From positions 1-40,798 of IMG/VR virus record IMGVR_UViG_3300023118_000003: DNA of 40,798 bases. The stretch is one strand, 5' to 3'. The notes beneath the pieces are model-generated. The model saw nothing but the letters and a program-made list of their open reading frames with translations, searched no databases and was not told the DNA's origin. This DNA comes from a virus. The translations under genes were made by a program, and so were the position numbers. Shown in pieces: positions 1-40,798 of this stretch; within the stretch, counting starts at the first letter, position 1, and each line of letters starts with the position of its first letter.

Positions 1-78
1 ACGCAGCACTTTTTTGTCAATGTGTCGCCGGGAAGGGAGGCCCGGAGTGAATTGCAGGTTCGAATCCTGCCCCGTCCA
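1..78 (+). tRNA. 3' part of the junction-spanning leucine-type tRNA
   Basis: This is the 3' part of the tRNA described in full at 40650-40749. It holds part of the D-arm 3' strand, the abnormal anticodon arm, the long variable region, the T arm (GCAGG-TTCGAAT-CCTGC) and the acceptor 3' strand CCCGTCC with discriminator A at 78. It is incomplete here only because the linear window opens inside the gene. Confidence 0.7.
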
Positions 79-127
79 CTCTCATAATCAGCAGTTTTGG
101 TAAACACGGCGGTTGTAGTCTTACATG
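1..127. repeat. 127-bp terminal direct repeat, left copy
   Basis: Bases 1-127 are identical to 40672-40798. The repeat starts and stops inside unrelated features: it cuts the tRNA gene in its D arm and ends 36 bases before the first CDS. A length of exactly 127 equals a common assembler k-mer, so this is best read as the overlap of a circular or circularly permuted contig, not as a functional repeat. Subtracting one copy gives a genome of 40,671 bp. Confidence 0.95.
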
Positions 128-163
128 CTGCCTTTAATTTCGTAAACAGTTAAAATAAATTAT

Positions 164-352
164 ATGGAGAATGAGTACTACTACAGGCAAGAACTTGTAA
201 ACAAAATGGAAAAATTCATAGAAGAGCAAGCTGAAAATCATCCTTTCGGATGGCTCACACCGGGCCTTTCAAAAAGGATGGCAGACGCTGCCTTTCTTGT
301 ATTAGAGCAGAACAAAGAATCTTCCGAATACGTAGAGGAGCAAAACCAATAA
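164..352 (+). CDS. hypothetical protein (62 aa)
   Basis: This is a small, charged and mostly helical protein with the sequence NHPFGWLTPGLSKRMADAA in its middle and an acidic end. I do not recognise a family. It is the first gene after the tRNA in the rightward unit and is followed after 11 bases by the next gene. The leader carries two GTAAAC copies (99-107 as GGTAAACAC, and 142-147), the hexamer also seen in the control region at 33.8 kb. No Shine-Dalgarno site is visible, as is usual in Bacteroidota. Reading frame and position support a real gene; function is unknown. Confidence 0.65.
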   Translation: MENEYYYRQELVNKMEKFIEEQAENHPFGWLTPGLSKRMADAAFLVLEQNKESSEYVEEQNQ

Positions 353-363
353 ACCCACCCACC

Positions 364-933
364 ATGCAACAAATAACAGGTAATGAACCGGCAATGCCGA
401 TAGTCGTAGAAAAGGCTTGGATGATTAATAAGGATAAGCTTATGGAGCCTTGGTTCTATAATGATGAAGTTTTCCACGGAGCAACCATTGGTAAGGCTAA
501 GTTAAAAGCTATCAAAGCAATGGATGGGATGGTTCATAAATATACAGGCAAGGAATTTAATTTTCTTACTATTCCATTGGTCAGGGCTAAATATGCTGAT
601 AAGTTAAATGTAGGTGGCGAAGTAAAGTATCAGCACCAGATTGATTACAACAATAAAAAGCAAGAGCAAAAAAAGCAATTAACCGAGCTCCTTGCAAACA
701 ATCCAAATTCATTTGCTTACATTAAGAAAGGTGGGTATTACTACAGACCAAATAACTGTGGTTACACAGAGTATATTTCAATGGCAGGTATTTATAAATT
801 GGAAGATGCGATCAAGTCGGTTTTACATTGCTCTGACAATATGCAGGCTATAATCATAAACACAGATGAGCACAACCAAATGATCAACGAGCGTATTGCG
901 GATTTACAAACACGACTAATACCGACGCCCTGA
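364..933 (+). CDS. hypothetical protein (189 aa)
   Basis: The frame is open from 250, but the ATG at 364 is preferred because the upstream part would overlap the 62-aa gene by about 100 bases in another frame. The protein begins MQQITGNEPAMP, has a lysine-rich and glutamine-rich helical stretch around residues 85-105 (NNKKQEQKKQ), then a tyrosine-rich segment (IKKGGYYYRPNN). No catalytic motif, membrane segment or signal peptide is seen. It sits in the rightward block of small genes typical of phage early or accessory regions. Function is unknown. Confidence 0.7.
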   Translation: MQQITGNEPAMPIVVEKAWMINKDKLMEPWFYNDEVFHGATIGKAKLKAIKAMDGMVHKYTGKEFNFLTIPLVRAKYADKLNVGGEVKYQHQIDYNNKKQEQKKQLTELLANNPNSFAYIKKGGYYYRPNNCGYTEYISMAGIYKLEDAIKSVLHCSDNMQAIIINTDEHNQMINERIADLQTRLIPTP

Positions 934-974
934 TTGCAGCACTCAATAAAACAACTACTTAAACAATCGCGGTA

Positions 975-1157
975 ATGAATATAGTAAAAACAAAAGAAGG
1001 CTCTTTTATCGTGAAGTTACACCTCAACTCCTTATTAGCTAAAGAAATATTTGATACCCCACCTCATTATAAAGGCTATTACATTGAGGTAATCCAAGTA
1101 GTTGAATTTAGCGAACGGGAGTTATTTGTTGAATTTTTGAATAAAAAAAAGAAATAA
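975..1157 (+). CDS. hypothetical protein (60 aa)
   Basis: A short protein with alternating hydrophobic residues that looks beta-rich (SFIVKLHLNS, GYYIEVIQVVEF) and a lysine-rich C-terminus (LNKKKK). Its TAA stop shares one base with the ATG of the next gene, a tight arrangement that suggests translational coupling in one transcript. The family is not recognised. Confidence 0.6.
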   Translation: MNIVKTKEGSFIVKLHLNSLLAKEIFDTPPHYKGYYIEVIQVVEFSERELFVEFLNKKKK

Positions 1158-1339
1158 TGACCACCGCCGAAACGCACTACATCTACCAGATCCTGGAGCC
1201 TACCGCAAAAACGGTTAGCGAACACCCGGCGGGCAGCATACGCAAGCAGCCTGAAGTCTTGGAGCCGGTGGAGGCACTCACTGAAGCTGAGCACGATAAA
1301 AGGCAGGATGAATATTTAAAAAAGCACGGGGTATGCTAA
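1157..1339 (+). CDS. hypothetical protein (60 aa)
   Basis: A short hydrophilic protein (MTTAETHYIYQILEPTAKTV at the start) with a charged C-terminal half rich in Glu and Lys. The start codon touches the upstream stop and the end overlaps the next gene by 7 bases, so it belongs to a compact unit. Base composition is more GC-rich than in the two upstream genes. No family or motif recognised. Confidence 0.6.
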   Translation: MTTAETHYIYQILEPTAKTVSEHPAGSIRKQPEVLEPVEALTEAEHDKRQDEYLKKHGVC

Positions 1340-1548
1340 TCAACAACGCCGAAATTAAAGGCGGCGGCTTCTTTGCGCAGTGTGTTTTAAACCGGGATAG
1401 CGACCACGAGGCGGCCGTAACTATTGTGGAGCAGTACCTGGATAACCCGCGTGCAGTGCTTCAGATATTTGGGCACGTAAATGTGATCCGGTGCCACGTG
1501 TATTATTTGAACTGGAAATATAACCTTACCTCACCAACCGGGCAATAG
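1333..1548 (+). CDS. hypothetical protein (71 aa)
   Basis: This is the last gene of the rightward block. It has short beta-like stretches (AVTIVEQYLD, VLQIFGHVNVIRCHVYYLNW) and no catalytic motif. It converges with the leftward gene ending at 1526 and overlaps it by 23 bases. A small hairpin (GGGCA-ATAG-TGCCC, 1540-1553) covers the converging ends. Function is unknown. Confidence 0.6.
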   Translation: MLINNAEIKGGGFFAQCVLNRDSDHEAAVTIVEQYLDNPRAVLQIFGHVNVIRCHVYYLNWKYNLTSPTGQ

Positions 1549-1768
1549 TGCCCCGCTGAGGTGGTTCTACCACGCCGCGGGATGCCTTTATGCGGTCGAG
1601 TTCATCATCAATGATGGCGCGTTTAACCATCCTGCGGGCGCGGATCTTTACAATGTCTTCCTTGAATATAGTGCCGCTGTCAACTTTGGGCACATAGCTA
1701 CTGTCGCTTATCTGTGAGGTAGAAAGCATGATTATAAAGAAACCTCCTATAATTCTTAACAGTATCAT
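1526..1768 (-). CDS. small protein with N-terminal hydrophobic segment (80 aa)
   Basis: The N-terminus (MILLRIIGGFFIIMLSTSQI) is a plausible signal anchor or signal peptide. The rest is charged and helical (KEDIVKIRARRMVKRAIIDDELDRIKASR). There is no lipobox cysteine. The start overlaps the upstream stop as ATGA, so it is translationally coupled to the membrane/coiled-coil protein at 1765-2100. It is the final gene of the long leftward late block. A spanin partner was considered, but without a lipidation cysteine this stays a guess. Confidence 0.65.
   Translation of the reverse strand: MILLRIIGGFFIIMLSTSQISDSSYVPKVDSGTIFKEDIVKIRARRMVKRAIIDDELDRIKASRGVVEPPQRGTIARLVR
1540..1553. terminator. 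short hairpin at converging gene ends (possible bidirectional terminator)
   Basis: A perfect 5-bp stem, GGGCA/TGCCC, with a 4-base loop covers the overlapping stops of the rightward gene ending at 1548 and the leftward gene ending at 1526. It has no T tract, so it may only weaken readthrough. The call rests mainly on its position between converging units. Confidence 0.25.
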
Positions 1769-2100
1769 GGTATTGATTTTAAGATTGTTATAACCGTATC
1801 GGCGCGTTTATCGCTTACCATTTCCCAGTTACGCCACTCCCTGTATGTGGCTATTCGCTCGCTGTCGGCTCGTTCCCGGGCAGTAACCAGGTTGGCGCGT
1901 TCGCTCATCCAATCGGCCTTGTCTTCCCTATGCTTCTGTATCAAATCCCGTACCTGCATATCCTTATCCGTGTTGGCAACCCGGTACAGGTAGACGATTG
2001 TGCTGGACATGATCATAATACTGCTGATCATGCAGGCTATAATGAAGCGCACAACCGGCGGCTTTATGTCTTTCCAGGATTCTAATATCTGCTTGTACAT
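1765..2100 (-). CDS. membrane-anchored coiled-coil protein (111 aa)
   Basis: One membrane segment near residues 18-38 (VRFIIACMISSIMIMSSTIVYLY) is followed by a long charged helix (residues 45-100, rich in Asp, Arg, Glu and Ala) predicted as coiled coil. This is the layout of inner-membrane spanins (Rz-like), but also of many small phage membrane proteins. ATG at 2100 is preferred over the TTG one codon earlier; it overlaps the upstream stop as TGATG. Together with the neighbours at 1526-1768 and 2100-2504 it forms a membrane-protein trio distant from the lysis cassette. Confidence 0.65.
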   Translation of the reverse strand: MYKQILESWKDIKPPVVRFIIACMISSIMIMSSTIVYLYRVANTDKDMQVRDLIQKHREDKADWMSERANLVTARERADSERIATYREWRNWEMVSDKRADTVITILKSIP

Positions 2101-2504
2101 CAATCATGGGTTAGGGGTTCGGTACGTTTGTCGTTTATAATTAAGGCTTCAAAGGCCAATAGCACGCTTGAAAAAACAAACCAGCGGATACGGCTAAGCT
2201 CAAAAGTTATATAGGGGTCGCAATCCCATGCCAAAGTAACTGCGGAGGAAAGGCCCATGTCAGCAAAAAAGAGCAAGGCGTACCTTGCCACCCTTATATG
2301 CCAAAAGTATAAGGCTGCTGCTGTAAATAACGTGAGGTTTTTTACATCTCCTAAAAAGTAATTAAAAAATTCCCACCGAAGCATCCCATATGATCCAAAG
2401 TCCCCCGGAACGGTTGAAGGCCCGATAAACATAAGGCATAGCATTATAGCTCCTGAAATAAATACTAGCCACGTTGCGGCCTTATGTCTAACGGTCATCT
2501 TCAT
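2100..2504 (-). CDS. polytopic membrane protein (134 aa)
   Basis: Several hydrophobic stretches are visible: ATWLVFISGAIMLCLMFIG near residues 10-28, LTLFTAAALYFW near 57-68, ARYALLFFADMGLSSAVTLAW near 73-93 and a last one near 107-122. This predicts three or four membrane helices in a small protein, compatible with a holin-like or accessory membrane role, but no family is recognised. It is stop-start coupled to the next gene and lies just downstream of a 72-aa gene and the tail fibres. Confidence 0.65.
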   Translation of the reverse strand: MKMTVRHKAATWLVFISGAIMLCLMFIGPSTVPGDFGSYGMLRWEFFNYFLGDVKNLTLFTAAALYFWHIRVARYALLFFADMGLSSAVTLAWDCDPYITFELSRIRWFVFSSVLLAFEALIINDKRTEPLTHD

Positions 2505-2507
2505 AAA

Positions 2508-2726
2508 TTATGGGTGTGGGGTTTTAGGTCGCGGGCCCGGATCAAAACGGCCCGGAGAGCTCAGCGCATCATTTAATTTGTCGGCCTGGTCGACAGCTTC
2601 CTGCTCATCCTCAGTATACCACATATCCGCGTAAACGGTTGTGGTTTCAAGGGGATCAAATGTCTTTACAGCTGTGGTCGGCGTAGTGCTCACCGAGCTG
2701 TCAATAACGGAAAATTCGTTTGGCAT
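2508..2726 (-). CDS. hypothetical acidic protein (72 aa)
   Basis: A small acidic protein with many Thr and Ser in the first half, a Trp-Tyr pair in the middle (ADMWYTEDEQEAVDQADKL) and a proline-rich end (GPRPKTPHP). No membrane segment. It lies between the second tail fibre and the membrane-protein trio with only 3 bases to the downstream gene, so it is co-transcribed with the late genes. Function is unknown. Confidence 0.6.
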   Translation of the reverse strand: MPNEFSVIDSSVSTTPTTAVKTFDPLETTTVYADMWYTEDEQEAVDQADKLNDALSSPGRFDPGPRPKTPHP

Positions 2727-2758
2727 AATTGTTTTGTTTTTAGTGGTTTACGAAATAT

Positions 2759-4003
2759 TTAGTAGACTTCCTGCTGCTGAACTATGCTTACGGAAGCTGT
2801 ACCTGTTGTTGCTGTTCTTATGCGTACAAGTGCATTAGCAGGAACTGTGCCTGATAATACGCCTGTCTGCCCGTTGGTGATGGCAATGGTTACCGTAATG
2901 CCTACAGCGCTTGAATTACCCACCTGTGATGCTGCTACCCATGTACTACCGGCGTTTATGGAATACTCCAGATATACGGTAGCGGTAGAACTCCCCACGA
3001 GCAGCGGATTTGTAACGGAACACGTTACAGAATATGTCAGCGTAGCCTGCTTTGTTGCTGATACGGTATAGTTGGAATTTACCGTACGGGAGGGCGTGTA
3101 TATGCTTGCTTGGTAAGCCGATATTGTAAAGTTTGGGTAGGTTCCGGTTACAGTGATGCCAGCGCCTGCGGTAAGGGTCACTGTTTGGTCGGGGGAATAG
3201 GTAGCAAGCGACCCATCCCCCCGCAAGTATTGCGCCGTAGTACCGGCAGGCTGGCTGAATTTTCCGTTAATAGCGGCCCGGTATGCTGATAGCATTGCAG
3301 CGGTATCGCTGTAGGCTACAGATGCAGCACCATTGGCTGGGGTATAGCCCAACGCGGTATTTACCTGTGCCCCAGTGAGCGCTGCCGGTGTAAGTACCCC
3401 GTTTGCGTCCGTCTGCATGATCCCTGCCGGCATGCCGTGGAAAGTAAACCGTCCTCCCTGGCTAATGGTTAACCGGTCGGTCTGCGTTGTTGCGCCATCA
3501 GCTGTAGTGCCAAATACAATGCGTGAGGGCTTGCTGGTATTGCTATATGTTCCGCTGTCGCGCCTGAAAACCATAGATACTGTGGCCGCCGTACTGAAAC
3601 CATTTGTGCCGTAGCCATCACCGGTAAAAGCGCCCAGCACATCACCTACCATCGGCGCCGAAGGTGCTGCAGAGGTACCGCGCCCACGCCTGAGCCCGAT
3701 AACGGATCCTTGCGTACCGCCGTTGTAATAATTATCGAATGTTACCCGGCCGTTCTGATCCTGCTGGCTGAGCAGGTGTAAGATAGTGCCCGTAGCTGGA
3801 GCCGGGAATGTTGAACCGGTATCGTTGCGGTTCATAATCGTTACGCTGGTACTTGACGGATTGGCATATATCCCGTTCACGAATAACCGGGACTGCCCTT
3901 GCGCGGCGCTGTCACCCGCATGCGGGAACATCATAGCCAGTATAAAAATACCAATGTAGTTGCGGCTTCGGCCGGTAGCGAGGTCAATTAGAAGTTGTAC
4001 CAT
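2759..4003 (-). CDS. tail fibre-like protein (414 aa) with hydrophobic N-terminus
   Basis: The protein is rich in Gly, Thr, Ser and Ala, with repeated short beta motifs such as GRFTFHGMPAGIMQTDANG and ALTGAQVNTALGYTPANG, the latter typical of phage tail-fibre shafts. The C-terminal part (residues 295-414) is beta-rich. The N-terminus has a hydrophobic stretch (IGIFILAMMFPHAG, residues 17-30) followed by SAAQG, which looks like a signal peptide or anchor preceded by a longer n-region. It overlaps the end of the upstream SGNH/S74 gene by 20 bases. The role is probably receptor contact or fibre structure, inferred from composition and place. Confidence 0.75.
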   Translation of the reverse strand: MVQLLIDLATGRSRNYIGIFILAMMFPHAGDSAAQGQSRLFVNGIYANPSSTSVTIMNRNDTGSTFPAPATGTILHLLSQQDQNGRVTFDNYYNGGTQGSVIGLRRGRGTSAAPSAPMVGDVLGAFTGDGYGTNGFSTAATVSMVFRRDSGTYSNTSKPSRIVFGTTADGATTQTDRLTISQGGRFTFHGMPAGIMQTDANGVLTPAALTGAQVNTALGYTPANGAASVAYSDTAAMLSAYRAAINGKFSQPAGTTAQYLRGDGSLATYSPDQTVTLTAGAGITVTGTYPNFTISAYQASIYTPSRTVNSNYTVSATKQATLTYSVTCSVTNPLLVGSSTATVYLEYSINAGSTWVAASQVGNSSAVGITVTIAITNGQTGVLSGTVPANALVRIRTATTGTASVSIVQQQEVY

Positions 4004-6497
4004 TCTTAAGTTGCTTTTTTAATTCATCAATTTGTTGCTGTTGTTCCTGTATAGCCTTTACTAATACCGGTATTATTTCCTGGTAGTTGATGCCCATGTA
4101 ACCGTCCTTATAAGTAGTAACAACGGCAGGCAAAACTTGTTTTACATCTTGGGCAATAAATCCGTATTGCACCCCCCGGCTGAAGTTCTTCTGCGGGAAT
4201 GCTGCATGGTTGTAATAGTACGTTGATGGCTTCAGCCGCATGATGGCAGCCAGGCCGTTATTAACCGGCTGTATGTTCATCTTATACCGCTTGTCGCTGG
4301 TAGTGATGTAGTTGTTCGCTGATACCGAGCCTGATGCCTTAATATTGCCCGATACATCGAGTATCTCGGTAGGGGAAGTGTTATTGATACCTACCCGGCC
4401 ATTGGATAGGTCGAAAGCCATCATGTTAAAAGTAAGCGCTGAACCCACGTCATTCACGCCCTCAATCGTGGCCACACCCTGATAGCTCCTGAACTGGAAC
4501 TGTTTAATATTGCTCCCGGCGGTAAGATCCGCCAACGCAAACAGCGCTCCGTTACCCTGCGCGTACAGCCGGGCGTAATTGGTATTGTTTTTTATATTGA
4601 ACAGGCCGCCGGTAATCCCCGTTTGCCCAACGAACGTGCTGGGCGTTCCGGTGCCCACTCCCAATTGCTTTTGAGTATTATCCCAAAAGAAGTTGCTGTT
4701 ATCCTGCGCAATGGTTGTTCCATTGCTGAATAGCACGGAGCCGGCGGTAAGGGAAGGTAGCGTAAACTTGCCGTTCAGCTGCGTTTGTATTGAGCTTGTA
4801 ACGCCATTCACATACCCTATCTCTGTAGATGTTGTTGTAGCCGCCACGGGCAACCCGTTTAAGTTGCTCACCAAAGCCCGGCTACCTGTAATTGCCGGCA
4901 GGCCGCCGACCTGGTTACTGCTTCCATAATAATAGGCAAGCTGGTTAATGGTTCCGTAATCTACGGTACCGGATCCACCCCCCGATCCAAAGTTATTCCA
5001 GCTTACTGTAAATTCCCGGCCGGAAGTATCGCGCACCGTGGGTTTGTAATACGAAGTATCAACACTTGTTGCCCGCGCGGCCGTCAGCATCGGGAACAGG
5101 TTCGGAGCATCGTTTAATATTTTGTTGGCAATTTTTATGTTTCCGGATAAGTTCGGGTGCGTTGGATCCCCCGAAGCATAATCGCCGCCATTCAGTAGCG
5201 TATTAACATGTACGATTGTATCAATACCACCGTAGGCCGTATCAATCCACCGGTTTAATGCATCCAACTGTGCCCATCCACCCGAACCAAGAAACGAGCC
5301 CCGGTAAGTATTATCAACGTGTGTTATTTTGTTTCCTTTGGCCCGCAGGCGTGCTATAATCGTAGCGTAGTTGGCTTTTATCTGTGCATCACTTATACCG
5401 CTGTACGGATCATTGCCAAATAAGCCTGAAACGATAACATTCTTGTTGTAAAAATTGAAATTGTCTTTAACCTGTAAATAATCAGCAGTAACAGCAGCAG
5501 CGCGGCTCATATTGTTAATGCTTCCGGGGGTATATGCACGCAGCTGATTGACATAAGAACTATCGTAAACTCCCGCTCTATACCCTGCAGCAATGCTATT
5601 ACCCAACACGACATAATCAAAGTCCGGCTTTTCTATGGAATAGCTTATGAGCCTTACGTTACCTTTAGCAAAGTAAATTGTCGGGTAACCAATAAGAGAA
5701 ACATATTCGTTTAAAGTGCTGTTACCGGCCTTTCTTTTTGCCATCACAGATGCACCGGTAGTCATGTTCCTGAAATAGACGGTTACGCTATCTGCCTGCT
5801 GGATGCTTTGTAGTTCTATGAAATCTCCATAACTTACCGTTAATCCGGTGGTTGTAACCGTTTGACCATTGCAGGTGTTTATAAGGCTACCCGATCCGCC
5901 CACGGTTGCATCAATATAGTTTGTCTGGTTAACATTCGGGCTAATCGTTTCATTTGATTTAACGCCAATGCCTATTTTTAAAGCAGTGGAGCTGTCGCCC
6001 ACCTGGAAAACCAGCCGTTGTGAAAACTCCTGTGATATCAGGTGCCCGTAATTCCACGCAACTAACCTGCTATTATCAATGCTCCCCGTGTAAGTACCAT
6101 TGAGCCAAAGCCCCTGATTAAAATAATTTGTTACGCTGCCCCCTGTATATTGTGCGACTAAAGTGCTGTCCGTAAAAGATGTAGATGCGAACGGTATTGT
6201 ATATGTGTTGTAGTTATTGGTGGAGATAATACTCGATCCGCCACCACCCGCCGCTACCCACGAACGGCCATTAAACGAATAAATAACCCCGTTTTTCCAG
6301 GCTATAGAACCGCTGTCTCTTACCGCCAGCCGCAAAGTATCGCGCGGAATGCCGAGCGCACCGCAGAAGCCACCGTTTTTAAAGAAGTTGCCGTAAGCAT
6401 TGCTGCTTAGCAGCGTTTTGGTGCTGTCGTAACACTGCGCTGAAGCACCAAAGGAAAGCACCATAAAAAATAGAGTGACAAAAACCGCTTTTTTCAT
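3984..6497 (-). CDS. tail fibre/spike with SGNH-hydrolase domain and C-terminal S74 chaperone
   Basis: 837 aa. Residues 1-20 form a clear signal peptide (MKKAVFVTLFFMVLSFGASA, then QC). Residues about 295-460 resemble an SGNH/GDSL esterase: block I GNSIAAG with Ser301, block III GND with Asn362, block V DPTH with Asp444 and His447; the block II glycine is not evident. Residues 500-720 are fibre-like repeats. Residues 732-830 match an intramolecular chaperone of the S74 family (SDKRYKMNIQP, YGFIAQDVKQVLP, then a Gln-rich helix). In known S74 proteins this domain trimerises the fibre and cleaves itself off. The likely role is recognition and deacetylation of a surface polysaccharide. A Sec-type signal on a tail fibre is unusual. 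Confidence 0.88.
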   Translation of the reverse strand: MKKAVFVTLFFMVLSFGASAQCYDSTKTLLSSNAYGNFFKNGGFCGALGIPRDTLRLAVRDSGSIAWKNGVIYSFNGRSWVAAGGGGSSIISTNNYNTYTIPFASTSFTDSTLVAQYTGGSVTNYFNQGLWLNGTYTGSIDNSRLVAWNYGHLISQEFSQRLVFQVGDSSTALKIGIGVKSNETISPNVNQTNYIDATVGGSGSLINTCNGQTVTTTGLTVSYGDFIELQSIQQADSVTVYFRNMTTGASVMAKRKAGNSTLNEYVSLIGYPTIYFAKGNVRLISYSIEKPDFDYVVLGNSIAAGYRAGVYDSSYVNQLRAYTPGSINNMSRAAAVTADYLQVKDNFNFYNKNVIVSGLFGNDPYSGISDAQIKANYATIIARLRAKGNKITHVDNTYRGSFLGSGGWAQLDALNRWIDTAYGGIDTIVHVNTLLNGGDYASGDPTHPNLSGNIKIANKILNDAPNLFPMLTAARATSVDTSYYKPTVRDTSGREFTVSWNNFGSGGGSGTVDYGTINQLAYYYGSSNQVGGLPAITGSRALVSNLNGLPVAATTTSTEIGYVNGVTSSIQTQLNGKFTLPSLTAGSVLFSNGTTIAQDNSNFFWDNTQKQLGVGTGTPSTFVGQTGITGGLFNIKNNTNYARLYAQGNGALFALADLTAGSNIKQFQFRSYQGVATIEGVNDVGSALTFNMMAFDLSNGRVGINNTSPTEILDVSGNIKASGSVSANNYITTSDKRYKMNIQPVNNGLAAIMRLKPSTYYYNHAAFPQKNFSRGVQYGFIAQDVKQVLPAVVTTYKDGYMGINYQEIIPVLVKAIQEQQQQIDELKKQLKNGTTSN

Positions 6498-6513
6498 TTG
6501 TTTAATATTTTAA

Positions 6514-6537
6514 GTTTACTAACGATAATAAGTAAAC
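6514..6537. promoter_or_regulatory. inverted repeat in leader of the SGNH/S74 gene
   Basis: Perfect 7-base arms GTTTACT (6514-6520) and AGTAAAC (6531-6537) around a 10-base spacer, 17 bases upstream of the ATG of the fibre gene. AGTAAAC is also present at 33821-33827 in the divergent control region. It could be an operator or an mRNA hairpin. There is no T tract in the leftward direction, so a terminator is less likely. Confidence 0.4.
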
Positions 6538-6551
6538 GAAAATAATGCTTT

Positions 6552-7997
6552 TTAACTTCTTATCAAATATACAACTCCTGCGTTCTTAACTGTATTTTCT
6601 CCACCGGTATTTACGGTAGATGTTTTCCCGATTGTGGGCTCCTGCGACCTTCCCGAGAGCTGGTACTTATAATCCCCGTTACTGTCATTCTGCACATGGA
6701 TGCTGTTGCCGGCCGTCAATGCAGCATACGCGCCTGATGCGTTAACCGTGGTGAAGTGAAAATGCGGTAGCGCCGCCTGATCCTGAAACCCGCCGGGGTA
6801 ATTCACAGGGCGCGTAGCATCGGCTGTGCCGTAGGTGCTGAAATTATTTAACCCCTTCAGACTGATGCCCTGCAAATTGGGTGTGCGGAACTGCTTCAGC
6901 GTACCGTGGCGCACAAACTGCCCTACGGCATTAGCCGGGTGCACGTACGCCGTGTTATTCACGTTGTTATCTACGATCACGTAGGAAGCCGGCAGCATAT
7001 TCATGATGTACCACCACAATGCAGGGTATTGATCACCATCGAGCGCAACCTGGCCCACCTGCCCGTCAGCAATTAGGGTGTTGGGCCGGGCATTAAACAG
7101 GTCGGTAACCACTTCCCCCACCTGCCCCACGGCATCGCTTATGCCTATCACTTCATAGTTCCCGTTGGACTTCTCCAGCCACACGTATTGCCCCTTGCCC
7201 ACCCAAATTTCTGTCATTTCGCTGTCGGAACCGTTGATGCCAGCCCAAAAAATCTTATCCGTGCCTTGTGTAATTATGCGCGCCTGCGGCTGCATGCCGT
7301 CACCATCGGTAAAATAAAACTGGGTACCATCGGGCACCGTGGCCAGGGTCTGAAGCGTCACCGGCAGCGAGGCCGCTATTCCTGCCAGCCGGATCCGGTT
7401 ATTGTAATAGGTAGCATCAAGTGTGGTAGCCGTGGTAATGGTCTGCACATCAGCAAATATGGCCGTCTGTATCGTTACCGGCAGTTCACCTTTGTAGGTT
7501 ATATCCACCGTTATCTTCTCCCCGCTGCTGAAAATATGCCCGTTCAGCATGTTTATGCTTGCAGTCAGCCCCACCGGATCGTCTATTTTTTCATATTCCG
7601 TCAGCGGCTCAAGGAACCGGAAGGCCTCGATAAACAGGCCAGATACATTTTTCAGGTATAAATATGGGTCTGTAATAGAAAAGTCCCCGTCATCCGGATC
7701 GGTAGCGAGCGGACCGTCAACAGTATAAAACCTCTTTTCGCTGATTATCTGCGAAGCGGCAGCATCAATCGTATAGGTGCTTATCAGCGTGCCCAAAGAA
7801 ACGCCATCGGGCGACAGGCGCACGTCCATAAAGTACGGCACCGGGTCACCAATGAAGCTTGTAACAATGGACGAGGGAGCAGGACCAAAAGACTGCCGGG
7901 CAAACTCAGCCGCCGGGTTGGTAGTTTTACGAAGCACTACAAGCACGTAGTCCGTGGCTCCTACAACTCCAATGGCTATATTTATGGGTACTGACAT
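6552..7997 (-). CDS. tail fibre/collar protein (481 aa)
   Basis: The C-terminal 180 residues look like a phage tail-collar domain. They contain a segment with the proposed pattern for fibre tips (FRTPNLQGISLKGLNNF), a Gln-Ala-Ala-Leu-Pro-His-Phe-His stretch near residue 410, where collar domains carry metal-liganding His, and the usual ending ENTVKNAGVVYLIRS. The N-terminal 250 residues are beta-rich and may bind the baseplate. It abuts the tail protein upstream (3 bases) and precedes the SGNH/S74 fibre, so it is probably part of the distal tail or adsorption apparatus. Confidence 0.8.
   Translation of the reverse strand: MSVPINIAIGVVGATDYVLVVLRKTTNPAAEFARQSFGPAPSSIVTSFIGDPVPYFMDVRLSPDGVSLGTLISTYTIDAAASQIISEKRFYTVDGPLATDPDDGDFSITDPYLYLKNVSGLFIEAFRFLEPLTEYEKIDDPVGLTASINMLNGHIFSSGEKITVDITYKGELPVTIQTAIFADVQTITTATTLDATYYNNRIRLAGIAASLPVTLQTLATVPDGTQFYFTDGDGMQPQARIITQGTDKIFWAGINGSDSEMTEIWVGKGQYVWLEKSNGNYEVIGISDAVGQVGEVVTDLFNARPNTLIADGQVGQVALDGDQYPALWWYIMNMLPASYVIVDNNVNNTAYVHPANAVGQFVRHGTLKQFRTPNLQGISLKGLNNFSTYGTADATRPVNYPGGFQDQAALPHFHFTTVNASGAYAALTAGNSIHVQNDSNGDYKYQLSGRSQEPTIGKTSTVNTGGENTVKNAGVVYLIRS
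6564..6571 (-). promoter_or_regulatory. possible -7 promoter box for the tail-fibre genes
   Basis: Read leftward the bases are TATATTTG, an exact match to the Bacteroidota -7 element TAnnTTTG. They lie in the last codons of the upstream collar-fibre gene, about 67 bases before the fibre ATG. No TTTG is found at the expected -33 distance, so the promoter is weakly supported. Confidence 0.25.
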
Positions 7998-7999
7998 AT

Positions 8000-8956
8000 T
8001 TACTCTATTGAAAGTATTTGAGTTGTGTTATTGCTGCCATCCCCATCCACATCACCAAATAAACGGCGCTCAATATTATACGAGGTAACAAGCGCCACAT
8101 TAGGATTTCCCGGCCCAGCAGACGGCCTGCTTGCCCTGTTCAGGCCCTCACGGACCGTTATATTGATGCCCCGCAGCGGGTAAAATTCCTCATCCTTGAT
8201 ATCGAATGTGCCGCTGTCGCTAACATAGGCGAACGGTTTGCCGTCAATGGAAACATTATCGCAGGAAAATATCCAGTTCACCTTATCAATGAGCCAATCG
8301 GGTATGCCGTATGAAAATCCTAAACCCAAATCGAATTCCCGGAACGGGTCAGCCTTCAATACCGTTGGGTTCATGCGCTGATCCTCATAAACGAATCGTT
8401 TACCGCCAGGCTTTATCTTACCTAAACAGCCATCAATGCGAATACCGGGTTTATAGCCAGTTTCAAATATTATATCCCCGTGGTACGTGCTGTTGAAATA
8501 ATCAAACCAAAGAGTATCGGGCCATGAGGCCGCCACCTGGATAGGCTCGCCCTTCATATACTTTGGGTTCGCAGGGTCACCCATGCGCAGCATAGGCGTG
8601 TAGCAGCCTTCCGGCAGGGTATTAGATATCGACATGGTTCCCTCGTAAATATAAAATCCCGGGTGGTACCTGTCAGCAACAATATTTTGCAGCACCACGG
8701 TATTCCATTCGCTGCCATCCTGATCAACCAGGTAAAAATTTATCGGGTCAAAATTGCTGAACACCTGCAGTTTTATGCTATCGTCATACTGAAATTTCTG
8801 TTTGTACCTGTCCTGCTGGATCCACCACTTCTGCGCCAGCTGATCGGCATACAGGTAATCGTCAAATTGCCGGGTATTGTACTGCGTGTTACTGTATGGC
8901 GTATTATCTACGAACTTTACCGGGTTTAAAAATGATATGTATATTTCGTTAGCCAT
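8000..8956 (-). CDS. tail/baseplate protein with a Ca-binding-like C-terminal loop (318 aa)
   Basis: A soluble protein rich in Asp, Tyr and Phe. It lies between the large tail-tip protein and the collar fibre, the usual place of baseplate or receptor-binding-apparatus parts. Near the C-terminus the motif GDVDGDGSNN has the DxDxDG pattern of a calcium-binding loop. The mid-region IRIDGCLGKIKPGGKRFVYE looks beta-rich. No enzymatic motif is seen. A structural tail role is inferred from place; the family is not recognised by name. Confidence 0.7.
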   Translation of the reverse strand: MANEIYISFLNPVKFVDNTPYSNTQYNTRQFDDYLYADQLAQKWWIQQDRYKQKFQYDDSIKLQVFSNFDPINFYLVDQDGSEWNTVVLQNIVADRYHPGFYIYEGTMSISNTLPEGCYTPMLRMGDPANPKYMKGEPIQVAASWPDTLWFDYFNSTYHGDIIFETGYKPGIRIDGCLGKIKPGGKRFVYEDQRMNPTVLKADPFREFDLGLGFSYGIPDWLIDKVNWIFSCDNVSIDGKPFAYVSDSGTFDIKDEEFYPLRGINITVREGLNRASRPSAGPGNPNVALVTSYNIERRLFGDVDGDGSNNTTQILSIE

Positions 8957-8963
8957 AATTTAT

Positions 8964-11099
8964 TTAGCCGTAGTATGTATTTAACCGTTCCATGTCGCTA
9001 CCTATGCCTACCAGCACCCGCTGCACCTGTGTTGCCCGCGTGCTTGGCTCGCTGAGCAGCTTTACCGGTAAACCGGTATAAACCTCTCCTTCGATCGTAA
9101 ATTCCATTACCCTAAGCGGATCGGCTGCCAGTTCATCGGGAATAAATACATCTTTGGGCGTTTCGAAGTCAAGATAATGCATTTGAAAATAAGGTGTATC
9201 AAGTTCGCCAATTAAAACGTTGGATTTTTCAGCTATCCCCCCGCATGCCATGTCGGCGTTTTTGGGTGCGCTCTGAAAAACAATATACGAAGTGTCCATT
9301 TTATCGCAGCAGGAGCGAATGAATGAGCCGTTATTGAGCAGGCACCGCTTAACGCTTAACCGTAAATTAAATACCGTATCTGGTTCAATAAGGCCGGTAG
9401 CGGTAGGGTTTAGTGACCGGTCGAGCTTGTAGTACCCCGGTATGGATTGTATTGGTGGCTGCAGCACCGTTTCAACATCGAGAACATATACCTCATTATC
9501 CTGGTTGCTATTCGTTGTGGTTTTATCAAGGAACTCAGCGCGTACCAATTCTGATGAGTAGCAATCGGCTATTACATCGGTAGTGATATCAAGCACTTTC
9601 GGAGCCCGCAGCGCATCAGGTATGGAAAATTCGAAGGTATTACAAAAGGCCTGTTTGCCATTCACGCCTTCAACCTGCGTGTCCGGATAACCTATTTTTA
9701 TGGAATTAAATATTTTGTCTGCAGGCACGGTTACTACAGGGCTGCTAACCTCTCCGAGCTGTGTGCGTACGCCATAATCCACCATATCGGGCTGCCGCTG
9801 CATTGTTATTAATCCAGCCACGTTGGCTCCTATACCAGCCCGCTGAAAGGTTAGCCAGAAACTAAAAAACTTTCTTAAGGACAGTTTAACCTTCGTACCG
9901 TCAACGCCCCTTATGCCATCGCCCGAAGTGAAAATAATATTGCTCCAGGTTGTTAGCAGCCCGGAAACATCGGTTTTATATTTACCGTCAGTTATGCGCC
10001 GTATAAGTTCCGAGAAAAGGTAGCCCGGGCGAAATCCTTTAACATACGTAGTTGATCGGCGCGTTATGCTGAGTATGGAAAACTTACTGTTTTCCGTAAA
10101 TTCAACAGCCGGGTTGCCTGAGGTGGCCGCAAATATAGCTTCACTATACAGCCTGTCGCCGGGATTGAGCGTTATGGTAATATTGAAATCGGAGCCCTGC
10201 GTACCGCCTACGCTGAAATTACTTTGAAATACCTGGTAATCGTTCTGCGTGGGTATAGTGCTGCTGCTCGTTAAAAAGCGGCGGCGAAGACCACCCGGCG
10301 GCGAGGTCTGCCTTATGCCAAGTATTTCGGTACGGCCTACAAGGTTAATATCTACCGGGAAATCATTGAAGTTCTGCAGCAGGCAGTTGGTTTGGCTTAT
10401 TTTATCCGGAAAAGACAGCGAGGAAACATTTTGCAGGGATTGTGTTTGAAAGTCAAGGCCAACGTTATCCCCTTCTTTGTTCAGGTATGCCGTTGGGGTA
10501 AAACCCTGGTTGCCCACGGCTGCCCCGCTAAATTCTACACCGTCAAGGTCTTGGTAGTTAAGTTTCTCATGCAGGCGTATGCCGTCCATTTCCACGTAAA
10601 CGATATTGCCAGCGGCCAGGGCTGCGGCATCGTCAAGATCAAATTCGTAAGTGGTATTGTCATTTGCCTTTATATATTTAGCAAAACCCCCTTCGAGCAG
10701 GTTGGCGGTCACCTGGAACCCGGCATGGCTATAAGTGCTGAGATCAATATCAGCCCGGAATATCTCTTTGTACCAAAACCCGAAATCAGTGCCATTGTAA
10801 TCCAGCCGCCTCTCCATTATAACCATCTGCACATCGGCATTTACACCCCCGCCGTTGCGTATTGCCTTCAGTATGCCCGCGCCATCCCTTACAAATTTAA
10901 AAGGTATTGTTATGGACCGGTCAATGCCAAAATACAGGTCGTTTCGAACATTTTCAATGCTCAGCTCCCGCCATCCATCCGGGGAAAATTCCAGCGGCAC
11001 CGGCTGAGTGTTAAGGACCAGCGACCCGTTTACAAGCTTGTAAAACTTGTAGTTTTTATCCTGTAAAAAGTATAAATATTGGTGCTGCCCAAATATCAT
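8964..11099 (-). CDS. large tail-tip/baseplate protein (711 aa)
   Basis: This is the first gene after the tape measure, where siphophages place the distal tail protein and tail hub. The N-terminus (FGQHQYLYFLQDKNYKFYKL, then PLEFSPDGWRELSIE) is followed by alternating beta segments throughout, with a Cys-containing part near residues 590-630 (RCLLNN, RSCCDKMD, ADMACGG). No lysozyme or peptidase motif was recognised. Stop and start of neighbouring genes are adjacent (tape measure ends at 11100). The role is likely structural in the tail tip and host contact, by position. Confidence 0.75.
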   Translation of the reverse strand: MIFGQHQYLYFLQDKNYKFYKLVNGSLVLNTQPVPLEFSPDGWRELSIENVRNDLYFGIDRSITIPFKFVRDGAGILKAIRNGGGVNADVQMVIMERRLDYNGTDFGFWYKEIFRADIDLSTYSHAGFQVTANLLEGGFAKYIKANDNTTYEFDLDDAAALAAGNIVYVEMDGIRLHEKLNYQDLDGVEFSGAAVGNQGFTPTAYLNKEGDNVGLDFQTQSLQNVSSLSFPDKISQTNCLLQNFNDFPVDINLVGRTEILGIRQTSPPGGLRRRFLTSSSTIPTQNDYQVFQSNFSVGGTQGSDFNITITLNPGDRLYSEAIFAATSGNPAVEFTENSKFSILSITRRSTTYVKGFRPGYLFSELIRRITDGKYKTDVSGLLTTWSNIIFTSGDGIRGVDGTKVKLSLRKFFSFWLTFQRAGIGANVAGLITMQRQPDMVDYGVRTQLGEVSSPVVTVPADKIFNSIKIGYPDTQVEGVNGKQAFCNTFEFSIPDALRAPKVLDITTDVIADCYSSELVRAEFLDKTTTNSNQDNEVYVLDVETVLQPPIQSIPGYYKLDRSLNPTATGLIEPDTVFNLRLSVKRCLLNNGSFIRSCCDKMDTSYIVFQSAPKNADMACGGIAEKSNVLIGELDTPYFQMHYLDFETPKDVFIPDELAADPLRVMEFTIEGEVYTGLPVKLLSEPSTRATQVQRVLVGIGSDMERLNTYYG

Positions 11100-14000
11100 T
11101 TACCAGTTAGTTTGTTCGTGAACGTATGATGTATGCATTGCGCCCGACCTCCACATAGCTATAGCGCCCGCGTGCGTACCCGACAAAGATAACCCCCTTT
11201 GGTTACGTATGGCGCGCTCTATTGCATCAAGTTTTTTACCGCTCTCATCTACCGGCTGCCCCATCTTTGCACCACGTACCGGGTTGCCCTTAAATGCAGC
11301 CCTGATAACCGTATTTACCCACGCATCAGCATCAGGCATTACGCGGTCACCTTTCTTGAATGTTTCCACCTGGTTCATGCCTTGTGGTAATTCTACAGAT
11401 CCATCAGCCCGCAGGATAGCCTCACGTTTGCCGCCATCGTTGATCAGGGCTTTACCTTCATAGTCATGGTAAAGGCCATCCTTAAAGCGCGGCAAGGGCG
11501 TTGATATGGCAATAGCCAGCTGTGCAGCACCAAGCGCCGCCTGCAGTATTTTTAACGGCAGCTTGGTTTCTTTGGCCACGGCTACGGCGGTACCCAGTAT
11601 AATCTGAAATATTGCCTGCGCTTTTTCAATGGCGGCGCGGCGCTGGTCAAGTTGCCTCTGCCTGCGTTCGAGCGCTTCCTTTTGCGCCTGTGCCCGGGAA
11701 TTAATAAGTATGGCATTGGCCGCCCGGTCCTGATCAGATTGCACCCGGCGGTCGTTTGCTGCAAGTTCCGCATCACGTACTTTTTCAATGCCCTCTATCT
11801 GGGCCTCAATTCTGTTTTTCTCGCGAATGCTTGCTGCATCATTGGCGGCGGAGATTACAGCGAAGGCCTGATTAACAGTTTCGCCTATTTTATTCAGGTC
11901 GTTTAATAATACCTTTTGCTTATAGTCCTGTTCAGCTATATAATTTTCAGTATCGAGCTTATATAGAGCGGCAAGCTGGTTATTTAATTCTATTTGGGCT
12001 GCTAATTTCTGGTCTTTTGTTGTTTTATCTGAACTTAATATCTCCTTATTGGCGCCGATATTGATCATGAGTATATCACTTGCCGCTCGGTATTCTATTT
12101 TTCTATTTTCCTCGGCTCTTTTCTCCGCATCCTTAATACCTCGGTTACCGCTTTGCTGACCCGCTGAGCTTAATCCAACCTCGCTACCGAGCAGTGAAGC
12201 CTGTGTTTTAAGGTTTCCCACAACAATATTTGCAATGTCTTTCTGAGCCTTTATTTGCAGGTTCTTTAATTTTGCATTGTAAGCTACCTGCAGGGCTATA
12301 AGCTCCTCGTCAGTCAGTACCTTAGTAGCAACCTGGAAATCGTAATCCTTTTGCAGTAAGTCTTTATTCTCCTGGACATAAGCCTCTACAGCACGAAGGC
12401 GGGTAGCAAGGCCATTAGCCTCGCTACCGGCAATTTCTTCCACTTGGCTGATCACCAGGCTTAGCTCCGTATCAAAGGCATCCTTCTCCGCCGTTAACCT
12501 GCGTTTCCTGAACTCCTCCTGGGTATTAAATATATCTACCTGTAGCTTCTTATCTATTTCGCTCTTCTCTTTATTGGCTTTATTGATGGCTGTTCTCGCT
12601 TCAGCTGTCAATGTTCCATCCGAATTAACGTTACCCGGATCGCCCTTCACCTGCCTTATTTGCTGGTCAATTATTTTCTTTCTTTGCACAGCACTGCTTC
12701 TTAGTGCTGCCACTCTGGATGCCTCAAAGTTACGCTCATCAGCAAGTATGCGATCATTGTTATTTATAACAGCTTGCGCTTTGTCTTTAGCGAATTCCGT
12801 TTCAACTAAAAGGCGCTGCTGCGCGTTGTACCTATCAATTTCCACTCTCTTTAATTCGATATCCCGGATACCCTCAAAGTTATCACGCACAATCTTTTTT
12901 TGAGTTTCCGCAGTCGATTTCGCAAGCTCTAAGCGGCGCTCTGCCCTTTCAATATCCTTGTCGTATTCTTTTCTTCCTGATTCGCTTGTTTCAGCTGCCT
13001 GCCTTTTTATAAGGCTGTTCAATTGGAGTTGCTGGTTTAAAACTTCAACCTGCGCCTGTTTTAAAGTTTCAAACCCACCGCTATCAAAGAACCTTTTATT
13101 TGCAGCCAACGCCCGCGCATCAACTATTTTCTTTTCTATAGCCAGGATATCCCCACGGCTTTTGCCCAATGCATTAGCGATCTGCAGCTCTTTCTCCATG
13201 CGGTCCACTCCAGTAATATCTTCGAACACGAGCGCATTCAAGTCTTTATTAATATTCAATAGACGCAACTGTGCTGCTACCAACCTGTCTGCAGCAGCTG
13301 CGGCTTTTTCGGCACCATTAGAAAAGCCAAAAAGACCGCTTATAGCCTCAGTAATTTGTTTGCTGAAAATAGTAAACAGGGCTATTACCGCACCTATAAT
13401 TACGTTGAAGGAAAATATACTTTTTACAATCCGGGAGCCGAGCCCCTCTGTAGCTTGCCCCTCGGCTTTCAGCGCTTTAATTTCTTGGCGGGCTTTTTTT
13501 ACCTCATCGAAAACCATCGGCAGGTTGTTCGATATAGCAAGAAAAAATGTTTGAGTATTAATGGCTAAAGATGGCAATTCCCTGGCAACCTGCGTAAAAG
13601 AGAAGCCTAAGCCATCAAATGCGGACTTGTAATTTCCTACATTACGCTGATAATTTTTAAGGTTGCCATCCAGTTTGTCCAATACCCCACGAATCGATAA
13701 CGCTTGCTCTAACGCTTCTTTAGTTGCGTCTGCCTCGAAACCTATGGATAATGCAAGGCTTTTATACCTTGCCTCGGCATCTTTTAGTGATTTATTAAGC
13801 AAATAGTAATCATCGGTAAGCTGAGAAACTAAATTTGCTTCAGCAGCAGTAGCGGAAGCTGAAGCAGCTTTTTCCTTTGCTAATGCTTTTTCAAAGGCAG
13901 TTGCTTCGCGTTTGGCCTGGTTGGCCGCCTTCTGTTCGTTCGCTTCCTTTTTCGTTTCTATAGCCAGTTGCTTCTGCGCGTTGGTAAGTTCCTGGGTTTT

Positions 14001-14204
14001 CAGCCTCAGCTGCGCCAATTCCAACTGCGCTAATTTTGCGGCAGCCGCAGTTTCCTTTAAGCCAGCACCAGGCCCACCTATCTTTACATCTTTCAGTTTT
14101 TTATATTGATCGGCAACCTGTTTTAGATTAGCAATAACAAACTCTGTATCGGTGGCAAACGCCGCCCGGTCAACGTATTTATCTATGAGTTCCTTTTGTG
14201 CCAT
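11100..14204 (-). CDS. tail tape measure protein (1034 aa)
   Basis: The longest gene in the window. The first ~180 residues are a long Ala/Lys/Glu/Gln coiled coil, followed by a hydrophobic segment near residues 262-285 (SIFSFNVIIGAVIALFTIFS), more coiled coil to residue ~850, a second hydrophobic Ala-rich helix near 870-905 (AIFQIILGTAVAVAK and following), and a short C-terminal domain (DGLYHDYEGKALINDGGKRE). This is the classic layout of a siphophage tape measure, which sets tail length and helps DNA pass the envelope. It lies downstream of the major tail protein and chaperone-like genes. The start overlaps the upstream stop by one base. Confidence 0.92.
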   Translation of the reverse strand: MAQKELIDKYVDRAAFATDTEFVIANLKQVADQYKKLKDVKIGGPGAGLKETAAAAKLAQLELAQLRLKTQELTNAQKQLAIETKKEANEQKAANQAKREATAFEKALAKEKAASASATAAEANLVSQLTDDYYLLNKSLKDAEARYKSLALSIGFEADATKEALEQALSIRGVLDKLDGNLKNYQRNVGNYKSAFDGLGFSFTQVARELPSLAINTQTFFLAISNNLPMVFDEVKKARQEIKALKAEGQATEGLGSRIVKSIFSFNVIIGAVIALFTIFSKQITEAISGLFGFSNGAEKAAAAADRLVAAQLRLLNINKDLNALVFEDITGVDRMEKELQIANALGKSRGDILAIEKKIVDARALAANKRFFDSGGFETLKQAQVEVLNQQLQLNSLIKRQAAETSESGRKEYDKDIERAERRLELAKSTAETQKKIVRDNFEGIRDIELKRVEIDRYNAQQRLLVETEFAKDKAQAVINNNDRILADERNFEASRVAALRSSAVQRKKIIDQQIRQVKGDPGNVNSDGTLTAEARTAINKANKEKSEIDKKLQVDIFNTQEEFRKRRLTAEKDAFDTELSLVISQVEEIAGSEANGLATRLRAVEAYVQENKDLLQKDYDFQVATKVLTDEELIALQVAYNAKLKNLQIKAQKDIANIVVGNLKTQASLLGSEVGLSSAGQQSGNRGIKDAEKRAEENRKIEYRAASDILMINIGANKEILSSDKTTKDQKLAAQIELNNQLAALYKLDTENYIAEQDYKQKVLLNDLNKIGETVNQAFAVISAANDAASIREKNRIEAQIEGIEKVRDAELAANDRRVQSDQDRAANAILINSRAQAQKEALERRQRQLDQRRAAIEKAQAIFQIILGTAVAVAKETKLPLKILQAALGAAQLAIAISTPLPRFKDGLYHDYEGKALINDGGKREAILRADGSVELPQGMNQVETFKKGDRVMPDADAWVNTVIRAAFKGNPVRGAKMGQPVDESGKKLDAIERAIRNQRGLSLSGTHAGAIAMWRSGAMHTSYVHEQTNW

Positions 14205-14911
14205 TATTTTCGCTTGTTGAGTTTATCCATTGCTTCGTTGTGGGCGTTGAGTTTCTTAATCCTTTCGCAAAATACGTAAACTGTAATACTATCCCGCACC
14301 TCAAACCCTGCGTGATCAGAAAGACTTATAAGTATGCTTTCGAAATATCCCCGCTTTATAGGGCCGCCTTCTACGGCCTCTTTGCTTTGGATGGCATCAT
14401 AGGCCTGCATCTTTAATTCGAGGCCTATTTTAAGCCCTGCGGACCTTGCACGGCACCTTTTTATATCGGCTGAGAACTGCTCAGCGTCATCCGGCGGGAA
14501 CCGGAACGAAGTCCGTAACGCCTTGTTTATGCTGCCAACGATATCGCGGCAGGGTTCGGACCACAGGACAGCTTCACCTGCGCCTGTAACGCCTTCAATA
14601 GTTTCTATAAGGTGCATCAGCGCCTCATAGTTTATGCGTAGTGTTTCAGTTTCCTGGAACAGCCGTAATTTCAAAGTAAATTCATTATCGCCAATGGCTT
14701 CGGAGTATTCAGCCATTATAGATACCCAAGCGGCCTGCAGATCGTCTGCAGACGGGTTACCCTGGATAGTCAGGGCGTGAAGGTTTTGATTGTAACTGCA
14801 CTCCGCAAATTTATTTAGCGGCAGCTCATGGATGCTGTGATACCACTTCGGCAACTGCGTATCCAGCGGCGGTAACGGCAGCGAGTGCGCCGAATTTCCA
14901 GCCTGTGGCAT
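14204..14911 (-). CDS. tail assembly chaperone-position protein (235 aa)
   Basis: A mostly helical protein directly upstream of the tape measure, where tail assembly chaperones are found; that role is inferred from position. The frame is open to a TTG at 14944. ATG at 14911 is chosen here, but the recognisably protein-like part begins at LPKWYHSIHELPLNKF, whose first codon is a TTG at 14854. A 14854 start would cut the overlap with the upstream 69-aa gene from 86 to 29 bases and may be the true start. No slippery heptamer for a lambda-like G/GT frameshift was found in the overlap. Confidence 0.75.
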   Translation of the reverse strand: MPQAGNSAHSLPLPPLDTQLPKWYHSIHELPLNKFAECSYNQNLHALTIQGNPSADDLQAAWVSIMAEYSEAIGDNEFTLKLRLFQETETLRINYEALMHLIETIEGVTGAGEAVLWSEPCRDIVGSINKALRTSFRFPPDDAEQFSADIKRCRARSAGLKIGLELKMQAYDAIQSKEAVEGGPIKRGYFESILISLSDHAGFEVRDSITVYVFCERIKKLNAHNEAMDKLNKRK

Positions 14912-15035
14912 CTTTGTAGGTCGCTGTGGTAGTCTTATTTTCAATCGCGTACTGTTTTGCTGCCGTTCTATTGGCTGTTTGTTTTTCCTGCAAGTATGCA
15001 GCCTTTTGCTTACACGTAGGGCAATTCGCTTTCAT
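14826..15035 (-). CDS. small CPTC-motif protein with hydrophobic C-terminus (69 aa)
   Basis: It starts MKANCPTCKQKA, a single CxxC pair like half of a zinc knuckle, continues with a polar helix, and ends in an Ala/Val-rich segment (FGALAAVTAAGYAVAEVVS) that could be a membrane helix. It lies between the tail-completion gene and the chaperone-position gene and touches the stop of the upstream gene. Real coding is favoured by its place and by the absence of another use for this stretch. Function is unknown. Confidence 0.6.
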   Translation of the reverse strand: MKANCPTCKQKAAYLQEKQTANRTAAKQYAIENKTTTATYKDATGWKFGALAAVTAAGYAVAEVVSQHP

Positions 15036-15476
15036 CTATCCAAACTTTAAACCCGTGGCGGCGGTTATCTTCTGCCTGATGGCGGGGCCTAAGTTCTGAT
15101 CCAAATAACCATCCTTAAACGGACCGCCAAGCCCGAAAATATTGCCGTACTTAACCTGCAGCTGCTCTTCTTTATCATCACTGCTGCCCACCTCAACAGT
15201 GTTACCGTTTACTGTCACCCTTATACCCTGGTAAAACGCGCCTGTATTTCTTAGATCAGGGTTGCCGTATCCGGGTAGTGGGTTGCGGCTGTTTTTCTTC
15301 CTCGCATATACATCACTCCTGTACCGGTTGAGCCTTTTGCCATCCCGGTCGAAACCGTTAAACAGCTGATCCCGGTTTGCCTCTGCCAGATCCTGCTCAG
15401 TGGCCTGCATGGCCTGCGTGATTACAACATCTGTATCGAGCGTTTCAAACTTATTTAGCAGGCCGAGTATCGTCAT
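15036..15476 (-). CDS. tail completion/head-tail joining-type protein (146 aa)
   Basis: A helical start (FETLDTDVVITQAMQATEQD) is followed by a basic middle (GKRLNRYRSDVYARKKNSRN) and a DLRNTGAFYQGIRV segment, which resembles the 'D-L-x-x-T-G' core of small tail-completion proteins (HK97 gp10-like). It sits between a 61-aa gene and the chaperone-position genes, downstream of the major tail protein. The assignment is by pattern and position, not a firm family match. It overlaps the upstream gene by 26 bases. Confidence 0.65.
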   Translation of the reverse strand: MTILGLLNKFETLDTDVVITQAMQATEQDLAEANRDQLFNGFDRDGKRLNRYRSDVYARKKNSRNPLPGYGNPDLRNTGAFYQGIRVTVNGNTVEVGSSDDKEEQLQVKYGNIFGLGGPFKDGYLDQNLGPAIRQKITAATGLKFG

Positions 15477-15636
15477 TTGCTTTCGGTTTAGCTTGCGCTG
15501 GTGGATTCATTGCCCCAAACGCTTCTGTCAACTGCTCAACACTCAGGCCGGTATGCTTTTCGTGTTCGAGAAATTCACTTAGCTTTTTGCCTTTCCAATG
15601 TACGTCATTAAACCATACTTTGTTATCGTAGAACAT
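15451..15636 (-). CDS. hypothetical small tail-region protein (61 aa)
   Basis: The frame extends to 15672, but the ATG at 15636 gives a normal protein start (MFYDNKVWFNDVHWKGKKLS), while the extension reads hydrophobic intergenic sequence. It is Trp- and Lys-rich early, then a helical Glu/His stretch, and ends in a Pro/Ala/Lys tail. It directly follows the major tail protein gene, where some phages have small chaperones. The role is not established. The 3' end overlaps the next gene by 26 bases. Confidence 0.65.
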   Translation of the reverse strand: MFYDNKVWFNDVHWKGKKLSEFLEHEKHTGLSVEQLTEAFGAMNPPAQAKPKANDDTRPAK

Positions 15637-15684
15637 AAAAAATAAAAATATGGGTGAGCCTACGGAGCCCACCCCGGTTAAAAC

Positions 15685-16668
15685 TTATTTTGTCAGTATG
15701 ATAATACCAATTTCATACCCTGGTATATCACCTGCATCCAGCTGGGTAGCCGTTGGCGGCACAAGCTTAATTTTTGCACCTGAAGCAAGAGCGGTAAACG
15801 CTGTGCTGTCAAAAGTAACAGTAAGCGCCTTCAGCGTATTGTCAACCGCAATGCTCGTAATGGTGATCGGTGTGCTGAACGTTGCGCCGGTATATGCCGA
15901 CCACTGCGCAGACAATGCCGCGAGCGCTGCGCCGTACTCATCGAAGATGTTCAGATCGCCGGACAGCTTCGGCAGCTGGATAACCGGGCGCACCTTATAC
16001 ACGTTCGTTGTGTGAGCAACGGGCTCCACGAGGGTAACATCTACGAGGCCTGCAACATCGCCGCTGGAAAGGTCCGGCAAAGAGGCGAACGTGCCGCGCT
16101 TTTCGAAATCGTCAGCAGACAGGTAACTTACTGTCACCGTCATTTGCCCGGTTTCAACATTCTGCCCGTCCTTAAAGCCGTTGCCGCCAATGGTGATCAA
16201 CGCGCGCTCACCTTTGAAATTGTTGTTATTCACCGTATTGGCCGCGCCGGTTGCACGGTAGCCCCACAGTAAACTGCCATCATCGAAGGTGAAGACCGGA
16301 ACGGTCTTGTTATCGAACGCCAGTAACTTCTGAAACTGGTACTGCCCGATATCCTGCAGCGTGTAGGTGAAAGATGGGCGGCCTTTACGCAGGCGCACTA
16401 CGGGGCCCTGGGCCAGTGATCCGGTTGTATCGGCTTCTGTATTAACCGCAATCTGGTTGATTACCGGGAAGGCAAACAGTTTGTTGCTGTCACCTGTAGG
16501 CAGTAGCGTTTTCGCTATAAGGGCATCCTGCAGGGTATCGCTATCGGCGTACTGTGATGAGGTAAACTCCCCGCCACCGATAATTATCGATACCGGCACA
16601 CCCCGGCGCTGGTCGCAATCGATACCGCCTGTGTTACCGCCTATAACAGAACATAAATCTGTAGACAT
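15685..16668 (-). CDS. major tail (tube) protein (327 aa)
   Basis: A beta-rich protein of a size and gene-order position that fit a siphophage tail tube subunit: after the head-tail connector genes and before the chaperone-position genes and tape measure. Features include GRPSFTYTLQDIGQYQFQKL and a long beta domain. The last ~90 residues (TGATFSTPITITSIAVDNTL, then KIKLVPPTATQLDAGDIPG) look like an Ig-like appended domain, as is common on tail tubes. No catalytic motif. The N-terminus carries a Cys pair (C6, C18). Confidence 0.78.
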   Translation of the reverse strand: MSTDLCSVIGGNTGGIDCDQRRGVPVSIIIGGGEFTSSQYADSDTLQDALIAKTLLPTGDSNKLFAFPVINQIAVNTEADTTGSLAQGPVVRLRKGRPSFTYTLQDIGQYQFQKLLAFDNKTVPVFTFDDGSLLWGYRATGAANTVNNNNFKGERALITIGGNGFKDGQNVETGQMTVTVSYLSADDFEKRGTFASLPDLSSGDVAGLVDVTLVEPVAHTTNVYKVRPVIQLPKLSGDLNIFDEYGAALAALSAQWSAYTGATFSTPITITSIAVDNTLKALTVTFDSTAFTALASGAKIKLVPPTATQLDAGDIPGYEIGIIILTK

Positions 16669-16699
16669 AGTATAAAAGTATTAAGAATTAAAAATGTTG

Positions 16700-17227
16700 T
16701 TAACAATTGGACTTGTTTTTTATGGTCAAGACCAAACCACTGATGTGCTTACAATCAAAGATATCGTTAATGAAATCCTCCTGTTGCTCCTTGCCCCAAT
16801 AATACCTATCGGTTACCCGGTGCGAAATGCCATCGAGCGTGTTCTCATTAAGGTATTTGCTGAGGCGCACCTGGTTCATTAAGGCGTAATAGATGGGATC
16901 GATAACCGGTTTGTAGTTATTCTCCATTCTCTGCGGAGCCTTCCATTCTTGTTGGCTGCCGTTGATAATGAATAATTCCAAACCATTAGCCACCCCATAG
17001 GCAAGGGAATCGGACCGGGTGATGGTAAACGGCTGTACAAGCCATAGCATCGGGTATTTTCCGGCCGCAAATGATCCACCCGCCCTGCTGTCCTGTATCA
17101 AATCCTCCTTAATTTCTGAAAGATACCCGTACTTGTAATTAAGTACAGGTATCGACAGTTGAGCTTTTACCAGCTGCGAAATTTCGGCGAAGATATCGGT
17201 CAGGTAATATGGTGGATTGTTAATCAC
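16700..17227 (-). CDS. head-tail connector-region protein (175 aa)
   Basis: GTG start; the start overlaps the upstream stop as GTGA, so the two genes are coupled. The protein is rich in Tyr and Asn at its start (INNPPYYLTDIFAEISQLVK), with a mixed alpha/beta pattern and a short Cys-containing end. Its position between the DUF6712-like connector gene and the major tail protein is that of a tail terminator or connector protein, but the family is not recognised. Confidence 0.65.
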   Translation of the reverse strand: MINNPPYYLTDIFAEISQLVKAQLSIPVLNYKYGYLSEIKEDLIQDSRAGGSFAAGKYPMLWLVQPFTITRSDSLAYGVANGLELFIINGSQQEWKAPQRMENNYKPVIDPIYYALMNQVRLSKYLNENTLDGISHRVTDRYYWGKEQQEDFINDIFDCKHISGLVLTIKNKSNC

Positions 17228-17733
17228 AGTCCCAGGGTGTTTATTGGTTTGAATGGGTTGCCTACCGGGGCGCTATACCCGTAGGCAGCGCTGTTGGCAT
17301 ACAGGTACGCATTGCATGAACGCGCTATAGTCATAGCCTCATTCCATGCCCGAGCCTGCTTGTCGAGGGAAGATACCGCCAGTCCTTTTTCGGAAACCTT
17401 CTCACCGCTGCCGGTGGTCATGGTAACCTGGTCACGAATGTACCAATAGTACACGTAATCAAGGATGCCGGTAACAATACCCCCGTAAGACTGCGAATTA
17501 CCGTACAGATCAGTATATGGCGATCCGCTTCGAAGCAGCAGCCACTTTGATTCTATAGGGTTAGCAGCAAGCCCCGCTACAAACGCTTCGGAAATCGTGA
17601 ATCCCAGCACTTTGCGCAGGTATTCAGGCTCGTATTTGTTGATAAAAGCCTGAACCTGCGCGGCGACATTCGCCTGCTCGGTCTGCGCAATAGCAACCTG
17701 CCCAATGAACTGTGAAGGAGCAACGATTGACAT
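17224..17733 (-). CDS. head-tail connector/adaptor-like protein (169 aa)
   Basis: Helical protein whose layout (Q..INKYEPEYLRKVLGF near the N-terminus, then YGGIVTGILDYVYYWYIRDQ, then RAWNEAMTIARSCNAYLYAN) resembles a connector group seen in Bacteroidota phages and prophages (DUF6712-like). Such proteins bind under the portal and open the path to the tail. It follows the capsid genes and precedes the tail genes. The name is given from memory of the pattern and needs a profile search to confirm. Confidence 0.7.
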   Translation of the reverse strand: MSIVAPSQFIGQVAIAQTEQANVAAQVQAFINKYEPEYLRKVLGFTISEAFVAGLAANPIESKWLLLRSGSPYTDLYGNSQSYGGIVTGILDYVYYWYIRDQVTMTTGSGEKVSEKGLAVSSLDKQARAWNEAMTIARSCNAYLYANSAAYGYSAPVGNPFKPINTLGL

Positions 17734-17972
17734 TACTTATCTTTTTCTGCTTTAGGTTCAGCAGCTGTTGCCTTGCCGGTTTCGATGAGCTTCTCCGCCA
17801 GCGCCGGGTGTACTTCCATTGGTGCGCCCTTCTTATGGGTGGCCTTGAGCTTGTCGGTAGCATACACCGTGGTAACCTCGAAAGGCTTAACCTCTCCGCG
17901 TGCTGCAGCTGCATCATCTCCGGCTTTCATTATTTTCGGATCTTTTTTGTCCGAGTTAAAATCCTGTGGCAT
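17733..17972 (-). CDS. small head-region protein (79 aa)
   Basis: A Lys/Glu/Ala-rich protein, predicted largely disordered at both ends, with a short core (FEVTTVYATDKLKATHKKGAP). Location right after the major capsid gene fits a head-decoration or connector accessory protein. Its stop overlaps the next gene's start. It is 27 bases from the capsid gene. No family recognised. Confidence 0.6.
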   Translation of the reverse strand: MPQDFNSDKKDPKIMKAGDDAAAARGEVKPFEVTTVYATDKLKATHKKGAPMEVHPALAEKLIETGKATAAEPKAEKDK

Positions 17973-17999
17973 AAAATATAAATTTTACTGTGTTGAAAA

Positions 18000-19313
18000 T
18001 TATGGTTTCAGAAGCGCGGCTTTCACGGTGGCGAAAGATGCTTTTACAAATGAACCAATGTTGTTTGTCGCAATCCAATCCAGGAAATACGTTTCCACAA
18101 TGATACGCAGACGGTTGGTGTCGAAATCACTTGATACCGCAGTAACGTTACCGCTGGTAATAGTGTAATCGATACCGTAGCCAATACGCACGGTGATTGG
18201 TTCTTCTTCGATCTTAAACAGGCCGGCTTCACCCAAAGTGAAGGAACCAATTGTTTGATAGGTTGAAGTCACTACGCGGAAGCCCATCATGCGTGTTTCG
18301 CCATCCGGGCCAACCATTGGGATCATGGTGTAGTACCTGCCTTCGTTATCTTTCAACAGCGCCAGCCTCCACTTGTCCTGCGGGTGCAGGATAAGCACAT
18401 CGGGAGCGAAGTTTAAGGTTTCGATCTGCGCAGCTACAGCGCCAATGGCATCGTAATCGTTAGGCGCTACAACAGTATCATCCAGGGTGGTACCAGTGTA
18501 ACCAGCAGCCTGAGCGTTCAGGTCGGTAACCAGCAAAGCGGCGTAATCACGCAGCAGCTTGTCATTGATCAGGCGCTTGATGATCGTGTAGGCTTCTTTG
18601 CGGAACTTAACAAATTCTTCAGTTACCACATACTTACCGGCAATCTTCTTGGCAGTGGCAAAGTTGCGCACGAGCGAAGTTGAAACCAGCGGCTTCAGGG
18701 CTCCTTCAGCAACAATCGCAAACGATCCCTGCTCAGATCCTTCTTCCAGCCATGTTTTGTATTGGGTAACCTCATCTACCACAGTACGGTCTGCAATGTC
18801 GTAAATGAACTGATCACCCCGGCGCTTAGGCACGAAATCAGCCATGCTCATGCTCTCGATCAGAGCTGCAGGGATGCTGTTCGTGGTTTCATCGATGGTG
18901 TTGGCCAGCGTCATGTTTGCAGCTGCGCGAACGTTCAGGTTTACGATATCCTGCTTCATAAGGCCACTGCCTTTACTGCGCATGGCCAGTTCTACGCGGT
19001 CCCACGCAGATTGCGTTTCGCCTTCAGGTACGGTGCGCATAGCGTCAAGGATAACGTTTGTTTTCTGCTCAGCAATAGTGCCGGCACGTTGGTTGATTTT
19101 TTCTACTTCTCCAGCCAGTTTTTTGAGGCTTTCGGAGGTGCCTGCAGCGTCAAAGGCTCGCAATGCTTCCAGGTTCAGGCCTTCCATCTGTGCTGAAAAA
19201 AGTGCTTTCACAGCGTCAGCGTTCTGGTAACCTCTTGTGTTTATCTCATCCGAGGCCGCTGCCTTCATTTTGGCAATAAGCGCGTCGTGAGCTTGTTGTT
19301 CTTCCGGTGTCAT
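18000..19313 (-). CDS. major capsid protein, HK97-type (437 aa)
   Basis: The first ~120 residues are helical and charged, like an HK97-type delta/scaffold domain removed by the prohead protease. The main domain starts around VPKRRGDQFIYDIADRTVVD, with the E-loop-like and spine-helix region (KKIAGKYVVTEEFVKFRKEA) and a P-domain with NFAPDVLILHPQDKWRLALL, a common HK97-fold signature. The C-terminal part (GYGIDYTITSGNVTAVSSDF) is the axial/late beta region. It is preceded by protease and portal genes in the usual order. It forms the icosahedral shell. Confidence 0.9.
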   Translation of the reverse strand: MTPEEQQAHDALIAKMKAAASDEINTRGYQNADAVKALFSAQMEGLNLEALRAFDAAGTSESLKKLAGEVEKINQRAGTIAEQKTNVILDAMRTVPEGETQSAWDRVELAMRSKGSGLMKQDIVNLNVRAAANMTLANTIDETTNSIPAALIESMSMADFVPKRRGDQFIYDIADRTVVDEVTQYKTWLEEGSEQGSFAIVAEGALKPLVSTSLVRNFATAKKIAGKYVVTEEFVKFRKEAYTIIKRLINDKLLRDYAALLVTDLNAQAAGYTGTTLDDTVVAPNDYDAIGAVAAQIETLNFAPDVLILHPQDKWRLALLKDNEGRYYTMIPMVGPDGETRMMGFRVVTSTYQTIGSFTLGEAGLFKIEEEPITVRIGYGIDYTITSGNVTAVSSDFDTNRLRIIVETYFLDWIATNNIGSFVKASFATVKAALLKP

Positions 19314-19314
19314 G

Positions 19315-20076
19315 TTACTTTAAATTTTGAGTTAAATAATTAAAATTCAGCCCGGTCGCATCCGGCTTCTGCCCATTGAGTGTGTTGTTGCGGTGCTCAC
19401 CCGGCTCAATGTTTAAAAGTGTCTTATGACGGGAAAATATATGTCTTGCCTCCAGCTGCTTAGAGCGCGGAAGGCTTTGAATGAAATCTTCTGTATCATC
19501 ATGGAGCAATTCAATACTTTCTTTGCTACGCATGGCATAGGTTTCGCTGTCAGCTCCTATAGTTACAATACTACCCTCAAACAGATCAATTTCGAGCAGT
19601 ACCAGGGAATCGTCTTTATCATCGTATTCGATCTTATCCCATACATAGTCAAAACCCACAGAGAACTGGTTTAACGTTCCGCTACGTATCTGCTTTATTG
19701 CACGGTCCGCACTTGGTACATCATCCAAGGGCGCCGTTTCAAAATATAGTCCGTAATCATCCTCAACCAGCTTTGCAAATAAGGCAAGCGGGTCGTCCAT
19801 CCGGTGCTGCCACAGGAAGGTTATCTTATACTTTGCCTGGCTTTCTGGTCCACGCTCCCTTATTGATTTGGCACAGGCACCTTTAATCACCTTTTCGCCG
19901 AACATATTTTTTTTACCCCATACAATAAGATATCCCGCCAGAATACGTTTATCCAGCATATCCGCGGCATTTGTTTGTAACTCCCCGCGCTCATTAACCG
20001 ATACGGTTCCGTAGGATATGGGAGCGGCGCGTTGCTTAACTTCCGCTATCTTCTGTTGTAGTATCTGCTTTGACAT
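19315..20076 (-). CDS. prohead protease, HK97/U35-type (253 aa)
   Basis: A serine protease that cleaves the capsid delta domain during maturation. Visible catalytic parts are His91 in FLWQHRMDDPLA, Ser139 in NQFSVGFDY, and an acidic residue in LEIDLFEGSIVTIGAD (probably Glu167), matching the His-Ser-Glu arrangement of this family. The first 40 residues are a basic helix, and the C-terminal ~60 residues are a charged tail possibly used for scaffold binding. It overlaps the portal gene by 41 bases and is one base from the capsid gene. Confidence 0.9.
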   Translation of the reverse strand: MSKQILQQKIAEVKQRAAPISYGTVSVNERGELQTNAADMLDKRILAGYLIVWGKKNMFGEKVIKGACAKSIRERGPESQAKYKITFLWQHRMDDPLALFAKLVEDDYGLYFETAPLDDVPSADRAIKQIRSGTLNQFSVGFDYVWDKIEYDDKDDSLVLLEIDLFEGSIVTIGADSETYAMRSKESIELLHDDTEDFIQSLPRSKQLEARHIFSRHKTLLNIEPGEHRNNTLNGQKPDATGLNFNYLTQNLK

Positions 20077-21490
20077 TGCTTACTGTTTTAAAATTTACTA
20101 TTGTCTTTACCTGCGCTATCTCATCTGGTGTCAGGTCAAGTATTTTTGTTTCATATAACCTGCCCACCCCTGGCTCTCCTTCCACGGCTTTGATCCAATC
20201 GTTTAATGTCCACACGGAGTTTAACCACCGCTGCATGTAAACCTCTCCATTGGTGCGGTCCACGGTAGCCTTATCCTTACGGTTATCCTGCAGCACACCG
20301 ATATGAGAAAAGTCGGCTTTAATATACCTGCGCGAATCGCCAAACTTGAACCCGTTGGTAAACAGGTCGGCATATTTCTGCGCATGGGGCATAATTGTGC
20401 CGGTGTAAAATTCTTTTTTGTCAGCATCCACATTGTTGAATGTGCTGCTGTCTTTTGATGGCACCATGCTGCGCGGCATCCCAAGCACTGAGTATATTGC
20501 CACAGCGTCCGATAGCGTTTCATCAAAAGGTAGCATTTCGGCTATACTCATGGTGGTGCGCTCGAATGTGATAGGTATGGATGTAAGACCTACTGTCAGT
20601 CGGTTACCCGTCACGCCGTAATCTTTATTTACCTCCTCAGCTGCCTGCTTTGTTTCAGTCGGGGTAAGGGCTATATTGCCGCTTGCGTCGGTTTTCTTCG
20701 ATACCCACACGCCCATAGCACCACGCTTCAGGTAGATAGATCCACGTGCATCGTAAACGGCAATCAGGTTTTTTATGGCCTTGTCTGCCCCAGCGAGTAA
20801 AGATTTTGTTTTATTGAGATCGATCTGCTTATTGCAGATATCAAGGTGCACGAGCGGAATAACCTTGTCTACCGGGAATATGCGGCCCGGCATTGAATAC
20901 TTTGTAACGTAATCGGATAGTTCCGTTGCACTGTAGGGGTCTAATCCCGGCTTCATGTGAGCGTTAACTGCCTTGCCGCCTGGTAGGTTATACCAGGAAA
21001 GAGCGCTGCGGTAGTCGCTGCCAAGTGTGTCGGGCCGGTTGATGTAGAACAGGTTGCGGCCGGTGAGTATTTCGATAACTACAGCTGAGTATACCAGGTC
21101 CCGCATTGTTTCCAATGGGTTAGGCTGCGTGAATAGCCTGTTAAAATCCTTGTCTGTGTAGATAGCCTCATCATCCATGAAGCGGCACATCTTCCAGTTT
21201 GCATCACTTACGGCTTTGGCGTATGTATGCACCGCGCTGGTTACTTCAGGGAGGCAATAAAAAAGGGAAGCGTAATCGAAAGAGTTCCAATGTTGGAAGA
21301 AGTTGTTGAGTTTTGCTACGGCGGCGGGCTCATCCTCGGAATACTCGTAGTACGGGCCTTCGCGGTCTACGAAAACCTTCTCCGGGATATTGTAGTTGCG
21401 CTCGCTAAGCATAGGCCCACCTATTGATGGGCCTACAATTCCAGTAATGAAGTTATTGAAAAATCCGCTCAATATTTGTTGAATGACCAC
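20036..21490 (-). CDS. portal protein (484 aa)
   Basis: GTG start at 21490. The protein has the HK97-like portal pattern: an N-terminal alpha/beta wing (FQHWNSFDYASLFYCLPEV), a stretch with TQPNPLETMRDLVYSAVVIE, and a helical stem with VYSVLGMPRSMVPSKDSS, typical of portals before the crown. It forms the dodecameric ring through which DNA is packaged and to which terminase docks. The order portal-protease-capsid supports the call. The leader contains a short ACCAC/GTGGT hairpin overlapping the start codon. Confidence 0.88.
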   Translation of the reverse strand: MVIQQILSGFFNNFITGIVGPSIGGPMLSERNYNIPEKVFVDREGPYYEYSEDEPAAVAKLNNFFQHWNSFDYASLFYCLPEVTSAVHTYAKAVSDANWKMCRFMDDEAIYTDKDFNRLFTQPNPLETMRDLVYSAVVIEILTGRNLFYINRPDTLGSDYRSALSWYNLPGGKAVNAHMKPGLDPYSATELSDYVTKYSMPGRIFPVDKVIPLVHLDICNKQIDLNKTKSLLAGADKAIKNLIAVYDARGSIYLKRGAMGVWVSKKTDASGNIALTPTETKQAAEEVNKDYGVTGNRLTVGLTSIPITFERTTMSIAEMLPFDETLSDAVAIYSVLGMPRSMVPSKDSSTFNNVDADKKEFYTGTIMPHAQKYADLFTNGFKFGDSRRYIKADFSHIGVLQDNRKDKATVDRTNGEVYMQRWLNSVWTLNDWIKAVEGEPGVGRLYETKILDLTPDEIAQVKTIVNFKTVSNVKADTTTEDSGS

Positions 21491-21546
21491 TATTTATGTG
21501 GTAAATTCGCTACAATGATAAATTAAGTAGGCGGAATCTGCAAATT

Positions 21547-21654
21547 TTATTTTTCGCGGCGGCTGGCAGCCCACGTCCTCGATGCAGCTTCGATAAGCTT
21601 AATGATCAGCCAGGCGGTTAATATTGCGGCCGTGGTGGTTAGGTATAGTGTCAT
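21547..21654 (-). CDS. tiny single-span membrane protein (35 aa)
   Basis: An ATG-initiated frame of 35 codons: MTLYLTTTAAILTAWLIIKL, followed by a basic and charged tail with IEAASRTWAASRREK. The first 20 residues are a convincing membrane helix and the tail would be cytosolic by the positive-inside rule. It fills the gap between the portal gene and the 99-aa gene with ordinary spacing, which favours a real gene. Function is unknown. Confidence 0.5.
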   Translation of the reverse strand: MTLYLTTTAAILTAWLIIKLIEAASRTWAASRREK

Positions 21655-21675
21655 GGTGTTGTGTTTTAACTCATA

Positions 21676-21975
21676 TCATCCCCGAAGCCGTCCCACGCGG
21701 GGGAGGATGCGCATAGTTTTAAATACATTGTATTTTATTATTACGGTTTCATAATTACAAATGAAATCATTACCATGAAGGCCTGACTGCAACGATACAA
21801 AAAATACCCTGTAAAAGGCCCGCTTTTCTTTTGTACGCTTCCATTCATTTTTAACAATTATTTCCATTGCCATTGGGTCATTAACAACCTCCTTCGGCGC
21901 TTTAAAAAACAGCGCATGCAGCCCGGTAGTGTTGATAGGCTTGCGGTCCTTAGGCTGCTTGTAAATCTGCTTCAT
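21676..21975 (-). CDS. hypothetical protein (99 aa)
   Basis: A basic protein beginning MKQIYKQPKDRKPINTTGLH, with a middle that looks alpha/beta (NEWKRTKEKRAFYRVFFVSL). The start overlaps the stop of the upstream gene by ATGA-type coupling. It is one of three small genes between terminase and portal. The C-terminal ~20 residues (PRVGRLRG) are basic. No family recognised. Confidence 0.6.
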   Translation of the reverse strand: MKQIYKQPKDRKPINTTGLHALFFKAPKEVVNDPMAMEIIVKNEWKRTKEKRAFYRVFFVSLQSGLHGNDFICNYETVIIKYNVFKTMRILPRVGRLRG

Positions 21976-22310
21976 ATCTTCCCGTTTATAATTTCATTGA
22001 CTTCCATTACCGCTACTTCCTGGCGTATGGATATATCGCTTTCGCTATTCATCCAATTTGATACAAAGTCTGCATCCGAAACAGTTGCATTAATGGCGCC
22101 GCAGTGCTTACCGGTGTAGTAAATTATCTTATTTGACCTCATCACTTCGTATATGCAGCGCAGCTTCCAATGTATTTTTAAACCACGGACAAACAAGTAC
22201 ATGTAGCAGCATGCCATCAGTGCGCACACTAACTTATACCAATCGGGATTATCAACGATGCAGTTTGAAAGACAAGCAACAATAAAGACTATGTAAAGTA
22301 AACGGATCAT
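21972..22310 (-). CDS. membrane protein with Cys-rich N-terminal half (112 aa)
   Basis: Two hydrophobic segments, residues 1-18 (MIRLLYIVFIVACLSNCIV) and about 25-44 (YKLVCALMACCYMYLFVRGL), then a soluble tail of about 65 residues. The N-terminus could also be a signal anchor. Stop-start overlaps with both neighbours place it in the same translation-coupled set as the 99-aa and 125-aa genes. Function is unknown. Confidence 0.6.
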   Translation of the reverse strand: MIRLLYIVFIVACLSNCIVDNPDWYKLVCALMACCYMYLFVRGLKIHWKLRCIYEVMRSNKIIYYTGKHCGAINATVSDADFVSNWMNSESDISIRQEVAVMEVNEIINGKI

Positions 22311-22684
22311 GGCTGATATTTTAGTTCCTCGCCGGTCAGGGCGAAGTAGAGGTTCTGGAGTTGGTGGAGGGAGGTTATAGGCTTAACATCACCTATGATA
22401 TGATCACAAAATACATATCCATCTTTTACTTTTGCCAATACAAAATCTTCATTTGACTTTAAGGAATAAACATCTTGACCGTAAACCTCTTTTACGAGAG
22501 CTTCGCTGCAAGGTTGTAGCTCCCAACCGCACTTCTTCAGCACTTCCGGGGTTATGGGGATGGGCATATACCCGTTATCAGGGTAAATTTGTGCATACCT
22601 GATAGTGTGGTAGTTTACTTGGGAGTGACTACCGTTTGGCAATATAATCCAGTTCCCCACCCTTAATTCGTTTGCCTGTATCAT
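22307..22684 (-). CDS. conserved phage protein of the 'LHQLQNLYFALTGEEL' type (125 aa)
   Basis: It starts MIQANELRVGNWIILPNGSH and ends with SLHQLQNLYFALTGEELKYQ; start and end motifs of this kind are frequent in small proteins of Bacteroidota phages and prophages, with ITPEVLKKCGWE in the middle. No function is known to me for the group. It is the first gene downstream of the 144-base gap after the large terminase and is coupled to the next gene by a 4-base overlap. Confidence 0.72.
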   Translation of the reverse strand: MIQANELRVGNWIILPNGSHSQVNYHTIRYAQIYPDNGYMPIPITPEVLKKCGWELQPCSEALVKEVYGQDVYSLKSNEDFVLAKVKDGYVFCDHIIGDVKPITSLHQLQNLYFALTGEELKYQP

Positions 22685-22828
22685 GGCTTAAAATGTTATT
22701 GCCCCAGGCGGCACCCGTCAGCCGGTAAGAGCTTAACGAAACCACGAGGGGCAAATATTTAAAACGCATCTTACCATGCGATTACTAACCAGTTGCTAAT
22801 GTACGGCGCACAATTGAAACCACCAAAT
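22685..22828 (-). other. structured noncoding gap between terminase and the 125-aa gene
   Basis: No open frame. Read leftward, complementary arms TTGCCCC (22754-22748, as its complement) and GGGGCAA enclose about 42 bases that contain a CGGC-TGACGGGT-GCCG hairpin and a weaker GGT/ACC pairing, so the RNA could form a three-way junction 20 bases before the next ATG. A TAAATTTG -7-like box (22831-22824) overlaps the terminase stop but lacks a -33 partner. It may be a structured leader; a packaging or regulatory RNA is possible but unproven. Confidence 0.3.
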
Positions 22829-24286
22829 TTATCCTACCGGCCATAGGTGGCCCATCTCGCGCTGATAATGAGCGGCTATCATTTCGGCGTTATCCGGGGC
22901 ATCATCATGTTTATTTTTGGCTCCCGGCTCCTGTATGCGCAGGTATGAGGTTATATTTCGGATAAACTTGGCGTACTGCGGGAACTGCTCGTAATCTTTT
23001 CGGAAATATAAGTGGTTGCGTATAAAGGAGGCCCGTGTTGTGATACGGGCGTGTTTGCCTGTACGCGGTCGCAGCAGCCGAACCTCTCCCTCATGGCCTT
23101 TACGTACGAGCTCCTCGCGTATCCGGGTAACTACATCAGCCCATCCCATCACACCCTCTACGCCGGCGTACATGATGCGCCCTGAAATAATCATATCGAT
23201 AACGGCGGCCTCATTGTGATCCGTACCCAGTGTATTGTAAAGGATATTGTGGACATAAATCCGATCACCTACAAGCCGGGTGTCCATTGCGCTGAAATCA
23301 TCACCACCATCACCGGATGGATCTGCAGCCAGGTACTTGTAATCAGGATCCGTAAGATCGATATCTGCCGGGTCGTACCAGTTTAAATCATCTATCGGGA
23401 ACAACAGGCCGGCTTTCGGCTTAGGGTTCTGCATGTATTGCCGCTGAAATACGATGTCGTTGGCTTTTTCCAGGGCGTGGGCTTCTTCTACCGTCATTTT
23501 AAACGGCCACAGGGCGGTGCCGTCTTCGTTTATTACAGGAAGGCTTATCACTTCCCACTCATCACTTTCCGCTTCCCGCTGCAGGTATCCGGCAAGATCA
23601 TTGGGGTGCGTCCGCTGCATGATCAGCACAATGGGTGTATTCCGGCTGTTAGCACGGTTGCGGATGGTGGAATCAAACCGGCTGTTTACCCGGTCACGTA
23701 TGGTTTCGCTATCAGCGTCCTCAGGCTTCACAGGGTCATCGATAATAATGGCTCCACCAAACAGCTCCCCGTCAGCAGGTCCGAAATCCTCATCGGGATC
23801 ATCTACCTTGCCCGCGCCAAATCCCGTAACACTACCGCCGGCTGCCCTGGCCAATACACCACCGCCTTCAGTTGTGTACCATTTATTTTTTGCTTTGGAG
23901 TCTTTTTTTATCTGCACATACCGAAATAGCTGTATGTACTCATCTGAAGTAACAAGGTCTTTAACGGCCTCGGAATTATCGAGCGCCAAATCATCAGAAT
24001 AGCTGAGGTGAATAAATTTCGCCGCCGGGTTGAGCGCTAACCCCCAGCCAATAAACGCCTTTACCGCCATTTCAGTCTTTCCGAAACGCGGGGCCACCTG
24101 AATGATCAGGCGTTTACATTTGCCGGTAGCAACGCGCTGTAGCGCTTCAGCTATCACCTCGTGGTGCCTGCCAATAATAAATTTTCGTTTGTATTGCGCT
24201 TTGAAAAAATACCGGGTGAAAAACATAAAGTCCTGCTTGCACATGACATGCGCCACCTTTAGTATTTTTACTTCTTCTGCCGTCAT
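22829..24286 (-). CDS. terminase large subunit (485 aa)
   Basis: The packaging motor ATPase and nuclease. The N-terminal ATPase has a Walker A-like motif APRFGKTE (residues 65-72) and a Walker B with acidic pair IIIDDP (Asp183/Asp184), followed by a coupling-like stretch VLIMQRTHPND. The C-terminal nuclease begins near YLAADPSGDGGDDFSAMDTR (RNase H-like fold, first Asp) and has late acidic residues KHDDAPDN near the end. Length is typical. It overlaps the small subunit gene by 4 bases. Confidence 0.93.
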   Translation of the reverse strand: MTAEEVKILKVAHVMCKQDFMFFTRYFFKAQYKRKFIIGRHHEVIAEALQRVATGKCKRLIIQVAPRFGKTEMAVKAFIGWGLALNPAAKFIHLSYSDDLALDNSEAVKDLVTSDEYIQLFRYVQIKKDSKAKNKWYTTEGGGVLARAAGGSVTGFGAGKVDDPDEDFGPADGELFGGAIIIDDPVKPEDADSETIRDRVNSRFDSTIRNRANSRNTPIVLIMQRTHPNDLAGYLQREAESDEWEVISLPVINEDGTALWPFKMTVEEAHALEKANDIVFQRQYMQNPKPKAGLLFPIDDLNWYDPADIDLTDPDYKYLAADPSGDGGDDFSAMDTRLVGDRIYVHNILYNTLGTDHNEAAVIDMIISGRIMYAGVEGVMGWADVVTRIREELVRKGHEGEVRLLRPRTGKHARITTRASFIRNHLYFRKDYEQFPQYAKFIRNITSYLRIQEPGAKNKHDDAPDNAEMIAAHYQREMGHLWPVG

Positions 24287-24864
24287 AGTCCAGCTGCAAG
24301 ATTAGCGGCTATTTTAGCAGCCTCCTCTTTTGTAGGCGTGATATCATTACCCGCAACATCGGTTTGGGCGGTTTTGGTAGGGGCATTATAGCCGTATAGC
24401 TCGGTCAGCTGCTTTAATGCCTGTAGCTTCGATTCGCGCTTTACCTTTTTGGTTTCGCCTATCTGCTCCTTGCCATCCATAGTAGCTCCCCACAGCTGGT
24501 CAACCTCAACGGAGGCCACGGCCGCCGCTGCATCATCCGGCCATTCGTGTACCGGCTTCAAAATACTATTCTCATCGAATAATGCCCGTACGTCACCAAA
24601 GCCAATTTTAGCCAATTCCTCGGCAATCCGCTCTTTTGTGGCCACCACCTTCTCCTGAAGCTGATCGTGCAACGAAGCCAGCAATGCTTGAATATTAGGG
24701 TAAGTTAGAAGAAGGGAAGCTGTAGAAGTTGCCGAACGGGGGGAATATCCAGCCTCGATCGCTGCCTGTGTTCCGTTGCCTTTATTGTTGAAATAGGCGT
24801 ATGCAAAGAGCTTTTGCTGCTCGTTAGTTCCGCCCGTGTTTTTACCTGTGCCGCCTTTTGCCAT
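24283..24864 (-). CDS. terminase small subunit (193 aa)
   Basis: DNA-recognition subunit that marks packaging start sites. The N-terminal region has the Terminase_2 pattern: EQQKLFAYAYFNNKGNGTQA followed by AAIEAGYSPRSATSTAS, an HTH-like unit, then a helical oligomerisation part and a C-terminal ELYGYNAPTKTAQ segment common to this family. A Gly/Thr-rich start (MAKGGTGKNTGG) is flexible. It is 10 bases from the VRR-NUC gene and coupled to the large subunit. Confidence 0.88.
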   Translation of the reverse strand: MAKGGTGKNTGGTNEQQKLFAYAYFNNKGNGTQAAIEAGYSPRSATSTASLLLTYPNIQALLASLHDQLQEKVVATKERIAEELAKIGFGDVRALFDENSILKPVHEWPDDAAAAVASVEVDQLWGATMDGKEQIGETKKVKRESKLQALKQLTELYGYNAPTKTAQTDVAGNDITPTKEEAAKIAANLAAGL

Positions 24865-24873
24865 ACTTCGAAT

Positions 24874-25302
24874 TTACACCCCCTTTCCCGGTTTTCCAAA
24901 AATAGTTGCTATGATGGCCTGGCCCTCGGGTAAGGTGCGGTAAATGTGACGGGTTGCACCTTCAGCGGCCATTATTTCGCCCCACTCTTTTTGCCCGTAC
25001 ACCTTTTTCCCATTTACAATACGGTCCACGGTAAGTTGGCCGTTGCCAAACTTTGTTTCAATGATGTGAAACTTCCCCTGATAGTAGGCGTGCAGGTCCC
25101 AAACGCCGCTGAGCAGTCCAGTTGCTTTCAGTAAGGCTGCCTGCACCGGGTTACGCTCTGCCCCATTAGGTACTGCCCACATCTTTCGGCGGTGTTCCGG
25201 GTAAGCATTCCAGTACCATTGGTACAGTTGCGCCTGTAATTGGTCTTCGTTTTTGGGTCCGGTAACCAAATCTAAGGTTCCGGTAACTTTTTTATTTTCC
25301 AT
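24874..25302 (-). CDS. VRR-NUC domain nuclease (142 aa)
   Basis: A stand-alone PD-(D/E)XK-type nuclease of the VRR-NUC group. Seen are an early helix with DQLQAQLYQWYWNAYPEHRR, the sequence AVPNGAERN, then GVWDLHAYYQGKFHIIETK, which holds the catalytic Asp and the E-x-K pair. Phage VRR-NUC proteins are thought to cut branched DNA such as Holliday junctions or flaps. Next to the terminase it probably resolves branches before packaging. Two copies of the GGTWACC repeat, one exact and one with a mismatch, lie in its 5' coding part. Confidence 0.85.
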   Translation of the reverse strand: MENKKVTGTLDLVTGPKNEDQLQAQLYQWYWNAYPEHRRKMWAVPNGAERNPVQAALLKATGLLSGVWDLHAYYQGKFHIIETKFGNGQLTVDRIVNGKKVYGQKEWGEIMAAEGATRHIYRTLPEGQAIIATIFGKPGKGV

Positions 25303-25536
25303 AACTGATTGATAATGTGTAAGGTAACCCGGTAACCAAAAAAAGGCCCTATTTAATACTACTGCGGGGTAAAAAATAATTTACGATCGATGTAATTTTT
25401 TATTTTTATTACTCTCTATTATTTAATATTTCTACATTATATAATAAGAAAATAGTGGTTACCAAGGTTACTTAATTGATTAATAGGGTTTTATAGTGGT
25501 TACCAAAAGGTTACCGGTAACCGCAAAAAGGTTACC
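25261..25536. other. candidate replication origin: inverted GGTTACC repeat arrays flanking an AT-rich core
   Basis: The 7-mer GGTAACC occurs at 25261, 25322 and 25330 and, in the opposite orientation (GGTTACC), at 25457, 25498, 25509 and 25530, with one GGTAACC at 25516 forming a back-to-back pair. Near copies start at 25282 and 25466. Between the two groups lies about 90 bases of very AT-rich sequence (25360-25450). The region has no gene and sits immediately downstream of the primase-helicase gene. Inverted repeat arrays around an AT-rich core beside a primase are typical of phage origins. A terminase binding site (pac or cos) is the main alternative. Confidence 0.55.
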
Positions 25537-28003
25537 GGGTAGCAGTGAATAGCTTCCCTTTGGTATTAACAGGGGTCTTTTTCTGGTAATTATTCTCGAA
25601 TTTAGCTCCGTGGTGATCACAGTATGCCGCAATAGCATCGTATATTTTCTTAGCCCCGGGCTGATACGATTTTGGTACATTGTTTTCATCATAATAGGTG
25701 AATAGTTGCTTTTTAAAGTCTTCGTTGCTTACCCATCCCGATTCCATCCAATCGCTGTAATTCTCAGTAATGAACTCGGTTATATTCGATCCGTAGGTCT
25801 GCTCAAACTGCTTTTGCCACCCGCCGCTGGTAAGTATAGGGGAGCTTAATTTTCGTTCTGCTTTTAGCCACGCCTGAGCTGCCAGGGCCATAAAAGTATC
25901 GTAGCCACCCCAATCTTCGGCGGTCCAGTCGTTGGGGAAGTGGCAGCCCTTATAGTATGCATCAACGCCACCGGAACGTGTGAAGAAGTCGGTAAATTCT
26001 ATTGGCTTAATGCGGCGCTTAAGTCCGCCGTCTTTTATTTCGTAGCTGAAATTAGTGGATATTAAAAACTTGCACATCTGGTCCGGGGTGATGATGTACT
26101 CGTTTATAAAAAGCTTTTTCATAACGCTGCTGCCGGTACTGAGCTCTTTTAAAAATGAGAAATCAAAAGATTTTGGCACATCGCTTACGCAAAATATTTT
26201 TTGAAAGTTCCATGACTGCATAAAGCGCTCATCGTATTTTACCTGGCTACCCGGCTTGTTTAGTATGCTGGTTATCCGGCTTAGCAGGCTGCTGAAGATG
26301 TTTTTTCCGCTACCACCCCCGTCTTTTGGATTCGGGCATTGCTCACTGAGCACTACAATATAGCCGGCAGTTTCGTCTTTAAATTCATGCACAAGGTATC
26401 CAACGGTCTGCAACAGGTATTCGCTGAGGCCGATAGCTTTTTCTATGAAGTCCACAAATTTACCAGCATCGCACTGAATATAATCCCGGGAATGTATGGC
26501 TGAAGACCAAACGAGGCGGTTAGGCGGGTATTCCTGAAGTTCATAGCCTGTAGCCGTTGTAAGTAGCATGCCATTGTTGTAAAATTTATAGCATTCTGTT
26601 CGGGTATCTTCAATAATATTTCCGGTCTGCAGCAGTTGCAACCGGCTTATGGTGAACTTACCATGCCGCTCTATAAAGGCCTCATAAGAATTGCAGATAC
26701 GTATGTATTCGTCGCCGTCCTCCTCACGGATGTAATCTTTCATTGCATCAAAGAAATCGCGCGGGGTGCGGTTGTAGATAAGGTTGGCAAGTATTTGCAC
26801 GGGTTCATCGTTGTGCACCTTATACCCCAACCCATCGGCCACGGTATAAAGCCGTTCCCGGTCAATTTGAATGGTACCTTTCTCTGGATCTTCAAACCAA
26901 AATATACCGTGTGGGTGATCAGTAGCCATCTTTTGACTTATAGCAACATGCAAGGCGGCGGCGTGCGGGCTGGCATTTGGCGGCAGGTTACGGCCGGCAG
27001 CTGCTGTTTTTTTGGCTATGCGCTCTTCAACCTGCTGTTTTATCCGGCCGTAACCCCGCTGTACGAGGTAAGCATATGTTTTTTTACGGTCGCCCCCGTG
27101 AGCAAGCGTGCTGAGTAGGATGGCAGGCGTATAACCGTGGCTTTCTTCCAGTTCAGTACTGGAGGTAAAGCAATAGAAAAATCGCTTTTCGGTATTGAAC
27201 GACATAGATATGCCGGTTGTTTTACCTGGCCGCGTGTACCAACGGAATCTACCGCGCTCTTTACACAGTTCCCATCCGAGCTCGCTGGCCAGGGTATCGG
27301 GATTGCAGGTGGCGTTAAAGTGTTCAAAGGGATTTTCATCATAGTACTGGTTATCATGCTGGGTGGGCTTGTACTCTTTCTTTATCGTTACAATCCGGCT
27401 GAAAGACTTGCAAAGACTTATAAGACTTGCCCGGTCTGCCTGGCTAATGGTTGGTATTGGACGGTCAAAATGTACGCTGTAGCCCATAGCAGGCGGTGCC
27501 ACAACGTAACCGCCCTCACCACGGGTTTCGATGAAGTTATAAGTCTTGTTCTTTGGGCGCAGGGCAAGTTCCGCATCGTCAGCAGGACGTCCGGCAAGTT
27601 TATTATTACCCTCTACACCTTCGGCGCAGCGGTATAGTATATGATACCCGCCTGATGGCGTTTTGTGAATACGCAAGATTGCCCACAGTTCCGGGTAAAG
27701 CTCCGAAATAGCGGTAAACAGATCCGCATCTACTCCGGGCAGGTACTTCACATCAATATCAATAATCTCAAGGTTACCCGATACCTTGCCGCCAATAAGC
27801 CCCACGGCGTTCGTATTGTTTTCCTCCATCTCAAACCATAGCTGTTGCTCGGTTATATGTTCCCGCTGGTACTTTTTCCACCCGGTACCGTAGGGTGTTT
27901 TGGCCTCGCGTTTTTCGTCGGGCTTGTCGCGTACCGGGATAACGCTTACCCCATTCTCTAAATAATACTTAACCTGCTGCCATACGGCTTGTAGTGTGCT
28001 CAT
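25532..28003 (-). CDS. bifunctional prim-pol/D5-like primase-helicase (823 aa)
   Basis: Main replication protein. The N-terminal ~200 residues form a prim-pol domain: VSVIPV and TPYGTGWK near residues 19-42, catalytic-type IDID (Asp82, Asp84), GGYHILYR with His121, and ETRGEGGYVVAPP near 159-171. Residues about 350-480 contain an origin-binding or D5_N-like linker. The helicase part carries Walker A DGGGSGKN (residues 561-568) and a Walker B-like IFCVSDV, followed by STGSS. It makes primers and unwinds DNA, as in plasmid- and phage-type D5 proteins. Its 3' end runs into the GGTTACC array, so the gene and origin candidate are adjacent. Confidence 0.9.
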   Translation of the reverse strand: MSTLQAVWQQVKYYLENGVSVIPVRDKPDEKREAKTPYGTGWKKYQREHITEQQLWFEMEENNTNAVGLIGGKVSGNLEIIDIDVKYLPGVDADLFTAISELYPELWAILRIHKTPSGGYHILYRCAEGVEGNNKLAGRPADDAELALRPKNKTYNFIETRGEGGYVVAPPAMGYSVHFDRPIPTISQADRASLISLCKSFSRIVTIKKEYKPTQHDNQYYDENPFEHFNATCNPDTLASELGWELCKERGRFRWYTRPGKTTGISMSFNTEKRFFYCFTSSTELEESHGYTPAILLSTLAHGGDRKKTYAYLVQRGYGRIKQQVEERIAKKTAAAGRNLPPNASPHAAALHVAISQKMATDHPHGIFWFEDPEKGTIQIDRERLYTVADGLGYKVHNDEPVQILANLIYNRTPRDFFDAMKDYIREEDGDEYIRICNSYEAFIERHGKFTISRLQLLQTGNIIEDTRTECYKFYNNGMLLTTATGYELQEYPPNRLVWSSAIHSRDYIQCDAGKFVDFIEKAIGLSEYLLQTVGYLVHEFKDETAGYIVVLSEQCPNPKDGGGSGKNIFSSLLSRITSILNKPGSQVKYDERFMQSWNFQKIFCVSDVPKSFDFSFLKELSTGSSVMKKLFINEYIITPDQMCKFLISTNFSYEIKDGGLKRRIKPIEFTDFFTRSGGVDAYYKGCHFPNDWTAEDWGGYDTFMALAAQAWLKAERKLSSPILTSGGWQKQFEQTYGSNITEFITENYSDWMESGWVSNEDFKKQLFTYYDENNVPKSYQPGAKKIYDAIAAYCDHHGAKFENNYQKKTPVNTKGKLFTATR

Positions 28004-28017
28004 AAGTTAGTTTATGT

Positions 28018-29502
28018 TTAACGTAGTGTTATGTCAGTAAATTCTATTTTTTCGGCCCCGGCCTTTGGTGTGGCGTGCCATAGCCAACCGGAATTATATC
28101 CCATTGCTGCGCCATATTGCTCCAGGTATTCAGGATTAACTTGTTGCGTTATTGCTTTTGCCACCCTGGCAGCAAACGGCTTTTTATTTTTCAACCGGGC
28201 GTACATGGCGAGCTCGTGCGGCTGCAGGCTCGATATTTTCCGGCCTATTAAGGTACGGTAAGCGGCGGTAAGTTCAATTAATTTTGTCTGTTCCTGATCC
28301 TCTCTGGTAGGTTCGAGTGGTTGCCAATTATACCCACAGTTACGACAAACCGTAACGCTTACCGGGTTTATATAGTCACACTCCGGGCAATTCTTAACAG
28401 GGGCTACACCGTCTTTTTTCTTTGGCGCCGTGTTCCACAACTTCCCCCAATCAACAGCTGCATCCCACAGTCCATGACGGGTGTAATTGCCGCCATAATC
28501 AAGAACCGTGAATGTTGACTTACCCGGACTGGTCCGGCTACCGCGGCCAATCATCTGCAGATACAGTGGCCGGCTGGTAGTGGCCCTCTGAAGTATAACC
28601 AGGTCTATGGCCGGGAAATCCCATCCTTTTGTAAGGATGCCCACAGATACACATATATTTATTGGGCCATCTATGAACTGTGCCATATCGTAGGATTGTT
28701 CTGCGGCATGAACCTTACTATGTACCCTTATGCAGGTTATACCGGCGGCGTGCAACTCATTAAAGGTATCATCGCAATGTTTTATAGAGCTTGTAAATAT
28801 TACAGCCTTTCTGTAAGGCATGGTTGAAAGGTCTGTAATAAGTCCATCGTAAACTTTACGGCTTTCAAATACCGCCTGCTGGCTTTCCTCTGTAAATTCA
28901 CCGTTCTTTATTTTTAAATCGTCAAGGTTGGCTGAAACCCGGGCAAAATGTTGGTAGGGGCACAGGAAGCCATCTGTAATTAATTCGTCCGGCTGAGGCC
29001 CGATAACAATACCCTGATATAGTAATGGCAGGTGTTTGGCAAATTTAAAATCGGGCGTAGCGGTGAAGCCGATAAGCATGGCACCTGGAATGAACTGTTG
29101 CAGTAATTTAGTTGGCGTGCCTATATGCGCTTCATCATTTATGATGAGCAGTTTACCAACTGCTGCTATCTGTTGAAACTGAGCAATCATTTTCGGTCGG
29201 CGGGCGAGTGTTTGAGCCATACCTACATAAACATTTCCCGGTTGAATAAACCCATCCTTAACGGATGCTTCTATATTTCCGGTATCAGGTATTTCACCTG
29301 TTAATTGACGGTAAATTTTTGATGCCTCGGTGAGTATAAGTACCGTGAAGCCTTTTGAATGAGCCCTATTGGCAAGGTAAATAAAGGTTTTTGTTTTTCC
29401 GCTGCCTGTTGCTGCGCACGCAACAATTTGTTTCAAACTACCCAATAATTTTACAATCTGGTCGGCAAATTTTTGCTGATAAGGACGCAGGGTGAACGAC
29501 AT
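28018..29502 (-). CDS. SF2 DEAD/DEAH-type helicase with C-terminal zinc ribbon (494 aa)
   Basis: ATP-dependent helicase. Motifs: Q-like start RPYQQKFADQI, Walker A ATGSGKT (residues 31-37), DEAH (123-126), FTATP motif III, and motif VI QMIGRGSRTSPGKS. Near the C-terminus there is CPECDY and CRNCGYNW, a four-Cys zinc ribbon. The frame is open to 29556, but ATG at 29502 gives the normal domain start (MSFTLRPYQQ), while the extension would read through a GC-rich hairpin. Role probably in replication or recombination of phage DNA, next to the primase gene. Confidence 0.88.
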   Translation of the reverse strand: MSFTLRPYQQKFADQIVKLLGSLKQIVACAATGSGKTKTFIYLANRAHSKGFTVLILTEASKIYRQLTGEIPDTGNIEASVKDGFIQPGNVYVGMAQTLARRPKMIAQFQQIAAVGKLLIINDEAHIGTPTKLLQQFIPGAMLIGFTATPDFKFAKHLPLLYQGIVIGPQPDELITDGFLCPYQHFARVSANLDDLKIKNGEFTEESQQAVFESRKVYDGLITDLSTMPYRKAVIFTSSIKHCDDTFNELHAAGITCIRVHSKVHAAEQSYDMAQFIDGPINICVSVGILTKGWDFPAIDLVILQRATTSRPLYLQMIGRGSRTSPGKSTFTVLDYGGNYTRHGLWDAAVDWGKLWNTAPKKKDGVAPVKNCPECDYINPVSVTVCRNCGYNWQPLEPTREDQEQTKLIELTAAYRTLIGRKISSLQPHELAMYARLKNKKPFAARVAKAITQQVNPEYLEQYGAAMGYNSGWLWHATPKAGAEKIEFTDITLR

Positions 29503-29546
29503 AAATAAAAATAGCCCCCGAAAGCGTAGAGGACTTAACGGGGGCT
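29502..29546 (-). terminator. GC-rich hairpin with T-rich run just before the helicase ATG (terminator/attenuator)
   Basis: Read leftward, AGCCCCCG pairs with CGGGGGCT (29546-29539 with 29520-29513) across an 18-base loop, followed by an ATTTTTATTT run that ends at the helicase start codon. It has the form of an intrinsic terminator, yet lies between a candidate promoter (29613-29644) and the helicase gene, so it may be an attenuator. Confidence 0.5.
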
Positions 29547-29612
29547 TAAAAAGCAAAGTGAATAAAATTCATTATTGTGGGCCTCTACCTCCGCATTAAT
29601 GAATTGCAGTAC

Positions 29613-29644
29613 CAAAGGTAAGCAGTTGTTGTTAAACCGCCAAC
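29613..29644 (-). promoter_or_regulatory. candidate leftward promoter upstream of the helicase
   Basis: Leftward TACCTTTG (29620-29613) matches the -7 element TAnnTTTG, and GTTG (29644-29641) lies 20 bases upstream where -33 TTTG is expected. It would start a transcript around 29606, upstream of the terminator-like hairpin. One mismatch at -33 lowers confidence. Confidence 0.4.
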
Positions 29645-29645
29645 A

Positions 29646-29936
29646 TCAAAATGGCAGGTCGTCAACTTCGGCCATGTTCCCTGCCTGCGGCGCCGCTTGG
29701 CCCGGTTTGTAATCATCAACTGCCAGGTACAGTTTCCCATCACGCGAGGTTAAGCCCTGGACCTTCAGCTGCTTTTCTCCATTGTATTCACTGAGGAGTT
29801 CGGGGTTATCTTTGCAGAATTTTACCAATGCGTTCAGGGTGATAGCCATAGAGAACTTTACGAAGTCCGGCGCATTGGGATGTCGAGCGAATACGCGCAA
29901 TCCTTCAGGTAGTTTTTTTTCGTTTGCCATTTTCAT
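29646..29936 (-). CDS. SSB-like protein with acidic DDLPF tip (96 aa)
   Basis: Short protein with a beta/alpha core (EGLRVFARHPNAPDFVKFSM, then KQLKVQGLTSRDGKLYLAVD), a Pro/Gly/Ala linker and a C-terminal VDDLPF. The acidic tip ending in Pro-Phe is the hallmark of single-stranded DNA-binding proteins, where it docks partner proteins. The core is not an obvious canonical OB fold, so this may be a divergent or alternative SSB. It sits in the replication cluster. An internal start at 29930 is also possible. Confidence 0.65.
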   Translation of the reverse strand: MKMANEKKLPEGLRVFARHPNAPDFVKFSMAITLNALVKFCKDNPELLSEYNGEKQLKVQGLTSRDGKLYLAVDDYKPGQAAPQAGNMAEVDDLPF

Positions 29937-29988
29937 TTAAGACTGGATTACGCACCAGCATGCGTTAGTTGTGCCCGGTAGGGGGCGG

Positions 29989-30312
29989 TTAAAATAAGTT
30001 GATGTAATTAACTATAGGTATGCCTAATTCCTTGGATTTTTCTATCTCCTGTGACATCCCGTAAGATATTTTTTCTCCGGTAAGCCATAGTTCTTTAAAA
30101 ATGCCAGATTCAAGAATAGCCATGTCGTTTTTAATTCCCCTTTCGCGCTCTGAGGGTATGCTGTCATATAACGCTATAATATCGGCGTAATAAGGCGCCA
30201 ACGGAACGACATCATGATATTTCAAATTAATGGCACGTATGATCCTCGCTAAATCTTTCAAGTTGTTTTCTACGTCTCCACCTATTGGGTGTGCAATGTA
30301 TACGATTTTCAT
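29989..30312 (-). CDS. DUF4406/nucleoside 2-deoxyribosyltransferase-like protein (107 aa)
   Basis: Pattern: MKIVYIAHPIGGDVENNLKD at the N-terminus, VVPLAPYYADI, SERERGIKNDMAIL, ELWLTGEKISYGMSQEIEKS and a GIPIVNY end, matching the Rossmann-like group that includes DUF4406 and nucleoside 2-deoxyribosyltransferases. Known enzymes of the wider superfamily exchange bases on deoxynucleosides. Its neighbour is a DNA methyltransferase, so a role in nucleotide or DNA modification metabolism can be suggested but is not shown. Confidence 0.75.
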   Translation of the reverse strand: MKIVYIAHPIGGDVENNLKDLARIIRAINLKYHDVVPLAPYYADIIALYDSIPSERERGIKNDMAILESGIFKELWLTGEKISYGMSQEIEKSKELGIPIVNYINLF

Positions 30313-30321
30313 GTGTTTATT

Positions 30322-30984
30322 TTATTTAAATAGTAATTGTTGTGCTGTTTGTTCTTTGAACCGCTTACAGGCGGCGGTATAGTAATCGGCATCCAGTTCG
30401 CATCCTACGAAGTCAAGACCAGCCCTATGCGCCGCAATCGCGCTGGATCCGCTGCCTAAGTGGGTATCGAGGATGCGGTCACCGGGTTTGGCGTAATTGT
30501 CAAATATCCATTTATAAAGTCTAATCGGCTTTTCTGTTGGATGGATCCGCACTTGTTTATCTTTCATGTCATGCTGTATCATGCCATTCCATGTACTTTT
30601 AAACATCCTCAATCCTCGATTAAAGGAAGACCAAGCTAGTTCGCAGTCGCTGAAGTTATTATCACCATTGTCTTTATCCCAAACTATCCAGCCAGAACTT
30701 TGGGCTAAATTATTAGTAAAATAATTCCCACCCCAAACGATTTGATTCTTACTTACTCTAAACAACTCACTCCAGTAAGCATCTGAAGGTATATTTAAAT
30801 CCCAGTCTTTTGATGCATAGTTTTTCTTTTTTGCAGCGGCATTGCCATATTGCTGGCCAGCCATTTTACCAGCTTTATTTGCATGATTTATCCCATACGG
30901 CGGATCTACTACGGCCAAATCAAACGCCTTATCCGGCAAGGTGGCCATGTAGGCCATACAGTCGGTGTTTAGCAGCTCTATCAT
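30322..30984 (-). CDS. site-specific DNA methyltransferase, N4/N6 type (220 aa)
   Basis: Catalytic DPPY (residues 27-30, VVDPPYGINH) lies near the N-terminus, and the SAM-binding motif ILDTHLGSGSSAIAAHRAG lies near the C-terminus, the order of beta-class amino-methyltransferases. A HPTEKP box precedes it, as is common in this family. No partner restriction enzyme was seen nearby, so it is an orphan enzyme, probably protecting phage DNA from host restriction or marking it. It is coupled to the upstream gene by an ATGA overlap. Confidence 0.88.
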   Translation of the reverse strand: MIELLNTDCMAYMATLPDKAFDLAVVDPPYGINHANKAGKMAGQQYGNAAAKKKNYASKDWDLNIPSDAYWSELFRVSKNQIVWGGNYFTNNLAQSSGWIVWDKDNGDNNFSDCELAWSSFNRGLRMFKSTWNGMIQHDMKDKQVRIHPTEKPIRLYKWIFDNYAKPGDRILDTHLGSGSSAIAAHRAGLDFVGCELDADYYTAACKRFKEQTAQQLLFK

Positions 30985-31268
30985 GACGGTATATTTTCAT
31001 CACCCATAAACTGCTGCACGTGCCTGTCAATGGTCGGCACACCTGTTACGCGGTGCTCACATTCGAGCACCAATATGCAGTATGCCTGGTGAACGTTTTC
31101 AGTGAGTACGTGCCGGATGATGTAGTGGTATTCCTCGCGGGTGCCATCTCGGCGTATGATCATATTATCACCGGGCTGGTATGAGCTGTCGCGCTTCATG
31201 CAAAGTACCGCTATAGCCTGCAGTGGTGTTTTCTGGTCGATAATTTCAAGGTGTGTTATTTGTTGCAT
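30981..31268 (-). CDS. small DUF3850/ASCH-like protein (95 aa)
   Basis: The beginning THLEIIDQKTPLQAIA, then YQPGDNMIIRRDGTREEYHY and AYCILVLECE, resembles the PUA-like DUF3850 pattern (hydrophobic start, xYxxGD, and a late beta strand). The match is moderate. Such proteins may bind RNA or modified bases, but no function is known. Translational coupling with the methyltransferase suggests related expression. Confidence 0.6.
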   Translation of the reverse strand: MQQITHLEIIDQKTPLQAIAVLCMKRDSSYQPGDNMIIRRDGTREEYHYIIRHVLTENVHQAYCILVLECEHRVTGVPTIDRHVQQFMGDENIPS

Positions 31269-31972
31269 TGTTTTATCAGGTTTAAATTGTGAGTAATAGC
31301 TTCGAGATGCCGGTCAATCTCGGCGAGGTATGGAGCAATGCCGTGGTCGGGGAGGCGGTACATGAGAAGGTCTATTTGACTATCCACTCCATCAGTACGC
31401 CAATAACCATCCAATGTGTATTTATTTCCACCTGCCTCTATTGGCTGCCTTTTATCTCTTGTATATGAAATATTGTCAAGCTTTACACCTGCCCGGGTGA
31501 CCGACTGCCATCCACCTTTACTGTACTCATCCCAATTGAACGGTAGGCGTTCCGGCTGCTTTGGTTGCTCCGGCTGTTGAACCACTTCAGGTACCGTATT
31601 GGCTGCTATGAAGTCGGCAGCTGGGATGATGGTATATTCCTTGTCGAATTCTCCTCCCTTTTTAAAGGCATCGTCCTTATCACACATCAAAATGTTATAA
31701 TTGCTTGTTTCTAATCCATATCCCATTACAGTTAAACATTTAGTTTGCTGATCCTCGTTATTGCACTCCACCGCTACCTTCCTCCCCTTCAAGTCCTCCC
31801 ACTTCAGCGAGGCGGGGTATAGGAGGATGCAGTGTTCGGCCTGGACGGTAATCATGGCATCTATCCAGCATCCTCCCGGATCGGATATATCCACACCCGT
31901 AAAGATACCTTCAATAGTATTACCGTTCGGGTGGGTGTATTTTACCTTATCTCCTTTTACAAATTGTTCCAT
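31256..31972 (-). CDS. hypothetical protein (238 aa)
   Basis: The N-terminal 60 residues (KGDKVKYTHPNGNTIEGIFT) are beta-rich like a small SH3-type domain, followed by a Gln/Pro linker (VVQQPEQPKQPERLPFNWDE) and a C-terminal part with WRTDGVDSQIDLLMYRLPDH. No catalytic motif is visible. It overlaps both neighbours (13 and 16 bases), as usual in this compact region. Function is unknown. Confidence 0.65.
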   Translation of the reverse strand: MEQFVKGDKVKYTHPNGNTIEGIFTGVDISDPGGCWIDAMITVQAEHCILLYPASLKWEDLKGRKVAVECNNEDQQTKCLTVMGYGLETSNYNILMCDKDDAFKKGGEFDKEYTIIPAADFIAANTVPEVVQQPEQPKQPERLPFNWDEYSKGGWQSVTRAGVKLDNISYTRDKRQPIEAGGNKYTLDGYWRTDGVDSQIDLLMYRLPDHGIAPYLAEIDRHLEAITHNLNLIKQCNK

Positions 31973-32172
31973 ACTGTTTTAGTTGGTGTACCCATGTGGG
32001 CAGCGCACTTGCTGCCGCACATAGATTCGGTTAATGATAATTGTTTATTGCAGCCAAAGTGTGAGCATACCACCGGATCACTGCCCCGGAAATATAAATG
32101 CGACATGTCAACCTGGGGTATGTGATACTGCTTCACCGGGTAGGGATCGGGATAACGGCGACCTTTAGGCAT
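31957..32172 (-). CDS. small zinc-binding-type protein (71 aa)
   Basis: Cys and His residues are arranged as CSHFGCNKQ, then MCGSKCAAH. This gives a C-x4-C...C-x3-C-x2-H pattern typical of a zinc knuckle or treble clef. The start touches the upstream stop. No enzymatic HNH signature is complete. Function is unknown; DNA or protein contact is possible. Confidence 0.6.
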   Translation of the reverse strand: MPKGRRYPDPYPVKQYHIPQVDMSHLYFRGSDPVVCSHFGCNKQLSLTESMCGSKCAAHMGTPTKTVWNNL

Positions 32173-32657
32173 TATTTAGCTAAAGTTACTTTATATGAAG
32201 AAGTAGATGTTTTTGAAGGGGGGTACACTTTGTAGGTGTCTCCAGTTTCTTCATCCGTTACCAACATTCCAGATAGGGGTACTGTTTTTAACATTGCTTT
32301 TCTGGCTTCTACTTTTTCAGACAATACAACTGCCTGTTGCTCCATTATTAACAATAACTGATCTTCACAATTTGAAAAATCGTATTTTGTTCCGACTTCA
32401 GCCAGTTCAATTTTAGTTCCAGATGGAGTAGAAAATATCTTACCACTTTTAGCGACCTCATCTCGTACCAAAGCGATATATTCAGGCTGAGATTTAATTT
32501 CTTTTATAAAGTTCTCCATAGCCGCTACAGCCTCGGCGGCTTGTGTTACATAACCACTTTCCATCAAACCTTTTACAATGTTCTCAGCGGCTATCTTTAA
32601 TTGTGTTTTTGTGTACCCTGCTGTTATAGTTGGCAGTGCAAATTTTAATTGTTCCAT
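32172..32657 (-). CDS. hypothetical helical protein (161 aa)
   Basis: Mostly helical with an acidic and Ala-rich first half (GLMESGYVTQAAEAVAAMEN), then a stretch (SGKIFSTPSGTKIELAEVGT) and a C-terminal VTDEETGDTYKVYPPSKTST. It lies directly downstream of the RecA-like AAA gene (11 bases), where phages often keep recombination accessories. No family match that I can name with confidence. Confidence 0.65.
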   Translation of the reverse strand: MEQLKFALPTITAGYTKTQLKIAAENIVKGLMESGYVTQAAEAVAAMENFIKEIKSQPEYIALVRDEVAKSGKIFSTPSGTKIELAEVGTKYDFSNCEDQLLLIMEQQAVVLSEKVEARKAMLKTVPLSGMLVTDEETGDTYKVYPPSKTSTSSYKVTLAK

Positions 32658-32668
32658 ATGTTTGTTTT

Positions 32669-33559
32669 TTATTTGATTAGTGATAGTTTACCCTGCCCTT
32701 CCATCAGCGCCTTATCGAGTGCTGCGCGTTGGTCGGGTGCCCACAGGAATGCATTTATAGCCTTATCGAAGATATCAACCTCCCCTGCTGCCAAACGCTT
32801 AACGGTTGCATCCAAGGTGGCCTGACTGGCAACTTTGGGCAGGGATTGTGTTTGTGCTGTGGTAGTCGTGGTCGCCGGCACCTCAACCCCTGATTCGCAC
32901 CACTGCCTTATTAACTTGCCCGTATTTTCATCAACCGTAAACGCAGGCTTATCCATAAATAACCCGGTACGATCTTTTGAGGCTGTCGCATTATGGCGTT
33001 CGTCAATGTTAAAATTAACCGTTAGCTCGTATTCAAAACCTTCCCGGGTAACTTCTTTCAAGCCCGCTTTTTCAACCTTTACTTTACCGTCAACCTTTGT
33101 CATTTCGTAATCCTGTTTACGACGAACGGTAGTTATCACGTGGCACTTACTTTGCAAAATAGCGTCGATAAAAGATTGGTGCCTTGGGGTAACCTTAGCC
33201 CAATCCTGGTACTTGCCACCCAGTTTATCCATGATCTCCAGGCATCCGCCTTTACCATCCCACTCGTGCGTGATGCTATCTACAATAATAGCATCCATGC
33301 CCGCATCTTCGCATGCTTTAATTGCTTCAATGTAGCGTTCCGGAGTGTATGGCGGGTCGAGTTGAATGGTGTTGAAGTCGCCAAGGTGGGCATACAAAGA
33401 CGCGCTGCCATTTTCTGTATCAATTACGCCTATCTTCGACCAGTCCCCTACAAGACCGTAGGCTAATTTAAGTGCAGACATCGTTTTACCTCCGCCTGCA
33501 ACGGCAGACATACCAAGCCTTAGCTTAACTTTTTTTCTTGTTGCTTTTTGTAACTGCAT
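32669..33559 (-). CDS. RecA-like AAA ATPase (Sak4/AAA_24 type, 296 aa)
   Basis: Walker A GMSAVAGGGKT (residues 16-26), Walker B DAIIVDS (about residues 89-95), and downstream CHVITTVRRKQDYEM, which matches the beta strand after Walker B in RecA-like phage ATPases of the Sak4/AAA_24 type. Length fits. Such proteins promote strand annealing or recombination during phage replication. It is the first gene after the RHH-like regulator in the leftward unit; the C-terminal ~60 residues are a flexible linker plus helix. Confidence 0.82.
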   Translation of the reverse strand: MQLQKATRKKVKLRLGMSAVAGGGKTMSALKLAYGLVGDWSKIGVIDTENGSASLYAHLGDFNTIQLDPPYTPERYIEAIKACEDAGMDAIIVDSITHEWDGKGGCLEIMDKLGGKYQDWAKVTPRHQSFIDAILQSKCHVITTVRRKQDYEMTKVDGKVKVEKAGLKEVTREGFEYELTVNFNIDERHNATASKDRTGLFMDKPAFTVDENTGKLIRQWCESGVEVPATTTTTAQTQSLPKVASQATLDATVKRLAAGEVDIFDKAINAFLWAPDQRAALDKALMEGQGKLSLIK

Positions 33560-33634
33560 AATATTTATTTTGTTGGTTAATAATTTCGGTTATCGTCAGC
33601 GGCAACCGGATGAACTCGGTTAGGAAGGTGAGGA

Positions 33635-33784
33635 TTAGCATTCAGAAAGGGTTTTATAAAACGACCTTGATTTTTCGGCTAATTCTTTTCCGGTGTATTT
33701 TCGATCGAGCTTTCTTTTTACTTCTGCAGGAAGCCTGGTAGTTATTGTGGCCTTCATTACAGGCGCTTTCTTTTTGTTTGCCAT
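33635..33784 (-). CDS. small ribbon-helix-helix-like DNA-binding protein (49 aa)
   Basis: A short basic protein: MANKKKAPVMKATITTRLPA, then EVKRKLDRKYTGKELAEKSR and a C-terminal SFYKTLSEC. The strand-like KATITTRL followed by two predicted helices is the layout of ribbon-helix-helix regulators such as Arc and CopG. It is transcribed from a good promoter overlapped by GTAAAC repeats, consistent with autoregulation. It is the most likely regulator of the divergent 33.8 kb region. Confidence 0.65.
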   Translation of the reverse strand: MANKKKAPVMKATITTRLPAEVKRKLDRKYTGKELAEKSRSFYKTLSEC

Positions 33785-33798
33785 ATCAATTGTTTTCA

Positions 33799-33830
33799 CA
33801 AACCTATAAAACTATTTTGGAGTAAACAAA
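33799..33830 (-). promoter_or_regulatory. leftward promoter of the RHH-like gene and replication unit
   Basis: Leftward TTTG (33830-33827) as -33 and TAGGTTTG (33806-33799) as -7 are separated by 20 bases, an exact fit to the Bacteroidota consensus TTTG-N~20-TAnnTTTG. The expected start is near 33792, a few bases before the ATG at 33784, so the leader is very short. Confidence 0.7.
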
Positions 33831-33880
33831 TGTTTTTTTTTGTAAACTTTTATTTGGACATGTCGATTGTGGTGTTTACC
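33821..33880. promoter_or_regulatory. GTAAAC/GTTTAC operator-like repeats between divergent promoters
   Basis: AGTAAAC at 33821-33827 and TGTAAAC at 33841-33847 are in the same orientation exactly 20 bases apart; GTTTAC at 33874-33879 is inverted. The first overlaps the -33 of the leftward promoter and the last overlaps the -7 of the rightward candidate. This is a natural binding site for the divergently encoded RHH-like protein, by inference. The hexamer also occurs often elsewhere in the genome. Confidence 0.4.
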
Positions 33881-33884
33881 TTCA
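33853..33884 (+). promoter_or_regulatory. candidate rightward promoter of the exported-protein gene
   Basis: TTTG at 33853-33856 and TACCTTCA at 33877-33884 are spaced by 20 bases. The -7 box has two mismatches from TAnnTTTG in its last bases. Start near 33891 would give a leader of about 40 bases. Confidence 0.35.
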
Positions 33885-33930
33885 TATCCTAAACAAAAGC
33901 CGGCGGGCAATAACCGCGTAACCATTTATT

Positions 33931-34338
33931 ATGAAAAAGGTAATCAATTTCAGCTTAGCGCTACTGCTAACAATGCTGTGCTTCAATGCAAGCGCGGGAA
34001 CAAACATGACGCCACCCGATAGCGTTGTAAAAAACAAGCCGGGTAAGGCCTATGTTGTTGAAGTGGATGTTTATGTTAGCGGGACTACTTTCCAGACAAC
34101 CGGATGTTATAAACTAAGCTTCAACAGCAGCACGCTCTCATTCAGTTTATCGAAAAACGCAGGGGGTTGTCATTCCGTAAGGTGGATATATGACCAATCT
34201 AATGGTCAATGGACAAGGCTCGGGGATGTTAGTTCGCCGCAAAGCCTTAACGGAGAACTTGAAATGACGGAAGATGCGAAAAGTTACTTTTTAAACAACT
34301 ACCATTCAATCCTCGGTCCCGACGAAGATCCGAAGTAA
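33931..34338 (+). CDS. exported protein of unknown function (135 aa)
   Basis: A clear signal peptide (MKKVINFSLALLLTMLCFNA, cleavage near SAG) is followed by a 110-residue mature part that is beta-rich (KAYVVEVDVYVSGTTFQTTG), with Cys in TTGCYKL and NAGGCHS that could form a disulfide. No homologous family is recognised. It is monocistronic: own promoter, a hairpin terminator after it, and a divergent regulator. This arrangement is typical of phage moron genes such as surface-exclusion or host-modifying proteins, but the role is not shown. Confidence 0.75.
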   Translation: MKKVINFSLALLLTMLCFNASAGTNMTPPDSVVKNKPGKAYVVEVDVYVSGTTFQTTGCYKLSFNSSTLSFSLSKNAGGCHSVRWIYDQSNGQWTRLGDVSSPQSLNGELEMTEDAKSYFLNNYHSILGPDEDPK

Positions 34339-34362
34339 GCGATTAGAAAAAGCAGCTCATCA

Positions 34363-34393
34363 CCCCGCATCCAGTAACAAGGAGCGGGGGTTT
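34363..34393 (+). terminator. intrinsic terminator-like hairpin after the exported-protein gene
   Basis: CCCCGC (34363-34368) pairs with GCGGGG (34384-34389) with a 15-base loop, followed by GTTT. The T tract is short, so partial readthrough into the next genes is likely. Confidence 0.4.
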
Positions 34394-34412
34394 GAGGTAA
34401 AACACTTTAACG

Positions 34413-35204
34413 ATGGAAAATAAAACTGAATGGGTGATATACAAGCCAACGGGTGAAATTAAAGTAATTATTGAGCTGGAAACAGGCCCGGAAGGGGAAC
34501 ACTATCTTTTAAATGATATTGGCTATGTATTGAAGTCCGACTGCATCCCCTGCCCGGAGCCGCTGCCGGAAGGTCCGTATGCGGTTCGGGCATGTATGCA
34601 CGATGACGATTTTGATGAAAACTTTTGGAATGACTTTTTAACGGGTAAAAATTACGAAGGAGACGGAGATATTGATACTCACTTAATCTTTTTCCCCGAT
34701 GGTCGAATAGTAGGGTGCGATCAATGGGATGACAAGAAAATTGGGCATCCAGCGTCAGATGATACCCCTGTTATCGCCTTCGACCGCTGGTACTTCTGGG
34801 AAATCGGGCCGGGAAAAGAGTATGCGGGGAAGGTGGAAAAGGCTGTTGATCCTGAAGAGCAAACTCCATTTAAAGAAGCCATTGAATACACTGAATTACC
34901 AGAAAATGTAAATCGGTGGTCGAATAATAATGATGAATTTGGTGACATAGTGCAGGCGTTCATGGCAGGATATAACAAAGCAGCATCCCAACCCGACTAC
35001 CGCACCCTGTACCAGCAGGCGCAGAAGGATGGCGATTGGTATAAAGATGCGTACAATAAAATGACGAAAAAGTGTATTAAGACTGAAGCCCTACTGGAAG
35101 CAGCGGAAGCGGCGATAGAAAAACTTAGCCTACGCATGCCATCTAATATTCCAATTGACGAGTATTTTAAATATCAACAACTTAAAGCTAAACACAATGG
35201 ATAG
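34413..35204 (+). CDS. hypothetical acidic protein (263 aa)
   Basis: The N-terminal ~60 residues are beta-rich with Cys in KSDCIPCPEPL, then an acidic stretch (HDDDFDENFWNDFLTGKNYE) and a C-terminal helical coiled region (KCIKTEALLEAAEAAIEKL). No signal peptide or catalytic motif. Its end overlaps the next gene by 8 bases. It is the first gene of the rightward set of unknown early genes. The family is not recognised. Confidence 0.65.
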   Translation: MENKTEWVIYKPTGEIKVIIELETGPEGEHYLLNDIGYVLKSDCIPCPEPLPEGPYAVRACMHDDDFDENFWNDFLTGKNYEGDGDIDTHLIFFPDGRIVGCDQWDDKKIGHPASDDTPVIAFDRWYFWEIGPGKEYAGKVEKAVDPEEQTPFKEAIEYTELPENVNRWSNNNDEFGDIVQAFMAGYNKAASQPDYRTLYQQAQKDGDWYKDAYNKMTKKCIKTEALLEAAEAAIEKLSLRMPSNIPIDEYFKYQQLKAKHNG

Positions 35205-35430
35205 AATAACTGAGCATACTTGCTCTGAAGTAAAAGATTATTGCTGCCCTAACTGCAGTCAACGGCATAATGATGCTGAGGGAGGATATGAAATTGAAAA
35301 TGTTCAATATCCCCAATATTCTAACGAAGTAAAGGGTTCTAATATGGATGGAAATTATCATAATTGGGATGAAGAACACAGGTGCCAAGATTGTAAAACA
35401 TTCTTTTGGTTTCGCAACGGATCTTATTAA
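35197..35430 (+). CDS. small zinc-ribbon-like protein (77 aa)
   Basis: ATG at 35197 is preferred to the earlier in-frame ATG at 35155, because the latter reads the end of the previous gene. Two CxxC pairs (CPNC, residues 17-20, and CQDC, residues 63-66) separated by ~40 residues form a zinc-ribbon layout. Many Tyr, Asn and His in the middle. It overlaps the previous gene by 8 bases. Function is unknown, possibly RNA or DNA contact. Confidence 0.6.
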   Translation: MDRITEHTCSEVKDYCCPNCSQRHNDAEGGYEIENVQYPQYSNEVKGSNMDGNYHNWDEEHRCQDCKTFFWFRNGSY

Positions 35431-35462
35431 ACTCCATTACCAACAACTTAAAGATAAAAATA

Positions 35463-35705
35463 ATGGATAATCAGTTTACGTGGGAGCGTTTTTTAAACGA
35501 TATGCCAGCCGGAACAGAGTATTCCGTTGCTCCCAATTGGAGTTCTGATAGCTGGAGAAAAAAAATAAGGAAGAAAATGAGAGAAGGATATTTTAAAAGA
35601 ATGCCGCGTAATTATGAAGGCAAGAAAAGGTATTACGCTGACTGGTTTATAAGAACGGATAAAAAATACGAAATCATTAAAAAATCACCAACCCATGCAA
35701 ACTAA
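35463..35705 (+). CDS. hypothetical basic protein (80 aa)
   Basis: The protein starts MDNQFTWERFLNDMPAGTEY; it is basic in the middle (WRKKIRKKMREGYFKRMPRN) and aromatic-rich, like a small nucleic-acid-binding protein. ATG at 35463 is preferred to an in-frame ATG at 35406 inside the previous gene. It overlaps the next gene by 11 bases. No known family. Confidence 0.6.
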   Translation: MDNQFTWERFLNDMPAGTEYSVAPNWSSDSWRKKIRKKMREGYFKRMPRNYEGKKRYYADWFIRTDKKYEIIKKSPTHAN

Positions 35706-36393
35706 CATCTCCCCCGCCACCGGCAAAGTACCGGTGCTGTTTATACCGCCCATAGGCGATTCAAGTGATCACGTTATTGATACTGATAAAATTATTGGCT
35801 ATAATGATGATGGCATGTGTGGAACCATTGATCTCCCACCCGGCAAGTGGGTAGGCTTAGGATGGCATGATGAACTGACAGAGGAACAATGGGCAATCGT
35901 TGCGCCTGTAATTGAAACATGCTTTTTATGTGGCGGTGATGGTAAAGAAACTTGCAGCAACCCGGATCACGGTTTTATATCGGGGATGCCGGGAGATACT
36001 GGAAGGCTTGGGTGTCCTGTTTGCGGGCATGACGATAACCATAAAGTACCAAACGGGGGTAGCTGTGAAGTATGTAACGGCACTGGCCAAAACGAGCAGG
36101 ACTACGCAAATAGTGAATCTGAAAAGTATCACAGCAATTGCGTACAGGATTGCGAGGTTGTCACAACCGCCACTGAAGCCGGTCTATCCCTCATGCGCAG
36201 CGCAGGAGCGTTAACGGAGAACCCGTTGGGTGATAAGCCGACGCAAGAAGACGAAAAGTACAATTCCAGCAATGGGGGATTCAGCTATGCGTCCTTTATG
36301 ATAAGAATTTTTGAAGATGATACTTCAGAATGGAATTTGGCCCAATCCAAAGTTCACCCACGGTACTATGTAGTAATTGAACAATCAAAATAA
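35695..36393 (+). CDS. DnaJ-type zinc-finger protein without a J domain (232 aa)
   Basis: The centre carries four Cys motifs like the DnaJ Cys-rich domain: CFLCGGDG (76-83), CSNPDHG (87-93), CPVCGHD (107-113) and CEVCNGTG (124-131). The second has His instead of the second Cys. No HPD-containing J domain is present. Flanks are an N-terminal 70-residue part with KWVGLGWHDELTEEQW and a C-terminal acidic tail. In cells such a finger binds unfolded proteins or RNA. In a phage it may recruit or redirect a host chaperone or processing factor; this is inference. Confidence 0.7.
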   Translation: MQTNISPATGKVPVLFIPPIGDSSDHVIDTDKIIGYNDDGMCGTIDLPPGKWVGLGWHDELTEEQWAIVAPVIETCFLCGGDGKETCSNPDHGFISGMPGDTGRLGCPVCGHDDNHKVPNGGSCEVCNGTGQNEQDYANSESEKYHSNCVQDCEVVTTATEAGLSLMRSAGALTENPLGDKPTQEDEKYNSSNGGFSYASFMIRIFEDDTSEWNLAQSKVHPRYYVVIEQSK

Positions 36394-36399
36394 TCACCC

Positions 36400-37047
36400 A
36401 TGACACCAGAACAACAAGCAGCGATTAAAGCGGAAGCGGATAGGCGTTACCCATACCCTGAAAGGGAGCGTCAAAATACAGATTACACATACAGTATATT
36501 GTGCGAGCCGGTAGATGCAAGCCGTAAGGGATTTAAAGAAATTTGCGACTTCGCCCTATCCCTTGTACCGCAACCCACAGCCGATATACAGGCAGATTTG
36601 AAACAACTGTTTGAAAATAACTTCGATTGTTATGCAGATACAGGATATGTTTACGAAGTTATACCAGCCATGACGATTGAAAAATTTGTTGAAGTTGTTT
36701 CGGCTCTAATCCCTAAACCTTCTAAAGATATACAGGCAGATGCAGAAAGGGAGTTCCCGTACCCGATGCAATCCCATTGGAGCGATAAGGCTTACAAACA
36801 AATGAAGGAGGATATTAACCTCGAACGCGCCGCCTACATAAAGGGCAGGATGCAGCAACGTGGGTGGGGTAACGCTACGCCTTATCCAGTGTCTCACGTT
36901 GTTTTTTTTAATGCAAAAGAGGGCAAGTTTTTGTCAAAAAACGGAATAGAAATAGCAACTGAAATGCTTATGAAATTTGACCATTATTTAAGTTCCGAGA
37001 TTAGTTATGTTCATGTAGCCGATGATACCCTCCCAGCTAACCCTTAA
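36400..37047 (+). CDS. hypothetical protein with repeated YPYP-type motifs (215 aa)
   Basis: Starts MTPEQQAAIKAEADRRYPYP and later has KDIQADAEREFPYPMQ, an internal similarity of about 25 residues, and KEDINLERAAYIKGRMQQRG, a motif frequent in small proteins of Bacteroidota phages. A C-terminal part (PVSHVVFFNAKEGKF) is separate. No enzyme signature. It starts 6 bases after the previous stop, so it is in the same operon. Function is unknown. Confidence 0.65.
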   Translation: MTPEQQAAIKAEADRRYPYPERERQNTDYTYSILCEPVDASRKGFKEICDFALSLVPQPTADIQADLKQLFENNFDCYADTGYVYEVIPAMTIEKFVEVVSALIPKPSKDIQADAEREFPYPMQSHWSDKAYKQMKEDINLERAAYIKGRMQQRGWGNATPYPVSHVVFFNAKEGKFLSKNGIEIATEMLMKFDHYLSSEISYVHVADDTLPANP

Positions 37048-37074
37048 CCGCCTAACGGCACAAAATAAAATAAG

Positions 37075-37359
37075 ATGAAATACAACTTCATGAATGCGGT
37101 GTTACTGTCAACCGGGGTGCTAATAATAATATTATATTTTTTCTGCGCACTGCATCAAAGGCAGTGGAACCGGCAAAAGTGGGAACCCAATCATGGCGAA
37201 AAAATTAGAATGCCATGCGCTCCTGCTTACGATTCCGTTAAAATTTATAAGCAAGGGTACAGGCAAGCGATCAAAGATATTAAGCACGGGATGTATAGTA
37301 TAGATGCGGACAGAAACAGCCCCCGTGTATTACACCCCCGCGAAAACACAATTAAGTAA
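37075..37359 (+). CDS. small membrane protein (94 aa)
   Basis: One membrane segment near residues 7-25 (AVLLSTGVLIIILYFFCALH) followed by a basic soluble tail with CAPAYDSVKIYKQGYRQA. No signal cleavage site is evident, so it is likely an anchored protein. It lies near the end of the rightward operon. Function is unknown. Confidence 0.6.
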   Translation: MKYNFMNAVLLSTGVLIIILYFFCALHQRQWNRQKWEPNHGEKIRMPCAPAYDSVKIYKQGYRQAIKDIKHGMYSIDADRNSPRVLHPRENTIK

Positions 37360-37376
37360 CCAAAAAAATAAGATAT

Positions 37377-37649
37377 ATGCGAGCGATTTATAAGTATGAA
37401 ATAGAAATAGTGGACTTTCCCGAAATAAATGCTCCATTAGGTGCCAAGCCTATAAGCGTTATTGTTCAAAATAACAAGCCTTACGTTTACTGCATTGTAT
37501 ATCCGGAAAACGAATTAGGTAAACAGACCTTTCGACTAATCGGAACTGGAATGCCAATACAGGATGGCAATGTAGATTCAAGTGTATTTATAGGCACTTT
37601 TGAGATAGAGGTATCTGGCACGCCGTTCGTCGGGCATCTTTTTAAATAA
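37377..37649 (+). CDS. hypothetical beta-rich protein (90 aa)
   Basis: A compact protein with alternating hydrophobic and polar residues (YEIEIVDFPEINAPLGAKPI, then VYCIVYPENELGKQTFRLIG). The pattern and size resemble small beta-sandwich phage accessory proteins; I cannot name a family. It is the last gene before a strong terminator, so the operon ends here. Confidence 0.6.
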   Translation: MRAIYKYEIEIVDFPEINAPLGAKPISVIVQNNKPYVYCIVYPENELGKQTFRLIGTGMPIQDGNVDSSVFIGTFEIEVSGTPFVGHLFK

Positions 37650-37655
37650 CACCCC

Positions 37656-37678
37656 GCCCCTCTAACCGGGGGCTTTTT
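37656..37678 (+). terminator. intrinsic terminator of the rightward operon
   Basis: GCCCC (37656-37660) pairs with GGGGC (37669-37673) across an 8-base loop, then TTTTT. It lies 7 bases after the stop of the last rightward gene and before the converging lysis genes. Confidence 0.7.
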
Positions 37679-37693
37679 ACTGCACCGCCCGGA

Positions 37694-38263
37694 TTATATA
37701 TTGGGTTGCTCCTGAGCAGAAGTTAATGCCTTTTCGAATAGCCTGGCAGTCGTGGCAAATTGCTGAGCACGGTCGGTACCGTTTATTATTCGACGTGCAT
37801 TGAGGTAGTCGCACTTAGTACCATTGATATAATCGGATAGCTTCTTACCCGTGTAGGTTCCTGTCCGCATGCAAAAAACGTGGCTATTGGCAGCAATACC
37901 AATCCCAAGAATAAGGTCAGGTTGATTAAGAAGATCAATACCCAATCGCTTACCCTCTTTTCGGTAGTTTTCCGGCCATGTAAGCTGCGAAAGGCCGCGG
38001 CCATAATGTGGCCAATACTTTTTTGATTTCAGATATTTCTCCCCGCCAAACTCCCTTATCGGCGTTAGCCTCGTTTCAGGTGTTTTAGGGTTATAACACT
38101 CCCAATAAGGCGTAGCGAGTACGTATGCCACCTGCCGCAAATCAGTCACGCCTTGCGCCTCGCATTCGTTCAGGATGGTATTTATTGTATCTACTTGGCG
38201 CTGGTTCAACTTACCTCCAAATAGTGGGCGTATGGCATCAAAAAATAGTTGGCGTATTATCAT
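37694..38263 (-). CDS. endolysin, GH19-like lysozyme/chitinase type (189 aa)
   Basis: Cell-wall hydrolase, last gene of the lysis cassette. Residues 38-110 show the pattern of phage GH19-type lysozymes: QGVTDLRQVAYVLATPYWEC with candidate catalytic Glu55, REFGGEKYL, HYGRGLSQLTWPENYRKEG and LLNQPDLILG. No signal peptide, so release needs a holin. Length is typical of single-domain endolysins. The leader (38264-38303) is covered by the antisense RNA candidate. Confidence 0.88.
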   Translation of the reverse strand: MIIRQLFFDAIRPLFGGKLNQRQVDTINTILNECEAQGVTDLRQVAYVLATPYWECYNPKTPETRLTPIREFGGEKYLKSKKYWPHYGRGLSQLTWPENYRKEGKRLGIDLLNQPDLILGIGIAANSHVFCMRTGTYTGKKLSDYINGTKCDYLNARRIINGTDRAQQFATTARLFEKALTSAQEQPNI

Positions 38264-38280
38264 TTTATTTTGTATATTTG
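38248..38280 (+). promoter_or_regulatory. candidate rightward promoter inside the lysis cassette
   Basis: GTTG at 38248-38251 (three of four matches to the -33 TTTG) and an exact -7 TATATTTG at 38273-38280 are 21 bases apart. It points opposite to the endolysin gene and starts within the endolysin start region. A strong terminator follows within 60 bases. Confidence 0.45.
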
Positions 38281-38286
38281 GCTTTC

Positions 38287-38341
38287 ATCTTGATCTGATT
38301 CATTTAAACGATTACCCCCGGTTCGCTACCGGGGTTTTTTA
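38287..38341 (+). ncRNA. candidate ~55-nt antisense small RNA in the lysis region
   Basis: A rightward start near 38287 (7 bases after the -7 box) and an intrinsic terminator, CCCCGGT-TCGCT-ACCGGGG followed by six Ts (38316-38340), would define a 55-nt RNA. It would be complementary to part of the endolysin leader and to the 3' end of the upstream 98-aa gene. An independent terminator for rightward readthrough is the simpler alternative. Confidence 0.35.
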
Positions 38342-38600
38342 TTTTAACAACCTCTCGTACCCTATATTCGCGCCCTTTATCGTCTACCCATACTGACCGA
38401 CAGTTTAACTTATTTATTAAGTCTCCGAAAATATTTTCCTTAAACGAAAGATCAAAATCAATAGCTTGTGATATGGTTATTACTTTAAATGTTCGTGCCC
38501 AATATTTTGATTTAATTATCTTTCTAATAGCGAAAAAAAATACCGTGAAGATAAAATACCAAAATACTCCACATCCTAACCAATGATAAACATAACTCAT
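38304..38600 (-). CDS. single-span membrane protein of the lysis cassette (98 aa)
   Basis: One N-terminal membrane segment (GCGVFWYFIFTVFFFAIRK), then a soluble part of about 65 residues with a DDKGREYRVREVVK stretch. It overlaps the spanin-like gene by 4 bases and precedes the endolysin, so it is co-expressed with lysis functions. Possible antiholin or lysis accessory; family unknown. Confidence 0.65.
   Translation of the reverse strand: MSYVYHWLGCGVFWYFIFTVFFFAIRKIIKSKYWARTFKVITISQAIDFDLSFKENIFGDLINKLNCRSVWVDDKGREYRVREVVKIKNPGSEPGVIV
38316..38341 (+). terminator. strong intrinsic terminator, rightward
   Basis: A 7-bp GC-rich stem (CCCCGGT/ACCGGGG) with a 5-base loop and a run of six Ts. 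Only the plus strand has the T tract. The hairpin is inside the last codons of the leftward 98-aa gene. Confidence 0.75.
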
Positions 38601-39244
38601 ACCCTCAACGTTTTAACCCACGGTCTTACCCACCTACGGTAGCAGTAGACAGCAGGGATGATTAAAATGATAAATAGTAACAGCCATAACCAGCCCCAAT
38701 AGCTCGTTCTTTTCACCTCCTTTACCTTAGTGGTTACTGACTTTCTTCCGGTGCTGTCGTGGGCTTTATGAAGGTCTACGGTAGCTGCTGTGTGGGATGC
38801 GGTACTATCTACTTTGGCTGCCTGTGTTGTTGTGTTGGTTGTGCGCTTACCTCGTTCGTAGATAGTGATGGATTTGACAACTCCCTTTCGAACCCCAGCC
38901 AGTCTATTTTCGATAGGTACATAATCTTCCTTATCCCCGTTACTCTTTTCGTGTAATTGAAGTAATTCCGAATCCTCTTCATTGTCCGCATACCTTTCGT
39001 ACTCAACCACTGTTTTCTTTTCGTATTCATCTTCTTTAATTTCGTTGGTTAATGTATTATCCCTCTTTACCCTGAAGCTATCCACCTGCGCTTTTACCAT
39101 GCTGTCTACCCGGCTGCTTACCGTGGCTTGTGACTGCTCATGTGTTATTGATTTATTCTTACGGGTAGTGGAGCAGGAGGCGAGTATAGCCACCAATGCG
39201 GCAAGCATTAATATCGTGCGCATGTGCGGGGTGTGAAGGGTCAT
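38597..39244 (-). CDS. candidate unimolecular spanin: lipoprotein with C-terminal membrane helix (215 aa)
   Basis: Begins MTLHTPHMRTILMLAALVAI followed by LASC, an ideal lipobox with Cys24 for lipidation. A start at 39223 would give an even shorter signal peptide. The middle is hydrophilic, rich in Lys, Glu and Thr, partly coiled coil. The end has a membrane helix near residues 183-202 (WGWLWLLLFIILIIPAVYCY) and a basic tail. One lipid anchor in the outer membrane plus one helix in the inner membrane is the layout of u-spanins such as T1 gp11, which fuse both membranes in the last step of lysis. Gene order (holin, this, membrane protein, endolysin) supports this. Confidence 0.75.
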   Translation of the reverse strand: MTLHTPHMRTILMLAALVAILASCSTTRKNKSITHEQSQATVSSRVDSMVKAQVDSFRVKRDNTLTNEIKEDEYEKKTVVEYERYADNEEDSELLQLHEKSNGDKEDYVPIENRLAGVRKGVVKSITIYERGKRTTNTTTQAAKVDSTASHTAATVDLHKAHDSTGRKSVTTKVKEVKRTSYWGWLWLLLFIILIIPAVYCYRRWVRPWVKTLRV

Positions 39245-39537
39245 ACAACTTTGTTTTTTAGTTCCTGGTCGTTGGGTGCTGCAGCTGTGAAGGTTGCGCG
39301 GTCGCTGTCAATTTCCACAGGATCTGGCGCAAGCAGCATACCGGTAGCCTCCAGCACAGCCGGTAACGCAACGGTGATAACCACCATTACCTTATTTAAA
39401 CCCTCCTCGCTGCCTTCCCACAACGCTTTAAGGGTAATGATAAGCGCCGGCATTATGGCCAGGTTAACAACCCTCTTGATTTTCACAAACCAAACCGGGG
39501 CCCGCTTGTTTACATTCTGTACTGATATTGTCGCCAT
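39241..39537 (-). CDS. putative holin (98 aa)
   Basis: Two hydrophobic segments, about residues 22-37 (VVNLAIMPALIITLKA) and 50-70 (VMVVITVALPAVLEATGMLL), and a soluble C-terminal tail with charged residues. Size and position as the first gene of the lysis cassette fit a holin, which opens the inner membrane at a set time to let endolysin through. ATGA overlap with the spanin-like gene. No direct family match is claimed. Confidence 0.7.
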   Translation of the reverse strand: MATISVQNVNKRAPVWFVKIKRVVNLAIMPALIITLKALWEGSEEGLNKVMVVITVALPAVLEATGMLLAPDPVEIDSDRATFTAAAPNDQELKNKVV

Positions 39538-39577
39538 GCGTTAGTTTTTTACAAGTTACAAAAGCTATTTGATATAA

Positions 39578-39617
39578 GCAAAAAGCCCCCTGCCGCTGAT
39601 GCGAACCAAAGAGGGCT
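39578..39617 (-). terminator. intrinsic terminator of the 64-aa gene
   Basis: Read leftward, AGCCCTCT (39617-39610) pairs with AGGGGGCT (39591-39584) with one G-T pair, then TTTTT. It lies 34 bases after the 64-aa stop and separates that gene from the lysis cassette. Confidence 0.65.
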
Positions 39618-39650
39618 GGTCCTATCTGACTTAGCAGAACAGGCAGGTAT

Positions 39651-39845
39651 TTATCCGGCAATGGTCAGCGGCTCTGCCAGGCGAACTGCTTCTTTTAATG
39701 CCTTCCATGCGTTGCGTGAATCAATGCGGGCTTTGGCGAACTTGATCACCTCCTTTGCTACTGTTGTTTCTAATTTTTCATCATCAATCTGGATCATGTG
39801 TAGTGATCCTTTGGTAACTGATGGGCGGTACTCTAATTTTTTCAT
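39651..39845 (-). CDS. hypothetical protein (64 aa), divergent control-region gene
   Basis: Begins MKKLEYRPSVTKGSLHMIQI, helical C-terminal half (VAKEVIKFAKARIDSRNAWK) with positively charged faces; it could bind nucleic acid. Its 5' leader is nearly the same as that of the gene at 40079 on the other strand, including the start CAAGATGAAAAAAT. Own promoter and own terminator make it a monocistronic unit. Family unknown. Confidence 0.7.
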   Translation of the reverse strand: MKKLEYRPSVTKGSLHMIQIDDEKLETTVAKEVIKFAKARIDSRNAWKALKEAVRLAEPLTIAG

Positions 39846-39887
39846 CTTGCTAAGTTTTAATCTCAGGCTTCATTGCCTTTGATATAA

Positions 39888-39919
39888 CAAAGGTATACGA
39901 GCTGCAGGCTGCGCACAAG
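39888..39919 (-). promoter_or_regulatory. leftward promoter of the 64-aa gene
   Basis: Leftward CTTG (39919-39916) at -33, one mismatch to TTTG, and TACCTTTG (39895-39888) at -7 with a 20-base spacer. Overlaps the palindrome CCTTTG-ATATAA-CAAAGG (39876-39893), a possible operator. Expected start about 39881. Confidence 0.6.
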
Positions 39920-39934
39920 AGCAAAACCACTCGA

Positions 39935-40017
39935 TTTTACCGTAATTTCCGCACCCTTCCCCCTGCGTACTTTTACCCAATCTTTAAAAAATTACCGTTT
40001 AGATTTGGACGGTAAAA
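39935..40017. promoter_or_regulatory. TTTTACCGT/ACGGTAAAA operator-like sites
   Basis: TTTTACCGT at 39935-39943 and its exact inverse ACGGTAAAA at 40009-40017, with a further ATTACCGT at 39991-39998. The last two flank the -33 of the rightward promoter, and the distal copy lies upstream of the leftward promoter. This suggests one regulator acting on both promoters; the binding protein is unknown. Confidence 0.4.
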
Positions 40018-40035
40018 ATATCCGACATACATTTG
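40004..40035 (+). promoter_or_regulatory. rightward promoter of the 87-aa gene and following unit
   Basis: TTTG (40004-40007) at -33 and TACATTTG (40028-40035) at -7 are separated by exactly 20 bases, a full consensus match. Expected start about 40042; leader about 37 bases. It probably drives the 40.08 kb genes, the tRNA and the genes after the junction. Confidence 0.75.
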
Positions 40036-40078
40036 TTTCAGAAAGGGCAATGAAGCCCGATTGTAAAAACTATTCAAG

Positions 40079-40342
40079 ATGAAAAAATACACTAATTCGC
40101 ATCCCGGCATAATGGAAATGGCCGAAAAGATAATGCGGTTTAATATAAAGGACTGTACAGGCGTCTTCTATATCAAAAGACCTAATACGTCTGAATTTTA
40201 TTTAATGCTTGAAGAAAAAGAGGGTGATGTATGCGCCGGAGTGATAACAACGCCACGGCACAATGAGTTCTGTATAACGAGCAGACGTAACGGTATACCA
40301 TTTGAAAAGCGCGTAAAGTATTCGCACCTTAAATACGCTTAA
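40079..40342 (+). CDS. hypothetical protein (87 aa), divergent control-region gene
   Basis: Begins MKKYTNSHPGIMEMAEKIMR, followed by beta-like strands (GVFYIKRPNTSEFYLMLEEK) and a basic end. No family recognised. It shares its promoter-leader with the 64-aa gene on the other strand, although the proteins are not obviously related beyond the first residues. First gene of the rightward unit that continues across the junction. Confidence 0.7.
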   Translation: MKKYTNSHPGIMEMAEKIMRFNIKDCTGVFYIKRPNTSEFYLMLEEKEGDVCAGVITTPRHNEFCITSRRNGIPFEKRVKYSHLKYA

Positions 40343-40350
40343 CCTTCCTA

Positions 40351-40376
40351 CCTGTTTCCTGAATAGTTCAGGCAGG
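40351..40376 (+). other. RNA hairpin in the leader of the HTH-like gene
   Basis: CCTGAA-TAG-TTCAGG (40358-40372) is a perfect 6-bp stem with a 3-base loop, extended by CCTG/CAGG with a bulge. There is no T tract, so it is not an intrinsic terminator; a processing or leader structure is possible. Confidence 0.3.
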
Positions 40377-40427
40377 CTTCCAGCCTCGGCGCGTAACTGC
40401 TCCGGGGCATTGGCGGCAAAAAAAGCA

Positions 40428-40643
40428 ATGACAAAGGACCAAATAATATCATATTTTAAGGACCGGCAGGACGTGTTTAACATCAGCGCCATTAGCCGTA
40501 AGGCAGGTGTGCCTGGGCTCTACGCCGCCATCAATGGCTTACCAGATGGCCATGGCCGGCCAGCAACACTCGCGGATCATCACATGGAGCCGCTCATCAA
40601 GGTTATAAAGAGTATGCAGATGTATGTGGTAACAAGTCGGTAG
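40428..40643 (+). CDS. small helix-turn-helix-like protein (71 aa)
   Basis: ATG at 40428 (MTKDQIISYFKDRQDVFNIS) is preferred to an upstream TTG at 40410. The AISRKAGVPGLYAAINGLPD stretch, then LADHHMEPLIKVIKS, is the pattern of small HTH proteins frequent in Bacteroidota phages, where a first helix pair is followed by a recognition-like helix and a late stabilising helix. Could be a transcription regulator. The tRNA starts 7 bases after the stop, so both are likely in the same transcript. Confidence 0.65.
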   Translation: MTKDQIISYFKDRQDVFNISAISRKAGVPGLYAAINGLPDGHGRPATLADHHMEPLIKVIKSMQMYVVTSR

Positions 40644-40649
40644 GAAAAC

Positions 40650-40749
40650 GGACGGGTGGCGAAATTGGTAGACGCAGCACTTTTTTGTCAATGTGTCGCC
40701 GGGAAGGGAGGCCCGGAGTGAATTGCAGGTTCGAATCCTGCCCCGTCCA
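40650..40749 (+). tRNA. leucine-type tRNA with abnormal anticodon arm (spans circle junction)
   Basis: Acceptor GGACGGG (40650-40656) pairs fully with CCCGTCC (40742-40748), discriminator A. The D arm TGGCGAAATTGGTAGACGC is leucine-type, and the T arm is perfect (GCAGG-TTCGAAT-CCTGC). The anticodon arm does not fold normally: only GCAC/GTGT (with a G-T pair) can pair, leaving a loop of about 10-12 bases rich in T (TTTTTGTCAA) in place of seven. The variable region is about 28 bases with a CCGGG/CCCGG stem. Total length of 100 is long for a leucine tRNA. No anticodon can be assigned; it may be a suppressor, a non-decoding tRNA-like element, or degraded. Confidence 0.7.
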
Positions 40750-40798
40750 CTCTCATAATCAGCAGTTTTGGTAAACACGGCGGTTGTAGTCTTACATG
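40672..40798. repeat. 127-bp terminal direct repeat, right copy
   Basis: Exact copy of bases 1-127. See the left copy for interpretation as a circular-contig overlap. Confidence 0.95.

Follow-up and report, generated by a model that had tools for sequence, protein, structure and literature searches.

The DNA analysed here, called the window, is the full 40,798-nucleotide viral record IMGVR_UViG_3300023118_000003. The record is that of a tailed phage, circularly closed, with matches to terminase, major head and tape-measure proteins; a 127-bp terminal repeat at both record ends (1-127 and 40672-40798) indicates the closure and a probably complete genome. The repeat holds GCAGGTTCGAATCCTGCCCCGTCCACT, which resembles a tRNA 3' end and is possibly an attachment site, and ARAGORN found no whole tRNA over the window. 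On the minus strand, the genes follow the order DEAD/ResIII helicase, PrimPol-helicase, a repeat array, a VRR-NUC-type gene, TerS and TerL. The VRR-NUC-type gene also has annotated VRR-NUC proteins from phages of Flavobacterium, Cellulophaga and Nonlabens among its matches. An N6/N4-type DNA methyltransferase gene lies at 30322-30984, upstream of the primase gene. The features of the array and its flanking genes are collected in Table 1.

Table 1. Features of the repeat array and the adjoining genes (positions in the window)
Feature	Positions	Strand	Remarks
VRR-NUC-type nuclease gene	24874..25302	-	phrog_824 (3.9e-19); starts at left arm
Whole iteron block, proposed replication origin	25259..25538	.	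10 copies in mirrored arms; layout shared with relatives
Left iteron arm	25261..25337	-	Exact GGTAACC (minus orientation) at 25261, 25323, 25331; near copy GGTAACT at 25282
IHF-consensus site TATCAATCAGTTA (assumed consensus WATCAANNNNTTR)	25302..25314	-	Gap between iterons 25282 and 25323
AT-rich core, proposed unwinding element	25338..25456	.	119 bp, 21% GC
Right iteron arm	25457..25536	+	Exact GGTTACC (plus) at 25457, 25498, 25509, 25530; exact GGTAACC (opposite orientation) at 25516; near copy GGTTACT at 25466
Weaker counterpart AATCAATTAAGTA, partial consensus match	25469..25481	-	Gap between iterons 25466 and 25498; read from the sequence
Primase-polymerase/helicase (823 aa), proposed initiator	25532..28003	-	Pfam PF09250 Prim-Pol (2.1e-14); PHROG DNA polymerase/primase (5e-47)
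C-terminal winged helix, codons 739-823, proposed iteron reader	25535..25789	-	From AlphaFold model
Codons 774-817, third helix and wing	25553..25684	-	Strongest covariation of segment identity with the repeat word

All of the eight exact and two near 7-mer copies that the original prediction had placed in 25261-25536 were found on recounting. The window holds 22 copies of the 7-mer against 4.6 expected, a total that none of 100 shuffles reached. Multi-copy matches spaced by gaps no longer than 25 bp number three, with an expectation of 0.00; both results bear out the earlier view that the clustering is far above chance. GGTTACC/GGTAACC is also the most clustered 7-mer in the whole window. The predicted opposition of the two arms was likewise seen, with the copy at 25516 as the one exception. 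Because the 7-mer is palindromic save for its central base, the orientation call depends mainly on that base. Measured from the outer ends, the copies are spaced in a mirrored fashion, at 0, 21, 62 and 70 on the left and at 0, 14, 21, 32, 64 and 73 on the right. The two leftmost copies (25261 and 25282) fall within the reading frame of VRR-NUC and the rightmost (25530) overlaps the stop codon of the primase-helicase gene, so that the array abuts this gene as predicted and the block is not purely intergenic. Outside the array, 14 more GGTTACC/GGTAACC copies lie within genes between 2888 and 33194, seven of them at 16811-20608; coding sequences hold 15 copies, of which one belongs to the array, where synonymous shuffling predicts 6.7.

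The DNA enclosed by the arms is AT-rich, as originally described: the GC content of the core compares with 39-54% in the genome's 1-kb windows. As single-stranded DNA, the array folds better than shuffled sequences (z = -2.43 over 291 nt), a value for general folding over that length; in an origin of the pRN1 type, a conserved stem-loop of ~100 nt lies downstream of the gene. This gain is what would be expected if initiation proceeded from a hairpin fold, the mechanism proposed for pRN1, and the repeats merely supplied the complementary arms; a stem-loop is essential in pRN1 and has been proposed in phage BIP-1, in each case immediately downstream of the PrimPol-helicase gene (PMC4234260). However, the gain is modest and any inverted array yields some pairing, while the presence of counter-oriented copies within an arm and the word-specific covariation described below argue for protein recognition of each copy. 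We therefore regard hairpin initiation as most unlikely, and recognition of the copies by a protein as the preferred reading.

The candidate for such a protein is the adjoining primase-helicase. Its AlphaFold model (pLDDT 88.5) gave Foldseek matches to AsfvPrimPol, the SaPI5 primase-helicase and D5/E5, with the SaPI5 primase-helicase (7ola) ranking among the best fold matches. The modelled winged helix consists of H739-755, E757-759, H760-773, H784-797, E800-807 and E815-821.

Similar arrays with other words were first sighted in TerL relatives. Primase alignments were then used to collect loci of two families, the PrimPol-helicase relatives (PrimPol family) and another primase-helicase family, which carries DUF3987 (DUF3987 family), and a C-terminal winged helix was modelled by AlphaFold in both. 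A scan of viral contigs using the window primase as a single query returned no relatives, although the alignments did find them, and a search for close isolated phages found none for either initiator family. An array was defined as at least six exact 7-mers in 350 bp, a threshold that was set after the data had been seen and whose false-positive rate has no formal calibration. With this threshold, the array adjoins the primase-helicase gene in 28 of 48 non-redundant PrimPol-family loci. The automatic count was 25 of 48 (array 0-1.5 kb downstream), to which three loci were added by reading: L024 and L177, where coding triplet repeats had masked 6 and 8 downstream copies, and L035, where the array spans the gene end. 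Three further arrays lie 1.5-6 kb downstream, and L027, L029 and L033 carry a full array upstream of the primase instead. No cluster of at least six exact words was found in 13 of the 48 loci, and one locus had too little sequence. In the DUF3987 family, the array stands beside the gene in 23 of 25 loci (21 downstream and 2 spanning the gene end), and among distant relatives (28-31%) in only 1 of 16. A second separate cluster of at least six copies was present in 4/48, 0/25 and 0/16 loci of the PrimPol family, the DUF3987 family and the distant relatives, respectively, and two of these four are the very arrays already counted downstream of the gene in L024 and L177. In most array-bearing loci, the strongest k-mer cluster sits just behind the primase-helicase stop codon. 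L027 also has, besides its upstream array, 11 tandem copies of CGCTACAA at 9466-9582, ~0.9 kb downstream of the primase.

The original prediction had named conservation in related genomes as a check, and most relatives that keep the primase indeed retain the array, its inverted layout and its AT-rich core with a different word. The repeat word differs by lineage (e.g., TCGTTACA, CTGTAACA, CTAACCAC, TTGTGCAA and AAGTTTCA); GTTAC is common to many of the words, though not to all. Arm inversion exceeded that of label shuffles in both the PrimPol family (158 vs 75.7 ± 11.2) and the DUF3987 family (159 vs 56.8 ± 9.8), and the two half-arrays had opposite majority orientations in 19 of 30 and 16 of 19 arrays, respectively. 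The median array span was 312 bp in the former and 287 bp in the latter, and the cores of well-formed arrays were mostly 13-28% GC. The AT-rich cores of L011, L013 and L016 contain the palindrome TGCAATCGATTGCA or GCAAACGTTTGC and, further along, AATAGGGG; the window core has a weaker form of these motifs.

The longer gaps between iterons often contain another element. Matches to WATCAANNNNTTR, which we take to be the IHF consensus, are enriched about tenfold in the arrays (17 vs 1.6 expected in the PrimPol family and 11 vs 1.0 in the DUF3987 family). In the window, TATCAATCAGTTA touches the VRR-NUC start codon. From their sequence, these sites may be bound by a host protein; a literature search for an IHF-like factor in Bacteroides gave no hit. 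The palindrome TGATWATCA is also enriched in relatives' arrays, with 11 occurrences in 11.5 kb of PrimPol-family arrays vs 7 in 328 kb elsewhere.

To relate the repeat word to the protein, word similarity was compared with the identity of protein segments in a partial Mantel analysis that left aside the final residues, whose codons can overlap iterons. Corrected for identity in the rest of the protein, a procedure that removes relatedness only partly, the covariation peaked at residues 774-817 in the PrimPol family (partial r = 0.373, p = 0.0002) and at the recognition helix, residues 736-748, in the DUF3987 family (r = 0.398, p = 0.0002), where residues 581-630 also gave r = 0.18 (p = 0.04). 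This covariation gives strong support, short of proof, for the winged helix as the putative reader of the word, and suggests that the C-terminal end of the primase-helicase reads the repeats. VRR-NUC did not covary with the repeat word (r = -0.07, p = 0.74) and was rejected as the repeat reader.

The same comparison bears on two other functions of the array. It could be an operator or enhancer of the VRR-NUC/terminase operon, where a regulator bound to the repeats controls the late-gene switch. The VRR-NUC gene does start at the array and encloses two of its copies, and VRR-NUC is present in 24 of 26 PrimPol-family loci, generally a few hundred bp beyond the array start. Nevertheless, in the DUF3987 family the array stays behind the primase-helicase while the downstream gene changes, three PrimPol-family loci have the array upstream of the primase, and it is the primase C-terminus, and not VRR-NUC, whose identity tracks the word; moreover, an operator has no need for a large AT-rich core between inverted arms. 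An operator alone is thus improbable; the array may have a dual role in origin function and autoregulation. A packaging site, whose repeats would be bound by the terminase small subunit, is highly improbable. Although the TerS gene begins ~400 bp from the array and cos/pac sites often lie near terS, several ORFs separate the L002 array from the terminase genes, varied genes follow the array in the DUF3987 family, and, of the primase-helicase and VRR-NUC, it is the primase that covaries with the word.

The 280-base block is very probably the start site of phage DNA copying; the candidate origin of the original prediction is supported by the retention of the array in relatives and by the covariation of word and winged helix. 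The cumulative GC skew, which had been proposed as a further check, gave no support for an origin: it has no turning point at the array and reverses near 34 kb, where gene direction switches. Also counting against an origin are the 13 PrimPol-family loci without an array, its absence from most of the distant relatives, the PrimPol-family half-arrays, which oppose each other in only 19 of 30 cases, and the excess of copies in genes. We consider it highly likely that the block is an iteron origin, that its iterons are bound by the phage's own primase-helicase via the C-terminal winged helix, and that its core is melted. We infer origin activity, with protein binding, bending, melting, helicase loading and priming, along the following lines. 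Several copies of the primase-helicase, arranged as two mirrored groups, would attach to the GGTTACC iterons by this winged helix, and a host HU/IHF-type protein would bend the gaps within the arms. The complex would melt the AT-rich core, each arm would receive a D5-like helicase ring, and priming would fall to the N-terminal PrimPol domain.

A broader proposition, on which our judgement is evenly poised, is a phage-wide origin code, in which the layout is fixed across two primase-helicase families and the word and the recognition helix change together. The layout of this code would consist of inverted iteron arms, often with one counter-oriented copy, bend sites in the arms and an AT-rich core, and here too belief and doubt weigh about the same. 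If the code is true, each phage lineage has a private and predictable origin specificity. If the origin reading is right, the array is a recognisable origin signature in many uncultured phages and each word is tied to a short stretch of the protein, which makes specificity readable and testable; it also raises the question of why the word turns over rapidly under a stable layout.

Our literature searches found no origin of this kind for these phages, including Bacteroidota phages. The original prediction did not know the repeat as a described origin element, and this holds for the word itself, which is undescribed, but not for the kind of element, which is known from SaPI/PICI and pRN1. The relevant passages of PMC7581432 describe SaPI origins as lying directly downstream of rep, consisting of iterons and being read by the Rep C-terminal domain; in these and in the corresponding passages of PMC6092414, the SaPI/PICI initiator is a helicase that in some cases carries a fused primase, and its gene is followed directly by the origin. 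The window likewise has a primase-fused initiator helicase (PF09250, with SaPI5/D5-type fold matches) and a block made of iterons, which begins at the initiator stop codon as in most relatives, three having it upstream. The counterpart of the origin-reading SaPI/PICI C-terminus would be the winged helix, as the model and the covariation suggest. The window differs in that its primase belongs to another family, PF09250 PrimPol, and in the IHF-consensus boxes of its arms, which the passages of PMC7581432 and PMC6092414 at hand do not mention for SaPI/PICI. A PICI, furthermore, is a satellite that needs the structural proteins of a helper, whereas genes for a terminase and a major head protein lie in the window itself, which indicates a self-sufficient phage; an element equipped in this way for structure and packaging is not a PICI.

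The α protein of satellite phage P4 is similar in that a single protein fuses primase and helicase and has a cognate ori. P4 α binds its origin through a winged helix, while the P4 iterons and the ori/crr arrangement differ from those of the window, and P4 is a satellite. In pRN1, ORF904 combines a PrimPol, an SF3-type helicase and a winged helix in one protein, and the origin is directly downstream (PMC4234260). Like pRN1 and BIP-1, the window has a protein that unites PrimPol, helicase and winged helix, and its candidate origin follows the gene directly; it differs from them in that their origin is described as a stem-loop, whereas the candidate origin of the window is an iteron array with identifiable words; origin sequence motifs of PrimPol-helicase replicons have been called not yet identified (PMC4234260). 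On our best reading of these comparisons, the window origin would work like the SaPI/PICI and P4 origins, but on self-sufficient phages.
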